Assembly: GCA_938074335.1 (NCBI GenBank) | Contig: CALJEL010000024.1 | Location: 1-52,345, forward strand | DNA: 52,345 nucleotides | Reading direction: 5' to 3' | Origin: an uncultured bacterium | GTDB lineage: Bacteria > Nitrospirota > Thermodesulfovibrionia > Thermodesulfovibrionales > CALJEL01 | In this document: positions 1-52,345 of the stretch, piece by piece | Layout of the letters: each line of letters starts with the position of its first letter | Position numbering within the stretch: the stretch's first letter is position 1 | The notes under the pieces: generated by a model | What the model was told of the DNA's origin: nothing | The model's database searches: none | What the model saw: the letters and a program-made list of their open reading frames with translations, nothing else | Made by a program: the position numbers and the translations under genes

Positions 1-30
1 CTGATTTTTTATTGATAGAGCAGCAGAGCC

Positions 31-130
31 AGTAGCACAGACATTCTTGTCTGTGGCTTACAAAAGTAGCATAGACATTCTTGTCTGTGGCTTACAAAGT
101 AGCATAGACATTCTTGTCTGTGGCTTACAA
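31..130. repeat. 33-34 bp hairpin unit, three tandem copies
   Basis: Three head-to-tail copies at 31-64, 65-97 and 98-130. Each begins AGTAGCAYAG and ends in GGCTTACAA. The core is the palindrome CACAGACATTCTTGTCTGTG, with 8-bp arms and a TTCT loop; copies 2 and 3 have CATAGACA in the left arm. The copies touch each other without spacers, so this is not a CRISPR array. Two more copies lie at 28472-28538 and one inverted copy at 37658-37690. Confidence 0.93.
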
Positions 131-133
131 AGT

Positions 134-283
134 AGTGCGACAGTGCGATAGTGCGACAATAAAAAAACTTGCACCTCGTAGGTGCAGTTTTTTGTGATAT
201 AGACCAGCAGAGCAGTAGAGCAGTAGCTACAACAGTGCGATAGTGCGACAGAGCTAAAGTTAGTGAATTAGTATGCAAGTGAG
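134..283. repeat. Long duplicated segment, copy 1 (127 bp perfect core)
   Basis: Bases 134-260 are identical to 3465-3591. After a single-base indel the match continues to about 283 and 3613. The copy contains TGCGAYAG octamers, the terminator hairpin and the GAGCAG run. The two copies are in direct orientation and bracket the nadB-pyk pair. Confidence 0.92.
161..193 (-). terminator. Bidirectional rho-independent terminator, downstream of pyk
   Basis: The hairpin has arms TGCACCT and AGGTGCA around a CGT loop, with an A-run on the left and a T-run on the right, so each strand reads stem-loop then T-tract. There is one bulged base. It lies about 180 nt beyond the pyk stop and would end minus-strand transcripts of nadB-pyk. 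An exact copy is at 3492-3524. Confidence 0.75.
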
Positions 284-370
284 CTAAAGTAGTGAGTTAG
301 TATACAAGTGAATTAGTGAATTAGGATTATCTAACTCACTAACTCACTAATTCACTAACTCACTAATTTA

Positions 371-1801
371 CTAACTCCCTAACTCACTAATCCTGTGTAT
401 CTTCATAAAATTAGTCTTTCCTTCAATATAGGTTGGTGGAAGGCTTCCTGTGATGATAATGGTGTCCTGTTTTTTAACAAGGCCTTTTTTCAGCAGCTCC
501 TTTTCTACTTCATTTATAAGCTTATCTGTTGAGTTCAACCTGCGCATGAGCAAGGGGATTACTCCGTGGTAGAGGCAGATCCTTCTGAGGACCACAGGGT
601 CTGGTGTAAAGGCGATGATGGAAACAGGTGGTCTGAATTTGCTGAGTAGCCTTGCTGTAAAGCCAGTCTTTGTGAATGCCACGATGTATTTTATATTAAT
701 GCTACGGGATGCTGTGCAGGCTGCCTGACTGATCGCCTCAGGAAATCCGAACTCATATTGAGGTGTTGTTATCTGTGGCATGATTGATCTTTCTGTGTGG
801 ATAATTATCCTTTTCATGATCTGGACTGACTCCACTGGATACCTTCCCACTGCAGTCTCTCCTGAAAGCATGAGGGCATCTGAGCCATCAATTATGGCAT
901 TTGCCACATCGCTTGCCTCTGCCCTTGTTGGTCTTGGATGCTCCCTCATGGATTCAAGCATCTGTGTTGCTGTTATCGTAAGCCTTGCCTTTTCATTAGC
1001 CTTTTTAAGAAGCATCTTCTGCACTACCGGAACCTCTTCCGGAGGAAGCTCCACACCGAGGTCTCCGCGGGCTATCATTATGCCATCCACTTCATCAAGT
1101 ATGTCCTCTATATTTCTTACTGCCTCTGGCTTTTCTATCTTTGCTATTATGGGCAGGGAGACCTTTCTTTTTTTAAGCCAGTTCTTAAGCATCAGGATGT
1201 CCTCTTCATCCCTTACAAAGGATAGTGCCACCATGTCTATGCCCTCATGGATACCGAACTCAAGGTCCTTCATGTCCTTTTCAGTGAAGGCCCTTTCCTT
1301 AAGATTGCTATGAGGAAAGTTAACACCCTTTCTGCTTCTGAGAATCCCTCCCTCCTCCACCTCTCCGATAAGGGCGCCTCTAACTTTTTCTTTTATCTTT
1401 ATCTCAATAAGGCCATCATCCATCAATACCCTGTCGCCAGGCTTAAGGTCATCAAGCAGTCTATGGTAGGATATATATAATTTCTCACTGTCCCCTCTGC
1501 CAGTGCCAGGAAAAAGCCTGATCCTTGATCCCTTTTTAAGTTCAACAGAACCACCTTCAATATCACCTATCCTTAATTTTATCCCCTGAAGATCCTGAAG
1601 TATACCAGCAGGTCTATTCAGTTCCTTAGATAAATTTCTTATCTTCTTGATGGTCTCGCTGTGGAATTTATAATCCCCATGAGAAAAATTGAGCCTTACC
1701 ACATCCATGCCTTCAAGTATTAATTTCCTTAGGATTTCATCAGATGATGATGCTGGCCCTATGGTGCATATTATCTTTGTCTTTCTCTGTATATCATTCA
1801 T
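371..1801 (-). CDS. pyk: Pyruvate kinase
   Basis: Cytoplasmic glycolytic enzyme converting phosphoenolpyruvate and ADP to pyruvate and ATP. The 476-residue length is normal. The N-terminus carries TKIICTIGPAS, followed by VVRLNFSHG, the active-site stretch IARGDLGVELP, the metal/substrate region TATQMLES and the MSGETAVGRYPVE motif. A C-terminal alpha/beta allosteric-type domain follows. The ATG overlaps the nadB stop as ATGA, so the two genes are cotranscribed and translationally coupled, nadB first. The last six residues (ISELGS) and the stop codon are encoded by the CTAAYTCA-type octamer array downstream, so the original C-terminus has been replaced or extended by repeat DNA. The catalytic region is intact and the enzyme is expected to be active. 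Confidence 0.97.
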   Translation of the reverse strand: MNDIQRKTKIICTIGPASSSDEILRKLILEGMDVVRLNFSHGDYKFHSETIKKIRNLSKELNRPAGILQDLQGIKLRIGDIEGGSVELKKGSRIRLFPGTGRGDSEKLYISYHRLLDDLKPGDRVLMDDGLIEIKIKEKVRGALIGEVEEGGILRSRKGVNFPHSNLKERAFTEKDMKDLEFGIHEGIDMVALSFVRDEEDILMLKNWLKKRKVSLPIIAKIEKPEAVRNIEDILDEVDGIMIARGDLGVELPPEEVPVVQKMLLKKANEKARLTITATQMLESMREHPRPTRAEASDVANAIIDGSDALMLSGETAVGRYPVESVQIMKRIIIHTERSIMPQITTPQYEFGFPEAISQAACTASRSINIKYIVAFTKTGFTARLLSKFRPPVSIIAFTPDPVVLRRICLYHGVIPLLMRRLNSTDKLINEVEKELLKKGLVKKQDTIIITGSLPPTYIEGKTNFMKIHRISELGS

Positions 1802-3366
1802 TTCTCAAATTTAACCTCGATCTTTTCTTTTTTAAATATCTCCACATGTCTCTGCCAGTCCGTACCCCTTTCTTTAAAGTCTGTTCTGTAATGGGCGCCC
1901 ACACTTCCCTTCCTCTGAAGCCCTGACAGGGTTATGAGCTCTGCTACAGTGAGCATGTTCTTGAGTTCTGATTCTTCCCGTGTAAGATAATCCCATTCTG
2001 TGAATTCTTTCCATTCTTTGAGTTTATTCATTGCCTCCTCAAGGGATTTACCACACCTTATCACACCAACCTTCTGCCACATAAGGCTTTTTAGTTCAGC
2101 CCTGATGGCTCTTAATGTTTCTGTTTCCATGCTGTTGAATCTAAATTCCCTCTTCACCCCGGCCCTAACTTCAACATTTATCCTTTCCATTGCTGTAAGT
2201 CCTGTTCTTGCACCATAAACAAGGCCTTCAAGAAGGCTGTTACTGGCAAGCCTGTTTGCTCCATGGACACCTGTGCAGGCAACCTCTCCTGCTGCATAAA
2301 GACCCCTGATATTTGTCCTGCCATTAAGGTCAGTCTTTACTCCACCCATTATATAATGGGCAGCAGGACTCACAGGGATCAGGTCTTTTGTTATATCAAT
2401 TCCATAGCCAAGGCATGTTGAATATATCCTCGGAAATCTTTTTTTAATAAACTCACTACCAAGATGCCTCAGGTCAAGATATACATGGGAAGCACCTGTC
2501 TTTACCATCTCAGATATTATTGCCCTTGATACAATGTCCCTTGGTGCAAGTTCTGCCGCGGAAGTATAGTTTTTCATAAAGGCCTCTCCATTGATATTTC
2601 TCAATATTGCACCCTCTCCGCGCATAGCCTCTGAAAGTAGAAAATTTGGTGCATCCTTAAGATAAAGGGCTGTTGGATGAAACTGTACAAACTCCATGTC
2701 CCTGAGTATTGCACCAGCCCTCAGGGCTATTGCCATCCCATCACCTGTTGCAACAAGGGGATTTGTGGTCCTCTCATATACCTGGCCAGCTCCACCTGTG
2801 GCGAGTATAACAGCCTTTGCATGTATCGCAATTACCCTCTGCTCTTTTAATTTCAATATATAGGCACCAGTACATTCATTGTCCTCAACAATAAGGTCAA
2901 GGGTAAAGGCATGTGGATATTTCTTTACTGTCTTAAATGTCCTGACTTTATTTAAGAGTACCCTTTCAAGTTCTTTTCCTGTTGAATCACCATGGGCATG
3001 AAGAACCCTTTTTTTTGAATGGGCAGCCTCCTGTGTGAAGGCAAGTTTTGAACCCTCTCTGTCAAATTGGGCTCCCCATTCAATGAGCTCCATTATCCTC
3101 AGAGGACCCTCTTCAACGAGTATTTTCACTGCCTCTTCATTACAGAGACCATCACCAGCCCTGAGGGTATCTTCATAATGAATGCCAACCTCATCCTCAT
3201 CACTCAGGGCAACGGCAATACCACCCTGAGCATATTCAGTGGAGGACTCGGTGGGGATGTCCTTTGTAACAATCGTTACCTCTCCAAAAGGAGCCATCTC
3301 AATGGCAGCTCTCAGACCTGCCACGCCACTGCCAATTACAAGGAAGTCAGTGAATTCAATTTCCAT
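1798..3366 (-). CDS. nadB: L-aspartate oxidase
   Basis: FAD-dependent oxidation of L-aspartate to iminoaspartate, the first step of de novo NAD synthesis. The 522-residue protein opens with the dinucleotide-binding motif GSGVAG (from residue 12). It has the family segments STEYAQGGIA, RVLHAHGDSTGKEL, RAGDG, GGAGQVY, EFVQFHPTAL and the C-terminal FAD-binding run GLYAAGEVACTGVHGANRLA. A helical C-terminal domain ends the protein, as in NadB rather than short succinate dehydrogenase relatives. The ATG at 3366 is the only reasonable start: the frame is closed 30-odd bases upstream and the Rossmann motif follows at once. There is no ribosome-binding site and the predicted -10 lies only five bases upstream, suggesting a leaderless message. 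nadA and nadC are not in the window. Confidence 0.97.
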   Translation of the reverse strand: MEIEFTDFLVIGSGVAGLRAAIEMAPFGEVTIVTKDIPTESSTEYAQGGIAVALSDEDEVGIHYEDTLRAGDGLCNEEAVKILVEEGPLRIMELIEWGAQFDREGSKLAFTQEAAHSKKRVLHAHGDSTGKELERVLLNKVRTFKTVKKYPHAFTLDLIVEDNECTGAYILKLKEQRVIAIHAKAVILATGGAGQVYERTTNPLVATGDGMAIALRAGAILRDMEFVQFHPTALYLKDAPNFLLSEAMRGEGAILRNINGEAFMKNYTSAAELAPRDIVSRAIISEMVKTGASHVYLDLRHLGSEFIKKRFPRIYSTCLGYGIDITKDLIPVSPAAHYIMGGVKTDLNGRTNIRGLYAAGEVACTGVHGANRLASNSLLEGLVYGARTGLTAMERINVEVRAGVKREFRFNSMETETLRAIRAELKSLMWQKVGVIRCGKSLEEAMNKLKEWKEFTEWDYLTREESELKNMLTVAELITLSGLQRKGSVGAHYRTDFKERGTDWQRHVEIFKKEKIEVKFEK

Positions 3367-3371
3367 AATAA

Positions 3372-3400
3372 AGAGTAAACAATTGACTCTTTGATGTCAA
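3372..3400 (-). promoter_or_regulatory. Predicted sigma-70-type promoter of nadB-pyk
   Basis: On the minus strand there is a perfect TTGACA (3395-3400), a 17-bp spacer, then TACTCT (3372-3377). The expected transcription start falls on or within a few bases of the nadB ATG at 3366, which agrees with the lack of a Shine-Dalgarno sequence. The -10 is weak, so the call is moderate. Confidence 0.5.
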
Positions 3401-3417
3401 GCTCTTAATATGGCTCC

Positions 3418-3450
3418 CTATTTTGCCGATACCCTACTGGCAGGCTGCCA
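3418..3450. repeat. Repeat-block edge motif, copy 1
   Basis: CTATTTTGCC, nine bases, then CTGGCAGGCTG, followed by TAGTGCTAC and the octamer run. The same arrangement with the same nine-base spacing occurs at 28366-28395. Read as a promoter, TAAT-N15-GCCGATA here resembles a flagellar sigma-28 site on the plus strand, but the second copy does not keep this, so a fixed boundary of the repeat element is the better reading. Confidence 0.6.
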
Positions 3451-3464
3451 CACCATAGTGCTAC

Positions 3465-3613
3465 AGTGCGACAGTGCGATAGTGCGACAATAAAAAAACT
3501 TGCACCTCGTAGGTGCAGTTTTTTGTGATATAGACCAGCAGAGCAGTAGAGCAGTAGCTACAACAGTGCGATAGTGCGACAGAGCTAAAGTAGTGAATTA
3601 GTATGCAAGTGAG
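3465..3613. repeat. Long duplicated segment, copy 2
   Basis: Direct copy of 134-283: 127 identical bases, then one indel, then further identity. It lies upstream of nadB, whereas the first copy lies downstream of pyk. Confidence 0.92.
3492..3524. terminator. Second copy of the bidirectional terminator hairpin
   Basis: Same stem TGCACCT/AGGTGCA, CGT loop and flanking A- and T-tracts as at 161-193. Here no gene points into it from nearby, so it may insulate the divergent nadB and NlpC/P60 promoters or may simply have been carried along in the duplication. Confidence 0.6.
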
Positions 3614-3881
3614 TTAGTGAGTTAGAAAATACTAATTCACTAAGTCACTAACTCACTAATCCCTAACTCCCTAACTCCCTAACTCCCTAACTCACTAACT
3701 CACTAACTCACTAATTCACTAATTCACTAATCCCTAACTCACTTCACCGTCAGGTGCTGTCGCTCTGTCGCACTGTCGTTCTGTCGCTCTAAAAGCTGCG
3801 CTGCTGCTCTGCTGCTCTGTTATTGCCTGTTGTCAGTCTTAAGCCGATGCCAATAAAGCAGAAATCTGTTAAAATATTTTT

Positions 3882-4625
3882 ATGAACAAGAGGTTATGTT
3901 TATTTTTAATCGTTATTATCACTGGAGTCATACCGTTTGTTTGTTCTTATAGTTTATCTGCGCAAGAAAAAAGACCCACATCTTCTTTAAATAAGACCTA
4001 TAGAGTAAAAAAGGGTGATACCCTTTACAGGATCTCAAAAAAAGCTGGCGTATCGGTGAAGGAGTTAAAAAGACTTAACAGGATAAATAATAATATTCTA
4101 AAACCAGGTCAGATATTGATTATAAGTAAGCAAAAAGAGGAATCCTCAGACCTTTCCAATCTTCCATTAGAAGAATCAGTACAACAATCAGAGGATAAAA
4201 TAATCATGCAGGAAGAGCAATCACCTGATTATCCTGAAAAGAAAGAGTCTGATGTAAGAAACAGGCTTATTCAATTCGCCCTTTCATTTCTCAATACACC
4301 TTACAGAAAGGGTGGAATAACACCAGAGGGTCTTGATTGTTCAGGTCTTGTATGGATGGTCTTCAGAAATGCAGGTATAGAGATACCGAGGACTGTAAGG
4401 GAGTTATTTTTTTCTGGTAAACCTGTTGAGAGGGAAGAGATACTTATAGGAGACCTTATCTTCTTTTATACAAGAGGATCGTCTGAACCGGACCATGTGG
4501 GGATTTATATTGGAGAGGATAAATTCATCCATGCCTCAAGGAGGGCAGGTAGGGTTATAATTGCTGAACTTGATAGCCCTTATTTTCTCAAAAGATTTGC
4601 AGGGATAAGAAGATTCTTTGAATAG
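3882..4625 (+). CDS. Secreted LysM-NlpC/P60 peptidoglycan hydrolase
   Basis: Cell-wall endopeptidase predicted to cut peptide stems of peptidoglycan in the periplasm. Residues 1-27 form a signal peptide with a hydrophobic core ending near SLSAQ. Residues 39-83 are one LysM domain (YRVKKGDTLYRISKKAGVS) that binds glycan. An acidic, glutamine-rich linker covers about 85-125. The NlpC/P60 domain follows (about 127-247), with catalytic Cys153 in LDCSGLVW, His205 in DHVGIYIG and a third polar residue, probably His217. No clear Shine-Dalgarno precedes the ATG, but the signal peptide supports this start. It is the first plus-strand gene after repeat block 2 and is probably monocistronic or weakly linked to the next gene. 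Confidence 0.92.
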   Translation: MNKRLCLFLIVIITGVIPFVCSYSLSAQEKRPTSSLNKTYRVKKGDTLYRISKKAGVSVKELKRLNRINNNILKPGQILIISKQKEESSDLSNLPLEESVQQSEDKIIMQEEQSPDYPEKKESDVRNRLIQFALSFLNTPYRKGGITPEGLDCSGLVWMVFRNAGIEIPRTVRELFFSGKPVEREEILIGDLIFFYTRGSSEPDHVGIYIGEDKFIHASRRAGRVIIAELDSPYFLKRFAGIRRFFE

Positions 4626-4695
4626 AGAAGCTGTAGAGTGCAGGGCTGAATATTTGCTTTCTGAGCTTTTATTGATTTAAGATTATAACAGGAAT

Positions 4696-5814
4696 ATGGG
4701 AGGAGAAAAAACTGTTTATATGGATAAAAATACAGAAAAAAAACTGAGACAGCTTAATGCCCTTATCAAAATGACCTCACTAATAAATTCCACTCTTGAT
4801 ACGAGAGAGATAAGGAGAAGGTCTATTGAGGCTGCTCAGGCACTTGTTAATGCAGAGGCAGGCAGCCTTCTTTTAATTGATAGTGAAAAAGGAGAACTCT
4901 TCTTTGAGGTTGCCACAGGTGAAAAGAGTGAAAAGGTTAAGGAGATAAGGCTAAAGATAGGTGAGGGAATAGCAGGATGGGTTGCTGAAAAGGGTGAGCC
5001 TGTTATTGTTGATGATGTGGAAAAGGACCCAAGATTTTTTAAGGGCGTTGATGAAAAGAGTAGATTTAAGACAAGGAGCCTGATAGGCGTGCCTGTAAAG
5101 ACAAAGGATAGGACCATCGGTGTCCTTGAGGCTATAAACAAGAAAGACGGAAAATTTGATGAAGATGACCTTGAGATTCTCCAGGCCTTTGCAAATCAGG
5201 TAGCGATAGCTATAGAAAATGCCAATCTCTATAAGGAACTGAAGGAGACATTTTATGGAACCATAGAGGCCCTTGCAGAGACAATAGAAAAAAGAGACCC
5301 CTACACAGGAGGTCATACAAAGAGGGTGATGGAGTACAGCCTTGCCATAGGAAGGGAATTAGGTCTTTCAGAGTCTGAGCTTGAAGCCCTTAAGCTTGCT
5401 GCAATACTTCATGATATAGGTAAGATTGGTATCAGGGACAAGATACTTCTTAAGGAGGATAAGTTAACAGAAGAAGAGGCAATGGTAATGAATATGCATC
5501 CTAAGTATGGGGCAGAGATACTTGAGCACATAAAACAGCTCAGGGATGTAATACCGGGCATAAGGGGACATCACGAAAGATATGATGGGACAGGCTATCC
5601 GGATCATCTCAGGGGTGAAGAGATACCCCTCTTTGCAAGGATTATATCTGTTGCTGATGCCTATGATGCAATGACCACAGACAGACCCTACAGAAAGGCA
5701 TTAAATAAAGAGTTTGTCTATGAAGAACTGAGAAGATCTTCTGGCAGACATTTTGATCCTGAGGTGGTGAATGCCTTTATAAAGGCTATGAATAAAGATA
5801 TTGACACCCCTTAA
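4696..5814 (+). CDS. GAF-HD-GYP cyclic-di-GMP phosphodiesterase
   Basis: Predicted cytoplasmic signal enzyme that hydrolyses c-di-GMP, controlled by an N-terminal GAF sensor. The GAF domain spans about residues 25-180 and contains GIAGWVAEKGEPVIVDD and SLIGVPV. The HD-GYP domain spans about 183-365, with metal ligands in GGHTKR, HD239-240 (HDIGK), and HHERYDGTGYP (292-302), the diagnostic GYP triad. All expected residues are present, so it should be active. The start is uncertain: ATG 4696 has only a weak upstream site, while GGAGGAG at 4699-4705 could serve the in-frame ATG at 4720. It may oppose the diguanylate cyclase at 23844-24803. Confidence 0.93.
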   Translation: MGGEKTVYMDKNTEKKLRQLNALIKMTSLINSTLDTREIRRRSIEAAQALVNAEAGSLLLIDSEKGELFFEVATGEKSEKVKEIRLKIGEGIAGWVAEKGEPVIVDDVEKDPRFFKGVDEKSRFKTRSLIGVPVKTKDRTIGVLEAINKKDGKFDEDDLEILQAFANQVAIAIENANLYKELKETFYGTIEALAETIEKRDPYTGGHTKRVMEYSLAIGRELGLSESELEALKLAAILHDIGKIGIRDKILLKEDKLTEEEAMVMNMHPKYGAEILEHIKQLRDVIPGIRGHHERYDGTGYPDHLRGEEIPLFARIISVADAYDAMTTDRPYRKALNKEFVYEELRRSSGRHFDPEVVNAFIKAMNKDIDTP

Positions 5815-5914
5815 GTTGTTCTGATAGACTGTGCATACAAGATAAAAAGAGCAATTCTTTCATAGTGAGAGATTTTTCCTATAAAGCAAATCTACCACAG
5901 GAGGTAAAATTTTA

Positions 5915-6886
5915 ATGTTTCCTGTTCACAGGCCTAGAAGATTGAGGGCAAAGGAGTCAATAAGGAGACTTGTGAGGGAGACCCATCTCAGGGTTGATGA
6001 TCTCATCTATCCCCTGTTTGTGATAGCTGGTAAGAACATAAGGAATGAGATCCCCTCTATGCCAGGATGTTATCAGGAGTCTGTTGATGTGGTTATCAAG
6101 AATGCAAAAGAGGTCTATGACCTCGGGATACCTGCTGTGATATTATTTGGCATACCTGAGCACAAGGATGAGCTTGCAAGTCATGCCTATAGTGATGAGG
6201 GTGTTATCCAGCAGGCAATAAAGGCAATAAAGGATAAGGTGCCTGAACTTTACATTATTACAGATGTCTGCCTCTGTGAATATACAAGCCATGGGCATTG
6301 TGGTATAGTAAGGGGTAATGAGATACTCAATGACCCTACCCTTGAGCTCCTTCAAAAAGAGGCTGTCTCCCATGCAAGGGCAGGTGCAGACATGGTAGCC
6401 CCTTCGGATATGATGGATGGCAGGGTGAAGGCAATAAGAGATGCCCTTGATAAAGAGGGATTCAGTCACATCCCTATTATGAGTTATGCAGCAAAGTATG
6501 CCTCTGCCTTTTATGGGCCTTTCAGAGAGGCTGCTCAATCAGCACCACAGTTTGGAGACAGGCATTCCTATCAGATGGATCCTCCTAACAGAAGGGAGGC
6601 CCTGAGAGAGGTCAGGCTTGATATTGAAGAAGGTGCTGATATCGTGATGGTAAAACCTGCCCTTTCTTATCTTGATATTATCTCGGATGTAAGGAATAAT
6701 TTTGATATACCTGTTGCTGCCTATAATGTGAGTGGTGAATACAGCCTTGTGAAGGCAGCCTCAAGGATGGGATGGATTGATGAAAAAAGAATCACACTTG
6801 AGATACTTACCTCCATAAAGAGGGCAGGTGCTGACCTTATATTAACCTATCATGCAAAGGATGTGGCAAGATGGCTCCAGAAGTGA
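5915..6886 (+). CDS. hemB: Delta-aminolevulinic acid dehydratase (porphobilinogen synthase)
   Basis: Condenses two 5-aminolevulinate molecules to porphobilinogen in heme/tetrapyrrole synthesis. The 323-residue length is typical. Zinc-site cysteines 119, 121 and 129 are visible in [14 protein letters not shown], and the two active-site lysines are in [13 protein letters not shown] (Lys194) and [11 protein letters not shown] (Lys247). Preceded by a strong AGGAGG eight bases before the ATG. No other heme gene lies nearby. Supply of heme fits the c-type-heme receptor encoded further downstream, though this link is only contextual. Confidence 0.98.
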
Positions 6887-7182
6887 AAAGAGAAATCCTG
6901 AGCTCCTGTACCTTAGAAGAGTTTCTTTCTGAAAAATTAAAAAGGTACATCAAGGAGATGACCCGTCTTGAGAGGTCAAATCTTTATGATACAGTTATAG
7001 GAGAGGTGGAGAAGGCACTTATAAAGATTGTTGTTAATGCCACCCAGGGAAATCAGCTCAAGGCAGCAAAGGCCCTTGGTATAAGCAGAAACACCCTGAG
7101 AGAGAAGATGAGACAGTACAGGCTCGGAGATTATAAGTCAAAGACTATGATACAACGAACGAAAAAAGTAAAGAACAGATGA
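6871..7182 (+). CDS. Small Fis-type helix-turn-helix protein
   Basis: A 103-residue protein whose residues about 40-90 match the Fis/NtrC C-terminal DNA-binding domain: a helix ([17 protein letters not shown]), then [19 protein letters not shown] as the helix-turn-helix. No AAA+ or receiver domain is attached. The N-terminus overlaps hemB by 16 bases in another frame, with AAGGATG about ten bases upstream of the ATG, so it is translationally coupled to hemB. The lysine- and arginine-rich tail suits nucleic-acid binding. It may be a nucleoid-associated or bacterial-enhancer-like regulator; its targets cannot be seen from here. Confidence 0.85.
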
Positions 7183-7299
7183 GATGACTCAAGGCTCTTA
7201 TTAAGAGAAGTGGTATAGTGCTGACCGTCCATCTGTACTGACGCTGACGCACTATGCAGTCTGCAGTGACTCTGCTGCTCTAATCAAGAGAGGACTCAG

Positions 7300-7761
7300 A
7301 TGGCAAGGATTGTATCCATTAATATAAGTGAAAAAAAAGGCACAAGGAAAAAACCTGTTCAAACTGCAACAATAGAGGTGGACTTTGGCATCCTTGGAGA
7401 TGCCCATGCCTCTGGAGACTGGCACAGGCAGATAAGTCTCCTTGCAATTGAGAGTATAGAAAAGATGAGGCAGAAAGGACTTAATGTTAATCCTGGTGAT
7501 TTTGCTGAAAATATCACAACTGAAGGGATAGAACTTTTGAGTCTTCCTGTAGGAACAAGGTTAAGGCTTGGTGATGTCCTTGCAGAGGTAAGCCAGATAG
7601 GAAAGGAATGCCATACAAGGTGTGCCATCTACAGGCAGGCAGGAGACTGTGTGATGCCCAGGGAGGGTATCTTTGTCAGGGTTCTGAGCAGCGGTATAAT
7701 AAAGATCGGTGATATCATAGAGGTTGAGGATGATAAGGGTAGGAATTCTCACAATGAGTGA
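7300..7761 (+). CDS. MOSC-domain protein (molybdenum cofactor related)
   Basis: A 153-residue stand-alone MOSC (MoCo sulfurase C-terminal) domain, predicted to carry sulfur or handle molybdenum/tungsten cofactor. Family marks are the early GILGDAHAS, the RQISLLAIESI segment, GDFAENITTEG and the cysteine-rich end KECHTRCAIYRQAGDC, which holds the likely sulfur-carrying cysteine. It ends inside the start of the mogA-like gene (32-bp overlap), which supports a cofactor role. A spacer of 117 bp with short degenerate repeat remnants separates it from the Fis-like gene. Confidence 0.9.
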   Translation: MARIVSINISEKKGTRKKPVQTATIEVDFGILGDAHASGDWHRQISLLAIESIEKMRQKGLNVNPGDFAENITTEGIELLSLPVGTRLRLGDVLAEVSQIGKECHTRCAIYRQAGDCVMPREGIFVRVLSSGIIKIGDIIEVEDDKGRNSHNE

Positions 7762-8209
7762 TAAGGGTTCAAGGGGCGAAAGGATAGATGAGAGCGGCCA
7801 GATTATAATGGAGATGGTAAAACCTGTTGGTGAAGTTCTGTTATATGAGATTATACCTGATGAAAAGGAGTTAATAAAGAAGAAACTCCTAGAATATTCA
7901 GAGAGGGTTGATCTTATATTAACCACAGGTGGCACAGGTCTTTCACCAAGGGATGTGACACCAGAGGCAACACTTGAGGTAATAGAGAGAGAGATCCCTG
8001 GTATTGCTGAAGCCATGAGATATGAGGGTCTAAAAAAGACTCCAAGGGCAATGCTTTCAAGGGCAGTGGCAGGTGTCAGAGGAGGTTGCTTGATAATCAA
8101 CCTTCCAGGGAGCCCGAAGGCGGTAAGGGAAAACCTTGAGGTAATCCTTCCTGTGATAGCTCATGCCATAGAAAAGATTAAGGGCGATACCTCGGAGTGT
8201 GCCTTATGA
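7730..8209 (+). CDS. mogA: Molybdopterin adenylyltransferase-like protein (MogA/MoaB family)
   Basis: Predicted to activate molybdopterin by adenylylation for metal insertion. About 159 residues with VGILTMSDKGSRGERID at the start and the MPT-binding motif TTGGTGLSPRDVTPEAT near residues 66-82; INLPGSPKAVRE follows near the C-terminus. I chose the ATG at 7730, preceded by AGAGG with good spacing, over the TTG at 7724. It overlaps the MOSC gene by 32 bp and its stop overlaps the ccdA start (ATGA). MogA and MoaB cannot be separated reliably by eye. Confidence 0.88.
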   Translation: MIRVGILTMSDKGSRGERIDESGQIIMEMVKPVGEVLLYEIIPDEKELIKKKLLEYSERVDLILTTGGTGLSPRDVTPEATLEVIEREIPGIAEAMRYEGLKKTPRAMLSRAVAGVRGGCLIINLPGSPKAVRENLEVILPVIAHAIEKIKGDTSECAL

Positions 8210-8928
8210 AGGAACTCTCTTTTGGCCTTGCTTTTTTTGCTGGTTTGGTTTCATTCCTTAGCCCCTGCGTGTTGCCCCTGATACCTTCTTATATATCCTA
8301 TATAACTGGTTTGTCCTTTAAGGATCTTACAGAATCTTCTGAAACCTCAAAGATAAGAAAGGTCACCCTCATTAATTCCCTTCTCTTTGTTGCAGGGTTT
8401 TCCTCTATCTTCGTCCTCCTTGGAGCCTCCTCCACGACCCTTGGTAGATTATTCTTTCAGTACAGGGATGTAGTAAGGATAATAGGAGGAGTCCTGATTA
8501 TAATATTCGGTCTTTTTGTAGCAGGTATTTTAAACCTTAATTTTCTTATGAGGGAAAGGAGACTTGAACTGAAGGAAAGGCCAGCAGGACTTATAGGCTC
8601 TTTTTTTATAGGTATGACCTTTGGAGCAGGCTGGACACCCTGCATCGGCCCTATCCTTGGTAGCATCCTTATATATGCCTCCACAAAAGATTCTATACTT
8701 TACGGGATGGAACTGCTGGCTGTATATTCAATCGGACTGGGCCTTCCCTTTGTAATATCAGCCCTTGCTATAAATATATTTCTCAGTTACATGAAAAGGA
8801 TTCACAGATACATGAGATATGTGATGGTCCTTAGCGGACTTATACTTATAGCCTTTGGTGTGTTGCTCATTACTAATTCAATTGGTTTTATCTCTCAGTA
8901 CATGCCTGATATAGGGATAAAACTTTGA
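8206..8928 (+). CDS. ccdA: Cytochrome c biogenesis protein CcdA (thiol-disulfide transporter)
   Basis: Six-helix inner-membrane protein, 240 residues, that passes reducing equivalents from cytoplasmic thioredoxin to the periplasm, where they keep apocytochrome CxxCH cysteines or thioredoxin-like proteins reduced. The redox cysteines are Cys21 in SPCVLPLIPSY and Cys146 in GWTPCIGPILG. Helices are visible around 8-32, 53-75, 91-110, 128-160, 167-195 and 205-228. The ATG at 8206 overlaps the mogA-like stop and has GGAG upstream; the GTG at 8197 is less likely. Its role in c-type cytochrome maturation fits the heme-binding receptor in the next operon. Confidence 0.95.
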   Translation: MKELSFGLAFFAGLVSFLSPCVLPLIPSYISYITGLSFKDLTESSETSKIRKVTLINSLLFVAGFSSIFVLLGASSTTLGRLFFQYRDVVRIIGGVLIIIFGLFVAGILNLNFLMRERRLELKERPAGLIGSFFIGMTFGAGWTPCIGPILGSILIYASTKDSILYGMELLAVYSIGLGLPFVISALAINIFLSYMKRIHRYMRYVMVLSGLILIAFGVLLITNSIGFISQYMPDIGIKL

Positions 8929-9509
8929 TGGCCTTTCTCAGGACATTTATCCCCCTCTTTGTTGCCATAGATATCTTTGCAGTGCTCGGGATGTTCCTTA
9001 CACTTACAGAGGACATGACAAGGGCACAGAGAAGTTCAATTATAAGAAGCTCTGTAATTACCGCCTTTTTTGCAGGTATAACATTTCTCTTTATTGGTAG
9101 GTGGATATTCCTTCTTCTTGGTATAACTGTAGATGACTTCAGGATTGCAGGAGGGATTCTTCTACTGGTTATTGCTGTATCTGAGATAATAAAGCCTAAG
9201 GAACGTAAAGAACGTTCTCAGATGGCTGGCATAGTACCCATAGGCGTACCATTGATAGTTGGCCCTGCGGTTTTAACAACCCTTTTGATGCTTGTGGAAC
9301 AATTCGGTCTTTTGATGACAGTCTTTTCATTTATAGTTAATCTTTTTATTGTGTGGCTTTCCTTCAGATGGGCTGGTAATATTGTAAGGTTTCTGGGTAA
9401 GGAGGGGATCCTTGCCTTTTCAAAGATTATGGCCCTTCTCCTTGGTGCTATAGCTGTGATGATGATCAGGATAGGAATCGTTAATCTCCTCTCTGACGGG
9501 AATCTTTAG
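8928..9509 (+). CDS. MarC-family inner-membrane protein (UPF0056)
   Basis: A 193-residue polytopic membrane protein of the MarC/UPF0056 family, with about six hydrophobic helices and the family marks FVAIDIFAVLGMF near the N-terminus, RIAGGILLLVIA in the middle and VPIGVPLIVGPAVLTTLL. Transported substrate is unknown in the family. The ATG shares one base with the ccdA stop (TGATG), so it is coupled to ccdA. It is the last gene of the MOSC-mogA-ccdA-marC run; a predicted promoter follows at 9558. Confidence 0.9.
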   Translation: MAFLRTFIPLFVAIDIFAVLGMFLTLTEDMTRAQRSSIIRSSVITAFFAGITFLFIGRWIFLLLGITVDDFRIAGGILLLVIAVSEIIKPKERKERSQMAGIVPIGVPLIVGPAVLTTLLMLVEQFGLLMTVFSFIVNLFIVWLSFRWAGNIVRFLGKEGILAFSKIMALLLGAIAVMMIRIGIVNLLSDGNL

Positions 9510-9557
9510 ATTTCATTATTCAAAAAATCCTTCATCTGCGAGGTTATAGCTTTTTAT

Positions 9558-9587
9558 TTGACTCTCCTTCTTTTTGCCTGATATACT
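9558..9587 (+). promoter_or_regulatory. Predicted sigma-70-type promoter of the chemosensory operon
   Basis: TTGACT (9558-9563), an 18-bp spacer, then TATACT (9582-9587). It lies about 80 bp upstream of the first chemosensory gene, in the only sizeable gap before a 15-kb run of closely packed plus-strand genes. Confidence 0.55.
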
Positions 9588-9668
9588 TTAGCATCAAGAG
9601 ATGAGGATTTATTTAAAGCACACAAAAAGGGAGGTCTGCGGGGAAGCGAGCGTTTCCCAGCAGTTAAG

Positions 9669-10778
9669 ATGAGCCTTGTAGGAAGACTTGAGGACCTTGC
9701 CCTCTCGGATATATTCCAGATCCTCAGTATAGGTAAAAAGACAGGCACCCTTTTAATAAGGGGAAGGAATAAGAATGCCTTTGTGGTCTTTAAAAATGGC
9801 CTTGTTGTCAGGGCAGAGTCTGATACCCTTGGAACAAATCTTGGTGAAGACCTCATGAAAGAGGGTTTTGTAAGCCAGTCAATACTTAACCTTGCCATTG
9901 AGACAAAGAGACTTCTTCCAGAGAAATCTATAGCCGATATACTCTTTGACCTTGGAGCAGTAACAAAGGAGATACTTGACAGGAGCTCAAAAAAAAGGAT
10001 AGAGCGAGTGGTTTTTGACCTGATGCAGTGGCAGGATGGGGATTTTGAGTTTGAGCTTGATGTCCTCAGTCTTGATTCGGTTTCATCCTATATGGATACA
10101 GGATGGGAGGTCTCCAAGGGATTAAGCCCAGAATACCTATTGATGGAGGGTGCAAGGGTTTTTGATGAGGCTCAGGCTCATGAATATATAAGGACAGAGG
10201 AAATACTACCTGCGTCAGAAAAGGAAGAGGTGGAGTGGTTTGACAGGCCACCTGAAGAAAGAAAAGATATCTCACAACTCAGGGCATTGAGTGTGGAGCT
10301 GAGATTTCCAAGCTCTGCTTCAGAGATAACCTTACTTATATTGAGATTTGCAAGTGATATATTCCAGCGAGGCGTTCTCTTTATGGTTGATGAAGAGGAG
10401 ATACTTGGATTGGGACAGTTTGGACTCGATATTGAGGCGGCTGATGAAAAGATCAGGAAGGTAAGGCTTAATATAAAGGAATCAGGTTTCCTGAGGAGCA
10501 TAATCAATCAGGCAAATGTATATAAAGGTCAGCTCCAGAGGGATAGTGTTACGGAAAGATTTATAACCGTGATTGGTGGAGGATGGCCAAAGGAGGTTGC
10601 TTTTTTTCCTATCATAGCAGAGCAGAAGGTAGTTGCTATGCTCTACTGTGATAATGCTCCGGGAGGTGAACCTTTTGCACACACAGAGGGATTAGAGATA
10701 TTCATTAATCAGGCAGGCCTTGCCCTTGAAAAGGCCCTGCTTGAGAGAAGGTTGAGGCAGATGCATGATGATGATTGA
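9669..10778 (+). CDS. PATAN (DUF4388)-GAF regulatory protein
   Basis: First gene of the chemosensory operon, 369 residues. Residues about 1-130 match the DUF4388/PATAN module often found with receiver and GGDEF proteins (VGRLEDLALSDIFQIL, KTGTLLIRG, VVFKNGLVVRAES, then LMQWQDGDFEFEL). Residues about 200-360 look like a divergent GAF domain (ITLLILRFASDIFQRGVLF, then FFPIIAEQKVVAMLYCDN). No membrane segment or enzyme motif is visible. It is likely a cytoplasmic protein-interaction or sensory adaptor. The stop overlaps the next start (ATGA). The Shine-Dalgarno sequence is weak. Confidence 0.82.
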   Translation: MSLVGRLEDLALSDIFQILSIGKKTGTLLIRGRNKNAFVVFKNGLVVRAESDTLGTNLGEDLMKEGFVSQSILNLAIETKRLLPEKSIADILFDLGAVTKEILDRSSKKRIERVVFDLMQWQDGDFEFELDVLSLDSVSSYMDTGWEVSKGLSPEYLLMEGARVFDEAQAHEYIRTEEILPASEKEEVEWFDRPPEERKDISQLRALSVELRFPSSASEITLLILRFASDIFQRGVLFMVDEEEILGLGQFGLDIEAADEKIRKVRLNIKESGFLRSIINQANVYKGQLQRDSVTERFITVIGGGWPKEVAFFPIIAEQKVVAMLYCDNAPGGEPFAHTEGLEIFINQAGLALEKALLERRLRQMHDDD

Positions 10779-11179
10779 TTCAGCTCTATTTATTTGATAG
10801 AATTACACTTATGGAGAATATACTCATAGTGGAGGATTCAGAGACCACAAGGTCCTTCATAAGGGCTGTTATCGAGGAGATAAAAGACTTTAATATTATT
10901 GAGGCGGCATCAGGATTTGAGGCCCTAAAGATACTTCCCCAGGAAAAATTCAACCTGATCATCACTGATATAAACATGCCTGATATCAATGGCCTTGAGC
11001 TTATAAGATTTGTCAAGACAAATCCTCTCTATAAGGATATACCCCTTATAATAGTCACAACAGAAAGAGGAGAGGAAGACAGGAAAAAGGGTATGAGCCT
11101 CGGTGCATCAGCTTATATAACAAAGCCCTTTAAGGCTGATGAACTGAAAGAGGCTATAAAAAAGGTATTGAATATATGA
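10775..11179 (+). CDS. CheY-like single-domain response regulator
   Basis: A receiver-only protein, 134 residues from the overlapping ATG at 10775, or 122 residues if the ATG at 10811 (MENILIVEDSE) is used. The acidic pair VED, the phosphoacceptor aspartate in IITDINMPDINGLE, the threonine in IVTTE and the lysine in ITKPF are all present. It overlaps cheA by 4 bp and is the likely phosphoryl target of CheA. With no output domain, it should act by binding a partner. Confidence 0.92.
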   Translation: MIQLYLFDRITLMENILIVEDSETTRSFIRAVIEEIKDFNIIEAASGFEALKILPQEKFNLIITDINMPDINGLELIRFVKTNPLYKDIPLIIVTTERGEEDRKKGMSLGASAYITKPFKADELKEAIKKVLNI

Positions 11180-13197
11180 AGGCATCACGAAGAGATTTCA
11201 TCCTGGAGGCAGAAGAGCTTATAGAGGAGGCAGAGAGACTGGCTATCGAGATCCAGGAGAATCTTGAAAAGGGTTTGAATCCGGACACAGTGAATGCCCT
11301 CTTCAGGCAGATTCATACATTAAAAGGACTTTCAGGATTATTCCAGCTTAAATCCATCTCAGACATGAGCCATGTCTTTGAATATCTTCTTGATGACCTG
11401 AGGCTTGGCAGGATCGATATATCTGAAGATGTGGTGGAATTTATTCTCGAGAACATAGATATACTGAAGGCCCTTATTACAAATGTTGAACAGGAAAGCC
11501 TGCCCGATGTATCTTCCTATGTCAGAGAGATCGAGGCATTCAGGTCAAGTCATTTTACAAAGCAGGAAGAGGTAAAGCTTGAAGGATTGATAGAGCAGTC
11601 CATCCTGAGTGTCCTTTCTCAATATGAGGAAAGTAGACTGAAAACCAATATAAGGGAAGGAAAGGGTGTATATTATATGGATGTGGCCTTCCCGCTCATG
11701 ACCTTTGATACAGCCCTCAAGGAACTTTCCGAGAAGATAAAATCCATGGGTGAGCTTATAGCTACAATGCCTACCCAGACAGATCTTCCTCCTGATTCTA
11801 TAGGTTTCAGACTTCTTTTTGCGTCACTTCATTCAAAGGAAGACCTTCTCAGTGCAGGCATAGAGGCAAGGACTATCCTGAATCCTGAAAAAACGAGGTC
11901 AGGTACAGGAAATCAGAAGTCAGAGAGCAAACCTCAGGCAGGAGAGCTCAGGCAGATAAAGGATACTGCATCAAGTACGGTTAAGGTTGATATAAACAAG
12001 CTCGATCTAATCCTTAACACAATAGGAGAGATTAGTCTTACCAGGGGCGCAATAAAGAGGGTTGCTGATGAGATGAAGGAACTTTATGGAATATCTCCAC
12101 TTGTTTTTGATCTTCATAAGATATCAGCCAGTCTTGAAAAAAGGATTCATGAGCTTCAGGATGAGGTCCTTGCAATAAGGATGGTACCCCTTGCTCAGCT
12201 CTTTGGAAGGGTTAATCAGATGCTCAGGAGATATGCAAGAGAGGTAAACAAAACAGTTAGAGTTGAGATCTATGGAGAGGATACAGAGATAGATAAGTCT
12301 ATATCCGACAATATTATGGAGCCACTGATGCATCTTGTCAGGAATGCTATAGACCATGGAATAGAAAGCCCTGAAGAAAGAAAGGCAAAGGGCAAGCAGG
12401 AGGAAGGCCTTATCACATTCAGGGCTTATCAGAAGGGAAATCATGTTGTAATAGAAGTGGCTGATGATGGAAGGGGAATAGACCTTGAAAAGATCAGAAA
12501 AAGGGCAATGGAGAGGGGTATCCTTTCTTCTGATAAGGTTACAAAAGAGGAGCTTATAGAGCTCATATTTACTCCTGGTTTCAGTACAAAGGAGACTGTA
12601 ACAGAGATATCTGGTAGAGGTGTGGGGATGGATGTGGTGAGGGATAAGATAGCATCTATAGGTGGATTTGTGGAGGTGGAGACCTTCGAGGATAAAGGAA
12701 GTATATTCAGATTGACTATTCCCATTACACTTGCAATTATAAAATCTATCCTTGTAAGGGTTGGGAGTGAAAAATTTGCCTTTCCCCTCACCTCTGTATC
12801 AGAGACCCTGTTGATAAAGGAATCTGATATACAGAGTATAGAAAAGATGGAGGCCTATAATCTAAGGGGAACTGTCCTGCCCCTTATCAGGGTTTCTGAT
12901 GCCCTTGGTATAAATTCTAATCAAAAAGAATTTTATTATGTAGTGGTGGCTGGCACAGGTGAGAGAAGGATAGGGCTTCTGGTGGATGAGCTGATAGGTC
13001 AGCAGGAGATAGTCATTAAACCCCTTGGAAGGTACCTTGAGGGTCTGAGGTGGTATGCCGGTGCTGCAGAGGTTGGAAGACATGAACTCATATTGGTCCT
13101 TGATGTGGATGCCTTCATACAGGAGGGTACCATAAGGAAGTTAAGGACAAAGGGTGCTTATTCTGAAAAGACAGCTGAGGAGTCAGGTTATGTATGA
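11176..13197 (+). CDS. cheA: Chemotaxis-type histidine kinase CheA
   Basis: Sensor kinase of the chemosensory array, 673 residues. The N-terminal Hpt domain has the phosphorylated His47 in FRQIHTLKG. Residues about 135-235 form a middle domain that is not a standard CheY-binding P2. A dimerisation domain lies near 265-340. The ATPase domain (about 340-515) carries the N box (EPLMHLVRNAIDHGIE), DDGRGID at 430-436 and GRGVGMD at 480-486. A CheW-like regulatory domain ends the protein (about 520-650). All catalytic boxes are intact. It overlaps the CheY-like gene before it and the ATPase gene after it. Confidence 0.96.
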   Translation: MKASRRDFILEAEELIEEAERLAIEIQENLEKGLNPDTVNALFRQIHTLKGLSGLFQLKSISDMSHVFEYLLDDLRLGRIDISEDVVEFILENIDILKALITNVEQESLPDVSSYVREIEAFRSSHFTKQEEVKLEGLIEQSILSVLSQYEESRLKTNIREGKGVYYMDVAFPLMTFDTALKELSEKIKSMGELIATMPTQTDLPPDSIGFRLLFASLHSKEDLLSAGIEARTILNPEKTRSGTGNQKSESKPQAGELRQIKDTASSTVKVDINKLDLILNTIGEISLTRGAIKRVADEMKELYGISPLVFDLHKISASLEKRIHELQDEVLAIRMVPLAQLFGRVNQMLRRYAREVNKTVRVEIYGEDTEIDKSISDNIMEPLMHLVRNAIDHGIESPEERKAKGKQEEGLITFRAYQKGNHVVIEVADDGRGIDLEKIRKRAMERGILSSDKVTKEELIELIFTPGFSTKETVTEISGRGVGMDVVRDKIASIGGFVEVETFEDKGSIFRLTIPITLAIIKSILVRVGSEKFAFPLTSVSETLLIKESDIQSIEKMEAYNLRGTVLPLIRVSDALGINSNQKEFYYVVVAGTGERRIGLLVDELIGQQEIVIKPLGRYLEGLRWYAGAAEVGRHELILVLDVDAFIQEGTIRKLRTKGAYSEKTAEESGYV

Positions 13198-14059
13198 GGA
13201 GTATTACGGATTCACCAAAAAACCTTTTTCAAAAACACCTGACCCCGAATTTCTTTATTTAAGCAAGACACATGAAGAGGCACTTGCAAGGCTTCAGTAT
13301 GCAGTTGAGGAGAAAGAGATAGTGCTTCTTACAGGTGAGATCGGTTCAGGAAAGACCACAATAACAAGGGCACTTATGGATTCCCTTGATGATACAAGAT
13401 ATAAGGTCATTCTGATCCTGAATCCAAGACTTTCACCTGTTCAGTTTTTAAAAATTATTTTAAAAAGGATGGGAGTGGAAGATATACCTTCTAATCGTCA
13501 TGATCTTAACGAACTCATCTATGAAAAGCTTTTTGAACTCTATAATTCAGGTATTGTGCCTGTCTTTATAATAGATGAGGCACAGCTCATCAGTGACAAA
13601 AGGGTTTTTGAGGAGATGAGACTTCTTACAAATTTTCAGCTTGATAATGAAAATCTTCTCTCTTTACTTCTTGTTGCACAGCCTGATATAAAGAAAAAGA
13701 TTGCCAATAAGATATACCTTCCTTTGAGGCAGAGGATCGGTATGTACTACCACATAGGTCCTCTAACAGAAGAGGAGGTAAAGGAATATATAAACTTCAG
13801 ACTCATGAAGGCTGGCAGGACCAAGCCCCTCTTTACTGATGATGCCATAAAAAGAATTTACCTTTACTCTGGTGGTATACCGAGGGTAATAAATAATATT
13901 GCCAATGCCTCACTCCTTGAGGCAATGGGAAGAGATGCCTCCATAATAGAGCAGGATATAGTGGAGGCAGCTGCCACTGAGCTTGAGCTTACAGTGATGA
14001 AGCAGGATCACAATAGACAGCCAGAGCAGACCAGCAGGATCAGGCTGAAGGCAGGCTAA
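13190..14059 (+). CDS. ExeA/GspA-like AAA+ ATPase
   Basis: A 289-residue ATPase of the ExeA/TniB-like family: MYEEYYGFTKKPFSKTPDP is the typical N-terminus, Walker A is GEIGSGKTT (49-57), and Walker B is VFIIDEAQ (about 125-132). A sensor-type region and a C-terminal helical lid (YSGGIPRVINNIAN) follow. I chose the ATG at 13190, which has GAGGAG seven bases upstream and overlaps the cheA stop, over an in-frame ATG 36 bases earlier. ExeA proteins help assemble type II secretion through peptidoglycan; here no peptidoglycan-binding or membrane segment is present. It is unusual inside a che operon and may move or organise array or pilus components, which is inference. Confidence 0.88.
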   Translation: MYEEYYGFTKKPFSKTPDPEFLYLSKTHEEALARLQYAVEEKEIVLLTGEIGSGKTTITRALMDSLDDTRYKVILILNPRLSPVQFLKIILKRMGVEDIPSNRHDLNELIYEKLFELYNSGIVPVFIIDEAQLISDKRVFEEMRLLTNFQLDNENLLSLLLVAQPDIKKKIANKIYLPLRQRIGMYYHIGPLTEEEVKEYINFRLMKAGRTKPLFTDDAIKRIYLYSGGIPRVINNIANASLLEAMGRDASIIEQDIVEAAATELELTVMKQDHNRQPEQTSRIRLKAG

Positions 14060-14095
14060 ATCCTGAGGCCTGAACCTGTAAGGGAGAGTGATAGA

Positions 14096-14833
14096 ATGGA
14101 TATAGCCAGGATAAGAAAAAAAATGAAAACAAAGGCAACTGTTACTCCTTCACCAGAGACGGGGTCACCAGAAAAGAGCGATAGTGCTACAGTGCCACAG
14201 GGTGAGGATTCAGTGCAACAGACTCCTGCAGCCACACAGCCATACAGTCATAATGCAGGAAAGATGGAAGAACCATCGAGCATCAGCAAGGAACTCACTT
14301 TAAGTCCTGAAACAGTTGAGGTGCAGGTGCCTGAAACCAAGCAGGAGGTTCTCGGAGAAAAGACCTCTTTACAGGAGGTGCCTGAGATAAGCCCTGAAGG
14401 CATGGATAGTGAACGCATAGACCTCCTTGTCTTTAAACTTGCTGGTGAAGAATATAGCTTTCTCCTTGAGGATGTAAAGGAGATATTAAAAAAACAGTAT
14501 ATCACTCTTGTGCCACTTGCACCCTATTCAGTCCAGGGGATAACTTCCTTAAGAGGTACTGTGATACCTGTCATTGACCTTTCAAAGAAACTCCTTGGTA
14601 TTCCCTCAAAAAATGACAGAAAAAGCCGGATCCTTATTATGGAGGGTAAAGAAGGAACAATCGGCTGCATGGTTGAGGAGGTGGAAGGTGTGCAGAGGTG
14701 TAGCAGGGAGCAGAAAAAAGGGATCCCTGAGAATATGACTGACAAAGAAAGGGCCTTTATTGAGGCAATATTTGTTGTTGATGATAGATTTATAACCCTT
14801 CTTAAGAAGGAGAGCATAGAATTGAAGATTTAA
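14096..14833 (+). CDS. CheW-like coupling protein with long disordered N-terminus
   Basis: A 245-residue protein. Residues 1-105 are low-complexity, rich in Pro, Glu, Thr and Ser, with no fold visible. Residues about 108-245 are a CheW domain (VFKLAGEEYSFLLEDVKEIL, ITSLRGTVIPVIDLSKKLLG, then GCMVEEVEGV). CheW joins receptors to CheA. The tail-like N-terminus may act as a flexible tether to the HEAT protein or the ATPase. AGGGAGAG precedes the ATG. A shorter CheW lies two genes downstream, so the system has two different couplers. Confidence 0.9.
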   Translation: MDIARIRKKMKTKATVTPSPETGSPEKSDSATVPQGEDSVQQTPAATQPYSHNAGKMEEPSSISKELTLSPETVEVQVPETKQEVLGEKTSLQEVPEISPEGMDSERIDLLVFKLAGEEYSFLLEDVKEILKKQYITLVPLAPYSVQGITSLRGTVIPVIDLSKKLLGIPSKNDRKSRILIMEGKEGTIGCMVEEVEGVQRCSREQKKGIPENMTDKERAFIEAIFVVDDRFITLLKKESIELKI

Positions 14834-14856
14834 ATCTGCAATTCTAAGGAGGCAGG

Positions 14857-17703
14857 ATGATTAAAAGGAGCCTTGGTTATAAGATTATCATTCCAGGCAT
14901 TCTAATAACAGTGCTCGGTATAGTGATTGGTTCTGCCATTATCTATTTTTATATGAGTACAAACATATACAGGGTATCCTTTGAAAGGGTAGGCACAACA
15001 GCAGAGCTCATAAAGAAAAACATAGAAAGGACAATGCTGGAGGGAAAGGCAGAGATTACAGCAAGGATCATAGATGACATGAAGTCTGTAAAGGGCATCG
15101 AGCATATAGAGGTCTTCAATCACGAAGGAAGGGTAGCCTTTCATAAGGGAGCCCTTCCAGTGGAATATGAGACAATAAAAAATCTTGAGCCAGGGAAGGT
15201 TTTAACACTCAGATTAAAAGACAGGATTGTAACCTATGCGCCCCTTGAGAACTTTCCATCCTGCCAGGCCTGTCATCCTAAGGACTTAAAGATCCTCGGT
15301 GCTGTAAAGGTCTCTCATCCCACAAGTGCTGAAGCGAACAGGTTAAAAAGACTATTAACAGTATTGATAATACTCGGTGTGGTTGCCACAGGTTCACTTG
15401 CCACTATCTTTTATATGATTCTTTTGAGGACTGTCCTCAGGCCTGTGAAGATATTGAGAAGGGCCTCAGAGGATATGGCAGAGGGAAGATTCTCCCTTGA
15501 TATAAATATCAATGGTGAAGATGAGATTGCCAGTTTGAGCTCTTCCATAAGGGAGGCCCTGAGGGCAATAAGTGTAATACTCCTGAGGGTAAAGGAGGTC
15601 TCAAGGAGGGTTGCTAAGGTTGCCTCTATGGTTGAGAAGGACTCAAAAAAGACAGTGGAGGGTACACAGCTTGAGGCTGAGGCAATGCAGAATATTTCTT
15701 CCTCTGTGGAGGAGCTTAATTCTGCCATATCCGAGATCGCAGAGGGTACAGATGGACTTGCTGCATCAACAGAGGAGACCGCAGCATCTATGGAACAGAT
15801 ATCAACGAATATTGCCCAGATTACAGAGGGTATGCATGAGCTATCACAGGCTGTGGAGGGAGCGGCTTCCTCTCTGGAAGAACTCCTTGCCACTGTAAGG
15901 GAGATAGCAAGGAGTTCTGATGAGATGCTCAGGGCCTCTGAAGATACGATGAGCACCATCTCTGAGATATCTGCCTTTATAAGGGAGGTTGAATCCAGTG
16001 CAAAGGAATCAGCTCAGATATCAGAAAGGGTTGCTCAGGATGCCTCCACACTGGGTGTATCTGCTATTGAAAAAACAATAGAGGGAATGAACAAAATAAA
16101 ATCCTCTGTTGAAAAAACAGCAGGGTATATTGAGAGGCTTACTACCAGGTCAGAAGATATAGGAAAGATATTGAATGTCATTGATGAGATCACGGAGCAG
16201 ACTGCGCTCCTTGCCCTGAATGCAGCCATACTGGCTGCTCAGGCAGGAGAGCACGGAAAGGGTTTCTCCGTGGTCGCAGATGAGATAAGGGACCTTGCTG
16301 AAAGGACATCCTTCTCAACACAGGAGATTGCCTCTATTGTAAATTCAGTTATGACGGAGATGAAAGAGGCATCCCGTGCAATGAATGAGGGTCTTGAGAG
16401 TGTAGGTGAAGGGATAAGACTCGCAGTTGATGCACGGGTGACCTTCGAGAATATCCTTGAAAGCTCAAAGAAGTCCTCTGAAATGGCTTCATCAATAGAG
16501 AGGGCAACATCTGAGCAGACAAAGGCAATCAAGCTTGTTGAGAAGGCAATGGAAAGGGTGAAGGCAATGGCTGAGCAGATTGCTAAGTCCACATCTGAAC
16601 AGTCAAAGGGAGCAATGATAATAATGAAGTCCATAGAGAATATAAAGGACATCTCCTTAAAGGTCACCAGGGCAACAGAGGAGCAGTCTCAGAGTACAAA
16701 ACAGATATCAAAGGCGGTGGAACTTATATCAGAAAAGAGTCAGCAGATATCAAAGGCTATAAATGAACAGAAACTTGGCTCAAATCAGATAAGGAACTCA
16801 CTGCTTGGTATAAGAGATCTACCTAAGGACAATAAGGTTATTGCAACGAGGATCCTGAGAACCGTTAAAGACCTCCTTAATGATACAGAGCTTATCTCAA
16901 CGGAGCTTGAGAAGTTTGTCCTCATGGATCTCTCAAAGGAGATTATCTGGTTTGGTATTGTCCCTCTGGAGGCACCTGCTGAGATGTACAGGAGGTTTTC
17001 AGGTCTCGCAAGATATCTTGGCGGTTCTCTTGGCAAACCTGTTGAGCTCAGGGTCCCAGTGAATTTTGAGACCGCTGTAGAGGAGATTGGTGATGGAAAG
17101 ACCCTCATAGGATTCATGACCCCATCCACCTATATAGAGGCACATGAAAGATATGGTGTTGAGGTTATAGCAAAGGCATTAAGGGATGGAAAGCCCTTCC
17201 ATCATTCCGTTATAGTGACAAGACCTGACAGTGGTATAAAAAACCTGAAGGATCTGAAGGGTCGATCCTTTGCCTTCGGAAGTATACATTCCACATCAAG
17301 TCATATAGTTCCGAGGTCAATGCTCAGGAATGCCGGTATTGAACTAAAGGACCTCTCAGAATACACCTATCTTGGCCATCATGATGATGTGGCAAGGGCT
17401 GTGCTCAAAGGAGAGTTTGATGCAGGAAGTGTTATGGAATCAACTGCTCAGAGATTCAAGAGTGAGGGACTGGTGGTGATAGCCCTGTCTGAGGATATAC
17501 CAGAATTTAATATATGTATAAATAAATTACTTTCTGATAAAAAAGAGGAATTGAGAGCCGCACTCCTGAGATTAAATGAGACAGAGGAGGGAAGAAATAT
17601 CCTGAGGCAGATAGATCCCTCTTATACTGGTTTTACAGCTGCAGATGACACAGATTACCAGAAAATAAGGCTGATAATGAAAGACCTCGGTCTGTTGAGG
17701 TAG
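14857..17703 (+). CDS. Methyl-accepting chemoreceptor with periplasmic CxxCH heme motif and C-terminal PhnD-like domain
   Basis: A 948-residue receptor. A membrane helix (about 10-33) is followed by a periplasmic domain of about 130 residues that carries CQACH (136-140), the c-type heme attachment motif, near the second membrane helix (about 166-191). HAMP covers about 190-245, then a long signalling coiled coil with its tip at about 447-475 ([20 protein letters not shown]). Residues about 696-945 match a PhnD/phosphonate-type periplasmic-binding-protein domain ([30 protein letters not shown]). No membrane segment separates it from the signalling hairpin, so it should be cytoplasmic, the opposite of its usual location. 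The likely heme loading agrees with ccdA just upstream. The ligand cannot be told. Confidence 0.93.
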
Positions 17704-17705
17704 CT

Positions 17706-18191
17706 ATGAAATATCTTATATTTATTCTTAAGGATGAGGAATTTGCAATAGAGGTAAACAGGGTGGTGGAGATCCTGCGACCTCAAAAGGTATTTGAAAT
17801 GCCAGAGCTACCTGACTTTCTTCAGGGAGTTATAAATGTGAGAGGGATCATAATACCCGTTGTTGATATGAGAAAAAGACTCGGGCTTCCCGTTCATGAT
17901 AAGTCAATGATAGTGGTGATAAATTATGGCCATGACAGGCTGGGTCTCATTGTAGATGATGTAAAAGAGATCATTGAGATAGAGGAAAAGGAGATCTCCC
18001 GGTCACCTGAACTTTTAAAAAACTTCAGGACAGATTATCTCAAGGCCTTTGCAAAAAAGGCAGATAGGGTAATCATGATCCTTAATCTTGAGACCCTTCT
18101 TAGCTCTCAGGAGATATCAAGTCTTAAGGAAGTACCGAAAAATATAGAGCAGGGAGAGTCAACCCCAAAAACAATAAAAGGAGTTTCTTGA
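17706..18191 (+). CDS. cheW: CheW coupling protein
   Basis: A 161-residue single CheW domain (YLIFILKDEEFAIEVNRVVEIL, LQGVINVRGIIIPVVDMRKR, then RLGLIVDDVKEII) that links the receptor to CheA at the membrane array. It follows the receptor stop by two bases. The C-terminal 20 residues are polar and not part of the fold. Confidence 0.95.
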   Translation: MKYLIFILKDEEFAIEVNRVVEILRPQKVFEMPELPDFLQGVINVRGIIIPVVDMRKRLGLPVHDKSMIVVINYGHDRLGLIVDDVKEIIEIEEKEISRSPELLKNFRTDYLKAFAKKADRVIMILNLETLLSSQEISSLKEVPKNIEQGESTPKTIKGVS

Positions 18192-18197
18192 TTAGCA

Positions 18198-20174
18198 ATG
18201 GGAATAAACCTGTCTGAACTTGAGATAGAAAAAAAGAGACTCTCCTTAGAGGCACTCAGGACAAAGCCGTCAAGAGAATCCCTTGATATCCTTATAGAGG
18301 CAATGAAGGAAGAGTCCTGGAGGTTGAGGAAGACAGCCCTTGAGATATTACTTGAGGATTATCAGCCAGAAGAATACATGGAAAGACTTATAGGTCTTCT
18401 ATATCTCGGAGACAATGCCGGTGCAAGAAATACTGCAATTGAGGCGCTTACAAGACTCGGCAAAAAGGCTACCCCCTATCTTATAAAGGCCTTTGACACC
18501 GATGACAGGGATGTGAGGAAATTCATTATTGATATCCTTGGAAGTCTTGATGACAGAAGGGCGATACCCTTGATGCTCAAGGCACTTTCTGATGAGGATG
18601 ACAATGTAAAGGTCACTGCTGTAGAGCATCTTGGAAGGGTAAAGGAGTCTTCGGTAACTGACGCCCTTATAGAGATATTGAAGGGTGATGATATCTGGAC
18701 TGCCTATCCTGCTGCAGATGCCCTTGGAAGGATTGGTGACAGGAGGGCTATACCCTATCTTGTAGAGGCACTTTCAAAGAAGACCCTGAGGGTTCCTGTC
18801 CTTAAGTCCCTTGCAAGGTTTGCAGATCCATCAACCCTTTCATCAATTGTACCGCTTCTCAGTGATGCATCAAAGACTGTTCAGGAAGAGGCATTAAAGA
18901 CCATAGTGAAGTTCTATCACAAAGGTGTTCAGCCTGATCTTATACTTAATGTCCTTAAGGACTTTTATGATGACGATACACTCTTTGATATCTGTCTTAA
19001 ATATGCCTGGAGCAATAAGCATGACCTCAGGATATCAGCAATAATGCTTCTGGGGCTTCTGAAAAACGAGAGGGCACTTCAGCCACTTCTTGAGATATCA
19101 CAGGAAGAGGAATATGCAGAAGATGTAAAAAAGGCACTTGTCTTCATGGGTAAGGCCAGACCGGAAAGCCTCCTTCCACTTTTTGACCTTGAAAATGCCT
19201 ATTACAGGAGATTCATTGCCAGTGTGGCTGGTGAGGTGGGTTCCGGTCTTTACAGTTCAAAACTTATAGATTATCTCAGCGATGAGGATGGCCATGTGAG
19301 GGCAATGGCAGCAAGGTCGCTTTCAATGATAGGTGACACAAGGGCAGTACCATATATTAAAAGACTTCTTCAGGATCCCTATGAAGATGTTCAGGAGGCA
19401 GCCTGTGAGGCACTTTCTATACTGAAAGAGGGCATTGAGATAAATGAAGTCCTTTCATGGCTTGGGGCTTATGACACAAGCCTCAGAAGAAATGCGGCAC
19501 GCCTCCTCGGTCTTCTCAAGATAGGTTCTGCCATACATGAGCTTGGTTTTACTATTAAGGACAGTGATGCCTCTGTAAGGAGGGCTGCTGTGGAGGCCTT
19601 AAGGAGGATAGGTTCTGAAGAGGCAAAGAGATATTTAAGCATGGCCCTTACAGATGAGATAAGGGATATAAGGGTTGCAGCAATATACAGTCTTGGAAGC
19701 ATAGGCGGGCCTGATATATCCGAACTCATGAGATCCCTGCTCCATGACAGGGATGATTTTATAAAGGTCGCAGCCATAAAGGTCCTTGGAAGGCTTAAAG
19801 ACCCATCCACCCTCAATGACCTTATATCAATGCTTGAAGAGCCAAATGGTTTTGTAAGGACATCAGCAATAGAATCACTCAGTGTCTTTAAAGATACAGC
19901 GGCACATGAAGCGATAATCAGGATGCTCGATGACAGCGACATGGAGATAAAGAGGACCGCTATAGAGGCACTCTCAGGTTATGAGCCTGCACACAGGAGA
20001 CTTCTTCAGTTTCTAAAAAGTGAAGAATGGATATTAAGGATGGCTGCGGTGAAGGCACTGGGAAGGTCAGAAGATCCATTAATAAGGGCTGAGCTTGAGA
20101 GTCTTTTCGATAAAGAAGAGGACCCCTCCATAAAGAATATGCTCACGGAGATACTGCATGTTAAAAGGACCTGA
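18198..20174 (+). CDS. HEAT-repeat scaffold protein
   Basis: A 658-residue protein made almost entirely of PBS-lyase-type HEAT repeats of about 31 residues: units such as DRRAIPLMLKALSDEDDNVK, DRRAIPYLVEAL and DTRAVPYIKRLLQDPYEDVQ recur from about residue 20 to the end. There is no catalytic motif, signal peptide or membrane segment. HEAT superhelices usually bind partners, so it probably holds together parts of this signalling complex. The AAAGGAG site lies inside the end of cheW, 14 bases before the ATG. The 3' end overlaps cheR by 17 bp. Confidence 0.92.
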   Translation: MGINLSELEIEKKRLSLEALRTKPSRESLDILIEAMKEESWRLRKTALEILLEDYQPEEYMERLIGLLYLGDNAGARNTAIEALTRLGKKATPYLIKAFDTDDRDVRKFIIDILGSLDDRRAIPLMLKALSDEDDNVKVTAVEHLGRVKESSVTDALIEILKGDDIWTAYPAADALGRIGDRRAIPYLVEALSKKTLRVPVLKSLARFADPSTLSSIVPLLSDASKTVQEEALKTIVKFYHKGVQPDLILNVLKDFYDDDTLFDICLKYAWSNKHDLRISAIMLLGLLKNERALQPLLEISQEEEYAEDVKKALVFMGKARPESLLPLFDLENAYYRRFIASVAGEVGSGLYSSKLIDYLSDEDGHVRAMAARSLSMIGDTRAVPYIKRLLQDPYEDVQEAACEALSILKEGIEINEVLSWLGAYDTSLRRNAARLLGLLKIGSAIHELGFTIKDSDASVRRAAVEALRRIGSEEAKRYLSMALTDEIRDIRVAAIYSLGSIGGPDISELMRSLLHDRDDFIKVAAIKVLGRLKDPSTLNDLISMLEEPNGFVRTSAIESLSVFKDTAAHEAIIRMLDDSDMEIKRTAIEALSGYEPAHRRLLQFLKSEEWILRMAAVKALGRSEDPLIRAELESLFDKEEDPSIKNMLTEILHVKRT

Positions 20175-21066
20175 ACCCTCTCAAGCCAATTCCTCACAGA
20201 CTGCTCATTCCGGGTTATTTGAACCAAAGATCATACCCATGTCTGATGAGACCTTCAGGCTGATCAGGGATCTTATCAGAAATTACTGTGGGATATATTT
20301 TGATGATTCATCAAAATACCTTCTTGAGAGGAGGCTCTCAAGAAGAGTTGCACTTCTCAATCTCAATGATTTCAGGGATTATTACAGGTTTCTCCTCTAT
20401 GACTCCAGGAAAGAGGAAGAGCTTTCAGCCATAATGGATGTTCTTACAGTAAATGAGACATACTTCTTCAGGGAACCAAATCTCCTCAGGGCATTCAGTG
20501 AGGAGATACTTCCTGAGCTCAGAGAAAAAAATCAGACTTCCAGAAGACTCAGGATATGGTCTGGAGGCTGTTCAACAGGAGAAGAACCCTATACCATAGC
20601 AATGCTTTTGCTGGAGGACGGGAGATTCTTTGGCTGGGACATCCAGATCACAGGTAGTGATATAAGTCAGAGGGTCCTGCAGGTTGCAAGAAGGGGTGTT
20701 TATGGTAAAAATTCTTTCAGACAGACCGATAATTATTATATAAGGAAATATTTTAAGGAAGAAGGCGAGGGTCTCTGGAGGATCAAGGATTCTGTCAGGG
20801 AACTTGTAAGTTTCAGTTATCTCAATCTCCTTGATCCCTTCAGGACTAAATTAATAGAAACCATGGATGTTATATTCTGCAGGAATGTCCTTATATATTT
20901 TGATATGGAGTCAAGGAAAAAGGTAATAGATATGTTTTATAATAAATTGCGGAATGGAGGGTATCTTTTACTGGGACATGCCGAGTCCCTTCTTAATATA
21001 TCCAGCTCCTTTGTATTAGTGCATTTAAAAAACGATGTAGTTTACAGGAAAATCTTACCTGAGTGA
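20158..21066 (+). CDS. cheR: Chemoreceptor methyltransferase CheR
   Basis: Transfers methyl groups from SAM to receptor glutamates, for adaptation. The N-terminal helical domain (about 28-105) contains GIYFDDSSKYLLERRLSRR and NETYFFRE. The SAM-binding Rossmann part has WSGGCSTGEEPYTIAML, then SYLNLLDPF, DVIFCRNVLIYFD and LLLGHAESL. The first 27 residues form a polar extension. The ATG at 20158 has GGAG nine bases upstream and overlaps the HEAT gene, but ATG 20239 would give a conventional CheR length. Confidence 0.95.
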   Translation: MLKGPEPSQANSSQTAHSGLFEPKIIPMSDETFRLIRDLIRNYCGIYFDDSSKYLLERRLSRRVALLNLNDFRDYYRFLLYDSRKEEELSAIMDVLTVNETYFFREPNLLRAFSEEILPELREKNQTSRRLRIWSGGCSTGEEPYTIAMLLLEDGRFFGWDIQITGSDISQRVLQVARRGVYGKNSFRQTDNYYIRKYFKEEGEGLWRIKDSVRELVSFSYLNLLDPFRTKLIETMDVIFCRNVLIYFDMESRKKVIDMFYNKLRNGGYLLLGHAESLLNISSSFVLVHLKNDVVYRKILPE

Positions 21067-21077
21067 GGTCCCTGAGT

Positions 21078-22142
21078 ATGGACAGGATAAGGGTTCTTGT
21101 TGTTGATGATTCAGCCTTTAGCAGACAGACTATCAAGAAGATGCTTGAATCAGAGGAGGGCATTGAGGTTGCTGGCATTGCAACTGATGGTATTGATGCT
21201 ATCGCAAAAACCCTGAAACTCAAACCAGACCTTATAACACTTGACCTGGAGATGCCTGAGATGGATGGGTTTGCCTTTCTGAGATACCTGATGAAGGAAC
21301 GGCCAACACCCGTGATAGTAGTAAGTTCCTATTCAGATTCAATGACTGTCTTCAGGGCACTTGAGGCTGGTGCTGTTGATTTCATAGCAAAGCCTACTCC
21401 AAGGGCATCTCAGGAACTGAATAATATTAAAAATGATCTGATTGCAAAGGTAAAATCAGTAAGGCAGATGAGTCTTGAAAGATTGAAAAAGAATCTCAGC
21501 CTTCTTGAAAGACAGACAGAGGTAACTTCACAGGAGGCAGGGATAATCACTGAAAGGCATAAAATAGAAGTAGTGGGTATAGCCTCTTCTACAGGAGGAC
21601 CTCAGGCATTGCAGCTCATACTTACAAAGATACCAGAGGGCTTTCAGCCTCCAATCCTTGTGAGCCAGCATATGCCAAGGGGTTTCACAGCCTCTCTTGC
21701 GGAAAGACTTAATAAACTTTCAAAGATTACAGTCAAGGAGGCAGAGCACGGAGAAACCCTAAGACAGTCCACTGCCTATATATGTCCCGGAGGCAAGCAT
21801 ATGGTTTTAAAGAGAAGGGCTAATAATATTATAATAGACCTTGAAGAGGCCACAAGGGAAGACAGGTACATCCCGTCAGCTGACAGGATGTTTTCTTCCA
21901 TTGCAGAGCACTACAGGGCCCATAGCATGGGAGTTGTAATTACAGGTATGGGGAATGATGGCAAAAAGGGTCTCCTTGAGATTAAATCAAAGGGTGGTTA
22001 TACTATAGCAGAGTCTGAGGAGACCGCGGTGGTTTTTGGTATGCCTCAGGAGGCTATAAAGGCAGGTGCGGTAACAAGGGTACTTCCCCTGTATGAGATA
22101 CCCTATGAGATAATAAAGATAGCCGGTAATAGAGGTGAATAG
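21078..22142 (+). CDS. cheB: Chemoreceptor methylesterase/deamidase CheB
   Basis: Removes receptor methyl esters when phosphorylated by CheA. From the ATG at 21078 it is 354 residues: a receiver domain with Asp56 (LITLDLEMPEMDG) and a linker, then the esterase domain with catalytic Ser171 in GIASSTGGPQAL, His near 198 in SQHMPRGF and Asp near 295 in TGMGNDGKKG. The chosen ATG has GAGG nine bases upstream; a GTG at 21063 overlapping the cheR stop is the alternative. Together with CheR it shows that this pathway adapts. Confidence 0.95.
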   Translation: MDRIRVLVVDDSAFSRQTIKKMLESEEGIEVAGIATDGIDAIAKTLKLKPDLITLDLEMPEMDGFAFLRYLMKERPTPVIVVSSYSDSMTVFRALEAGAVDFIAKPTPRASQELNNIKNDLIAKVKSVRQMSLERLKKNLSLLERQTEVTSQEAGIITERHKIEVVGIASSTGGPQALQLILTKIPEGFQPPILVSQHMPRGFTASLAERLNKLSKITVKEAEHGETLRQSTAYICPGGKHMVLKRRANNIIIDLEEATREDRYIPSADRMFSSIAEHYRAHSMGVVITGMGNDGKKGLLEIKSKGGYTIAESEETAVVFGMPQEAIKAGAVTRVLPLYEIPYEIIKIAGNRGE

Positions 22143-22159
22143 ATTTACAGGAGAGGACA

Positions 22160-22981
22160 ATGGAGAAAGAACTAAATGCAGTAAAGAAGGCTGAGGAGTT
22201 TATTCAACTCTTCAAAAAGGGTGAGGAGTTCACAAAGGAGCTTCTCAAGGAAAATGAAAGGCTTCGTTACAGGATAGCTCAGCTCGAGGAGGCACTGGCA
22301 AGGTCAGGTGATGAGGCAAGGATAAAACTTTATGAAGAAAGGATAGCTGCCCTTGAGGAGGAGCTTAATTCCCTTAAGGAGAGATATGCAAGGGTGGAGG
22401 CAGAGAACAAGGACTTTGCAGAAAAATATGTTGAGATTGAACAGGAGAATAATAACCTTGCAAACCTTTATGTAGCAAGTTATCAGCTCCATTCTACCCT
22501 TGATTTTGATGAGGTGCTCAAGATTGTCCTTGAGATTATAATCAATCTTATAGGTGCTGAGAAATTTGCTATCTTCCTTATAAATGAAAAGACAAACGAG
22601 ATCGAACCTGTGGCAGCAGAAGGCGTGAGTCTCTATGAACTACCGAGATTTAACTTTGGTGAAGGGATTATCGGTAAGGTTGCAAAGGAAGGAGAGAGTT
22701 ATTTTGCTTCAGACATATCCAGACAGGAAGAATTTAATGCCTCAAGACCCATTGTATGTATTCCGCTGAAGATCAAAGAACATGTGATAGGTATAATAGT
22801 GATTTACTCGCTACTCGTTCAGAAAAAGGAGTTTACAAATGTTGATTATGAGCTTTTCAATCTCCTTGCAGGACATGCTGCTACAGCAATATTTTCTTCA
22901 AAGCTTTATACCCAGTCTGAAAGAAAGCTTACGACAATACAGAGCTTTCTGGAACTCTTAAAGGAAAAGCCCAGGAGGTAA
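22160..22981 (+). CDS. Coiled-coil GAF-domain protein
   Basis: A 273-residue cytoplasmic protein. Residues about 5-108 are a continuous coiled coil rich in Glu, Lys and Leu. Residues about 112-260 are a GAF domain (LHSTLDFDEVLKIVLEII, NFGEGIIGKVAKEGESYF, VCIPLKIKEHVIGIIVIYS). No output domain is attached. It probably senses a small molecule or joins the array as an accessory part. AGGAGAGG precedes the ATG. It lies between cheB and a second CheY. Confidence 0.88.
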   Translation: MEKELNAVKKAEEFIQLFKKGEEFTKELLKENERLRYRIAQLEEALARSGDEARIKLYEERIAALEEELNSLKERYARVEAENKDFAEKYVEIEQENNNLANLYVASYQLHSTLDFDEVLKIVLEIIINLIGAEKFAIFLINEKTNEIEPVAAEGVSLYELPRFNFGEGIIGKVAKEGESYFASDISRQEEFNASRPIVCIPLKIKEHVIGIIVIYSLLVQKKEFTNVDYELFNLLAGHAATAIFSSKLYTQSERKLTTIQSFLELLKEKPRR

Positions 22982-22984
22982 TCT

Positions 22985-23353
22985 ATGCCCACAATACTTG
23001 TGGTAGAGGACTCACCCACTATGAGACAGCTTATAAGCTTTGCTATGAAGAGGGTTCAGAACTCAAGGGTGATAGAGGCAACAGATGGAGTGGATGCCCT
23101 GAAAAAACTTTCCCAGGAAAAGGTAGACCTTATCCTTGCTGATATAAATATGCCTGTTATGGATGGTCTGAAGCTTTTAAGTCTTTTAAAGAGCAATCCC
23201 TCTTATAAAGATATCCCTGTCATTATGATTACCACAGAAGGAGCAGAGGAGGACAGGAAAAAGGCCCTTTCCATAGGTGCAAATGCCTATCTTACAAAAC
23301 CCATACAGACACAGGAACTCATAAAACTGGTAAATGAGTTTGTCAATAAATAA
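22985..23353 (+). CDS. CheY-like response regulator (second copy)
   Basis: A 122-residue receiver domain: VVEDS at the start, the phosphoacceptor aspartate in LILADINMPVMDG, threonine in MITTEGA and lysine in LTKPI. It is closely related to the 10775 receiver (both share EDSxTxR, INMP and TTExxEEDRKK), which suggests duplication within the operon. AGGAGG lies six bases before the ATG. One copy could act as output and the other as phosphate sink, a common arrangement when two single-domain receivers are present. Confidence 0.94.
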   Translation: MPTILVVEDSPTMRQLISFAMKRVQNSRVIEATDGVDALKKLSQEKVDLILADINMPVMDGLKLLSLLKSNPSYKDIPVIMITTEGAEEDRKKALSIGANAYLTKPIQTQELIKLVNEFVNK

Positions 23354-23368
23354 CTTGAGTCCTATTTA

Positions 23369-23386
23369 CCGAATCATAAGATTCGG
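23369..23386 (+). other. Intercistronic hairpin
   Basis: CCGAATC and GATTCGG pair perfectly around an ATAA loop in the 83-bp gap after the second CheY gene. There is no T-tract, so it is not a standard terminator. It could be an mRNA-stability or partial-attenuation element that sets expression of the last two genes. Confidence 0.4.
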
Positions 23387-23436
23387 GATTCCTGAGCCTC
23401 TTTGGGGTGGTTAATAATTTTAAAGGGAGGTTATTT

Positions 23437-23838
23437 ATGAAGAGATGGATGGTCTTGACAATTGTCTTTTATTTAATTGCGTTCAGCCTCGGAGCTTATG
23501 CCCAGATGGCTGAATCAGGTTTTGCTATTGAGAGGCTTGTTATTGCAGGTGGTGTGGAAAGCAGGGAGCCCGTAGATGTAAGGGATACCTTTCCATCCAC
23601 AACAGAAAAGGTTTATTGCTTTATTGAGGCAAGAGATATCAAGGAAGATACAAATATTACAGTTGCCTGGTCAAATAATGGTAAGGAGGTCTTAAGGACA
23701 TCCCTTCCCCTTAAAAAGGGTTTCAGGTGGAGGACCTATGCTGACAAGAGGCTTTATGGCATGAAGGGAGAGTGGAAGGTTGATGTACTTGATGGATCTG
23801 GCAATCCTGTAAAATCCATAACATTCAAGGTTGAATAA
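23437..23838 (+). CDS. Exported DUF2914-family protein
   Basis: A 133-residue protein with a signal peptide (residues 1-23, ending near GAYAQ) and one compact beta-rich domain resembling DUF2914 (VYCFIEARDI, VAWSNNGKEVLRTSLPL, then GEWKVDVLDGSGN and TFKVE). Family function is unknown. The ATG at 23437 has AGGGAGG upstream; a start 30 bases earlier lacks one. As the only purely periplasmic protein in the chemosensory operon, it could act on the periplasmic side of the receptor, but this is a guess from position. Confidence 0.8.
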   Translation: MKRWMVLTIVFYLIAFSLGAYAQMAESGFAIERLVIAGGVESREPVDVRDTFPSTTEKVYCFIEARDIKEDTNITVAWSNNGKEVLRTSLPLKKGFRWRTYADKRLYGMKGEWKVDVLDGSGNPVKSITFKVE

Positions 23839-23843
23839 TCTTC

Positions 23844-24803
23844 GTGGAGATGAGGACCACTCCTCTTAAGGCAAAGATACTTCTTGTGGAGGACGACAGG
23901 GTTCAGGCACAGTTTGTAAGGGAATTTCTTGAGAGAAAAGGGTATGAGGTAGTATGGGTAGAAAATGGTGCATCTGCCATTAAAATGGCAAAGACAGTTC
24001 CTGTTGACCTCATACTCCTTGACCTCATACTTCCTGATATAAGCGGTCATGAGGTCTGCAGATGGCTGAGGCTCAATCAGGACACAAAGGGTATTCCCAT
24101 AATCATGCTCACCGTAAAGACCAATATCACTGATAAGATTGCTGGCCTTGAGGCTGGTGCTGATGATTATCTTGCAAAGCCCTTTGATGAAGCAGAGCTG
24201 AATGCAAGGATCTATGCCTCCCTGAGGACAAAGGCACTTCAGGATGAACTCAAGGAGAGGAACAGACAGCTTGAGGACCTCCTTCACAGACTTGAGATCA
24301 TGGCCATTACAGATCATCTAACAGAGATATATAACAGGAGGCATTTTGAAGAGACATTGAAAAGGGAGTTTGCAAGGGCTTTAAGATATAACCTTAACCT
24401 TTCCTGTCTCATGTGTGATATTGACCATTTTAAAAGAATAAATGATACCTATGGTCATGCTGCCGGAGATTCTGTCCTCAAAGAGGTTGCAAGACTGATA
24501 CATTCTTCTTTACGAGAAATAGATATGGTGGGTAGATGGGGTGGTGAAGAATTTATAGTCCTTCTCACCCAGGCAAAAAAGGCTGATGCAAAGAAGGTTG
24601 CCGAGAGGATCCTTCTGAGTATTTCAGCTCACAAATTTCAGGGCCTTCCTGAAAATGAAAAGATCACTGTAAGCATTGGTGTTGCCTCAGCCCTTGAGGA
24701 TGCAGATATTGATAACTGGGAAAAACTCATAAAGGCTGCGGATGAGGCACTCTACAGGGCAAAGAGGAATGGTCGCAACAGGGTTGAGTTATCTGAGTCT
24801 TAA
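23844..24803 (+). CDS. REC-GGDEF diguanylate cyclase
   Basis: Makes c-di-GMP when its receiver domain is phosphorylated. In this 319-residue protein the receiver spans about 10-125, with Asp60 in LILLDLILPDISG and lysine in LAKPF. A short coiled-coil linker follows, then GGDEF (about 150-315) with GGEEF at 233-237 and an RxxD inhibitory site at 224-227 placed five residues before it. Both sites are intact, so the enzyme should be active and subject to product inhibition. The GTG start is provisional; the ATG at 23850 is possible. It is the last gene of the operon and probably an output of CheA. Confidence 0.94.
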   Translation: MEMRTTPLKAKILLVEDDRVQAQFVREFLERKGYEVVWVENGASAIKMAKTVPVDLILLDLILPDISGHEVCRWLRLNQDTKGIPIIMLTVKTNITDKIAGLEAGADDYLAKPFDEAELNARIYASLRTKALQDELKERNRQLEDLLHRLEIMAITDHLTEIYNRRHFEETLKREFARALRYNLNLSCLMCDIDHFKRINDTYGHAAGDSVLKEVARLIHSSLREIDMVGRWGGEEFIVLLTQAKKADAKKVAERILLSISAHKFQGLPENEKITVSIGVASALEDADIDNWEKLIKAADEALYRAKRNGRNRVELSES

Positions 24804-24819
24804 GTTCACTTGCTAAACA

Positions 24820-25842
24820 TTACGATATGGCACTATAAGCCCTGAGCTGGCCACAGGCAGCAAGTATGTCCTCACCTTTTGATTTCCTTATAAGGGCCGT
24901 AAGATGGCTTTCTGTGAGTATCTTCTGAAATCTGAGGATCCTTTCCTCAGCAGGTCTCTTAAATTCCAGACCATCCGCGGGATTAAAGGGTATGAGATTT
25001 ACCTTCGAGGGGATACCTTTAAGGAGTTTCATAAGTCTTCTGGCATCTTCATCTGTGTCATTTATGCCTTCAAGCATCACATATTCAAAGGTTATACGCC
25101 TTCTTGGAGGAAGGGGGATCTTTTTTAAGCTCGCAAAGAGGGTTTTCAATGGATAAACCTTATTTACGGGCATGAGCCTTGATCTTGTTTCATCTGTTGT
25201 GGCATTGAGGGATATAGCAAGGTTGGGAGGATTTTCAGGAAAGGACTGATACAGTTCTTCAATCTTCTCTGGTATCCCGCATGTGGAGACAGTTATCCTT
25301 CTTGGAGAAAAATGCATGAAGTCTATGAGTCTTTTTAATGCCTCAACAGTGTTTTCAAGATTCAAAAGTGGCTCGCCCATGCCCATGAATACTATATTTG
25401 TGATACCAGGATATTCCCTTTTAATAGTAATTACCTGATCCACTATCTCGTGGGCATGGAGATTTCTTTTGAGGCCCATTGTGCCCGTAAGGCAGAAGAC
25501 ACAGCCCATGGGGCATCCAACCTGTGAGGATATACAGAGGGTCAGTCTTTTCCCATCAGGAATAAGTACGCTCTCAATACGTTCTTTATCTTCAAGTTCA
25601 AGGAGATATTTTACGGTGGCGTCTTTTGAGATGACTCTGTCAATTATCTGGAGATTGCTTATGTAAGCCTTTTCCTTTAAACTCCTTCTCAGTTCCTTTG
25701 AAAAGACTGTTATCTCATCTATATCCCCTGCAAGTCTTTCATAAATCCACTGGATCAATTGCCTTGATCTGTAGGATGGTAGTCCAAGGGATTTAATAAA
25801 GGACTCCAATTCTGTGCCAGTTAATGCCTTGAGGTTGATCAT
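24820..25842 (-). CDS. rlmN: 23S rRNA/tRNA (adenine-C2)-methyltransferase RlmN
   Basis: Radical SAM methylase that modifies A2503 of 23S rRNA and A37 of some tRNAs. The 340-residue protein has the cluster motif CPMGCVFC, the family runs GMGEPLLN, RRITVSTCGI and ISLNATTDETRSRLMPVN, and the conserved C-terminal cysteine in AACGQL that forms the methyl-cysteine intermediate. It is third in the minus-strand run metK-ahcY-rlmN, 38 bp after ahcY, all connected with SAM use. It ends convergently 16 bp from the chemosensory operon with no obvious terminator between. Confidence 0.97.
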   Translation of the reverse strand: MINLKALTGTELESFIKSLGLPSYRSRQLIQWIYERLAGDIDEITVFSKELRRSLKEKAYISNLQIIDRVISKDATVKYLLELEDKERIESVLIPDGKRLTLCISSQVGCPMGCVFCLTGTMGLKRNLHAHEIVDQVITIKREYPGITNIVFMGMGEPLLNLENTVEALKRLIDFMHFSPRRITVSTCGIPEKIEELYQSFPENPPNLAISLNATTDETRSRLMPVNKVYPLKTLFASLKKIPLPPRRRITFEYVMLEGINDTDEDARRLMKLLKGIPSKVNLIPFNPADGLEFKRPAEERILRFQKILTESHLTALIRKSKGEDILAACGQLRAYSAIS

Positions 25843-25880
25843 GATTATAGGTCCAGTAAAACAACAGGCCGGTTTAGCTA

Positions 25881-28285
<2,405 letters not shown>

Positions 28286-28318
28286 CTCAAACCTCCCTTC
28301 AGGGTTTTCAGGATTTTT

Positions 28319-28348
28319 ATTATAACTGAAAAGAAATAAAATAGTCAG
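28319..28348 (-). promoter_or_regulatory. Predicted sigma-70-type promoter of metK-ahcY-rlmN
   Basis: On the minus strand, CTGACT (28343-28348), an 18-bp spacer and a perfect TATAAT (28319-28324). The predicted start leaves a leader of only about 27 nt before the metK ATG, too short for a SAM riboswitch. Confidence 0.65.
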
Positions 28349-28365
28349 GATCTGCCAGTAACCCT

Positions 28366-28395
28366 CTATTTTGCCATTAGAAAACTGGCAGTCTG
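28366..28395. repeat. Repeat-block edge motif, copy 2
   Basis: CTATTTTGCC, nine bases, then CTGGCAGTCTG, followed by TAGTGCTAC. The spacing is the same as at 3418-3450, and the motif likewise stands upstream of a minus-strand operon and at the edge of the octamers. Confidence 0.6.
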
Positions 28396-28471
28396 ACTCA
28401 AAGTAGTGCTACGGTGCGATAGTGCTACAGTGCGACAACATAGTGCAGTAGACCAGTAGAGCAGTAGAGCC

Positions 28472-28538
28472 AGTAGCACAGACATTCTTGTCTGTGGTTT
28501 ACAAAAGTAGCACAGACATTCTTGTCTGTGGCTTACAA
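28472..28538. repeat. 33-34 bp hairpin unit, two tandem copies
   Basis: Copies at 28472-28505 and 28506-28538, both with the perfect CACAGACATTCTTGTCTGTG palindrome. As in block 1, they follow a GAGCAG-type run and are followed by AGTAGTGCGACAG. Confidence 0.93.
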
Positions 28539-28663
28539 AGTAGTGCGACAGTGCGACAGATAGAGCAGCAGAGCAGTAGAGCAGTAGTTTTTATTAAGGA
28601 ATTTTTTATATTATTATTTAACTGCTGCGCTGCTGCTCTGTTGCTCTACTGCTCTAAAAAGGA

Positions 28664-28755
28664 GGTAGCCGCAGGCTTCAGCCTGCGATAAATGGTGGAA
28701 ATACAAAAAACGCATTGAACAGGCTGGAAGCCTGTTCTACCAGCTTGCGGCTACC
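28664..28755. repeat. REP-like double-hairpin element
   Basis: A 92-bp element with outer arms GGTAGCCGCA and TGCGGCTACC enclosing two hairpins: CGCAGGCT-TC-AGCCTGCG (28670-28687) and AACAGGCT-GGA-AGCCTGTT (28718-28736). This layout resembles bacterial REP/BIME elements moved by RAYT (REP-associated tyrosine) transposases. No such transposase lies in the window, so it would be a non-autonomous copy. Confidence 0.7.
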
Positions 28756-28853
28756 AGCTTTAATCTGCTGATAGAAATATATTTAATAGTGCGACCGTAA
28801 GACATAGGCACCCTTACCAAAAATGCGGTCGCTCTATCGCACTGCTCATCTCT

Positions 28854-29759
28854 ATGTTAAAATTACTTATGGAATATATCCAGCTTTTTTTAAGCTTTCT
28901 CTGCAATCAATCCTGTCATTTCTGCTTTAACAGAGGTATACCGGACAATGTTATTATGGGTCTAAAGGAATTTAAGGAACTTAGCCAGATACTCAGGGCA
29001 AGCAGGATTAAAGAGATCGATATCCTCGGTGGAGAACCTCTTTTGCATAGAGAGATAATACCTGTTCTTGAGACTGCCTCTAATAATTTTGATTCAGTGT
29101 TTATCAGTACAAACGGGACAGATATTGATTTAATGCTGAAGCTTCAAAAGTTCTTTCCTCAAATAAAGATGGGAATCTCTTTAAATTCAAGACCAGAAAG
29201 AGAATTAAGGGAATTTATCATAAAGAACAGACCCTTTTTAAAATCTATTGGCAGTAAAGAATATTTCATCCCTGTCTGGGCTGAAGATTTTTTAAAAAGG
29301 GGTATTCCCTATTATATAATCTTCAGGGATATCCTTCATCAGGATGAGCTAAAGGACAGCATGCCCTTCTATAAATTTTTGAAAGAGATGGCCAGGTGGA
29401 GCGAGATCTATCCAGAACTCAGACCGGTCTATTGCGATGGTTTTATATCAGGGGCTGGATGGCGATGCCCCGCTGGTTCAACAAAGGTATCCATCATGCC
29501 TGATGGCTCTGTATTTCCCTGTTATCTTTTCTTCAGGTTTCCTGAATTCAGGCTTGGCAATATATTTGATTCAGGACTTGAGGAGATATTGAGAAATCCA
29601 ATCCTTGATTTTTTCAGAAAAAAGACCCAAAACAACTGTGATATTGAGACCTGCCATGTAAAAGCCCTCTGTCATGGTGGATGTCCTGCAGTCAGTTATA
29701 GCCTCTACAGAGATCTCACAAGACCTGATCCAAGGTGTGAGGATGTCAGAGCTCATTGA
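28854..29759 (+). CDS. Radical SAM/SPASM-type protein
   Basis: A 301-residue protein with the radical SAM cluster motif CNQSCHFC (Cys17, Cys21, Cys24), then [10 protein letters not shown] as the SAM-binding GGE-type motif. The C-terminal region has a SPASM-like set of cysteines ([21 protein letters not shown] split by 19 residues, then CDIETC, CHGGCP). Such proteins modify peptides or act as maturases with extra Fe-S clusters; the substrate here is unknown and no short precursor peptide was seen beside it. The ATG at 28854 has no clear ribosome site and ATG 28869 is an alternative. It overlaps rtcA by 17 bp, so the two are coupled. Confidence 0.88.
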
Positions 29760-30810
29760 GATAGATGGTTCTTTTGGAGAAGCTGGAGGCCAGATATTAA
29801 GGACATCTCTCAGTCTATCCTGCCTTTTAAGAAAGCCTTTGAGGATCTTCAATATAAGGAAAGGAAGGAAAAAACCAGGGCTTATGCCCCAGCATCTTAC
29901 TGCAGTAAGGGTTATGCAATTAATATCCTCAGCAGAGGTTAAAGGTGATGAGATAGGTTCTACAGAGCTTTATTTTGAGCCTCAGGATATAAAACCCGGT
30001 GAGATCTTCTATGATATCGGTACCGCAGGTTCAACAATGCTGGTGCTACAGACAGTACTTCCATGCCTTGCCTTTTCCAGGGGAAAAAGTAATGTTATCC
30101 TTAAGGGTGGAACACATGTTCCCATGAGTCCCTCTTATCATTATATAGAAAGGATATTTTGCAGGTTTCTAAAAAGGATCGGGATAACCCTGAACCTTTC
30201 CATAGAGCAATATGGATTCTATCCAGAAGGTGGTGGTCATATCAGGGCAGAGATTGAGCCTGCAAAGGAGATAAGGCCGTTAACAATTCTTGAACCAGGA
30301 AGGCTTATGAAGATTGAGGGAATCTCGGCTGTGGCAAACCTTTCCCTCTCAATTGCTGAAAGGCAGAGGGAGGCTTTTTTAAAAAGCATTTCTCATCTAT
30401 CAGTACCTGCTGAGATTAAATGCCATTCTCTGAGATCTCCCGGTCAGGGCACCTTTATCTTTATAGAGACTATCCATGAAGGTTCGGTTGCTGGATTTTC
30501 AAGTCTTGGCGAAAAGGGTAAAAGGGCTGAGATGGTCGGAGAAGAAGCAGCAGAGAAACTATTGAGACATTTAAAGACCTCAAAGGCCCTTGATCCAAAT
30601 ATGGCAGACCAGATTGTCCTTTACCTGAGCCTTACTGATCAGGTTTCAGAATTCTCAACCTCTGAGATAACAGGACATCTAATTACAAACCTGTGGGTTC
30701 TTAAAAAGTTTCTTGATATAGAGTATTCTGTTGATGGTAAAGAAGGGGAGTCAGGCGCTGTAAAGCTAAGGGGTAAAAAGTGGCAGGGTTGCTACAGCAG
30801 CCCTGCCTGA
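29743..30810 (+). CDS. rtcA: RNA 3'-terminal phosphate cyclase
   Basis: Converts RNA 3'-phosphate ends to 2',3'-cyclic phosphates with ATP, an RNA repair or processing step. About 355 residues with [20 protein letters not shown] at the N-terminus, [25 protein letters not shown] and GTHVPMSPS, and the C-terminal nucleotidylated-His region [12 protein letters not shown] chose ATG 29743, which starts the family's conserved N-terminus and has AAGGTG six bases upstream. The usual partners rtcB and rtcR are absent; instead it is coupled to a radical SAM gene. Its last codons form one arm of a terminator that serves the opposite strand. Confidence 0.96.
30775..30807 (-). terminator. Rho-independent terminator within the rtcA 3' end
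   Basis: GGCAGGGTTGCT (30782-30793) and AGCAGCCCTGCC (30796-30807) form a 12-bp stem with one wobble and a two-base loop; on the minus strand it is followed by a T-run (30775-30779). It would end the small minus-strand gene at 30815-31126. On the plus strand there is no T-tract. Confidence 0.7.
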
Positions 30811-30814
30811 ATTA

Positions 30815-31126
30815 TTAACCTCCAACATAGCCAGATGAAAACTCTTCAGTCTTCTCAAGTAAAGGTATTGAGGAACCACTTTCCACTTCCCTGTGGTATC
30901 CGCTGAGATCAAAGGGACAGACCTTTGTAAAGATCTCCATCTTCCACTCAATTATGTTTATAATCTCACCCAGGTGTCTGACTACCGGTCTGAACCTTTC
31001 CCTTAATTCAGGGCCAAGCATATCTATCTTTTCTACAAGTAAGGAAATCCGGTTTTTCATTGTGTCAAGCTCGGCATAGAGGTCCTCACAGATTTTCCCG
31101 TAATCTATGTTTCTTGCTGTTGCCAT
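30815..31126 (-). CDS. Small conserved-looking hypothetical protein
   Basis: Not recognised. A 103-residue soluble protein with a mostly helical, heptad-like middle (LYAELDTMKNRISLLVEKID, then ERFRPVVRHLGEIINIIEWK) and one cysteine in VCPFDL. It has no signal peptide or membrane segment. The gene is well supported: a strong AAGGAGG before the ATG, a near-consensus promoter (31207-31235) and a terminator just after the stop. It stands alone between rtcA and smpB. A coiled-coil binding or regulatory role is possible. Confidence 0.75.
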   Translation of the reverse strand: MATARNIDYGKICEDLYAELDTMKNRISLLVEKIDMLGPELRERFRPVVRHLGEIINIIEWKMEIFTKVCPFDLSGYHREVESGSSIPLLEKTEEFSSGYVGG

Positions 31127-31206
31127 TGTAACCTCCTTTCTGAGGTCTTAACAGGGTTAATAATATCAGCCCTAAACAGGACTGACTTCATCCACTTTAT
31201 ATTTTA

Positions 31207-31235
31207 ATAATATCACCCTTTGTATCTACTGTCAA
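31207..31235 (-). promoter_or_regulatory. Predicted strong sigma-70-type promoter of the small hypothetical gene
   Basis: Minus strand: TTGACA (31230-31235), 17-bp spacer, TATTAT (31207-31212), about 80 bp before the ATG at 31126. It is the closest match to consensus found in the window. Confidence 0.7.
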
Positions 31236-31323
31236 ATTAAAAGTTTTTATTGATACTATCAAAACACCAAATGTATCAGGATGCCTGTTTACATTTTTTT
31301 CCCTTTAGGGTTATCCTTTTATT

Positions 31324-31776
31324 ATGAAGATAGTGGCTGAAAACAAAAAGGCATATCATGACTATTTTATAGAAGAAACCTTTGAGGCAGGTATGGTGCT
31401 TCTGGGCACGGAGGTCAAGGCACTCAGGGAGGGAAGGGCAAATCTTAAGGATAGTTATGTTATAATAAAAAATAATGAGGCCTTTCTCCTTAATTGCCAT
31501 ATCGGGCCTTACAGTCATGGTAATATAACAAATCATGAGCCTCTCAGGACAAGGAAGCTCCTTCTTCATAGAAGAGAGATTGAAAGGCTGAGGGGAAAGA
31601 GCCAGCAAAGGGGATATACAATAATACCCCTTAAGATTTATTTTAAGGATAACAGGGCAAAGCTTGAGATAGGGCTTGCCAGAGGAAAAAGGCTCTTTGA
31701 AAAGCGTGAGGCCATTAAGGAAAGAGAGGCAAAGAGAGAGATTGCAAGGGCTATGGCAACAAGAAAGGCCATATAG
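31324..31776 (+). CDS. smpB: SsrA-binding protein SmpB
   Basis: Binds tmRNA and delivers it to stalled ribosomes for trans-translation. The 150-residue protein has the family runs [52 protein letters not shown] and PLKIYFK, with a basic C-terminal tail ([16 protein letters not shown]) that occupies the mRNA channel. Its RNA partner ssrA begins 165 bp downstream. The region upstream contains the perfect inverted repeat TTGATA-C-TATCAA at about 31250, a possible operator. Confidence 0.97.
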
Positions 31777-31940
31777 CTTTTATCCAGAAAACAAAGGTGG
31801 AAGAGGGTATGACCACTCAAAATATTTAAGGAGCGGCAGGCAAGGGGCAATTTATGAATTACCCTTGCTATTAAACCCTGTAACAGGATATTGCTTGCAA
31901 TACCCCTGCGCTGTAAAACCTGACGAGCAGGCACATCCAA

Positions 31941-32291
31941 GGGGGCGAATGGATTCGACAGGGGTTATCGAGGCTCAGGTGGCATGTCGTGGCCCCATCA
32001 CCACGTAAAAAGATGGGAAATAACAGACGCCAACAACGAACTGGCACTCGCTGCTTAATTAAAAGCAGCACATCACCCTGAGATCGCCTGTGTCTCAGAA
32101 GTGATGTCAGCTTAGCAGGCTGGCCAGATCTGAGAATCCCGTGGGATCTGGTGAGACCTTACGGGATGTAGGCCTGAGGGTGCCTGCCTGCAGGCAAACC
32201 CCTGAGCCGAAAATTAAATATGCAGGCTAAGCATGTAGATGCCTGAGTGTAGGACTTCTGGACGCGGGTTCGATTCCCGCCGCCTCCACCA
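31941..32291 (+). ncRNA. ssrA: Transfer-messenger RNA (tmRNA)
   Basis: A 351-nt tmRNA. The 5' end GGGGGCG pairs with CGCCTCC near the 3' end to make the acceptor stem, followed by an encoded CCA. The 5' GGATTCGACAGGGG and the T-arm GCGGGTTCGATTCCCGC are diagnostic. The tag reading frame (32029-32058) starts at a GCC resume codon after ACAGAC and reads ANNELALAA then TAA, giving the usual ALAA-type degradation tag; a second in-frame stop is not needed. Pseudoknot-like segments follow. The gene lies between smpB and murI, so both trans-translation partners are adjacent. Confidence 0.97.
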
Positions 32292-32313
32292 AAAGAATCT
32301 GGACCACAAAGAT

Positions 32314-33123
32314 ATGAAGGACAGGGCAATAGGTATATTTGACTCGGGTGTGGGAGGCCTTACGGTGTTTAAAGAGATCAAAAGGCTACTTCCAGAAGAA
32401 GATATTATTTATCTTGGAGATACTGCAAGGGTTCCCTACGGGATAAGGTCAAAGGAGACCGTTACCAGATACTCTATTGAGAATACAGAGTTTCTTCTAT
32501 CCCGTGGAATAAAGCTTCTTGTTATTGCCTGTAATACTGCTTCATCCCTCAGTCTTGAAGAAATAAGAAGCAGGACTTCAGTGCCGGTTGTAGGTGTTAT
32601 AGAACCAGGTGCAAAGGCTGCTGTTAAGAGTACAAGAAATAAAAAGATCGGTATTATTGGAACAGAAGCCACGGTACGAAGTATGGCCTATCCTGAAACA
32701 ATTAAATCAATGGATAATACTGTTCAGGTCTTTTCAAAGGCCTGTCCGCTTTTTGTGCCCCTTGTAGAGGAGGGTTGGTTCACAGGTGAAGTGGCAAGGC
32801 TTGTGGCAGAAACCTATCTTGGAGAATTAAAGGATAAAGGGATAGATACACTGATTCTTGGTTGCACCCATTATCCATTGCTTAAAGGAGTTATATCAGA
32901 TGTCATGGGAAAAAGTATCACACTTGTAGATTCAGCACAGGAGACAGCAAAGATTGTAAAGGATAAGCTGGAGGAACTTAACCTTAAAAATAATTCAGTA
33001 AAGGCTTCCTATACCTTTTATGTAACAGACTCACCGGAAAGGTTTATCAAGGTAGGAGAGAAGTTTCTTGGTGAAAAGATAGATAATATTGAAAAAATTA
33101 CTCTCATGGAGGTTCTTAGATGA
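32314..33123 (+). CDS. murI: Glutamate racemase
   Basis: Makes D-glutamate for peptidoglycan. It has 269 residues from ATG 32314, with [13 protein letters not shown] at the N-terminus and the two catalytic cysteines Cys73 in IACNTASS and Cys184 in GCTHYPLL. The open frame extends upstream into the tmRNA 3' end, but that part is not coding. The ribosome site is weak. The stop overlaps the rph start (ATGA). Confidence 0.97.
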
Positions 33124-33851
33124 GGCCTGATGGAAGGAAGAATGACGAGCTGAGACCTGTGAAGATAATAAGGGGTTTTATAAAAAATGCTGAGGGTTCT
33201 GCACTGATTGAGCTTGGAAATACAAGGGTGATCTGCACAGCCTCTGTTGAGGATAAGGTGCCTCCTTTTTTAAAGGATCAGAAAAAGGGGTGGCTTACTG
33301 CAGAGTATTCCATGCTTCCCCGTTCCACTCCTACAAGGACGATAAGGGAATCCACACTGGGCAGGATCGGAGGAAGGACCCACGAGATTCAGAGACTGAT
33401 TGGAAGGGCATTGAGGGCCGTGATTGACCTTGATACCATTGGTGAGAGGACCATATGGATTGACTGTGATGTTATACAGGCTGATGGTGGCACAAGGACA
33501 GCCTCCATAACAGGTGCCTATATAGCCCTTGTAGATGCCGTAAGATTTATGATAAAAAATGGTGTTATTGAAAAAAATCCTATCAGGGATTATCTTGCAG
33601 CAGTGAGCGTTGGCATGGTGAATGGTTCACCAAGGCTTGACCTCTGTTATGAAGAGGATTCAGTTGCAGAGGTGGACATGAATGTGGTTATGACAGGAAG
33701 TGGAGAGTTTGTGGAGGTGCAGGGTACTGCAGAGGGGAAGCCCTTTAAAAAGGAGATCCTTAACAGTCTTCTTAAACTCGCTGAATCAGGCATTTTAAAA
33801 TTGATTAATCTTCAGAAAGAACTCCTTGAAGAGGAGACCTATAGCTTTTAA
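33120..33851 (+). CDS. rph: Ribonuclease PH
   Basis: Phosphorolytic 3'-5' exonuclease that trims tRNA 3' ends. The 243-residue length is usual. It begins [16 protein letters not shown] and contains [34 protein letters not shown], the active-site segment [15 protein letters not shown] and the C-terminal [11 protein letters not shown]. It overlaps murI by 4 bp and is followed 22 bp later by ftsH. Confidence 0.97.
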
Positions 33852-33873
33852 AAATCTTAAATGTTAAAATAAT

Positions 33874-35676
33874 ATGATGAAAAGTTTAACAGTATGGCTA
33901 TTGATAATCCTCACGATGCTCCTTCTCTTTAACATCGTGAGCACACCAGAAAGGCTTGAGTCAGAGATATCCTTCTCAGACTTCCTTGCCAAGGTTCAGG
34001 CATCACAGGTTGAAGAGGTGGTTATAAGGGGCAATAATATCTCAGGAAAACTCAGGGATGGCTCAAAATTCAAGACCTACAGCCCGGACTATCCTGACCT
34101 TGTTAAAGAACTTCAGGCTCGCTCGGTAAAGATAATTGCCAAACCACCGGAGCAAACTCCCTGGTATGTGAATGCCTTCTATGCCTTTGGCCCGATACTC
34201 CTTTTAATAATGGTATGGGTCTTTTTCATGAGGCAGATGCAGATGGGTGGAAACAGGGCAATGAGTTTTGGAAAGGCAAGGGTAAGACTTATATCTGATA
34301 AATCAGTAAAGGTTACCTTCAATGATGTGGCAGGCATTGATGAGGCAAAGCAGGAAGTGCAGGAGATAATAGACTTTCTTAAAGACCCCCAGAAGTTTTC
34401 AAAACTCGGCGGAAAGATTCCGAAGGGTGTTCTTCTGGTTGGACCACCTGGTACAGGAAAGACCCTTCTTGCAAAGGCTATTGCTGGTGAGGCTGGTGTG
34501 CCTTTCTTTTCCATATCTGGTTCTGATTTTGTTGAGATGTTTGTAGGTGTTGGTGCCTCAAGGGTGAGAGACCTCTTTGACCAGGCAAAGAAAAACGCAC
34601 CCTGTCTTGTATTTATTGATGAGATAGATGCAGTTGGAAGGCATAGAGGTGCTGGACTTGGAGGTGGCCATGATGAGAGGGAGCAGACCCTCAATCAGCT
34701 CCTTGTGGAGATGGATGGATTTGAGCCCAATGAAGGTGTGATAATCATCGCAGCCACAAACAGGCCAGATGTCCTTGATCCTGCACTTCTGAGACCTGGC
34801 AGATTTGATCGTCAGATTGTTGTTCCACAGCCTGATGTGAAAGGAAGGCTTGAGATACTCAAGGTTCATACAAGGAACATACCACTCGCCCCTGATGTAA
34901 ATCTTGAGATAATTGCAAGAGGAACACCTGGTTTTTCAGGTGCTGACCTTGCAAATCTTGTGAATGAGGCAGCACTCCTTGCAGCAAGGAAATCAAAGGC
35001 TACGGTTGATATGGAGGACTTTGAGGCAGCAAAGGACAAGGTCCTTATGGGTGTTGAAAGAAGAAGCATGATTATCAGTGAGGAAGAAAAGAGAAATACT
35101 GCCTACCATGAAGGTGGACATGCCCTTGTTGCAAAACTCACACCTGGAACAGATCCAATTCATAAAGTAAGCATAATCCCTCGAGGAAGGGCACTTGGTG
35201 TAACACAGCAATTACCAATGGATGATAGATACACCTATTCAAAAGATTATCTACTCAAGACGATCTCTGTTCTTCTTGGTGGAAGGGCTGCTGAGGAGAT
35301 AGCCCTTGGACATATGACCACAGGTGCAGGAAATGACCTTGAGCGTGCCACAGAGCTTGCAAGAAAGATGGTTACCCAGTGGGGCATGTCAGAGAGGCTT
35401 GGACCACTCACATTTGGTAAGCGGGAGGAACAGATATTTCTTGGCAAGGAACTTGCCAAACACAAGGACTATTCTGAAAAGACTGCTGAGGAGATAGATA
35501 CAGAGGTAAAGAGGATCGTTACAGAGCAGTACGAATATTCAAAAGACCTTATAAAAAAGAATCGTGGGTTACTGGATGCCCTTGTAAACCTGCTCCTTGA
35601 AAAAGAGACTGTGGATGGTGCAGAGATAGATAGACTCATAGAATCCTACAGGGCTCAGGTACTCCAGCCAGCATAA
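33874..35676 (+). CDS. ftsH: ATP-dependent zinc metalloprotease FtsH
   Basis: Membrane-bound AAA+ protease that degrades misfolded membrane and some cytosolic proteins. The 600-residue protein has two membrane helices (about 5-22 and 104-120) around a small periplasmic domain. The AAA+ module has Walker A GPPGTGKT (190-197), Walker B in CLVFIDEID and the SRH arginines in RPGRFDR. The protease domain has HEGGH at 412-416, the HExxH zinc motif with Gly in the usual Ala position. The ATG follows an AT-rich stretch with no Shine-Dalgarno. The C-terminus is shorter than in E. coli FtsH, as in many bacteria. Confidence 0.97.
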
Positions 35677-35688
35677 TCAGAGGTTGGT

Positions 35689-36537
35689 TTGAGGCTCACA
35701 TGGAGAGATTTTGATCTTGACCTTTCCTCAAAGACCCATATAATGGGAATCCTCAATGTAACACCCGATTCCTTTTCTGATGGCGGTTTATTTTATGAAC
35801 CAGAAAGGGCAGTAGAACATGGCCTGAGGATGATAGAAGATGGAGCAGATATAATTGATATCGGCGGTGAATCCACAAGGCCTGGCTCAGAGCCTGTTTC
35901 AGAAGATGAGGAGATTAAAAGGGTTATACCTGTAATCAGGAAACTTTCTGTTCAGTGCAAGGTTCCCATTTCCATAGATACATATAAATCAAAGGTTGCC
36001 AGAGCTGCTATTGATGCAGGTGCCTCAATTGTAAATGACATAAGTGGATTAAGATTTGATCCAGAGATGAAAAAGATAGTGGCAAAAAACAGGCTACCTG
36101 TTGTCATTATGCACATTAAAGGCACACCAAAGACCATGCAATTGAATCCTGTCTATGAGGCACTCATACCGGAGATAATGGATTATTTAAGAGAGGGCAT
36201 AATGATTGCCCGTGAGGCTGGTGTACCTGAAGACCTGATAATCATAGACCCTGGAATAGGATTTGGAAAGACCTTTGACCACAACCTTGAGATCATAAAA
36301 AACCTCAGGGAGTTTACCTATCTTGAAAAACCAGTCTTAATAGGACCATCAAGAAAGGCCTTCATAGGAAAGATACTTGGAGATGTCCCGCCTGGGATGC
36401 GGCTTGAGGGAACACTTGCCGCAGTGGCAATTGCTGCTTACAATGGAGCAAACATAGTCCGTGTTCACGATGTCCGTGAGGCGGTAAAGGTCCTTAAGGT
36501 GGTAGATGCAATAAAGAGGGAGAGGATCTCTATCTGA
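35689..36537 (+). CDS. folP: Dihydropteroate synthase
   Basis: Joins p-aminobenzoate to dihydropterin pyrophosphate in folate synthesis. The 282-residue protein has the signature HIMGILNVTPDSFSDGG near the start, DIGGESTRPGSEPV, ISIDTYKSKVA, IVNDISGL and DPGIGFGKT, and ends with RVHDVREAVKV. The start is TTG at 35689, with AGAGG five bases upstream; no in-frame ATG precedes the signature. It lies 12 bp after ftsH, and ftsH-folP adjacency is common in bacteria. Confidence 0.96.
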   Translation: MRLTWRDFDLDLSSKTHIMGILNVTPDSFSDGGLFYEPERAVEHGLRMIEDGADIIDIGGESTRPGSEPVSEDEEIKRVIPVIRKLSVQCKVPISIDTYKSKVARAAIDAGASIVNDISGLRFDPEMKKIVAKNRLPVVIMHIKGTPKTMQLNPVYEALIPEIMDYLREGIMIAREAGVPEDLIIIDPGIGFGKTFDHNLEIIKNLREFTYLEKPVLIGPSRKAFIGKILGDVPPGMRLEGTLAAVAIAAYNGANIVRVHDVREAVKVLKVVDAIKRERISI

Positions 36538-36560
36538 AATTGGAAGTCCAGATCGCTTAG

Positions 36561-37429
36561 AAGAGGAAGAGAGCGAAAAAGATAAAAAGGGGCAAAAAGA
36601 AAGACAAGAAGGATTATTTCATAACCGAGATCAATCTTGAGATTGAAGCTGAGATGAATGATGCCTTTGCTTTGCTTAGGGCAGGAGATATTCATGGAGC
36701 TGAAGCTATTATTAATAAACTTTTAGCGAAATATCCTAATTATCATACAGTCCAGCACGGAATGGGTCTTATTCATGCCTTTAAAGAGAGGTATGATGAG
36801 GCAATAAGTTATTTTAAAAGGGCATTAAAGATCTTTCCGTATTATATAGAGGCTCAATTTAATTTAGCAGTGGCATATCAAAAAAAAAACTTGATGTTAC
36901 CAATGCCATAAGGGCCTATCAGAAAGTTGTGGAGATTGGTGGCGATAATGAATTAACAAGACATGCCAGAGATCTTCTTAGAGGGATTGAAGAGACCGTG
37001 AGAAAGAGTTATGGTGTTGGATTAAATGAATATCTTAGATGTGCTGATATCTTCAATGAGGCTGTTGAATATATGCAGAGGGGAAACTGGAAGAAGGCTA
37101 TAGCAGGTTTTAAAGATTGTCTGAAGATAGTAAATACTCACTATCAGTCTTATGGAAATATGGGGCTCTGTTACATGAAATTAGGTCAGAGAGAAGAGGC
37201 TCTCTCAGCATTCAACAAGGCAATTGAAATTAAACCTGATTATGAGATAGCTATTGTTAATCGTGCTTTACTTGGGTCTGGCGTAGAGATTCATGATATC
37301 CTAATAGAGATCGTTAGTTACACCACAGATTATGAAATGAAAAAGAAGTCTTATATTGCCGAAACAGTGGAGAGTATATTTAGCCAGTTCTCAGAAGGAT
37401 CGACCAATAATGTGCAGGACTCTCCTTAA
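36561..37429 (+). pseudogene. TPR-repeat protein gene, frameshifted at an A10 run
   Basis: Two adjacent frames encode one tetratricopeptide protein. The first (ATG 36654, ending 36911) has two TPR-like units (IIHAFKERYDEAISYFKRALKI-type). The second (open through 37429) continues TPR units (MQRGNWKKAIAGFKDCLKI, GQREEALSAFNKAIEIKPDY). The break is at ten A residues (36890-36899): adding one A, or slipping back one base, restores the reading AYQKKKLDVTNAIRAYQKV. The frame is also open back to 36561 as a Lys/Arg-rich stretch with no start codon, so the 5' end may be damaged as well. It could be a pseudogene, a slippage-expressed gene or a homopolymer sequencing error. Function is unknown; TPRs bind proteins. 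Confidence 0.75.
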
Positions 37430-37440
37430 ATAAATTCCCT

Positions 37441-37566
37441 AAACTGCCGATAGGAATGGCGGGTGATGCCCGTATTTTGGGGTTCAGAGGGTGAAGCTTG
37501 TCTTCAGTCCGTGCTCTAAAGGCAATACTAAACCCCACAAAATCTAATGATTTTCTGGGGACCCCG
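37441..37566 (+). other. Possible structured RNA or regulatory region
   Basis: No gene. Nested complementary segments occur: TGGGGTT (37478-37484) with AACCCCA (37531-37537), inside it AGAG (37486-37489) with CTCT (37514-37517), and TGAAG (37492-37496) with CTTCA (37502-37506). Then comes AAAATC-TAAT-GATTTT (37539-37554). A CTGCCGATAGG segment at its left resembles the repeat-block edge motif. I recognise no known RNA family; the call is tentative. Confidence 0.3.
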
Positions 37567-37576
37567 CTTGCGATAC

Positions 37577-37715
37577 CTTAATAGAGCAGTAGAGCAACAT
37601 AGCAGCAGCGCAGCAGCTTTTAGAGCGACAGAACGACAGTGCGACAGAGCGACAGCTTTGTAAGCCACAGACAAGAATGTCTGTGCTACTGGCTCTGCTG
37701 CTCTATCATGGCGAC
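37577..37715. repeat. Composite intergenic repeat block 4 (inverted)
   Basis: Reading on the minus strand, this has the same order as block 1: GAGCAGCAGAGCCAGTAGCA, one 33-bp hairpin unit (37658-37690), TGTCGCTC-type octamers (about 37623-37656), then CTGCTGCT-type units (about 37580-37615). The octamer part is nearly identical to the right end of block 2 (3756-3819). The rest of the 37430-37770 spacer holds the possible RNA and an AT-rich stretch. Confidence 0.9.
37658..37690 (-). repeat. 33-bp hairpin unit, single inverted copy
   Basis: The same unit as at 31-130 and 28472-28538 but on the minus strand, with the full CACAGACA/TGTCTGTG arms. Confidence 0.92.
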
Positions 37716-37770
37716 TCCTCCTTAAGTTTAGTTTAATTATTTATTCCATCGTTAAAAAATCAACCCTCCC

Positions 37771-38340
37771 TCAAGCCCTTGGCTTTGCCAGTATCTCAAG
37801 GACCTTAAGGTCAAGGAATCTCTTGGAGGTGGCAGACCTTATTACCATCACGGTATCTGCTCCATAACCAGTGCCTGCTATTGCGAGGACTTCTTCTCCT
37901 TCAGGTATAAGACCCGCATCAGCAGCCATCATCACGCATTCTATGCAAACTTTAGGACCCTCACCAAATCTCCTTAAGGACTGGGCAACTATATGGGTAG
38001 GGTAGAGACCATGGAATTTCTGGCTGAAGGCTGTTTCAAGACTATGGGTTATCATTGTGCCTGTGAAGACCTTTGCACCATTGTCAATGAGCTTCTTTCT
38101 TGTGTCCTCGGGCATCTCCTGTGTGTTTGGGGATTTAAATCCAGCAGAATGGGTTACCACAACAAGATTTACACCCAGTCCCTTTAATGCCTCTGAAAAC
38201 ATGAGGCCTGTCTCACCCGTTGTTGAGGCAACAATGATGTGTTTATATCTCTGCTCCTTAATTGCCTGGAAGGTTATCTCAAGACATTTTCCTGTATTTT
38301 CTTTGCCAGGTTTTTCAAAATAGGTAACCAGCCTCTGCAT
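37771..38340 (-). CDS. Pyruvate kinase alpha/beta (C-terminal)-domain protein
   Basis: A 189-residue stand-alone protein resembling the pyruvate kinase C-terminal domain (COG1751-type): HIIVASTTGETGLMFSEALKG, VVVTHSAGF and EEVLAIAGTGYGADTVMVI. It has no catalytic barrel, so it is not a pyruvate kinase. The function of this family is unknown; a ligand-binding role is plausible. AAAGGAGG stands before the ATG, 17 bp after mutS, so it is the last gene of the repair operon. A complete pyk is also present at 371-1801. Confidence 0.87.
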   Translation of the reverse strand: MQRLVTYFEKPGKENTGKCLEITFQAIKEQRYKHIIVASTTGETGLMFSEALKGLGVNLVVVTHSAGFKSPNTQEMPEDTRKKLIDNGAKVFTGTMITHSLETAFSQKFHGLYPTHIVAQSLRRFGEGPKVCIECVMMAADAGLIPEGEEVLAIAGTGYGADTVMVIRSATSKRFLDLKVLEILAKPRA

Positions 38341-38357
38341 GTGGGACCTCCTTTAAA

Positions 38358-40931
38358 TTAATTTTTTGCCTTCTGCTTGAGTTTTTTGAGTATCTTTAAT
38401 GCATCATCAGGTTTTATGTTGTTTAAATCAATGTTTCTGAGCTCTGCTATTACAGGATGGAATGCTCCACCAAAGAGGTCAAGCTGAGGGATTTCCTCTG
38501 GTGGTGTGCCTGCAAATCGTGGAAGGCCTGCCTCATCAAGCTCTGTTTTTTCAAGATTGGAAAGTATCTCTTTTGCCCTTTCGAGTACCGCAGGTGGAAG
38601 TCCGGCAAGCCTTGCCACCTGTATTCCGTAGCTTTTGTCAGCAGGGCCTTCATCTATCTTTCTTAAGAATATAATCTCTTCTCCCCATTCCTTGACAGCA
38701 ATATTATAATTCTTCACACCCTCTACAGTGAGGCTGAGTTCTGTAAGCTCATGATAATGGGTTGCAAAGAGTGTCCTTGCCTTTATGTTTTTTGCAATAT
38801 ATTCTGCCACTGCCCAGGCTATGCTTATACCGTCAAAGGTGGAGGTCCCGCGACCTATCTCATCAAGTATAATAAGTGATCTCTCCGTGGCATTGTTGAG
38901 GATATTGGCTGTCTCTATCATCTCCACCATAAATGTGGATTGTCCTCTGGAAAGGATATCAGAGGCACCAATCCTTGTAAATATCCTGTCAACCAGTCCT
39001 ATCCGAGCTCTATGAGCGGGTACAAAGCTTCCCATCTGTGCCATTATTACTATGAGGGCATTCTGTCTCATGTAGGTAGATTTTCCAGCCATGTTAGGAC
39101 CGGTTATTATAAGAAGCCTGTCTGTGTCTGTATTAATCAACAGGTTGTTTGGCACAAATCTTTCATCTGTCTGAATCCTTTCAATGGCAGGGTGCCTTCC
39201 ATCGGTGATCTCAATGGTTGTGCTCCTGTCAATAAGAGGTCTTGAATAATTGTATCTCCGTGCAACTATTGCAAGGCTTGCAAGCATATCAAGAAGGGCT
39301 ACTGCCTCTGCCAGTTCTTTTAATTGTTCAACGTAGGGCCTTAGCTCCTGAAGAACTTTCTGGAATGCCTCATATTCAAGCCTCTTGAGTTCTTCTTCAG
39401 CGCCGAGTATCCTTGCCTCATATTCTTTGAGTTTTGGTGTCACAAATCGCTCTGCATTTACAAGGGTCTGCTTTCTTTCATAGTCAGATGGGACCTGTCT
39501 CAGATTTGCCCTGGTTACCTCTATGTAATATCCAAAGACCCTGTTATAGCCAATCTTTAACGACTGGATTCCTGTCCTCTGACGCTCCTCTGCCTCCATC
39601 TGGCTTATTACCTCTTTGCTATTGAGCTGGAGGTCTCTCAGGTTATCAATCTCAGGATCAAATCCTTCTTTAATAAAACCTCCTTCTTTTATGGATGGAG
39701 GTGGGTTATCCACTATTGCCCTTTCTATAAGGCTCAGGGCGCTGTCAGGTATCTTTAATAGTGAGTTAAGATTTACTATCTCTGTTTCTTCAAATCCAGA
39801 GAGGATCTTTTTTACCTGAGGGATAATCTTTAAGGAATTTTTGAGGCCTATGAGATCCCTTGGTGTGGCTGAGCCAGTATTAAGCCTTCCTGACAGTCTT
39901 TCTATATCCTGAATCTTTCTCAGATTGTTTCTCAGGAGGTCGAGCATCTCTCCTGAATTCACCAGTGCCTCTACAATGTCGAGCCTCCTGTTGATTTCTT
40001 CTATATTGAGAAGGGGTCTTACAATTGAATTCCTCAGAAGCCTTCCACCCATTGGTGTAAGTGTTTCATCAAGGACACCAAGGAGTGTTCCTTCAAGGGA
40101 TTCATCTCTGATTGATTTTAGCAGTTCAAGATTCTTTATTGTTGATGCATCCATGTAGAGAAAATCTTTTTTAAAAAGGGGGGTGATTTTTTTGAAATTC
40201 GGGGCAACCCTCTGGGTGATCTCAAGGTAGCTTATAAGTGCTCCACCCGCTGAGATGGCTGCCTCCATGCCATTAACACCGAAGCCCTCAAGGGAAGAGA
40301 CCTTAAAGGTCTTAAGAAGCAGCCCGAGAGATTCCTGATAATCAAAATACCAGTCATCCAGCGGAGTGGAATAATAATTTCTCAGCAGTGTCTTGAATCT
40401 TATATCATCCTTGAGAGACACTGGATAGAGAATCTCCTTTGGCTGGTGCCTTGCTATGGAATCCTCTACCTCGCTATCTGTCTCATAGAGGATAAATTCT
40501 CCCACATGTATGTCTGCCAGGGCAATGCCTGTGATGTTTCTGTAAGGAAAAAAGGAAAGAATGTAGGAATTCTCTTTTGGCTCTTCTGGCAGGTGTGTGC
40601 CTGCCGTGATAACCCTGACTACATCTCTTTCAACAAGGCCTTTTACCTGCGAAGGATCCTCCAGTTGCTCACAGAGGGCAACCTTATAACCTGCCTTTAT
40701 GAGCTTTGATATATATGTGTTTGCTGTAAAATAAGGGACACCACACATGGGGATGGGTTCTTCCTTATCCCTGTCCCTTGTGGTGAGGGCTATATGGAGG
40801 ATCTTTGAGGCAATGATTGCATCTTCACCAAACATCTCATAGAAGTCACCAAGCCTGAAAAAGACAATGGCATCTCTGTATCTTTCCTTTATACTGAAAT
40901 ACTGTTTCATCAATGGTGTAAGTTCAGACAC
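38358..40931 (-). CDS. mutS: DNA mismatch repair protein MutS
   Basis: Recognises mismatches and starts repair. The 857-residue length is normal. The N-terminal mismatch-binding domain has LMKQYFSIKERYRDAIVFFR followed by GDFYEMFGEDA, containing the Phe-x-Glu motif (FYEMF). The ATPase has Walker A TGPNMAGKSTYMRQ, then LIILDEIGRGTSTFDG and FATHYHEL. The start is GTG, with AGGAGG upstream. The C-terminal tail is reduced to a short helical end. It follows the addB-like gene by 12 bp. No mutL is seen in the window. Confidence 0.97.
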   Translation of the reverse strand: MSELTPLMKQYFSIKERYRDAIVFFRLGDFYEMFGEDAIIASKILHIALTTRDRDKEEPIPMCGVPYFTANTYISKLIKAGYKVALCEQLEDPSQVKGLVERDVVRVITAGTHLPEEPKENSYILSFFPYRNITGIALADIHVGEFILYETDSEVEDSIARHQPKEILYPVSLKDDIRFKTLLRNYYSTPLDDWYFDYQESLGLLLKTFKVSSLEGFGVNGMEAAISAGGALISYLEITQRVAPNFKKITPLFKKDFLYMDASTIKNLELLKSIRDESLEGTLLGVLDETLTPMGGRLLRNSIVRPLLNIEEINRRLDIVEALVNSGEMLDLLRNNLRKIQDIERLSGRLNTGSATPRDLIGLKNSLKIIPQVKKILSGFEETEIVNLNSLLKIPDSALSLIERAIVDNPPPSIKEGGFIKEGFDPEIDNLRDLQLNSKEVISQMEAEERQRTGIQSLKIGYNRVFGYYIEVTRANLRQVPSDYERKQTLVNAERFVTPKLKEYEARILGAEEELKRLEYEAFQKVLQELRPYVEQLKELAEAVALLDMLASLAIVARRYNYSRPLIDRSTTIEITDGRHPAIERIQTDERFVPNNLLINTDTDRLLIITGPNMAGKSTYMRQNALIVIMAQMGSFVPAHRARIGLVDRIFTRIGASDILSRGQSTFMVEMIETANILNNATERSLIILDEIGRGTSTFDGISIAWAVAEYIAKNIKARTLFATHYHELTELSLTVEGVKNYNIAVKEWGEEIIFLRKIDEGPADKSYGIQVARLAGLPPAVLERAKEILSNLEKTELDEAGLPRFAGTPPEEIPQLDLFGGAFHPVIAELRNIDLNNIKPDDALKILKKLKQKAKN

Positions 40932-40943
40932 AGTACCTCCTGA

Positions 40944-43742
40944 TTAGAATTCAAATCTTTTTATCCATTCTGTGCCGCAAACAGGTTGATAATCACAACG
41001 AGGGCACAGGTCTCTGGGTTCTTCAGTGACCCTGAAGGGTATCTCAGGATTTTTAATCTCCTCTATAAGTGTTCTGATCACATCAGAGAGTATTTTCATT
41101 TCTTGACTTTTTCCTTCTACGCTTAGAGGTGAATAGACTGTGTCTTCGTCAAGGGTTGACCTCCCCAGCAGTAGATAATTACCACTTATGTGTTCGATGT
41201 CTATCTTGTACCTGGTTGAATAAAGCATCATATATACCGGTATCTGCAGGCTTTTGATGGCTTCGGGCCAGGTTTCTCTTGAGTCTCTGTTAAATCTTTT
41301 GAAATTTATCTTATAATTATCACTCCTGGAGGAGATTTTATAGTCTATTATTATAAACTGATTATCTCCTTCCTTCAAAACCATGTCCAGACGGCCCCTT
41401 ACCTGGACATTATTGATTGGCTCTGTTAAATCTTCTTCAATAGATATAATCTGCCTTTCTTTAAAAGACTGAGCAAAGAAGTCAAGAAATTTTATGAGTC
41501 TTTTTATTACCTGGTGTCTTAAGAGATAGAGACTTCCTGATATGTTCATGCCATATCTTTCAAAAAAGAGTTCTTTTATAATTTTCTCTATCTCCTCTTT
41601 AAGAAAGGCTCGAGCTTCCAGCATTTTCCCGGTCCTTGCTGAGAAGACTCTGCTCAGTGCCTCATGGACTATACCACCTACATCCGTCCTATCAGGGTCT
41701 GGTGTATCCTTACCCCTTTTTAAGGACAGTACATTGTTATAGTAAAACCTTATTCCACATTTCAGATATTCATCAAGTGATGTGGCAGTTAATGATAGGG
41801 TATTTAAGATCTCTAAAATTTGCTTGTTCTTTTTAATTTCTGATGGGGTCTTCGTATTTAGCCTTATGTGGTAATTTACTGTTTTTTCCCTGATCCCCTT
41901 TCCTGACCTTTCCATGTCCCAGAGCAGTCTTTCAAGAAATCTTGATCTTTCAACCCTGTCGTTCTTTATATAAAAAAGATGAACCTCCTCTGCCTGTGAA
42001 AGGAGGGTTCTAAAATAGTAATGCATCAGCCGCTCCCTGTCCCTGTAGGTGGGTATGCCAAGGGTCCTTCTTATATTGTATGGAAGTATATAATCCTCTG
42101 AGAGGTCGGGAAATACACCCTCATTGAGGTCAAGAAACAGGACCTTTTTAAATTTGATGTTCCTTGTCTCAAGAAATCCCAGTATCTGTAATCCCCTGAG
42201 AGGTGTCCCTTCAAAGGGTACGGTGGTAGAGGCAATAAGTTTTTTAAAGAAATTAAAATAGGATTCACTTTTCTCGAAAAAAAGCTTGCTGAGCTCAGAG
42301 TTAGCTGTACTTTCCAGTTCTTTTATGAAACTCTCCATGTAAGGGAGGAAGAGTGGATGAAGCCTTGCTGTGCTTTCTTTATAGATAAAAAGCAGGACAT
42401 CCCTCACTTTTTCTACAAAATCTCTGATCTCTTTTATGGTGATGAATTTTCTTATTGTGCTATCATGGATCTTTTTAAACTGATTTTTTATGCTGTCCAC
42501 TGTAAGACCTTCCAGTGAAGCCATGTCTTTTATGTTTTCATATATCATGTCTGATATTTGATCTTCTACCTCATCAAGCTCCACAAAGGGCATTATCTTT
42601 TTCTTTCTGGTGAGATCTTCTAATTCATGAAGGACTATTCTGTTAAGTTCACTGCTACCATTTAACTTAATGTTTTTGGTATAGGGATGAAGCATGAATT
42701 TAAGATAATTTGGCAGATATACAAGGCTGTTTTCCATGGAAATGATAGTCTCAAACAGATTGATAAAGAATCCAAAAATAGGTGTCCTGCTAAGAGGGTA
42801 ACCCATGGAGATGTTAAATTCATCTTCATCAAGATGAAGGATGCCCTGTCTTATAAGGGGAAAGAGTGTTTCGGGTTGGGGTAGAACAATTACAGTCTTT
42901 TCATTTATCTCGGCTCTCTTGATTAATTCTCCTGCAATCTTTACCTCTCCATGGATATCAGGGGCAGAATAAATAGAGATGGACTGTTTTAAAACTGATT
43001 GGCCTGAGGTTACCTCTATGCCGAGGGGTTTAAGGTTTTCCTCAATACCCTTTCCCTCATGAAAGATAAGGATAAGCCTGTCATCTCCATATTGTTTAAT
43101 GAGTTTTTTTATAAAAATCTTTTCTGATTCTGTAAATACAAAGAATCCCCCAATGATCAATCTTTTAAATTCATTGAGCATAGGATAATTATCCATTTCA
43201 GCTACCATTCGGTATCTTAATGCCCTTGTGGAGGATCTTCTTTTTATAAGTTCTTTATAGAAACCTTCATAGATATCAGAAAGAAATCTCAAATGGATAT
43301 TTGACTTCTGAGGTATATCTATCAATGTCTCTACAGCCCTGAGTCTCTGGGCAGGTATATCTTCAATATACAACTCCTCCATAGCCCTGAAAAGCCTGCT
43401 ACCAAAGGAATAAAAATTATCAAGATTTCTGAATTCTGGATGAAGTGCCCTGTGATTTTTTGACAATTCATAAAGTATGGCTATTACATCTCCCCTCTGT
43501 GCCTCATTATAATCAAAGGTCTTTGTAAAGATAAAATTTATAAACTCATCCATGGAGAATATAGCAGGTGGGAGAAAGGACCTTTCAGTCTTTTGAGCTA
43601 TGAGTCTCCTCAGATAATGGCCAGGCCTTTTACCGGGAAAGACAACGAGGTTTTCTGCATAGTAAGCTTCGGTCCTCACAAGGAGAGAGGATATCCTTTC
43701 AATCATATCCTCTTCTGGTTTAATCAGTATAAGAGGGTTCAT
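40944..43742 (-). CDS. addB: AddB-like helicase-fold PD-(D/E)XK exonuclease
   Basis: Second subunit of a RecBCD-like (AddAB) complex that processes double-strand breaks. In this 932-residue protein the N-terminal part is a degenerate helicase fold without a clear Walker A, as in many AddB proteins. The C-terminal nuclease has GRLDMVLKEGDNQFIIIDYK as the D-x(n)-DYK catalytic core. An Fe-S cluster staple is formed by one cysteine in EYLKCGIRFYYNN and three near the end in DLCPRCDYQPVCG (Cys913, 916, 922). The start overlaps the addA-like stop by 4 bp. The overall similarity is family-level; the symbol is by role. Confidence 0.88.
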   Translation of the reverse strand: MNPLILIKPEEDMIERISSLLVRTEAYYAENLVVFPGKRPGHYLRRLIAQKTERSFLPPAIFSMDEFINFIFTKTFDYNEAQRGDVIAILYELSKNHRALHPEFRNLDNFYSFGSRLFRAMEELYIEDIPAQRLRAVETLIDIPQKSNIHLRFLSDIYEGFYKELIKRRSSTRALRYRMVAEMDNYPMLNEFKRLIIGGFFVFTESEKIFIKKLIKQYGDDRLILIFHEGKGIEENLKPLGIEVTSGQSVLKQSISIYSAPDIHGEVKIAGELIKRAEINEKTVIVLPQPETLFPLIRQGILHLDEDEFNISMGYPLSRTPIFGFFINLFETIISMENSLVYLPNYLKFMLHPYTKNIKLNGSSELNRIVLHELEDLTRKKKIMPFVELDEVEDQISDMIYENIKDMASLEGLTVDSIKNQFKKIHDSTIRKFITIKEIRDFVEKVRDVLLFIYKESTARLHPLFLPYMESFIKELESTANSELSKLFFEKSESYFNFFKKLIASTTVPFEGTPLRGLQILGFLETRNIKFKKVLFLDLNEGVFPDLSEDYILPYNIRRTLGIPTYRDRERLMHYYFRTLLSQAEEVHLFYIKNDRVERSRFLERLLWDMERSGKGIREKTVNYHIRLNTKTPSEIKKNKQILEILNTLSLTATSLDEYLKCGIRFYYNNVLSLKRGKDTPDPDRTDVGGIVHEALSRVFSARTGKMLEARAFLKEEIEKIIKELFFERYGMNISGSLYLLRHQVIKRLIKFLDFFAQSFKERQIISIEEDLTEPINNVQVRGRLDMVLKEGDNQFIIIDYKISSRSDNYKINFKRFNRDSRETWPEAIKSLQIPVYMMLYSTRYKIDIEHISGNYLLLGRSTLDEDTVYSPLSVEGKSQEMKILSDVIRTLIEEIKNPEIPFRVTEEPRDLCPRCDYQPVCGTEWIKRFEF

Positions 43743-46700
43743 ATCTCCACCTGCTCCTCTCTGTCTATATAAAATAACAGTCCCTTTACATCGCGGGAAG
43801 GATAGACCTCCCTGAGGATTTCTTTATAAAGGCTCAACTGTCTGATATGTTCCTCTTTTTCTTCTTCATCGGGATTGCCTGTCTTATAGTCAATTACTGT
43901 TATGATATCCGGGTCAATTATAACCCTGTCCATCCTGTGAAGTGCTCCGAATCTATCAGAAAACTCCTTCTCATTCTTTATGCTTCTGCGTGGTAACTGT
44001 TTGAAATAGGGATACAGGTACTCAATGGTCCTGATCACCTGAGCATGTATGGTTTCTGGAATAAATTTTATAAAGGACCTTTTGTTCAGTTTTTCAATGG
44101 TCTTGTAAATCTCCTGAGAGGAGCCTTCATGATAGTATTCTACTGTGGCAAGGATACTGTGAATGAACTCACCCCTTACCTTTTCATATATATGGATTTC
44201 CTTTTTCTCCACAGGAAATCTTTTTAAAATTGTCTGGTGTGATATCTTTAATGATTCTGCAGGCCCTTCATGAGATCTTTCCTTTATCTCCTTTACTTCC
44301 TCAGGTAAGGGTTTTCTGCCCCTTTCCTTTTCACGGAGCCTGTCAAATATATTAGAAGGGAATGAATCTCCAGACCTTTGAGTGGTGGTATCGTTATCTT
44401 CCCCACCATTTCCCTTATCCACAAGCATGACATAAAGCTCTTCCTTAGCCCTTGTAATTCCTACATAGAGGAGGTTCAGATTTGTAGTTATCTTATTTAT
44501 TTCCCGGTTGTTATATATCATATTTAATTGCTCATTTTTTTGAGCAATCTCTCCTGTAAGCTTCATAAGAAAGATACCTTTCTCAGTTTCATAGGAGACA
44601 AAGGAGTCTTCTTTTCCCTTGTTGAGCTTTGAGGGGAGATAGAGGATTGTTACAGGAAACTCCAGGCCCTTTGATTTATGCAGGGTCATGAGTTTGATTG
44701 CGTCTGCATCTGCTGGAAGGCTGATATCCCATATATCTTTGTCATCTCCAGGTCCTGACATGAATTCTATAAAGTCCTTTATATTGCCAAAACCATTTTT
44801 TTCAAAGAGCCTTGCCAGCTCGAAGATCTTTAAGAATGCCGCTTCCTCATCAGGCATGCACTCATATAATCTGAAGGTTGTTTCTATCATACTCAGGAGG
44901 TCGTAAAAGGGAAGATAGCCTGAGAGCTTGAAGAGTTTTTCAAAATGGTCTTTCCATAGTTCAGGGAATTCCCTTTCAAAGGATTTATACAGGCGTGTGC
45001 CTCTGTTCTTTAGCAGGAAATGCTGGATTCTGTTATTTATATCCTCTTCGGAGAGTCCTTTTTTCATGAGGAAGTTTTTATAAATCTCTCCCTGAAGGAA
45101 TACAGAAAAGGAGAAGTCATCAAGGGGAGAATCAAGGAATCTTAAGAGATGAAGTATTTCTGAGGTAACCTTCCTCTTTCTTACATCAAGGCTACTGTAG
45201 GAGATAAAAGGAAGGTCATGCTCGTTTAGCCATTCACTTAGCCTCACTACTTCTTCATTTCTAAAGGAAAGGATCGCTATATCACTGAAGCTGTAACCCC
45301 TGGACCTGAGGTCCTCTATAAGTGTGCATAGATATCCCTTTATGTTCTCTTCTTTGAGATTTTTTACCTCCACATATCCTCTATTTTGCTTTTCTGGAAG
45401 TACCCTCTGGTTGTAATCCGAAAGGCCGCTTAATCCCGCTGCATAACTGTATTTATCTATGGATGGTATAATCTCTTTAAATAGAGAATCAGCAAGGCTC
45501 AGGACCTCTCCTGAGCATCTGTAATTAATGTCCAGTTCCTTTTTTATGAGGTCTGCCTGAGGAAAGACCTTTTCAACCTCATCTTCAAGCCTTTTCATAA
45601 TCCTGTAATCAGCACCCCTGAAACCATATATTGCCTGTTTTGTGTCTCCTACAATAAAGAGGCTTCCACCTGTAGAAAGGGCATTTTCTATGAGAGGGAT
45701 GAGATTATTCCATTGAAGGGGTGAGGTATCCTGAAATTCATCGACCAGGAAGTGAAGGATCTTCTCCCCGAGTCTGAAATATATATCAGGTATTATGTAG
45801 GAGTTTAGATGTGAGACGAGTTTTTTATTAATATCCTCAATAAACAGGGCACCTTCTCTTAATTTTGTCTTTTCAATTTCATTGAGAAAATCGTGGAATC
45901 TTTCAATATAGGGCTGGTAGTATGTCAGGCTATAATAGCTGGCATAGCGGGATAGGAGGGACTGAAATTCCTGCCACAGGGCTCTGATTTCTGTGAGGAT
46001 GTTTTGCGGGACATTATTTTGTCTTACAGGCATAGACTTAAGGCCGGTTGAGAGAAGGTCAGGGAAGTCCCTTTTTTCAATGATATTCGTAAATCTTTCA
46101 TGATTAAATTTTCCATTTAAAAATTTTGGATCAACTGTATCCAGAAACCTTTTAATGTTTATCATGGAATTATAAAGTTCTTCTTCTGTGTCCCTTTTTT
46201 CTTCTACGAGTTCTTTTTTAAGGACTATTTCTTTTGTATTTGATGAAATATGTCTGTAGAGTCCTTTCCACTTTTCAAATATATCCTTATCCGGTTCCCA
46301 TTTGTAGGAAGAGTTTTTTCCCTTTTCCTCAAGGAGTTCAATTAATTCTTCAAAGTCCTTAGCTCTATTAGTTCCGTCCCTGATATCACTGAGGAATAAG
46401 TCAAATGAATAGGACAGCAGTTCTTCATTGTTCATCAATATATCAAAGTCCGGGTCATAGCCAAAGTCTACTGCACAGGCCTTAAAAAGGGAGGTCATGA
46501 AGCTGTCTATTGTCTTTACCTGAAAATCAGAATAATTGTTCAGAATTTCTTCTAATAAATTTTCTGCTTTTTGGGAAAGGACCTCTTCGGTGGTTTTCCC
46601 ATCTAATTTAATGTCAAGGAGGTTGGAGAATCCCCTCACTGCATCTTTATCCTTGAAATAAAGCTTCTTCAGCCAGCCCAGGATCCTCTCCTTCATCTCC

Positions 46701-46885
46701 TTGGCAGCATTGTTTGAAAAGGTTATGGCAAGAACATTCTGAAGTTTGTTTTGCGGTATATTTTCTGAGAGAAGAAACTGGACATACCTGCTTGTTAATG
46801 CCCTTGTCTTACCAGCACCTGCCGAGGCCTTCAGGACCATATAATGTGGAAAGGAAAGTTCGCTATCCTTTGTTAGTGCGCTCAT
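43739..46885 (-). CDS. addA: AddA-like UvrD/RecB helicase-nuclease
   Basis: A 1048-residue superfamily 1 helicase with a fused nuclease. Motif I is KASAGAGKTRA (Walker A 20-27), followed by LAITFSNNAAKEMKERI, the motif II-like HFLVDEFQDTS, GDTKQAIYGFRGAD, LMTLHKSKGLEFPV and NLLYVGITRAKEELYV. The C-terminal nuclease carries HRMDRVIIDPDIITVIDYKTG, with the D and DYK catalytic residues. No RecB-type Chi-specific region can be judged by eye. It lies between a STAS-like gene and the addB-like gene with 4-bp overlaps on both sides. Confidence 0.93.
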   Translation of the reverse strand: MSALTKDSELSFPHYMVLKASAGAGKTRALTSRYVQFLLSENIPQNKLQNVLAITFSNNAAKEMKERILGWLKKLYFKDKDAVRGFSNLLDIKLDGKTTEEVLSQKAENLLEEILNNYSDFQVKTIDSFMTSLFKACAVDFGYDPDFDILMNNEELLSYSFDLFLSDIRDGTNRAKDFEELIELLEEKGKNSSYKWEPDKDIFEKWKGLYRHISSNTKEIVLKKELVEEKRDTEEELYNSMINIKRFLDTVDPKFLNGKFNHERFTNIIEKRDFPDLLSTGLKSMPVRQNNVPQNILTEIRALWQEFQSLLSRYASYYSLTYYQPYIERFHDFLNEIEKTKLREGALFIEDINKKLVSHLNSYIIPDIYFRLGEKILHFLVDEFQDTSPLQWNNLIPLIENALSTGGSLFIVGDTKQAIYGFRGADYRIMKRLEDEVEKVFPQADLIKKELDINYRCSGEVLSLADSLFKEIIPSIDKYSYAAGLSGLSDYNQRVLPEKQNRGYVEVKNLKEENIKGYLCTLIEDLRSRGYSFSDIAILSFRNEEVVRLSEWLNEHDLPFISYSSLDVRKRKVTSEILHLLRFLDSPLDDFSFSVFLQGEIYKNFLMKKGLSEEDINNRIQHFLLKNRGTRLYKSFEREFPELWKDHFEKLFKLSGYLPFYDLLSMIETTFRLYECMPDEEAAFLKIFELARLFEKNGFGNIKDFIEFMSGPGDDKDIWDISLPADADAIKLMTLHKSKGLEFPVTILYLPSKLNKGKEDSFVSYETEKGIFLMKLTGEIAQKNEQLNMIYNNREINKITTNLNLLYVGITRAKEELYVMLVDKGNGGEDNDTTTQRSGDSFPSNIFDRLREKERGRKPLPEEVKEIKERSHEGPAESLKISHQTILKRFPVEKKEIHIYEKVRGEFIHSILATVEYYHEGSSQEIYKTIEKLNKRSFIKFIPETIHAQVIRTIEYLYPYFKQLPRRSIKNEKEFSDRFGALHRMDRVIIDPDIITVIDYKTGNPDEEEKEEHIRQLSLYKEILREVYPSRDVKGLLFYIDREEQVEI

Positions 46886-47445
46886 ATGATTCTCCTGTAG
46901 ACCCAGACCTTTCCATCCCTTCTCTGCTCGTCAGTTCTCATTATGAGCCTTTTTTTATAAAGATTAAGAAGCCTTGTTGCTGCTGTGTTGAGTTCCAGTC
47001 TGAGTTTTTTTGAGAGCTCCTTTGCTGTAATGCCTTCTCTTTCCTTTATGAAGTCGAAGGTTTCCCTGAGATAATTATTCAGCTCACCTATGACTATCTG
47101 TCTCCCATCCCTGAGAATTGCGATGCAGGATAGGGCTTTTCTTTCAAGGGCAACCTCTATGTTTTCCTTCTGGGTCTCATCCAGTCCTTTCAAGATAATA
47201 AACCTGTTGCCGTATTCATTACTCATAAGCCTTGAGATCAATTTTGCCACGATCTCATCAGCACAGGAATAGTCGATTATTCCGATCCTTGAAAAATCAA
47301 GGGCTATGACCTCACCATCCTTTTCTTTTACAATATCCTTTTCAATACGTTCCCTTATCACCTGACCCGAATATCTTGTGACAAGGTCAGAGGAACCATT
47401 TTTAAGCTCATCCTTAAGAATCCTGTAGAGGTCGTAGGTAATCAT
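46882..47445 (-). CDS. STAS-like and winged-helix protein
   Basis: A 187-residue protein. Residues about 1-115 resemble the STAS-like (DUF4325-type) fold: KDGEVIALDFSRIGIIDYSCADEIVAKL, FIILKGLDE. Residues about 125-187 look like a winged helix-turn-helix (REGITAKELSKKLRLELNTAATRLLNLYKKRLI, then a basic VYRRII end). It has no enzyme motif. Such pairings suggest a regulator or adaptor that reacts to a partner. Its 4-bp overlap with the addA-like gene and 3-bp distance to rmuC place it firmly in the repair operon, where I know of no described role for it. Confidence 0.78.
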   Translation of the reverse strand: MITYDLYRILKDELKNGSSDLVTRYSGQVIRERIEKDIVKEKDGEVIALDFSRIGIIDYSCADEIVAKLISRLMSNEYGNRFIILKGLDETQKENIEVALERKALSCIAILRDGRQIVIGELNNYLRETFDFIKEREGITAKELSKKLRLELNTAATRLLNLYKKRLIMRTDEQRRDGKVWVYRRII

Positions 47446-47448
47446 GAT

Positions 47449-48777
47449 TTAATCATCTGTCAAGCTCAGTAATTTTTCTGCCCTGTCCTGGGGGATCTGC
47501 TGCACATCCCTCAACTTCCTCTCAATGGTTCTTGTCTTTTTTGCTGCGTCTTCAATGGTATTGCTTGCCTCAAGGAGCTTCTTATGAGTCCTTTCAAGAA
47601 GATCACCAAATTTTGAAAATTCCATTTTAACTGCTCCAAGAAGTTCCCATATCTCTGTTGAGCGTTTCTCTATTGCAAGGGTTCTGAAACCCATCTGGAG
47701 GCTGTTCAGGAATGCCGCAAGGGTTGTTGGTCCTGTTATGGTTACCTTATAATCCCTCTGGATTGTCTCAAAGAGCTTTGGTCTTCTTAAGACCTCTGCG
47801 TAGAGCCCCTCAACAGGGAGGAACATTATTGCAAAGTCAGTGGTATTGGGAGGGTCAAGATATTTGTCCCTTATCTCCTTTGCACTGTTTTTTATCTTCA
47901 GCTCAAGCTGCCTTGCTGCCTCCTCAATCATATTATGATCTCCTGCTTCATAGGCATCTATTAATCTCTGGTAATCAGCCTCATGGAATTTTGCATCTAC
48001 GGGAAGATATACAAATCTTCCACCATCATCCCTGCCAGGGAGTTTTATGGCAAATTCTACCCTGTCATTACTGCCTTTTTTGGTAGCAAAATTTTTAACA
48101 TATTGCTCTGGTGTCAGTATCTGCTCAAGGAGTGCACCGAGCTGTATCTCACCCAGTATTCCCCTCGTCTTTACATTGGAAAGTACTTTTTTAAGGTCAC
48201 CAACACTTGATGCAAGTGCCTGCATCTCTCCGAGGCCCTTATGAACCTGTTCGAGCCTGTCGCTAACAAGTTTGAAGGATTCACCAAGCCTTTTTTCAAG
48301 TGTTGCGTGGAGTTCTTTATCTACAATCTCCCTCATCTCAGTAAGCTTCTTCGCATTTTCCTCCTGAAGATATCTAAGCCTTTCCTCCACCGTCTCACGA
48401 AGACGTTCAAGCCTCTGCTCATTTGACTGTGTGAGGGTTTCAAGTTGTTTTGAGAATCTGTCAAGCTGGTTTGCCTGGATATCAGCAATATTTTTGAGCT
48501 GGCCTATCAGTGTTTCATTCATTGAGCGAAGTGAATTGCTCACCTCTTCCCTGAACTGGCCTGACCATGCCCTCATTTCATCTCTGTTTTGCTTCATCTC
48601 ATCCTTTAAAAGGCCTTCCATCCTTTCCTGAAGGGTCTTTGAGCTGACAAGCGTGGTTTGTATATCAGAGAGCTTTTCGGAGTTTGTCTTTAGAGCCTCA
48701 AAGGGATTCTTTATCAAGAGAAATAATATCAGAAATCCTAAAAGACCAGCGATTATTATAAGAAGTATCTCTATCAT
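47449..48777 (-). CDS. rmuC: DNA recombination protein RmuC
   Basis: A 442-residue protein with one N-terminal membrane helix (2-22), a long coiled coil (about 25-185) and a PD-(D/E)XK-like nuclease-fold domain (about 200-370) with GILGEIQLGALLEQILTPEQ, FVYLPVDAKFHEADYQRL and FAIMFLPVEGLYAEVL. RmuC limits recombination at inverted repeats in E. coli. That is worth noting because the spacers here are rich in inverted repeats. It overlaps the DUF1284 gene by 4 bp. Confidence 0.94.
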   Translation of the reverse strand: MIEILLIIIAGLLGFLILFLLIKNPFEALKTNSEKLSDIQTTLVSSKTLQERMEGLLKDEMKQNRDEMRAWSGQFREEVSNSLRSMNETLIGQLKNIADIQANQLDRFSKQLETLTQSNEQRLERLRETVEERLRYLQEENAKKLTEMREIVDKELHATLEKRLGESFKLVSDRLEQVHKGLGEMQALASSVGDLKKVLSNVKTRGILGEIQLGALLEQILTPEQYVKNFATKKGSNDRVEFAIKLPGRDDGGRFVYLPVDAKFHEADYQRLIDAYEAGDHNMIEEAARQLELKIKNSAKEIRDKYLDPPNTTDFAIMFLPVEGLYAEVLRRPKLFETIQRDYKVTITGPTTLAAFLNSLQMGFRTLAIEKRSTEIWELLGAVKMEFSKFGDLLERTHKKLLEASNTIEDAAKKTRTIERKLRDVQQIPQDRAEKLLSLTDD

Positions 48778-49181
48778 CTTATGACCTCCTTTTTTAATCT
48801 CTGAAACTCTGGGTTATCCTCACATGTTTTTAACCAGTCACAGTCATAGCAGTAATTTGAATACCAGGGGGAAAATATCCATGGAATGTTTCTTTTAACC
48901 TCCTCCCATTTAAGCACAGCACCCTTTTTGATATTAAGTAATTTCAATGCAGTCTCATCCATCTCTCTAACTTCCTCATCTGCTCCTTGAGCATATTCAC
49001 ACCTGTCATCTTTCAGATAAGGACAGGCCTTACATATATCATCAACTCCGTTGGTAATTCTTATTTCTTCCTCTTCAACCTTTCTAAGAACCTCTTTAAG
49101 ATTCTTCACAAAGGCTTCATTATAGCCTTCTCCATGGAAGAAATGGAGGCATATTAGGTGATGTCCCCTAAGTAGTGGCAT
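48774..49181 (-). CDS. DUF1284-family cysteine-rich protein
   Basis: A 135-residue protein starting PLLRGHHLICLHFFHGEGYN, typical of DUF1284. Seven cysteines at 11, 50, 53, 61, 111, 114 and 120 (DICKACPYLKDDRC and YCYDCDWLKTC) suggest an iron-sulfur or zinc site. Function of the family is unknown. It heads the 11-kb minus-strand repair operon, overlapping rmuC by 4 bp. GAGG lies about 12 bases before the ATG. The 151-bp spacer upstream is AT-rich with a direct GGACATAA repeat and no gene. Confidence 0.87.
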   Translation of the reverse strand: MPLLRGHHLICLHFFHGEGYNEAFVKNLKEVLRKVEEEEIRITNGVDDICKACPYLKDDRCEYAQGADEEVREMDETALKLLNIKKGAVLKWEEVKRNIPWIFSPWYSNYCYDCDWLKTCEDNPEFQRLKKEVIR

Positions 49182-49332
49182 AGTTAGTTCTTTTCCTCGC
49201 AGATTCTATAGAAATATAGACCTTCTAATACAGTTTTTACTCTTTTTATGTCCGAATCCTGACATTTATCTTATGTCCACATTCGTTACCCTTTTTAATG
49301 AAAGCCTTTTGGATTTATTTTTTACTTATTCT

Positions 49333-49902
49333 TCATTTCTTGCCTCTATGTGTTGCAATTGAGACTATTTTAAAGATATCTTCACCCTTTTTAAGGGCTT
49401 CTAATAGATTTTTAAACATATAAGCTGTTTCTAAATTAGTTTTTTCTTGCAGCATTAATAATCTTGCGAGGAGTATTAAAAACTTAATGCTATATTCACC
49501 TTTTTTGCCTAAGTCTTCAAATTCTTTAAATTCTTTTTGATTGATTTCTGAGAGATATTTAATATTTAGAATATTTTCTCTCTCTTGAGCAGATCTTATA
49601 GGCTTAATTTCATCCCACATATTTAGCAGGAAATCTAAAAATTCTTGGGTTTTACTTTTATCGGCATGCATTTTTATTAGAATATCAACAGCCCAATGAA
49701 TATGTTTTGGTGTCCTAATGTTTGACCAACCATTTTCATTTTTCTGTCTATATCTTATGAGAATATCGTATTTGCTTATGGTTCCCTGATAAACTGCGAT
49801 AATAAATTTTTCATTTATCTTGGTAACAAATAAAGGAACTATCTTTTCCCCTTTCTTTTTAAAAGACATAAAAGTGAATAATTCTTTATCTTTATCATTC
49901 AT
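49333..49902 (-). CDS. Unrecognised protein paired with a DNA methyltransferase
   Basis: Not recognised. A 189-residue soluble protein, Lys- and Ile-rich. Features seen are an N-terminal beta-rich part (KIVPLFVTKINEKFIIAVYQ), the segment IRTPKHIHWAVDILIKM and a helical C-terminal half. I see no PD-(D/E)XK, HNH or GIY-YIG motif. The gene starts 10 bp after the methyltransferase stop and is similarly AT-rich, so the two look like one transferred pair. It may be a restriction subunit, a methyltransferase partner or an immunity factor; none can be chosen from the sequence. Confidence 0.65.
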   Translation of the reverse strand: MNDKDKELFTFMSFKKKGEKIVPLFVTKINEKFIIAVYQGTISKYDILIRYRQKNENGWSNIRTPKHIHWAVDILIKMHADKSKTQEFLDFLLNMWDEIKPIRSAQERENILNIKYLSEINQKEFKEFEDLGKKGEYSIKFLILLARLLMLQEKTNLETAYMFKNLLEALKKGEDIFKIVSIATHRGKK

Positions 49903-49912
49903 GGTTATTTTA

Positions 49913-51439
49913 TTATCCTTTCTGCAGTTTTACTGTTGCCACCTTGTAAACTAAAAGATATTGATGCACAATTTCCAAGTTTTTTTGATTTTTTATAAAT
50001 TTATCCTTATGGTTGTCAATTGTAATTATCACTATCTCTTTTAAGAAAAAACCTGGAAGGTCTATATAATCAACTATATATTTAGCTACCGGTATTATAA
50101 AATCTCCGATTCTGATATCTCGGGTTTGAATTACACAATATCCACTATCTTTGATATATTGACTTTCCTTTATGAGCATATCTTTTAATTGCCTTAAATA
50201 TGCATTAATCTCTGCTTCGGATATATCTGTGTTGTTTAAACAGGGGGATTTAATAAATAAAAGATTTAATTTTTTTAGATAAGATAGCGAGTTTTTTTCG
50301 GTTTTGATATTTTTAACAAGGTTTATTATTCTATATGGCTTGCCATCTCTGTATCGTTCTATTACATTTTTATCTAACAGTTCTTCAAAACAATGTTCAG
50401 GAAATATCCATACTGTTGTAGTTTCCAGTTGAGGTGGTTTTCTTTTGGGAACTGATTTTGCAAGCTGTGGATGGATTATCCCGTAAGTTAAAGGTGTTTC
50501 TTTTAAGGTTAGTTCTGCAATTGGTTTTTCAAAAACAGGTAGATATTCATGAGCAAGTAGTAAAAAATTATATTTAATGCTGTTTTCATACCAGAAACCT
50601 GTGGTTTTACAGTTATGCTGACGTTTAATCACAAGTTCTTTTAATTTAAAACCAGCATTAAGAAAAATATTTATAAGTTTAAATCCAAGCGGAATTACAT
50701 GTTTATGCCTTCTCATATCACCTATTAAAATTGCACATTGATGTCCTGGTTTTAGAACTCTGTAACTTTCACGAGCTACCTTTTCCATTTCTTTTAAATA
50801 ACTATCAAATTCAAGGAATGAGAGGTCTCCATTCTTGTGGTTGGTATAATGAATAATGTTTGCATAAGGAGGATGGGCGCAGATCAGGTCAATAGATTCG
50901 TCTTTTAAAAATGATAGGTCTCGGGCATCGCCAACGAATAATTCAGGCTCGTAGATTGGCTCATATGCTCTCTGCTCCACAGGTATTGTAAAGTCAATGT
51001 TTTTGCGTGCAAGCTCAATAGCCTTCTCATTAATATCAAAGGCAATACATTTCCTCCCAAGTAGTTTTGCCTCCGTAGCAGTAGTTCCTGCCCCGCAGAA
51101 GTAATCTAAAACTATATCTCCTGGTTTTGAATATTTTAAAATTACATTTCTTGGAATATAGGGCGACCAATTTCCTCTATACTCTCCGCTGTGGGTTGCC
51201 CAATCTCCTCTACTTTTGAAGCTCCAAACACTAGTAGTTTCTTCTTTGAAATCCCTGGGAACAAACCTCTTAATTTTTTTCTCTTTCTTTATTGAACTTA
51301 TACTTACCCCTGTTGCTTTTCTTAATATTTTTTCAAGCTGACGAAAAGTTATTTTATACTTTTTGCCTATCTCTATATCAGACATACCATGTAACTTGTC
51401 AGCTATGATTGCTTCTTCCAACTTTGTATTTTGTTCCAT
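49913..51439 (-). CDS. DNA N4/N6-type methyltransferase with N-terminal HTH and degenerate second half
   Basis: A 508-residue predicted site-specific DNA methylase. Residues about 7-50 form a helix-turn-helix (EAIIADKLHGMSDIEIGKKY). The SAM site is LDYFCGAGTTATEAKLLGRK (motif I, about 111-130), and the catalytic motif IV is HPPY at 189-192 in place of the usual (D/N/S)PPY. Residues about 208-270 (DSYLKEMEKVARESYRVLKP to NAGFKLKELVI) resemble 411-471 (NAYLRQLKDMLIKES to PGFFLKEIVI). SPC near 398 replaces HPPY, so the C-terminal half looks like a decayed duplicate that may bind DNA. Base composition is more AT-rich than the neighbours, which suggests transfer. Confidence 0.85.
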   Translation of the reverse strand: MEQNTKLEEAIIADKLHGMSDIEIGKKYKITFRQLEKILRKATGVSISSIKKEKKIKRFVPRDFKEETTSVWSFKSRGDWATHSGEYRGNWSPYIPRNVILKYSKPGDIVLDYFCGAGTTATEAKLLGRKCIAFDINEKAIELARKNIDFTIPVEQRAYEPIYEPELFVGDARDLSFLKDESIDLICAHPPYANIIHYTNHKNGDLSFLEFDSYLKEMEKVARESYRVLKPGHQCAILIGDMRRHKHVIPLGFKLINIFLNAGFKLKELVIKRQHNCKTTGFWYENSIKYNFLLLAHEYLPVFEKPIAELTLKETPLTYGIIHPQLAKSVPKRKPPQLETTTVWIFPEHCFEELLDKNVIERYRDGKPYRIINLVKNIKTEKNSLSYLKKLNLLFIKSPCLNNTDISEAEINAYLRQLKDMLIKESQYIKDSGYCVIQTRDIRIGDFIIPVAKYIVDYIDLPGFFLKEIVIITIDNHKDKFIKNQKNLEIVHQYLLVYKVATVKLQKG

Positions 51440-51451
51440 TTATTCCTCCTC

Positions 51452-52345
51452 CTACCCAAATAACGCCATCTGTCCATCTATGCTTTTGGTTTCAATCCAG
51501 GGACTGCAGTATTGCCATGGCATATCAGGGTTTTTACAACCGCAAATCTTTGTCTCCATATCATATCTTTTGCCTATCCTATGAAAAAGTTCATAAATCC
51601 TCTTTCTCATCGAAAGAGGCAGTAGTTTTGTCCTTGCAGATGTTATCACCCTCTGCCAGGGCCCTTTCCTGTAAAGGTTGATTAGCCTCCAGCCCATTTT
51701 TTCAGGAAGCTCAAGGAGAAACTTTATAATAGAGGGCCTGAGCACAAGACAGCTTATTGCTACCTCCTTTATCCCCGAGGTTTTGCATTCCTTAATCAAT
51801 GCCTCTATTGAACTGAAAGAATCTGTGAGATTAGGTATCACAGGATCGATTCTAATGGATGTCTCAACACCTTCATTGATGAGATTTTTGAGGTCCTTTA
51901 ATCTTTGATTAATACTTGCTGAATAGGGTTCAAAGACTTTTCTATATCCTTCATCCAGACACACAAGGCCGATCCTTGCCCTTACCTTATCAGGATGCCT
52001 TTTAAAAAGATTTATAAAGTCCTGTGGTATAGCTCCCTTTGTAAGAAAGGATATGCCAATTCCCCTTTCAAGGAGGACCTTCATGCATAGATAAGTCTCT
52101 TTTAATACCTCATCAATATCCTGAAAGGCATCAGAGGCTGTACTGAAGGATACCCATTGAGGCAGCTTCCTCTTCCTCTCAAGCTCCCTTTCCAGTGCCT
52201 TATGCATTCCATCATAGAGATGGACTTCTCCATGTGGAGGTGCCTCTGGGAAGCCTCTTGCGTAACAATAAACGCAGCCATGCATACAGCCCTTTGTAAT
52301 GTTTATAGAGGGCAGATCCCTCAGACAGCCAAAGGCTGGATGCTT
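51452..52345 (-). CDS. Radical SAM protein, SPL/Rv2578c-like (5' end beyond the window)
   Basis: Partial gene: the frame runs to the window edge, reading KHPAFGCLRDLPSINIT just before the cluster motif CMHGCVYC, so an internal ATG at 52285 is not the true start. The visible 298 residues continue with YARGFPEAPPHGEV, VSFSTASDAFQDID, FLTKGAI and RIDPVIPNLT. The C-terminal region has KICGCKNPDMPWQYCSPW, a second cysteine set. This matches the spore-photoproduct-lyase-like/Rv2578c group, whose function in non-spore-formers is not established. It ends 12 bp before the methyltransferase start and may be in the same transcript. Confidence 0.85.
   Translation of the reverse strand, partial: KHPAFGCLRDLPSINITKGCMHGCVYCYARGFPEAPPHGEVHLYDGMHKALERELERKRKLPQWVSFSTASDAFQDIDEVLKETYLCMKVLLERGIGISFLTKGAIPQDFINLFKRHPDKVRARIGLVCLDEGYRKVFEPYSASINQRLKDLKNLINEGVETSIRIDPVIPNLTDSFSSIEALIKECKTSGIKEVAISCLVLRPSIIKFLLELPEKMGWRLINLYRKGPWQRVITSARTKLLPLSMRKRIYELFHRIGKRYDMETKICGCKNPDMPWQYCSPWIETKSIDGQMALFG

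Follow-up and report, generated by a model that had tools for sequence, protein, structure and literature searches.

The window, the whole stretch of 52,345 nucleotides analysed here, carries a chemoreceptor gene with che genes on both sides. The receptor frame is open across 948 aa, exactly at the coordinates of the original prediction. The main features are as follows.

9669-14833, + strand: upstream che operon, encoding a DUF4388 protein, a receiver, CheA, an AAA ATPase (ExeA-like) and CheW
14857-17703, + strand: chemoreceptor of 948 aa with a predicted heme-c Cache domain, HAMP, a long hairpin and a C-terminal PhnD-fold domain
14884-14952, + strand: transmembrane (TM) helix 1, residues about 10-32 (hydropathy peak 2.61; a helix in the model)
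15007-15312, + strand: predicted periplasmic heme-c sensor domain, residues 51-152 (PF21563, E 9.7e-8; profile matches 3b47 and 3b42)
15352-15414, + strand: TM helix 2, residues about 166-186 (hydropathy peak 2.37)
15421-15567, + strand: HAMP domain, residues 189-237 (PF00672, E 5.4e-10)
15523-16911, + strand: signalling hairpin, predicted helices 223-462 and 468-685, tip about 453-466 (PF00015)
16951-17658, + strand: cytoplasmic PhnD/PtxB-fold domain, Pfam residues 699-934 (PF12974, E 1.5e-65; model; Foldseek)
17706-23353, + strand: downstream che operon, encoding CheW, a HEAT-repeat protein, CheR, CheB, a GAF protein and a CheY-like protein

The protein is an MCP: MCPsignal with the conserved hairpin tip, HAMP and the Che partners are all present, and the HAMP domain and signalling hairpin that had been read from the sequence were both matched in Pfam. 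Kyte-Doolittle means over 19 residues peak only twice, at residues 10 and 166 (2.61 and 2.37). No TM segment follows residue 186 ahead of the PhnD domain; residues 640-700, a stretch singled out for this check, reach a maximum of 1.19, and the claim that a third TM helix is lacking was thereby upheld. Because hydropathy gives only two TM helices and none ahead of the C-terminal PhnD domain, that domain shares the cytoplasmic side with the CheA-binding tip; nothing pointed to a periplasmic C-terminus or a third membrane helix. The predicted full-length model is weak (pLDDT 71, pTM 0.41).

The outer and the inner domain

Pfam places Mcp40H-20_sensor (PF21563) on the periplasmic part. A profile was built from the sensor domains of the 39 full-length orthologues that retain the heme sensor domain; its only convincing matches are the Geobacter structures GSU0582 (3b47, E 6.3e-15) and GSU0935 (3b42, E 2.8e-13). 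Three features bear on heme binding.

15034-15036, + strand: Met60, aligned to Met60 of GSU0935, an axial ligand of the heme (M in 37/39 orthologues)
15262-15276, + strand: CQACH heme-c attachment motif, residues 136-140 (C136, C139 and H140 invariant in 39/39)
8197-8928, + strand: CcdA/DsbD-TM-like cytochrome c biogenesis gene (PF02683, E 4.8e-18)

In the predicted model the CxxCH lies in a short helix (residues 134-138) between two Cache strands (123-131 and 146-155), as in the sCache_heme domains, where the motif occupies a short helix between two strands and fusions to signalling modules are reported to show NO-sensor properties (PMC12889525, preprint). Met60 ligates the heme iron in GSU0935, for which a redox-linked release of Met has been argued (PMC8396549). 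The genome encodes four Cytochrom_C_asm genes. Taken together, the motif, the axial Met and the maturation genes argue strongly, by homology, for a covalent heme c with predicted Met/His ligation. CQACH was found between the two TM helices, as originally described. Its proposed conservation stood in every orthologue with the domain, but the periplasmic domain itself is missing or replaced in other members of the family.

For the inner domain, the proposed PhnD fold is borne out by Pfam, by an AlphaFold2 model of residues 676-948 (mean pLDDT 94.7) and by Foldseek, in which PtxB leads by E-value (8e-29) and ArrX is one of the top matches by TM-score (0.82/0.87). Both the two-lobed Phosphonate-bd fold and the profile match are present, and a chance domain match is excluded by E-value, structure model and conservation. 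The binding protein of a phosphonate ABC importer would be exported, periplasmic and accompanied by an ABC partner; this domain is fused to a cytoplasmic hairpin and has che neighbours. In the PtxB family the STS-H motif holds the phosphoryl oxygens and cap residues set specificity (PMC5700983). The corresponding positions are given below, with counts from 53 PhnD-domain sequences.

16966-16968, + strand: Leu704, at the position of PtxB cap D22 by alignment
17290-17298, + strand: S812-T813-S814, anion-binding STS motif (S812 53/53, T813 33/53, S814 37/53)
17380-17382, + strand: His842, histidine of the STS-H motif (kept in 49/53)
17506-17517, + strand: F884, at PtxB cap Y208, through the near-invariant C887 (F884 48/53, C887 49/53)

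E861 is also near invariant among these sequences, pocket positions T813, S814, F737 and H782 are variable, and conservation of the pocket positions as a group does not significantly exceed that of the remaining residues (Mann-Whitney p 0.098). Since S812 and H842 are kept and the cap positions hold L704 and F884, the anion-binding core is largely retained, and the phosphite, arsenic and aminoethylphosphonate caps are absent. A PtxB-like phosphite sensor was rejected on the unfit cap residues, L704 and F884 in place of the D22/Y208 pair of the phosphite subfamily. An AioX-like arsenic sensor was rejected on the missing pocket Cys: T755 stands at the position equivalent to Cys106, where ArrX and the tandem-PhnD proteins have a Cys, and the Cys and Pro positions of AioX/ArrX are Thr and Phe. 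The tail contacts E177 and D205 of the 2-aminoethylphosphonate PhnD correspond by alignment to S862 and F884, the E177 column being assigned via its spacing from the pocket His. F884 also stands at T247 of GpxB (aligned via PhnD D205); placement of the R223 column is uncertain. With E177/D205 and T247 all absent, no known ligand transfers to this domain.

Tandem-PhnD proteins of about 570 aa are encoded in the window's own genome (C13; L099:6543-8264) and at L095-L098, L102 and L103. Their first PhnD domain groups with ArrX (SH-aLRT 99), and its pocket signature Y-C-Y-S-N-S-H and Pro cap match AioX/ArrX; the protein is likely an arsenic-type sensor. A receiver-domain protein is encoded near the gene. 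The C-termini (e.g. L095:2808-4517) carry a conserved TCGxGCHPKIKL or similar, and this CxxxCH motif could bind heme.

The che operon and the spread of the fusion

The MCP-PhnD fusion is present in 93 of the 230 genomes of the class, nearly always within the same che operon, and this recurrence excludes an assembly artefact. The order DUF4388-CheA-ATPase-CheW-receptor-CheW-HEAT-CheR-CheB is maintained in most loci. A HEAT-repeat gene accompanies the fusion in 90/93 genomes, and seven genomes have the HEAT gene without the fusion. Other classes of the phylum (Nitrospirota) also have the fusion in this operon, mostly with different sensor domains. On the PhnD tree the outer-domain label (heme, other, none) changes 11 times while PhnD stays, and six receptors at several tree positions have no periplasmic domain but do have PhnD. 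The PhnD domain persists through losses and swaps of the periplasmic part, which makes it the constant input; the heme domain has repeatedly been lost or replaced. Receptor-borne PhnD domains cluster with moderate support in a quick tree (SH-aLRT 91).

Many loci of the class (e.g. L053:7801-9825) encode a second operon receptor of about 674 aa without CxxCH or PhnD, which stops where the PhnD domain would begin; the window has no such receptor. At L132:5544-8338 receptor and PhnD are split between overlapping frames of 638 and 304 aa, probably by a draft-assembly frameshift. A pyruvate kinase gene lies 13 kb from the receptor in the window (371-1801, - strand), probably by chance.

A sample of 249 genomes from the phylum of Paenibacillus puerhi (L047) yielded 13 or so PhnD-matching frames of about 579-672 aa. 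Eight of these were run through Pfam: all eight are MCPsignal plus a C-terminal Phosphonate-bd, and at the cut-off applied none matches HAMP or a family of periplasmic sensors. Their PhnD domains retain S812 and H842 and vary in the cap, most with E and D at the E177/D205 positions of PhnD, and they fall apart from the window lineage. The MCP-PhnD fusion arose separately in the Paenibacillus phylum. The original prediction had called this domain order very unusual. That holds for the literature, where the open-access subset searched gave no description of a PhnD domain on a chemoreceptor. It does not hold in nature: the order is no one-off but widespread in the window's phylum, with a second origin in the Paenibacillus phylum.

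Gene neighbours differ between the two groups. Genes of the glpK/glpA/dhaKLM or gap-pgk-tpi-eno sets adjoin 6/12 of the separate receptor loci examined vs 1/42 che-operon loci (Fisher p 0.0002), a value to be taken as a guide only, since the control comes from another phylum, the markers were drawn from the loci being compared and some of these loci are related to one another. In one order, dhaK-dhaL lies directly downstream of the receptor gene in 11 of the 13 genomes with a match. Four short receptors in the window's own phylum have the cap signature of the window receptor; among these, L093 adjoins gap/pgk, L092 a phosphoglycerate-mutase-like gene, and L091 lies near a deoC-like gene (the last two neighbours named from sequence). 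In the Paenibacillus phylum, MCP-PhnD receptor genes in or beside glycerol kinase or dihydroxyacetone kinase operons were seen at L149, L151, L156, L158 and L163-L173, and at L150:1855-10382 an MCP-PhnD gene lies directly 3' of pyk-gap-pgk-tpi-eno.

Sampling of other phyla covered Myxococcota, Bacteroidia and the Paenibacillus phylum. In Myxococcota, none of the four long PhnD frames (724-757 aa) has an MCP tip, and the three tested were rejected as two kinase-PhnD fusions and one permease-PhnD fusion. L121 and L123 of this phylum carry PhnD C-terminal to a Ser/Thr protein kinase domain, and L122 joins them on the tree. PhnD frames in the Bacteroidia sample (phylum of L045) all measure 296-363 aa. 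In a plasmid search, MCP and binding-protein genes were separate and nothing matched at 80% coverage.

Two proposed inputs on one receptor

Domains, fold, topology, conservation and operon were obtained by computation; we infer the ligand class, the coupling and the direction of the response. Homology supports the earlier picture of a heme c outside and a PhnD fold inside on one receptor, clustered with one CheA. Our favoured explanation, to which we give an even chance, is a dual-input receptor that joins an outer heme sensor of redox state or NO and an inner sensor of phosphorylated metabolites on one CheA. Outside, the single-Cache domain with covalent heme c would sense redox state or NO, loss of the axial Met60 being the possible trigger, as proposed for GSU0582/GSU0935, and the signal would pass via TM2 and HAMP. 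Inside, a linker about ten residues long joins the PhnD domain to the point where the returning hairpin helix ends; attached there, it should lie near the membrane beside the HAMP/methylation region and not at the CheA tip. It would bind an anionic small molecule of the cytoplasm, most likely phosphorylated and, in our preferred reading, a three-carbon phosphometabolite, and closure of the cleft would repack the helix ends and thereby change CheA activity. The kept S812 and H842, the gene neighbours of other MCP-PhnD receptors and two precedents speak for a phosphometabolite sensor inside combined with heme sensing outside: TlpD has a working sensor, a CZB domain, at the C-terminal end of its hairpin (PMC12871147), and the PhnD fold of GpxB is able to bind glycerol phosphates (PMC12718374). 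Against the metabolite reading, the operon of the window receptor has no glycolytic or glycerol neighbour; that context comes from other lineages, and the idea was formed post hoc, once the neighbours were known.

Other ligands and roles have to be weighed. The nearest solved folds, PtxB and ArrX, the retained STS-H oxyanion motif and the presence of the oxyanion sensors AioX/ArrX in the family (PMC5908839) would all suit an inner domain that signals P or As status by binding an inorganic oxyanion, such as phosphate, phosphite or arsenate, once this has entered the cell. We nevertheless consider this unlikely, if still a serious candidate: L704/F884 replace the PtxB cap, and in Te_PtxB the Y208F change costs about 3 orders of magnitude in phosphite binding and leaves essentially no binding of phosphate (PMC5700983); the Thr and Phe at the AioX/ArrX Cys and Pro positions argue likewise. 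That the PhnD domain is ligand-free, a structural part or a dock for a partner such as CheR/CheB or the HEAT protein, strikes us as decidedly unlikely. The unremarkable conservation of the pocket set and the HEAT protein alongside in nearly every genome fit such a role. Yet S812 is invariant and H842, F884, C887 and E861 nearly so; the MCP-borne PhnD of the other phylum retains S812/H842 with a cap that varies as in ligand binders; and a search around the second-type receptors L088-L090, L106 and L107 turned up no HEAT protein. The invariance of CxxCH in all 39 receptors that retain the domain might point to heme as the main physiological input, with PhnD merely tuning it; this is quite improbable, for the six receptors on several branches without a periplasmic domain retain PhnD, and others have different sensors.

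Returning to the phosphometabolite sensor, a broader statement seems to us plausible, at somewhat below an even chance: the PhnD fold would have moved into the cytoplasm more than once as a C-terminal MCP sensor of phosphorylated central metabolites, to which the window lineage adds an outer heme sensor of redox state or NO. Candidates may be glycerol phosphate, DHAP, phosphoglycerate or PEP. How cells navigate by their own metabolism has long been asked, and many bacteria still lack a named receptor for it; if true, our explanation would give metabolism-dependent taxis a direct molecular path. The receptor family is conserved, places a binding-protein fold in the "wrong" compartment, and has relatives whose neighbours suggest a short list of ligands. 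It would also be a natural example of outer and inner inputs on a single receptor.

Among known systems, GSU0582/GSU0935 share with the receptor two TM helices, a Cache/PAS-like domain in the periplasm that has both CxxCH and the axial Met60 (similar at profile level, E 6e-15), HAMP and the MCP hairpin, but their cytoplasmic part ends with HAMP and the MCP domain, without a C-terminal PhnD (PMC8396549). In TlpD, too, a cytoplasmic sensor domain follows the MCP hairpin on its C-terminal side; in contrast, TlpD is soluble, its zinc-binding helical CZB domain is unrelated, and it has no heme-c domain. PtxB, PhnD, HtxB and GpxB (PF12974) have the same fold and phosphoryl-binding STS-H motif, whereas they are periplasmic and supply ABC importers; here the domain is cytoplasmic, on a receptor, with other cap residues. 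AioX/ArrX are also PhnD-fold proteins serving signalling rather than transport, but are periplasmic and separate from the kinase, and their Cys ligand, Asn and Pro cap are absent here. The MCP-PhnD receptors of the Paenibacillus phylum (L137-L146, L163-L175; soluble or anchored) likewise have a C-terminal cytoplasmic PhnD fold on an MCP; they differ in being shorter (579-652 aa), lacking the heme-c sensor, belonging to a separate PhnD lineage with an E862/D884-type cap and, in many cases, lying in a glycerol/DHA operon context.

Follow-up and report, generated by a model that had tools for sequence, protein, structure and literature searches.

A two-copy DNA methyltransferase and a partner protein of an unnamed family from GATC-type restriction-modification operons in an uncultured Thermodesulfovibrionales bacterium

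The window, by which we mean the whole stretch of 52,345 nucleotides analysed here (contig CALJEL010000024.1 of an uncultured bacterium of the Thermodesulfovibrionales), carries near its end two open reading frames on the minus strand, separated by 10 bp, which correspond to the methylase and the 189-residue partner described in the initial annotation. Details of the features are presented in Table 1. Among the 39 ORFs of at least 150 aa in the window these two are the AT-richest: the methylase gene has a GC content of 0.281 (z -3.9) and the partner gene one of 0.330 (z -2.5), the mean being 0.417, which bears out the earlier remark that the pair is more AT-rich than its surroundings. It had also been described as closing a housekeeping repair operon, and this is not the case: a radical-SAM gene precedes the pair by 12 bp, and a DUF1284 gene follows it after 151 bp, with RmuC next, all on the same strand. 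No convincing insertion repeats were found around the pair, the flank matches being short, imperfect or AT-rich. The DUF1284 gene has no match in the same-genus genome G192, so that a comparison with an empty site could not be made.

Table 1. Positions in the window of the two genes and of the features within their products.
Feature	Position	Strand	Evidence
DNA methyltransferase, 508 aa, N6_N4 type with degenerate second copy	49913..51439	-	profiles, alignment, model, BLASTP
HTH-like three-helix N-terminus, residues 2-43	51311..51436	-	model; without family match
Intact methyltransferase domain, residues 53-305	50525..51283	-	PADLOC PDLC03376 E 3e-95
Presumed SAM-binding motif I DYFCGAGTT, residues 112-120	51080..51106	-	alignment
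Presumed catalytic motif HPPY, residues 189-192, invariant 10/10	50864..50875	-	alignment
Second, degenerate half of the methylase, residues 332-508, lacking the SAM motif and with SPC opposite HPPY	49916..50446	-	C-terminal-half search, model, BLASTP
Partner, 189 aa; its family, without a name, is that of GATC-type restriction-modification operons	49333..49902	-	ORF, relatives, loci, model
Partner signature RTPKHIHWAVD, residues 63-73, invariant in alignment A1	49684..49716	-	alignment

As judged from its sequence, the longer protein is a DNA methyltransferase. Its intact domain matches the whole length of the PADLOC type II methyltransferase model PDLC03376, and the Pfam family N6_N4_Mtase (PF01555) is matched with an E value of 9.7e-34 and 117.7 bits, the curated cut-off being 26.7. 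DYFCGAGTT, which we take to be the SAM-binding motif I, and HPPY, presumably the catalytic motif, are both located within this first domain. DPPY, NPPY and SPPY are the commoner motifs in this place, and HPPY had earlier been read as non-standard. However, HPPY and the GxGTT core of motif I are invariant in all ten aligned relatives, seven of which are single-domain proteins, and HPPY is therefore a normal mark of this methylase family and not a sign of decay.

The other two peculiarities that had been pointed out in this protein, an N-terminal HTH and a C-terminal half resembling a decayed catalytic domain, are both recovered. Helices are predicted at residues 2-16, 21-28 and 32-43, giving an HTH-like segment in the model which none of the libraries searched names. 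The two halves match each other in BLASTP with an E value of 5e-9 and 25% identity, and a search of the genome with the C-terminal half returns the first half of the same gene (E 9.9e-6). The AlphaFold model, with a moderate pLDDT of 69.9, shows the same succession of strands and helices in the second copy, whose SAM-binding half is reduced. A fold search with this model gave single-domain methyltransferases as the best matches, and no listed match covers both halves well.

Of the 240 genomes searched in the phylum, nine have the degenerate half, one of the nine only as a weak match. We compared eight full-length long methylases, including those of the window and of a Patescibacteria locus (L035). 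The gene following the methylase encodes the partner in three of them (the window, L035 and G093, apparently Thermodesulfovibrio sp. N1, L052), DpnII in two (G164 and G148), a DpnII fragment in one (G203) and an unknown protein in two (194 aa in G109 and 456 aa in G158). The site in Thermodesulfovibrio sp. N1 lies between pheA-like and hisC-like genes, named by eye. In G203 (L148:3800-5585, G203:C123) the long HPPY methylase and the DpnII fragment of 93 aa lie between trpB-like and trpA-like genes, also named by eye, and look like a restriction-modification cassette within an operon for biosynthesis. In another genome the degenerate half is encoded on its own, as a protein of 201 aa (L110:3685-4290; G047:C1, about 1887684-1888289), apparently between purB and fusA (by eye) and without an active half alongside. 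Three long methylases (L107:2877-4493, L149:997-2613 and L108:3553-5133) contain an extra zinc-finger-like segment (CPIC...H...H) ahead of the HTH-like segment.

The partner belongs to a family which is unnamed in every family library searched. No reliable family match was obtained against Pfam, NCBIfam, PADLOC or PDB sequences, and the MutH/Sau3AI profile PF02976 gave no match at E values up to 1. Two weak matches were set aside, phage_ECs1072 (NCBIfam, E 0.0074) and DUF6978 (Pfam, E 0.14), which recur in only 1 and 2 of 62 members, respectively. SeqA is a GATC-binding protein of a length similar to the partner; it was considered as well, and its family is absent from the matches of the Pfam scans. 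In alignment A1, from which L049, L052, L062, L072, L080, L084 and L102 as well as the short L045, L094 and L100 were omitted, the charged residues D46, R63, K66, H67, H69, D73, K77, E153 and K154 are invariant. The invariance of the signature listed in Table 1 is partly built in, since the peptide patterns with which relatives were searched included KHIHWAVD.

The structural model of the partner is good (pLDDT 89.2, pTM 0.85) and consists of a small beta-sheet followed by helices. Foldseek searches with this model returned nothing at or below an E value of 0.001, the best being 0.3 in the PDB and 0.054 among viral structures. VIA-align gave a best Z of 5.4 (N-terminal domain of OSCP, helices 66-173), which is within the range that the tool calls common, and a Z of only 3.3 for the restriction glycosylase R.CcoLI. 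The modelled protein thus appears without a significant fold match, although its fold is not thereby shown to be new. According to the part of the HEPN survey available (PMC3710099), the Rx4-6H motif of HEPN RNases ends helix 3 of a helical bundle. The spacing R63-x5-H69 of the partner fits this rule, but in the model the motif comes after the beta-sheet and opens helix 67-80, and the Pfam scans showed no match to a HEPN profile. The initial annotation had seen no known nuclease motif in the partner, and profile and fold searches agree in giving no nuclease family or fold; no housekeeping family was matched either. We found no description of the partner in the open-access literature.

A peptide-pattern scan of 84,980 species genomes identified 71 relatives of the partner, with 35-70% identity in the best segment. 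The hosts, by name, are Patescibacteria, Bacteroidota, Aquificota, Treponema, Melainabacteria, Clostridia, Zeta- and Gammaproteobacteria and others. In the phylum of the window the partner is present in only 2 of 245 genomes, and in the class of G277 in only 1 of 345, namely G277 itself. This sparse presence together with the high identity across phyla points to horizontal transfer. The pair occupies a different genomic site in each relative examined, so that no fixed place emerges from the comparison of neighbourhoods. The earlier suggestion of a mobile epigenetic unit derived from restriction or defence is therefore well supported by the rarity of the partner in the phylum, its identity of up to 70% in distant phyla, the varying sites of the pair and the families of the GATC-type operons described below. 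No partner was found in phage and plasmid records, and viral contigs contained neither the long methylase nor the partner. One relative is a protein of 258 aa (L062:7998-8774) whose N-terminal part is apparently duplicated (33% identity, query residues 10-89).

The neighbourhood of the partner was classified in 71 loci, comprising the window and 70 others (L100, in which no partner ORF was recovered, was dropped; L042 and L043 are apparent near-duplicates). The labels D12, DpnII, betaA, HPPY and partner come from small HMMs built here with five seeds each, of which two D12, one beta and five DpnII seeds were verified in Pfam. A gene of a GATC-type system adjoins the partner in 70 of the 71 loci, within 60 bp in 67, and a methylase lies within 4 kb in 70, the exception being L105, where the contig ends right after the partner. 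Within the same distance DpnII is present in 44 loci, a MutH-like gene in four (by a model made from a single seed, with L105 scoring 21.0 bits, below the Pfam cut-off of 23) and neither in 23. By class, 37 loci contain D12, DpnII and a beta methylase, 15 D12 only, four D12 and beta, four D12, DpnII and HPPY, three HPPY only, three D12, HPPY and MutH, two D12 and DpnII, one beta only, one DpnII and beta, and one, at a contig edge, MutH only. GATC is the site for which the DpnII, MutH/Sau3AI and D12/Dam families are known, and most contexts of the partner therefore share this site rather than a single enzyme fold.

Operons of the GATC type include HPPY methylases at L037, L049, L093, L095, L098, L101 and L102, and also in Fusobacterium vincentii (L213:2363-5729 of NZ_CP084075.1, a record labelled as plasmid yet 2.1 Mb long). 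There D12, DpnII, an Mrr-like protein of 272 aa (by eye) and an HPPY methylase stand in a row without the partner, the Mrr-like protein being another extra gene in a GATC-type operon.

Searches across the whole genome of the window (G000) gave no match to DpnII (PF04556; one control genome positive), D12 (PF02086; four control genomes positive) or MutH (PF02976). A complete restriction system, as had been considered for this pair, is therefore unsupported as far as members of the DpnII and MutH families are concerned. Genome-wide searches for 21 of the 22 other loci without a local DpnII or MutH found no DpnII in 19 of the 21 genomes and no MutH in any; the two exceptions for DpnII are the genomes of L094 and, with a weak partial match, of L060. 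With the window included, 20 of 22 genomes are without DpnII anywhere and all 22 without MutH, absences which are no proof since many of these genomes are metagenome assemblies. The observed/expected ratio of GATC is 0.56 in G000 as compared to 0.59 in G192, which is without the pair, and GATC avoidance is thus uninformative on active restriction. In the window and 20 contig pieces of G000 (322 kb), CTAG and ACGT are strongly avoided (0.06 and 0.18, against 0.39 and 0.56 in G192), which suggests other restriction pressures. A second N6_N4-like methylase of G000 (L106:434-1593, G000:C86) is split into ORFs of 180 and 191 aa, with DSPY as its likely catalytic motif.

Co-variation of the partner was analysed by mirror-tree in the 34 loci with one copy of each of the four genes above the length limit. 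Partner distances follow those of D12 (r 0.842, partial 0.765) much more closely than those of DpnII (r 0.345, partial -0.073) or the beta methylase (r 0.539, partial -0.034). In 29 of the 34 loci DpnII lies between D12 and the partner, and in these alone r is 0.796 for D12 and 0.549 for DpnII (bootstrap difference 0.14 to 0.36). The partner tracks D12 rather than DpnII, which indicates the modification side, although shared inheritance of the cassette could contribute to this co-variation.

We favour, with a probability of roughly 0.45, the reading that the pair is a GATC-type modification unit, acquired horizontally and derived from DpnII-like systems but without their endonuclease, and that the partner is an accessory of the modification side. 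The first methylase domain would then most likely methylate GATC, a target suggested by the operon partners of its relatives, and the dead second domain would most likely serve as a built-in dimer partner or as a DNA-holding domain. The partner would most likely help to complete or protect the modification by binding either to the methylase or to GATC sites of a particular methylation state. The step from operon partners to biochemical roles, that is, to GATC as target, to direct binding and to an accessory function, is one that we infer from sequence. The accessory role has a precedent in Prevotella intermedia where, according to the portion of the report available (PMC5608340), a hypothetical gene overlapping a different methylase was needed before methylation was obtained in E. 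coli. However, about 20 genomes in which neither DpnII nor MutH was found have a methylase with one tightly linked partner, and a methylase-nuclease pair would look the same; the invariant charged residues of the partner would suit an active site.

The principal competitor deserves to be taken seriously, even if we would not bet on it: the partner might be a GATC-directed nuclease, or another effector, of unrecognised fold, in which case the pair would be a complete two-gene system and DpnII systems would have two effectors. It keeps substantial weight because the partner takes the very position after the long methylase that DpnII has in G164 and G148. The 23 of 71 loci with a methylase and the partner but neither DpnII nor MutH within 4 kb, the rarity of DpnII elsewhere in such genomes and the many invariant charged residues are consistent with it as well. 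However, 44 of the 71 loci already have the DpnII endonuclease, which would make a further nuclease of this specificity redundant, and the searches with the partner matched no nuclease. The co-variation with D12 and not with DpnII also speaks against it, with the caveat that a second nuclease is likewise expected to travel, and could co-vary, with the methylase.

The partner is unlikely to be an operon regulator, acting like a controller protein or by inhibiting the nuclease, that stayed with the methylase in the window as a remnant. Its presence within the operon in 70 of 71 loci, whatever the methylase class or nuclease family, would be expected of such a regulator, but it matches no DNA-binding family, is retained in loci without a nuclease and, as an inhibitor, should track DpnII, contrary to the partial correlation above. 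Still less probable is a decaying, functionless remnant of a lost restriction-modification system, which would fit a genome without a DpnII/MutH nuclease, one degenerate methylase half, the frameshift of the partner in Thermodesulfovibrio sp. N1 and the truncated DpnII of G203, but not two full-length open frames with intact SAM and HPPY motifs or the conservation of the degenerate half itself in nine genomes of the phylum.

Compared with known systems, the favoured modification unit is closest to those of the DpnII/MboI type, which consist of a D12 methylase, a second methylase and the PF04556 endonuclease: the partner family and single-domain HPPY methylases sit in such operons, and DpnII accompanies relatives of the long methylase. 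In contrast to them, the genome of the window lacks DpnII, MutH and D12 and its methylase is two-copy, and to our knowledge the DpnM/DpnA/DpnB operon of Streptococcus is without the partner. Unlike other PDLC03376/PF01555 methylases, the protein in the window adds an HTH-like N-terminus and a degenerate second catalytic half. METTL3-METTL14 combines an active with a dead methylase subunit; the window protein would be alike in logic only, as an active domain with a dead copy, and differs in having both halves within one bacterial protein. The methylase thus comes from a known family, its architecture being unusual, and the type of system around it is known as well; it is the partner family that the libraries searched leave without a name. 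We tentatively put forward the partner as a new component of one of the most thoroughly studied restriction-modification types, either a GATC nuclease of new fold or an obligate modification cofactor, which would serve systems with D12, beta or HPPY methylases and with DpnII or MutH and could be maintained together with just a methylase as a mobile epigenetic unit.

The partner is a conserved extra gene in many operons of GATC methylases and DpnII-type nucleases, which are themselves textbook enzymes, and is spread over many phyla. If it aids modification, it may explain why certain cloned methylases are inactive alone; if it cuts DNA, it would be a nuclease of unrecognised fold. The single-chain methylase, with an active and a dead domain in tandem, would offer a compact model for paired methylase domains.
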